In this document: positions 1 to 8,093 of the stretch, piece after piece
Layout: every line of letters starts with the position of its first letter
How positions within the stretch are numbered: the stretch's first letter is position 1
Assembly: GCA_937981515.1 (NCBI GenBank)
Contig: CALJNY010000187.1
Location: 1-8,093, forward strand
Length of the DNA stretch: 8,093 nucleotides
Reading direction: 5' to 3'
DNA from: an uncultured Collinsella sp.
Lineage (GTDB): Bacteria; Actinomycetota; Coriobacteriia; Coriobacteriales; Coriobacteriaceae
Program-made: the position numbers and the translations under genes
The notes under the pieces: generated by a model
Databases searched by the model: none
Seen by the model: the letters and a program-made list of their open reading frames with translations, nothing else
What the model was told of the DNA's origin: nothing

Positions 1-417
<417 letters not shown>

Positions 418-428
418 TCAAATTTACG

Positions 429-442
429 TTAAAACGTTTTAA
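429..442. promoter_or_regulatory. Perfect 14-bp palindrome with central CG, LacI-family-like operator upstream of gap
   Basis: TTAAAACGTTTTAA is a perfect palindrome centred on CG, lying between whiA and gap. Operators of LacI-family regulators (PurR, GalR, CcpA cre sites) are palindromes of about this length with a central CG, and an AAACGTTT core is typical of several of them. It lies about 57 bp upstream of the possible gap -10. That position suits activation or upstream repression of that promoter, or direct occlusion of another promoter in this AT-rich stretch. The palindrome is seen directly. Its role as an operator and the identity of any regulator are inferred. Confidence 0.45.
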
Positions 443-487
443 AGAATAAAATAGCAGCTAAATCCGTATATACGTCGACACTTTAAA

Positions 488-1417
488 CTACTTGTTTGCT
501 TCAATGAGCTTTTCAAGCCGTAAAACACGATGGTAGAGGGCCGACTTCGACAAGGGAGGGTCAGCCATCTCCCCCAAATCACGCAGTGACAGATCGGGAT
601 AGCGCTCGCGCAGGTCGCAAAAGACCGCCAAGGCATCCGGAAGCGCATCGCGAAGGCCACGCTGCTCGAGCTCATCGATCAACGCAAGCTGATGTTGGGC
701 GGCACCGGCGCTTCTGGTCTGGTTGGCGAGTTCGGCGTTCACGCGACGGTTCACATCGTTCTTAACCAACTTGACCGCACGTGCCTCCTCAATCTCGGCA
801 ACGCTGCGCTTGGCACCAATCAGCTTTAATAGATGCTCGATCTCCTCGGCGCTCTTAATGTAGACAGCAAAGGATCCGCGCCGCGCGTTAACGCGCGCAT
901 GGATTCCAATCTGCTCCAATAGATCGCAAAGTCCCCGGGCATACTGCTCGCCCTGCACCGCGATCTCCAAATGAAAGTCGCCGCGGGGATCGGCCACGAA
1001 ACCGCCGGCGATGAGCGCGCCGCGGATGTAGGCAAGCCTGCAGCAGGGACGGGCAACGATGTGCCGGGGAACACCAGCGACGAGCCCTCCCCTGCGGTCG
1101 AGGATGCCCAGCAGCACCAGAGCCTTGTCCAGGTCGGGTTGATCGGGCAGGGTAATGAGATAGTTACGGACCTTATGCAAGACCGATTTACGAACGGTAA
1201 ATTCCGTTTTGAGCTTAAGGATGCGATGCGTCAGTGTGATCATCGTGCGCGCGACGGCACCCGTCTCGGTCGCGACCGTCAAACGATACCGCCCGGAGCC
1301 GGCCAGCGAAAGTGTACCGCTCACACGCGTCAGGGCGGCAAGCGTCGACAAGTCGCAGTATTCACATTCGGGTTCGCAGCGCGCAAGCTCGTCGCGCACC
1401 TCAGCGGTAAACGACAT
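488..1417 (-). CDS. whiA: DNA-binding protein WhiA (sporulation/cell-division regulator homologue)
   Basis: This is a full-length 309-residue WhiA, a protein conserved in Gram-positive bacteria. It controls sporulation septation in Streptomyces together with WhiB and is linked to cell division in Bacillus. The N-terminal half is the degenerate LAGLIDADG homing-endonuclease-like domain. Its landmarks are the start MSFTAEVRDEL, the strand region around VSGTLSLAG (32-40), and the family segment IRGALIAGGF (131-140) followed by FHLEI (148-152). A linker leads to the C-terminal helix-turn-helix at about 274-306, with PDLSLRDLGEMADPPLSKSA matching the family pattern of an LSL-DLG stretch then DPPLSKS. 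The gene starts 6 bp after the rapZ stop, so the two are almost surely co-transcribed. A weak GAAGG about 11 bases upstream of the ATG lies inside the rapZ end, which suggests translational coupling. No clear terminator follows its TAG stop. Confidence 0.95.
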   Translation of the reverse strand: MSFTAEVRDELARCEPECEYCDLSTLAALTRVSGTLSLAGSGRYRLTVATETGAVARTMITLTHRILKLKTEFTVRKSVLHKVRNYLITLPDQPDLDKALVLLGILDRRGGLVAGVPRHIVARPCCRLAYIRGALIAGGFVADPRGDFHLEIAVQGEQYARGLCDLLEQIGIHARVNARRGSFAVYIKSAEEIEHLLKLIGAKRSVAEIEEARAVKLVKNDVNRRVNAELANQTRSAGAAQHQLALIDELEQRGLRDALPDALAVFCDLRERYPDLSLRDLGEMADPPLSKSALYHRVLRLEKLIEANK

Positions 1418-1423
1418 GCAGGC

Positions 1424-2344
1424 CTATGCCTTCGTGTTGGCGCGCGACAGGTCGCGATGGGAAATGCTCACGTGATATTGGGCACCTTCCAAATAACGTG
1501 CCGTGGCCTCGGCAATGGCAACGCTGCGGTGCTGGCCGCCCGTGCAGCCGATGGCGATAGAAAGCTGCGGCTTGCCCTCCGCGATATAGCCCGGCATCAC
1601 CGTATCGAGCAGCTGTGTCCAAGCCTTCCAAAACTCCTGCGTCTTGGGATGGTCCAGAACAAAATCGGAGACCTTTTTATCGAGACCGGTCATCGTGCGC
1701 ATCTCGGGATCGTAGAACGGATTAGGCAGGAAGCGGACGTCGATCATAATGTCCGCTTCGACGGGCATGCCGTGCTTAAAGCCAAACGAGAACACGTGGA
1801 CGTCCATGAGCTGCTGGTCGGACAGCTCGGAAAATGCCATACGTAGCTTGTTGCGTAGCGCAGAGGTGCGCAGACGGCTCGTGTCGATAATCATATCGGC
1901 TCGGTCGCGCACGCCCTGGAGCTGAAGGCGCTCGCGCTGAATGGCATCGGCCGTAGTCTCCCCCGGCTTGGCAATGGGATGACGGCGGCGATTTTCGCTG
2001 TAGCGACGAATCAGCACCTCGTCAGAAGCCTCCAGGAACACGATGTCGCAGCTCATCTCGCGCTCCTCGAGTGCGGCAACGGCATCGAGCAGCTCATCGA
2101 ACAAGCCCTGGCTGCGCAGGTCACAGGTGACGGCAAGATGCCTGCCCACGCCCGTATTGATGCCGACGAGTTCGGCAAGCTGGGCGATCAGACGTGGAGG
2201 CAAGTTGTCGATGCAAAAATAGCCCATGTCCTCGAACACATGCATGGCCTGCGTTCGGCCCGATCCGGACATTCCGGTGATGATGACGATATCGGGGATG
2301 CGCTCCGAGCGCTCCGCCGCATCCATGGCATCTCCCTTTTGCAT
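1424..2344 (-). CDS. rapZ: RapZ/YvcJ family nucleotide-binding protein
   Basis: This 306-residue protein has the normal length and layout of RapZ (YvcJ). The N-terminal P-loop domain has Walker A GMSGSGRT at 24-31, followed by the family signature FEDMGYFCIDNLPP (37-50) and a Walker-B-like DIVFLEASD (100-108). The C-terminal domain has FGFKHGMP (187-194), DVRFLPNPF (202-210) and GCTGGQHRSV (266-275). The P-loop lysine is arginine (Arg30), which I recall as common in actinobacterial RapZ, so it is not by itself a defect. In E. coli RapZ senses glucosamine-6-phosphate and directs GlmZ decay to set GlmS levels. In Gram-positive bacteria the role is less clear. The chosen ATG has an AGGAGG at 2350-2355, five bases upstream, which favours it over the internal Met7. 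It lies 98 bp downstream of nanE and 6 bp upstream of whiA. The yvcK gene commonly between them is absent. Confidence 0.95.
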   Translation of the reverse strand: MQKGDAMDAAERSERIPDIVIITGMSGSGRTQAMHVFEDMGYFCIDNLPPRLIAQLAELVGINTGVGRHLAVTCDLRSQGLFDELLDAVAALEEREMSCDIVFLEASDEVLIRRYSENRRRHPIAKPGETTADAIQRERLQLQGVRDRADMIIDTSRLRTSALRNKLRMAFSELSDQQLMDVHVFSFGFKHGMPVEADIMIDVRFLPNPFYDPEMRTMTGLDKKVSDFVLDHPKTQEFWKAWTQLLDTVMPGYIAEGKPQLSIAIGCTGGQHRSVAIAEATARYLEGAQYHVSISHRDLSRANTKA

Positions 2345-2362
2345 GTGTGCCTCCTAAAACAA

Positions 2363-2391
2363 GCGCGGGACCCGGCCAGCGGATCCCGCGC
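2363..2391 (-). terminator. GC-rich hairpin with U-rich tail between nanE and rapZ
   Basis: GCGCGGGA (2363-2370) and TCCCGCGC (2384-2391) form a perfect 8-bp stem with a 13-base loop. On the transcribed minus strand the stem is followed by TTGTTTT, so this is the best intrinsic-terminator candidate in the window. It lies about 50 bases after the nanE stop and ends only seven bases before the rapZ Shine-Dalgarno. It may therefore terminate nan transcripts, or act as a leader hairpin limiting read-through into rapZ. Confidence 0.55.
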
Positions 2392-2409
2392 GATCAATTG
2401 CCTTTATTG

Positions 2410-2415
2410 AGTATA
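2410..2415 (-). promoter_or_regulatory. Possible -10 element of a rapZ promoter
   Basis: The minus strand reads TATACT, five of six matches to TATAAT, in the nanE-rapZ gap and upstream of the hairpin at 2363-2391. A start six to seven bases downstream would give a leader of about 60 bases containing that hairpin. There is no recognisable -35 hexamer 16-18 bases upstream, so confidence is low. Confidence 0.3.
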
Positions 2416-2442
2416 CCGCCCCAAGCGGATACGAGGCCTGTC

Positions 2443-3129
2443 TTACGCCTCAAGCGCAGCCTTGAACCAACTTGTAATACTCGTGGGGTGCGTGATGGCG
2501 GTGCCGACGACAACGGCCCAGGCGCCCGCATCAATCGCGGCGCGGGCCTCCTCGGGCGTGTGCACGCGGCCCTCGCAGATGATGGGGAGACCGGGGAATT
2601 CCTCGGTCGCCTGACGCAGGAGCGGCAGATCGGGGCCATCGGCCATGGTGCAGTCGATGGCGGCGACACCGTGAGAAAGCGTGGTGGATACCAGGTCGAA
2701 GCCCATATCAACCGCGCGGCGAATGTCCTCAATGGTGGCACAGTCGGCCATCAGGAGCACACCCTCCTCGTGCAGCGGGCGGAAGGTGTCCTCGACGGTC
2801 TTGCCATCGGGACGTGGGCGATCAGTGGCGTCAATCGCCACGATATCGGCACCCGCAGCAACGCAGGCGCGAGCGTGGCGCAGCGTCGGCGTGATGTAAA
2901 CGCCCTCGTGCCCATCCTTCCACAGGCCGATAACGGGGACCTCGCAGCGGCCCTTAATGGCGGCGATGTCGGCAAGGCCCTGGCAGCGAATGGCGGCGGC
3001 GCCGCCGAGCTCGCAAGCGCGAGACATTTGAGCCATGGTCTCGGGCGTACGAAGCGGCTCGCCCATATACGCCTGAACGCTCACGACGAGCTTGCCCTTC
3101 AGGGATTGAATCAATGGATCGACGGTCAT
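2443..3129 (-). CDS. nanE: N-acetylmannosamine-6-phosphate 2-epimerase NanE
   Basis: NanE converts ManNAc-6-phosphate to GlcNAc-6-phosphate, the last step dedicated to sialic acid breakdown before the Nag enzymes. The 228-residue length is normal for this single-domain TIM-barrel family. Landmarks are SVQAYMGEPL near the N-terminus (17-26), AIRCQG (46-51), GLWK with the expected catalytic Lys71, IDATDRPRP (99-107), STTLS (148-152), the acidic CEGR (185-188) and the phosphate-binding end VVVGTAITHP (206-215). All sit in the order expected for NanE. The ATG is preceded by AGAAAGG about ten bases upstream. The gene is 70 bp downstream of nanK with a hairpin between them, and 98 bp upstream of rapZ. 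Neighbouring nanK and nanA complete the pathway. I see no truncation or missing active-site residue. Confidence 0.93.
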   Translation of the reverse strand: MTVDPLIQSLKGKLVVSVQAYMGEPLRTPETMAQMSRACELGGAAAIRCQGLADIAAIKGRCEVPVIGLWKDGHEGVYITPTLRHARACVAAGADIVAIDATDRPRPDGKTVEDTFRPLHEEGVLLMADCATIEDIRRAVDMGFDLVSTTLSHGVAAIDCTMADGPDLPLLRQATEEFPGLPIICEGRVHTPEEARAAIDAGAWAVVVGTAITHPTSITSWFKAALEA

Positions 3130-3152
3130 AAGGCTGTAACCTTTCTCAGAAC

Positions 3153-3183
3153 AGCCTCCCGAGGCGTGTTGTCTCGGGAGGCT
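3153..3183 (-). repeat. Intercistronic 11-bp hairpin between nanK and nanE
   Basis: AGCCTCCCGAG (3153-3163) and CTCGGGAGGCT (3173-3183) are perfect inverted repeats with a nine-base loop, starting 16 bases after the nanK stop. On the transcribed strand the following bases are GTTCTGAG, with no U-run. It is therefore more likely a partial terminator or an mRNA stability or processing element than a full terminator. Confidence 0.65.
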
Positions 3184-3199
3184 CCTACAGAAGATACGT

Positions 3200-4165
3200 T
3201 TACTTCAACGAGGCAAGAAGATGCTCAGCGGCACCGATGAGCGGAGCATCGCCCTCCAGAGAACCGATGAGGATCGGCGTGTCCTGAAGCGGATCGAGCG
3301 CCTGGCTGGCATAGCCCTCGTGCACCGAATCCTTCCACGTCTGTGAACGCCAATCGGGACCTTGGTGAATCACGCCACCCGAAAGCACGATGACCTCAGG
3401 GTCCAGGATGTTAGCGAGCGAGCCCAAGCTGGCACCCAGCGCAAAGCCGGCGTCATGGATGACCTCGGTCGCCTTTGCGTCGCCCGCACGGCACAGGTCG
3501 TTCACATCGCGACCGACCGAAGGACGGCTGGGGTCGACGCGGCCAAAACGCTCATCGTACATTCGACCAATGGAAGTGCCCGAAGCAACCGACTCCAGAT
3601 GGCCGGAACGCCCGCAGGCGCAGGGAATGCCGGCGGCAGCCGAGCACTCGATGTGGCCCATATGGCCGGCAGCACCATGGAAGCCCTGCATCACGCGGCC
3701 GTTCTCGACATATGCGCCGCCGATGCCCGTACCGATGCCAAGACACAAGACGGAGAACTTGCCCTTGCCGACGCCCCAGTGGGCCTCGCCCAGAGCATGA
3801 GCCTGCACGTCGCCTACAACGGCAACGGGAAGACCGAGGTCCTCGCGCAGACGCGGCCCCAACTGAACGCCGGACCAGCCGGGCATGATCTCGTTGGCAT
3901 ACGCAATGGCACCCGTCTTGGGATCGACAACGCCGGCGGCACCGATACCGACGCCAAGGACCTCAACATCGGGATTCGCCTCGAGAGCAGCCTTGATGGA
4001 CGCCTCGATACGCTGGAAGACGGCCTCGCCGCCCTCTTGGGCCTCGGTGGGAACCTCGGCCTCAAAAACGGGATGGGGCACACTGCCGTCAGCCGGGTAC
4101 TCCATGATGGCAGTCGCGATCTTAGTTCCGCCGATATCGACAGAGCAGACGTACTTGTTCTCCAT
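3200..4165 (-). CDS. nanK: ROK-family sugar kinase, probable N-acetylmannosamine kinase NanK
   Basis: This 321-residue ROK kinase should phosphorylate ManNAc with ATP to ManNAc-6-phosphate. The N-terminal phosphate loop is DIGGTK (10-15). The presumed catalytic aspartate is Asp119 in VVGDVQAHALGE, where the usual NDANAAALGE is altered but Asp is kept. A second glycine loop is GTGIGG (145-150). The ROK signature region has AGHMGH (166-171), where most glucokinases have an ExGH; E. coli NanK, as I recall it, also has AGHxGH, which favours ManNAc over glucose. The zinc site has His171, Cys182 and Cys184, but the third cysteine of CxCGxxGC is His189 (CACGRSGHLE); Glu191 remains. An AAGGAG Shine-Dalgarno at 4172-4177 lies six bases from the ATG, inside a small CTCCTAAGGAG palindrome. 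The position between nanA and nanE supports NanK. A glucokinase or another ROK kinase is the alternative. Confidence 0.85.
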   Translation of the reverse strand: MENKYVCSVDIGGTKIATAIMEYPADGSVPHPVFEAEVPTEAQEGGEAVFQRIEASIKAALEANPDVEVLGVGIGAAGVVDPKTGAIAYANEIMPGWSGVQLGPRLREDLGLPVAVVGDVQAHALGEAHWGVGKGKFSVLCLGIGTGIGGAYVENGRVMQGFHGAAGHMGHIECSAAAGIPCACGRSGHLESVASGTSIGRMYDERFGRVDPSRPSVGRDVNDLCRAGDAKATEVIHDAGFALGASLGSLANILDPEVIVLSGGVIHQGPDWRSQTWKDSVHEGYASQALDPLQDTPILIGSLEGDAPLIGAAEHLLASLK

Positions 4166-4208
4166 GTCGCTCTCCTTAGGAGATAAAAAACAACTACAGG
4201 AAATGAAG

Positions 4209-4227
4209 GCTGCGTTATCGCCGCAGC
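4209..4227 (-). repeat. Small hairpin in the nanA-nanK intergenic region
   Basis: GCTGCG (4209-4214) and CGCAGC (4222-4227) form a 6-bp stem with a seven-base loop on the transcribed strand. It sits just downstream of the large near-palindrome and before the nanK Shine-Dalgarno. A run of six U residues (4185-4190) follows, but 18 bases away, so it is not a standard intrinsic terminator. Confidence 0.4.
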
Positions 4228-4231
4228 TTGG

Positions 4232-4339
4232 TAAAGGTTTCCCGGGTGCCCGAGGTTGGGGTGAAAGCGGTCGGGCGTTGACCTAATGGGTCACGCTCGA
4301 CCGCTTGAGCCCCAAGATCGGGTGCCCGGGGAAGCTTTA
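4232..4339 (-). repeat. Long near-palindrome (two 52-base arms, 4-base loop) between nanA and nanK
   Basis: The arms 4232-4283 and 4288-4339 are imperfect inverted repeats around the loop TAAT. By hand pairing about 41 of 52 positions match. The longest uninterrupted runs are nine pairs (the AAGCGGTCG segment), six (CCCGGG) and six (TTGGGG), and the mismatches fall mostly in small, nearly symmetric internal loops. The outer end of the nanA-proximal arm contains the nanA TAA stop codon, so the RNA structure begins exactly where translation ends. No U-tract follows. Possibilities are an intercistronic processing or stability element, a bidirectional or factor-dependent terminator, or a small non-coding palindromic repeat element that occurs elsewhere in the genome. 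I do not recognise a named RNA family. Confidence 0.75.
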
Positions 4340-5257
4340 CAGGAGACCGTTGTCCTGGAGGACCTTCTTAATCGCCTCGACGTTCTCGCCGGTCATGGCC
4401 TTCACCGGGCGCGGCATGGTCGGGCTGTCGAAGATGCCCATGAGGTTCATAGCGGTCTTGAAGGCGCCGACGCCACCGGCATAGCCCTGGACGCCCGAGG
4501 TGACATCCCAGATGTGCGAAATCTCATTGAGGCGATCCTGCTCGGCCTTGACGGTAGCCCAGTCACCAGCCTGAGCGGCCTTCCACTGACGCACGTAGCC
4601 CTCGGGCTCAACGTTGGCGAGACCCGGGACGGAACCGTCGGCGCCACCGAGGTAGGCGCCGTCGACAACAACCTCGTGACCGGTGAGAATGCTCATCGGA
4701 TGGCCGTTCTTCTCGTTCTCCTGAACGAGGTAGCGGAACGAGATGTCATCACCCGAGGAATCCTTGACGCCGGCCAGAACGCCCTCGGCGCCGAGCTTGG
4801 CAAGGAGCTTCCAGGGGAGCTTGGTGTGGACGCAGACGGGAATGTCATAGGCAAAGATGGGCAGGTCGAGCTCCTCGTGCAGGATGCGGAAGTGCTCCTC
4901 AACCTCGGTCATGCCCTGCAGGGCATAGAACGGGCAGGTGGCGACAAGCGCATCGGCGCCCAGCTCCTGAGCGACCTTGCCGTGCTCGATCATGCGCTCG
5001 GTCTCGGTGTCGATGATGCCGACCAGAACGGGAACACGGTGGTCGACGATACGAACGGCCTCGGCGATAATCTGGCGACGGCGCTCGTCGGTGGAGAAGA
5101 CGACCTCGCCCGAGGAGCCCAGGAAGAACAGGCCATCGACGCCGGCATCGATCATGCGGTTGATGCTGCGCTCAAAGGAGGCAACATCGAGCTGGTGGTC
5201 TTCGGTATCGGGAACAACGACGGGAGGGATAACGCCGGTGAATTTCTGAGTTGCCAC
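4337..5257 (-). CDS. nanA: N-acetylneuraminate lyase (DHDPS/NAL superfamily aldolase)
   Basis: NanA cleaves N-acetylneuraminate to ManNAc and pyruvate through a Schiff base. I chose the GTG at 5257, giving 306 residues, because AAGGAG (5264-5269) lies six bases upstream. The reading frame is open further up to an ATG at 5341, but that start would overlap the preceding gene and add 28 residues unlike the family. Numbered from the GTG, the pyruvate-binding loop is GSSGE (47-51), the catalytic tyrosine is Tyr137 in FAYDIP, and the Schiff-base lysine is Lys165 in AGVKDSSGD. These are the positions these residues hold in E. coli NanA. A later glycine-rich segment is GGADGSVPG (204-212). The arginine that DapA uses for the substrate carboxylate, just after the YxxP motif, is absent. 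The nanK and nanE neighbours support the lyase role. Another pyruvate-dependent aldolase of this superfamily remains possible. Confidence 0.82.
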   Translation of the reverse strand: MATQKFTGVIPPVVVPDTEDHQLDVASFERSINRMIDAGVDGLFFLGSSGEVVFSTDERRRQIIAEAVRIVDHRVPVLVGIIDTETERMIEHGKVAQELGADALVATCPFYALQGMTEVEEHFRILHEELDLPIFAYDIPVCVHTKLPWKLLAKLGAEGVLAGVKDSSGDDISFRYLVQENEKNGHPMSILTGHEVVVDGAYLGGADGSVPGLANVEPEGYVRQWKAAQAGDWATVKAEQDRLNEISHIWDVTSGVQGYAGGVGAFKTAMNLMGIFDSPTMPRPVKAMTGENVEAIKKVLQDNGLL

Positions 5258-5277
5258 AAGAATCTCCTTAGTTGTCT

Positions 5278-5298
5278 GGCGGGCAGCCCTATGCCGCC
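5278..5298 (-). repeat. Short GC-rich hairpin upstream of nanA
   Basis: GGCGGGCA (5278-5285) can pair with TGCCGCC (5292-5298), giving seven base pairs with one bulged base and a six-base loop. It sits in the 68-base gap between the degenerate esterase paralogue and the nanA Shine-Dalgarno. No U-tract follows on the transcribed strand. It matches the pattern of a hairpin at each junction in this cluster. Confidence 0.4.
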
Positions 5299-5325
5299 CA
5301 CTCTTGTTGGCAGTGTCCAGGCCGT

Positions 5326-6177
5326 CTAGGCCAAAGAACACGGGTAGAACGTTTGGTTAAAGAAGTCGACGACTTCGTTTTCGAACGCATTGATGCGCTC
5401 GTGAGCGTATTTTGCATAGATGATATGCCTCCGGTCACACTCAAGACCGTTGAATACGGCAGACTGATCCTTGGGATCGCTCACGGTATCCATAAGCGAT
5501 GTGCCCATGAGCACCGATCCGCGCACCCGAGACGACAGCGCCTCGAGGCCGCCAGGAAGCGGGTTGGCAACCGCCGTGCAGGCGAGGCCCCGCTCGTCCA
5601 GAGCAGAAACCGCCAGCGCGACTCCGCCGCCAAGACCCTCGCCCCATGCAAAGATGCGGTCGGGGTCCATGCCATCAAGATTGCGCGCCACCTTCGCCAG
5701 CGCGCAACCCCAACGGACGCGCCTGACAAAAGCAGGCGAAGTAATCCCCTGCCGCAGATCGCTGGGTCCAATCACCTCATCGTCCAGTGCAAGCACGGCA
5801 TACCCCATGGCGGCAAATCTCGTCATGTGATGCCAGCCGCGCACAGGCCGATCGATGTCGTGGAACATCAGGCACAGCGGCACGCGCTCAGATACTCGGG
5901 CACGACCGACAGGCTCGATCAAACGAGCGTGAATCGCATCGTCACCGAGCTCAAAGGAGACCTCCGAGTAACGGGCGCAGGGGTTAACAAAGTCAATCGC
6001 CGTAATGGCCAGGCCTTGAATCTCAAGATTCGAAGCGCATGTCTCTAAATCAGAAACATCTGCTTGGACATCACCGCGCCAGTCCCGATATTCTGCGAGC
6101 CTTGACGAAACCGTTCCAGGAATTCCCACGAGCCCGGGGACAATCAGCTCGTCAACATTGCTCTCGCACTTAGACAT
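5326..6177 (-). CDS. Degenerate acetyl-xylan-esterase-like alpha/beta-hydrolase, predicted catalytically inactive
   Basis: This 283-residue protein is a diverged paralogue of the esterase encoded just before it. The two align through the core: LMFHDIDRP against LQFHGYPG, RIFAWGEGLGGG against RVFVNGASQGGG, and MGTSLMDTVSDP against FGTGTADIVCPP. At the nucleophile elbow the serine is replaced by glycine (Gly181 in GEGLGG). The oxyanion-side HG becomes HD (106-107), and the DCPGQGG loop becomes DDEVIGP. The acid Asp230 and His259 (YAHE) appear kept. About 45 residues between the strand after the elbow and the aspartate, corresponding to the cap and assembly region of this family, are missing. 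No signal peptide is seen, so it is cytoplasmic. It overlaps the upstream gene by 8 bp (ATGTCTAA) and has a good Shine-Dalgarno (6181-6192), so it is co-translated. The frame is intact, which suggests a retained binding or partner role rather than simple decay. The function is unknown. Confidence 0.8.
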   Translation of the reverse strand: MSKCESNVDELIVPGLVGIPGTVSSRLAEYRDWRGDVQADVSDLETCASNLEIQGLAITAIDFVNPCARYSEVSFELGDDAIHARLIEPVGRARVSERVPLCLMFHDIDRPVRGWHHMTRFAAMGYAVLALDDEVIGPSDLRQGITSPAFVRRVRWGCALAKVARNLDGMDPDRIFAWGEGLGGGVALAVSALDERGLACTAVANPLPGGLEALSSRVRGSVLMGTSLMDTVSDPKDQSAVFNGLECDRRHIIYAKYAHERINAFENEVVDFFNQTFYPCSLA

Positions 6178-7147
6178 GAGCCTCCCCTCCCTTGCAGAAA
6201 AACGGAATGATCAAATCGTCAAAATCCTGAATCTCCTCGTGGCCAAAGCCTTCAAAGAACTCATGACGCTTTTCGCAGGTCAGGTTGTTATAGACCGCAA
6301 ACTGCGTCGCTGGCGGACAGACGATATCGGCTGTGCCAGTGCCAAACAGCACGGGGCATTTGACCATAGGGGCAAAGTTCTTGGAATCGAAGTACGCCAG
6401 CTTGGCATAGGCTTCGTCAATACGAGTCGAGTCCTCGTCAAACCAGCGAGACCAATAGCGCAGGCCCTCGTAGGCAATGTCGTCGGCATCCAAATCCCAG
6501 ACCAGGTGGAAATCTGACAGGAAGGGATAGAGGATGGCGGCACGATTGATAAGCTCGCTGTTAAGCGCACAGGTCGCAATGCCCAAACCGCCGCCCTGCG
6601 ACGCGCCGTTCACAAACACACGCGCAAGATCGATGCCCTCGAGCTCGCGAACGATGCGGCACAGGATGCGAATATCTTGGTGCAAGCGGACATAGTAGAG
6701 GTTGGCCGGGTCGCCGTCGATACCGGCGACGATATGACCGGCAACCGTTGTGCCCTCAAATCCACCAATGTCCTCGGAGGGACCTCCTTGGCCGGGGCAG
6801 TCGAGGGCGATGAGTGCCATGCCCATGCCCGCAAACGACGCCTGCTCAAACCAGCTGCGGCTTGCACCCGGATACCCATGGAACTGAAGTACCAATGGCA
6901 CGGGCTCGTCCGAGACGGGTTTAAGGTACTTGGCATGCAGGCGCGCGCCACACATGCCGGTATACCAGAGGTCGAAAAGCTGGCAGGTCGCGGCATCGGC
7001 GACCGATGCCGTCTCGATCGCATAGTCAAGCCCGACGGCGTCGGCCTCGGCCATGCGATCCTTCCAAAAGAGATCGAAATCTGATGGACGGGGCATGGCG
7101 CCTCGATATTCACCAAATTGATGTTGTAGCTCCTGAGCACTTGGCAT
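6170..7147 (-). CDS. Acetyl xylan esterase family (carbohydrate esterase family 7-like) deacetylase
   Basis: This 325-residue alpha/beta-hydrolase belongs to the acetyl xylan esterase / cephalosporin-C deacetylase family, whose members remove acetyl groups from small sugars and oligosaccharides in the cytoplasm. The family start is recognisable (PRPSDFDLFW, 19-28). An HG oxyanion motif lies at 90-91, DCPGQGG at 116-122, nucleophile Ser183 in GASQGG (181-186), acid Asp274 in GTADIVCPP, and His303 in FGHEE. The length is normal. I chose the ATG at 7147, which fits the family N-terminus; a TTG at 7162 is possible, but AAAGG abuts it too closely. No signal peptide is present. The gene overlaps its degenerate paralogue by 8 bp and lies upstream of nanA, nanK and nanE. 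I infer that it may de-O-acetylate imported sialic acids. A role on xylo-oligosaccharides or other acetylated glycans cannot be excluded from sequence. Confidence 0.88.
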   Translation of the reverse strand: MPSAQELQHQFGEYRGAMPRPSDFDLFWKDRMAEADAVGLDYAIETASVADAATCQLFDLWYTGMCGARLHAKYLKPVSDEPVPLVLQFHGYPGASRSWFEQASFAGMGMALIALDCPGQGGPSEDIGGFEGTTVAGHIVAGIDGDPANLYYVRLHQDIRILCRIVRELEGIDLARVFVNGASQGGGLGIATCALNSELINRAAILYPFLSDFHLVWDLDADDIAYEGLRYWSRWFDEDSTRIDEAYAKLAYFDSKNFAPMVKCPVLFGTGTADIVCPPATQFAVYNNLTCEKRHEFFEGFGHEEIQDFDDLIIPFFCKGGEAHV

Positions 7148-7183
7148 GGCTCGTGAACCCAACCTTTCGAAATCGCAACGGAG

Positions 7184-7211
7184 GTGCGCCCGGCAAGGGA
7201 ACCGGGCGCAC
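7184..7211 (-). terminator. 10-bp GC-rich hairpin after the ABC ATPase gene
   Basis: GTGCGCCCGG (7184-7193) and CCGGGCGCAC (7202-7211) are perfect inverted repeats with an eight-base loop, starting 16 bases past the ATPase stop codon. The position and strength fit a transcription terminator, but the following minus-strand bases (CTCCGTTGCGATTTCG) contain only a weak U-rich stretch. It may terminate only partly, letting transcription continue into the esterase and nan genes. Confidence 0.55.
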
Positions 7212-7227
7212 GGGAGGGAAAGCGAGG

Positions 7228-8055
7228 CTATTCGCCGAGCTTGGGGTGCAGCAGCGACGGCGCAGCGCCGAGCAGCATCTTGGTGTAGGGGTCCTGGGGG
7301 TGCTGGAAGACCTGCTTGGCCTCGCCCTGCTCGACGATCTTGCCGCCATTCATAACGATGATGTCGTCAGAGATATAGCGGACCGTCTGGATGTCATGGC
7401 TGATGAACACCATGGCCAGGCCGAGCTCCTTCTTAAGGTCGGTCAGCAGGTTCAGAATCTGCGCGCGGACCGAAACGTCCAGAGCCGAGGTGGGCTCGTC
7501 GGCGATGATGGCATCGGGGTTCAACGACAGGGCACGGGCAATTGCGACGCGCTGGCGCTGGCCGCCCGAAAGCTGACCGGGAAGAACCTCGGCGGCGGAG
7601 CTGGGCAGACCGGTGAGCTCCAGGAGCTCCTTGACGCGCTTCTCCTGCTCTGCCTCGGTGCCCAGATTGTGGACGCGCATGGGATCGAGCAGTTGCTCGC
7701 GAACGACCATGCGCGGGTTGAGCGCCGTGGCCGGGTTTTGGAACACGACCGAGATGACGCGACCCATGTGACGACGGTCCTCGGCGGTACGCTTGGTAAC
7801 GTCCTTGCCCTTAAAGTAGACCTTGCCGCTCGTGGGGGCCTGCAGGCCGCACATGACGTTGGCGGTGGTGGACTTGCCGCAACCGGACTCGCCGACGATG
7901 CCGATCGTCTGGCCGGGCATGAGCTTAATCGTTACACCCTGGACGGCGTGGACCAGGTTGGGGTGCAGAATCGAACCGGTACGGGTCCTAAAGGTGACGT
8001 GGACGTCATCAAGGAAGATGATCGGCTCGACGCCGTTGACTGCGGTCTCGCTAAT
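7228..8055 (-). CDS. Oligopeptide/dipeptide-type ABC transporter ATP-binding protein (OppF/DppF family)
   Basis: This is the ATPase subunit of a peptide/nickel-type ABC importer. Counting from an ATT start at 8055 it has 275 residues. Walker A is GESGCGKS (55-62), the Q-loop is Gln106 in VFQNPATALNPRM, the signature is LSGGQ (162-166), Walker B ends in Asp186-Glu187 (ADEP), the D-loop is SALD (190-193) and the switch histidine is His220 (ISHD). The first in-frame ATG is at 7920, but starting there would remove 45 residues (EPIIFLDDVHVTFRT and onward) that form the first strands of this ATPase family. No ATG, GTG or TTG occurs between 8055 and 7920, so ATT is the likely start. The protein ends soon after HPQDPYTKMLL and lacks the cysteine-bearing oligo_HPY tail of longer OppF proteins. 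The partner permeases and binding protein are not in the window. Peptide, nickel or, by context, sialic acid are possible substrates. Confidence 0.85.
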   Translation of the reverse strand: MSETAVNGVEPIIFLDDVHVTFRTRTGSILHPNLVHAVQGVTIKLMPGQTIGIVGESGCGKSTTANVMCGLQAPTSGKVYFKGKDVTKRTAEDRRHMGRVISVVFQNPATALNPRMVVREQLLDPMRVHNLGTEAEQEKRVKELLELTGLPSSAAEVLPGQLSGGQRQRVAIARALSLNPDAIIADEPTSALDVSVRAQILNLLTDLKKELGLAMVFISHDIQTVRYISDDIIVMNGGKIVEQGEAKQVFQHPQDPYTKMLLGAAPSLLHPKLGE

Positions 8056-8093
8056 CTACATCACCTCCGCGTGAGGGGTCAAACCATTTGCCT
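8051..8093 (-). CDS. Possible 3' end of an upstream gene (frame uncertain)
   Basis: An OppD/DppD-type partner ATPase gene would be expected just upstream, but only 43 bases are visible and all three minus-strand frames end in a stop here. One frame ends GKWFDPSRGGDVD with its TAG at 8053-8051, overlapping the ATT start by five bases. A second ends ANGLTPHAEVM with TAG at 8058-8056. The third ends RQMV with TGA near 8079. The bases alone do not decide. I give the longest span, which would imply translational coupling. The identity is a guess from context. Confidence 0.25.
   Translation of the reverse strand, partial: GKWFDPSRGGDVD
8053..8068 (-). promoter_or_regulatory. Strong Shine-Dalgarno with a noncanonical ATT start codon
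   Basis: On the minus strand GGAGGTGA (8068-8061) is followed by TGTAG and then ATT AGC GAG. The match to the 3' end of 16S rRNA is unusually long, and the GGAGG core lies eight bases from the ATT, a suitable spacing. An ATG at 8061-8059 also follows the Shine-Dalgarno, but it is only two bases from the core and is followed at once by an in-frame TAG, so it cannot start the ATPase. Confidence 0.6.

Follow-up and report, generated by a model that had tools for sequence, protein, structure and literature searches.

The 8,093-nt stretch of DNA analysed here (the window), from an uncultured Collinsella sp., carries two adjacent genes of the AXE1/CE7 family: E1 (6170..7147, minus strand; 325 aa when counted from an ATG at 7147), an esterase with an intact Ser-Asp-His triad, and E2 (5326..6177, minus strand; 283 aa, ATG start), a pseudoenzyme with glycine where the catalytic serine would be expected. 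The preliminary description had taken E2 for a pseudoenzyme that is maintained and whose gene is coupled to that of an intact paralogue, and residue conservation, dN/dS values and the pairing of the two genes across genomes support this. Since the intact and the dead copy are neighbours and are sometimes fused, E2 is likely to be a built-in partner of E1; our main reading, to which we give a probability of roughly two in three, is that E2 is a non-catalytic subunit which binds E1 one to one and would tune the de-O-acetylation of imported sialic acid.

The minus strand carries every gene treated here as well as the codons given below, the gene order being ABC ATPase, E1, E2, NanA-like lyase, ROK kinase, NanE. 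The ATP-binding subunit of a Dpp/Sat-type importer, assigned from Pfam and from its relatives, occupies 7228..7920 counted from its first listed start, the start in the Collinsella relatives being located 45 residues further upstream. On the other side of the pair there are a NanA-like lyase of the DHDPS family (4337..5257; Pfam), a ROK-family kinase (3200..4165; Pfam) with a putative NanK role, and NanE, a putative N-acetylmannosamine-6-phosphate 2-epimerase (2443..3129; NCBIfam NF002231, 264 bits against a cut-off of 189); the frames beyond NanE are those we take to be RapZ, WhiA and GapA. The lyase gene likely starts with the GTG at 5257, judging from the AAGGAG just before it, and a 347-aa open frame antisense to it (4286-5329, plus strand) is probably a shadow frame arising from coding DNA of high GC content, with no sign of being a gene. 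E1 ends at 6170 and E2 starts at 6177, which confirms the 8-bp overlap noted earlier (6170..6177), and the Shine-Dalgarno sequence reported for E2 corresponds to the purine-rich, Shine-Dalgarno-like AAGGGAGGGGAGG situated within E1 immediately 5′ of the E2 ATG (6181..6193). The residue numbers of the E1 triad, Ser183, Asp274 and His303, agree with the ATG at 7147.

Both proteins belong to the family of the CE7 acetyl xylan esterases and cephalosporin C deacetylases (3fcy, 6fkx, 1l7a, 6agq; PF05448), as had been proposed: against the Pfam AXE1 profile E1 scores 278 bits and E2 84.1 bits (gathering cut-off, 21 bits), E1 matches 3fcy with an E-value of 7.6e-72 in a search of solved-structure sequences, and the two proteins align with each other at 27% identity over 252 columns (BLASTP E-value 1e-22), far beyond chance. 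Pfam accordingly files E2 as another acetyl xylan esterase, and a CE7 α/β-hydrolase fold is predicted for it by modelling. The CE7 enzymes described so far mostly form homo-hexamers and use a Ser-His-Asp triad (PMC6209228), whereas E2 has neither the serine nor the oxyanion glycine, its assembly elements are altered, and it occupies a second gene or domain of its own.

The active-site motifs were compared in a joint alignment of 33 E1 sequences, 33 diverged E2 sequences (26 from separate pairs and 7 of 41 fusions described below) and 16 outgroup AXE1 proteins, and in a wider set of 217 E2-type sequences consisting of 120 near copies (P0001-P0120) and 97 others, some of which are also from Collinsella. 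The nucleophile elbow is GASQGG in E1 (Ser183, codon 6599..6601) and GEGLGG in E2, where Glu180 (codon 5638..5640) precedes Gly181 (codon 5635..5637), the residue aligned with Ser183. The nucleophilic serine of GxSQGG is present in 33/33 E1 and 16/16 outgroup rows, and all 217 E2-type rows have glycine there; serine, named beforehand as the residue that would speak against a pseudoenzyme, was found at position 181 in none of them. The oxyanion motif HG of E1 is HD in E2, with Asp107 (codon 5857..5859) in 33/33 diverged E2 rows against glycine in 33/33 E1 rows. Of the former triad E2 retains Asp230 (codon 5488..5490) and His259, the latter being part of a HERxNxFE motif (His259-Glu260-Arg261, codons 5395..5403). 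The alignment thus bears out the motif changes and the retained residues described for E2 as well as the triad described for E1, which is invariant in 33/33 E1 rows and, together with the AXE1 score, makes E1 a regular CE7 member. In sequence terms, E2 is a catalytically disabled paralogue of an intact E1, and both were found in 46/46 matching genomes of the order sample.

The neighbouring genes place the pair in a sialic acid context, which we consider well supported by two matches to solved structures. The solute-binding protein encoded 5′ of E1 in the relative L001 matches PDB 5z99 with an E-value of 1e-91, 5z99 being SatA, the sialic acid binding protein of Haemophilus ducreyi (PMC10017367), and the best solved relative of the window lyase is 5c54 (E-value 3e-71), named as a DHDPS/N-acetylneuraminate lyase. 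With the NanA-, ROK- and NanE-family genes located 3′ of E2 in the window, the assignment to a sialic acid operon made in the preliminary description holds, and the families known from SatABCD/nan loci, namely a SatA-like binding protein, Dpp-type ABC subunits, NanA, a kinase and NanE, are likewise found near E1 and E2. Two further features of the neighbourhood were observed. The transporter frame at L089:2344-4359 codes for a permease and an ATPase in one 671-aa protein (BPD_transp_1 and ABC_tran), matching frames in diverged relatives being similar in length or longer; and the RapZ-type frame that lies 3′ of NanE in the window (stretch 1424-3129) has a relative in the corresponding place in L062, L063, L067, L071, L073, L074, L077, L078, L082, L083 and L085-L089. 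RapZ-type proteins are known as sensors of glucosamine-6-phosphate, which is formed late in the sialic acid pathway, so this neighbourhood may be regulatory.

From this context and from family precedent E1 is likely to be an esterase acting on O-acetylated sialic acid. The precedent for such chemistry in an acetyl xylan esterase-type enzyme is pneumococcal Axe, likened to E1 here by its described chemistry, which frees acetate from bovine submaxillary mucin while its S181A form does not, although deletion of axe did not impair the growth of S. pneumoniae on mucin (PMC5352144). Unlike in the case of E1 and E2, the cited passages of that source make no mention of a dead partner. The sialate O-acetylesterases NanS, EstA and others are not described as CE7 enzymes, nor presented as pairs of an intact and a dead copy, in the cited part of PMC10017367.

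The distribution of the two genes was followed through samples of the order (which we take to be Coriobacteriales), the class and the phylum. In the order sample (297 genomes) the E2 query matched 46 and the E1 query matched the identical 46, with E2 adjoining E1 or fused to it in all of them (21 established by hit coordinates and 25 by reading the region); none of these 46 matching genomes has E1 without E2 or E2 without E1. Within the genus the pair is present in 22/43 genomes and missing in 21/43. The E2 of the window is 85–96% identical to its counterparts at 19 loci in C. aerofaciens and further Collinsella, and the 21 close Collinsella relatives among the 46 have a full-length E2 match at 85–95% with E1 directly before it. 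Regions were read for the 25 of the 46 genomes that lie outside the close Collinsella relatives, plus four close relatives. All 25 diverged regions have the order ABC, ABC, E1, E2 and NanA-, NanK- and NanE-type genes, with E2 as a separate gene in 24 of them and fused to E1 in L063 alone. In 18 of the 24 separate pairs the two genes share 1 to 8 bp or are separated by 2 or 6 bp; the remaining six (L069, L070, L073, L077, L084, L085) overlap by 11 to 65 bp, and L002, L010 and L087 by 26 bp, values that may be too large because they were counted from the first possible start codons.

Beyond the order, 52 of 396 genomes of the class sample matched, adding seven new genomes, five with fused genes (one cut at the contig end), one with separate genes and one in which the pair is split by contig ends. 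In the phylum sample 36 of 396 genomes matched, six of them being E1/E2 genomes; of the other 30, 19 were inspected, and 18 of these proved to have an AXE1 protein with GxSQGG while one yielded no protein. Apparent internal stops in G219 (E2) and G019 (E1) were dismissed, as the matches ran beyond the genes' own stop codons and the frames are intact. Taken together, the sequence comparisons indicate that the pairing of E1 and E2 is old and no oddity of Collinsella.

In the phylogenetic tree, which includes the 16 outgroup AXE1 proteins, the 33 E1 rows are split off by one branch (support 99/97) and the 33 E2 rows likewise (100/99), both branches being recovered in 200/200 bootstrap trees. Because E1 and E2 form two clades, a single duplication and a single loss of the serine before the group spread suffice to explain them. 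Pairwise distances in E1 and E2 are correlated (r 0.76, a value reached in 0/5000 permutations), although this correlation, like adjacency and co-occurrence, would also arise between any two genes that are passed on within one operon. For the seven fusions of 41 that were placed on the tree, the fused state requires two changes in each of the E1 and E2 subtrees, meaning either two fusions or one fusion and one split.

The mean distances among E2 sequences are 2.9 times those among E1 sequences, which is what would be seen if E2 were a decaying relic still awaiting loss. Several observations make such a relic very improbable. In 20 Collinsella sequences analysed by NG86 (186 E2 pairs and 179 E1 pairs), the median dN/dS is 0.176 for E2, with a maximum of 0.403, and 0.049 for E1; E2 is under purifying selection, and relaxed selection, named earlier as a result that would count against a maintained gene, was not found, the ratio being well under 1. 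The 20 Collinsella copies have no internal stop, in keeping with the intact frame reported for the window, and Gly181 is encoded by both GGC and GGT within Collinsella while the glycine itself is conserved in 217/217 rows. Moreover, E2 accompanies E1 in each of the 46 genomes of the order sample that have E1, and its fusion to E1 either occurred more than once or is accompanied by a split. A recent pseudogene is ruled out by the dN/dS of 0.176 together with the conservation of Gly181.

What is conserved in E2 differs from what is conserved in E1. The joint alignment has 189 columns with residues in 30 or more rows of both E1 and E2. In it, 66 columns are invariant in the 33 E1 rows versus 10 in the 33 E2 rows, and at five of these 10 the E2 residue differs from one conserved in 31 to 33 of the 33 E1 rows (E2/E1: D107/G91, R120/S104, G181/S183, R261/E305, E266/D310), two of the five being located at the nucleophile and oxyanion places. 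Three further swaps are nearly fixed (H117/E101, N205/Y207, N263/Q307). Arg261 is present in 33/33 E2 rows where Glu305 is found in 32/33 E1 rows. The wider set of 217 rows gives the same picture, with Glu260 in 217, Arg261 and Glu266 in 216 each, Asp107 in 213, and Glu180 in 212 (Asp in 4, Val in 1). From family knowledge we take D107, E180-G181 and H259-R261 to be the oxyanion, nucleophile and catalytic-histidine motifs, so that the conserved E2 set surrounds the former active site. The leftover triad is kept less strictly, with Asp in 28/33 diverged rows (211/217 in the wider set) and His in 30/33, which rules out an Asp/His dyad as a device conserved throughout E2: in L079, L080 and L084 the old Asp is replaced by Gly and the His by Tyr, while Gly181, Arg261 and Glu266 are kept. 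An aspartate elbow as in dehalogenases was also rejected, the GRDMGG seen in two genomes lying in an N-terminal overhang and the aligned elbow there being GEGLAG.

The presence of acidic and basic residues fixed at the old active-site motifs (D107, R261 and E266 in 33/33 rows) would suit an enzyme of new chemistry working through Asp107, Glu180, Arg261 and Glu266, for example in acetyl migration, lactone opening or sialic acid mutarotation, and no mutarotase for this pathway was detected among the six window proteins scanned with Pfam. Against it, both the nucleophile and the oxyanion positions are replaced and the leftover Asp and His are not kept throughout, and we consider such an enzyme unlikely. 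The same invariant, E2-specific residues on or near the former active-site motifs could instead belong to a free-standing protein, derived from an esterase, that senses or carries sialate without binding E1 and whose pairing with E1 reflects nothing more than the shared pathway. Arg113 of E2 (32/33 rows) is in common with R97 of E1 (33/33) and is absent from the 16 outgroup rows, 3fcy having Gly at this place; Arg113/R97 could bind the sialate carboxylate in E2 and E1 alike, and for a free-standing binder it might be an ancestral sialate-binding feature that was kept. The neighbouring Trp115, on the other hand, is no special mark of a binder and says less than Arg113, because it is common to E2, E1 and 3fcy. 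The charge swaps E101 to H117 and E305 to R261, as read from the alignment, would fit either a contact with E1 or a new anion pocket, and the glycine of the E2 elbow may be kept only for backbone reasons, the elbow being strained.

The CE7 hexamer is assembled via an N-terminal extension, a three-helix insertion and a β-interface loop (PMC6209228), and all three were measured between anchor columns of the alignment. In the window, the three-helix insertion has 11 residues in E2 versus 53 in E1, the β-interface loop 25 versus 43 and the N-terminal extension 56 versus 62, so two of the three elements are cut and E2 does not have the complete set of a CE7 enzyme. In E1 the insertion (53 residues) and the loop (43 residues) are constant in 33/33 rows. 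In E2 the loop is shorter in 25/33 rows and equal or longer in 8/33, and the insertion is full in 14, trimmed to 39–40 residues in 5 and cut to 7–20 in 14, including the window. In L065, L068, L072, L077, L078, L082, L083 and L085 the loop of E2 is replaced by 43 to 79 residues of different sequence. The cap deletion in the preliminary description is therefore real for the window (11 versus 53) but does not extend to E2 in general, being strong in 14/33 rows only. As it is absent in another 14/33, it was rejected as the cause or the definition of the pseudoenzyme; the serine is missing in every E2 examined, so its loss and the deletion are separate events, and the strong deletion is a lineage-bound change. 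With its assembly elements lost or rebuilt, E2 should be unable simply to replace a CE7 subunit via the known β-interface.

In L063 E1 and E2 are encoded in one 508-aa frame, and 40 further E1-E2 fusion proteins of 487–578 aa were found among the best 120 of 504 matches to a fused-protein query, making at least 41 distinct natural fusions among the matches listed (the other protein searches covered the best 120 of 334 and the best 120 of 248 matches). Their first halves have GASQGG in 38 cases, GASQG followed by another residue in two and GGSQGG in one, and their second halves have Gly at the nucleophile place in 41/41; in P0186 the stretch around the oxyanion loop is missing. One fusion is labelled “acetylxylan esterase, Atopobiaceae bacterium” (a MAG name). 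Another, P0122, carries the MAG name Oscillospiraceae bacterium, and its position inside the E1/E2 tree suggests misbinning or transfer. In the seven aligned fusions the place of the E2 N-terminal extension holds 9 to 33 residues, a figure affected by the cut point between E1 and E2 that we set, compared to 41 to 65 in separate E2 proteins, and the three-helix insertion of the E2 half has 7 to 12 residues. In these seven the E2 half amounts to a core that lacks most of the N-terminal extension and of the insertion, which further argues against new chemistry.

The fusion P0121, modelled by AlphaFold2 with the 41 natural fusions, gave a mean pLDDT of 91.9 and a pTM of 0.91. For domains of about 314 and 194 residues this pTM points, from the score itself, to a confident relative placement and exceeds what we would expect from the model if the two domains were not packed together, although the covalent linker can help packing. 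In comparison with the PDB, the listed matches are single chains filling at most about 0.58 of the model by TM-score. The natural fusions, the confident packing and the count of 0/46 genomes with E2 but no E1 all weigh against a free-standing binder, which we regard as improbable, even though fusion may serve equal dosage instead of contact. Of the three functions offered for E2 in the preliminary description, that of a partner of E1 is favoured by co-occurrence, by the fusions and by the fusion model; ligand binding is compatible with it, and new chemistry keeps a small probability.

As a subunit of E1, E2 would act as follows. O-acetylated sialic acid would be imported by the SatA-like/Dpp-type transporter and its O-acetyl groups removed by E1, to which the dead half would bind one to one, stabilizing, activating or gating it. 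The unfused proteins would form the same 1:1 unit as the fusion, and the remodelled pocket (Asp107, Arg113, Trp115, Glu180, Arg261, Glu266) may bind sialate or form salt bridges to E1. A fuller version, put forward tentatively and at less than even odds, is a two-subunit sialate O-acetylesterase around Collinsella in which an ancestral dead, sialate-binding prozyme half gates its active twin in response to the pathway's own ligand and was later fused to that twin.

The closest parallel in principle is provided by the trypanosome prozymes of AdoMetDC and deoxyhypusine synthase, dead paralogues that bind and activate the active one (PMC5201418, PMC3663545). They differ from E1/E2 in that the enzymes and organisms are unrelated and that activation is only proposed here, while natural fusions of the dead and intact copies exist for E1/E2. 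No earlier description of an intact/dead CE7 esterase pair was found in the open-access PMC literature. Replacement of the serine by glycine in an α/β-hydrolase fold is familiar from neuroligins and other cholinesterase-like adhesion proteins, which are binding proteins, but these are eukaryotic cell-surface proteins of another hydrolase family than E2 and, to our knowledge, have no intact twin alongside.

The fixed signature of E2, its intact and invariant partner and the many fusions amount to dozens of sequence experiments at once. They offer E2 as a clean case of an enzyme copy turned into a subunit, with the serine and the oxyanion glycine lost first, the cap and assembly elements later, and with fusion in some lineages. 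If this is confirmed, CE7 esterases would exist beyond homo-oligomers, and Collinsella and its relatives would need a dead twin for the de-O-acetylation of host sialic acid.
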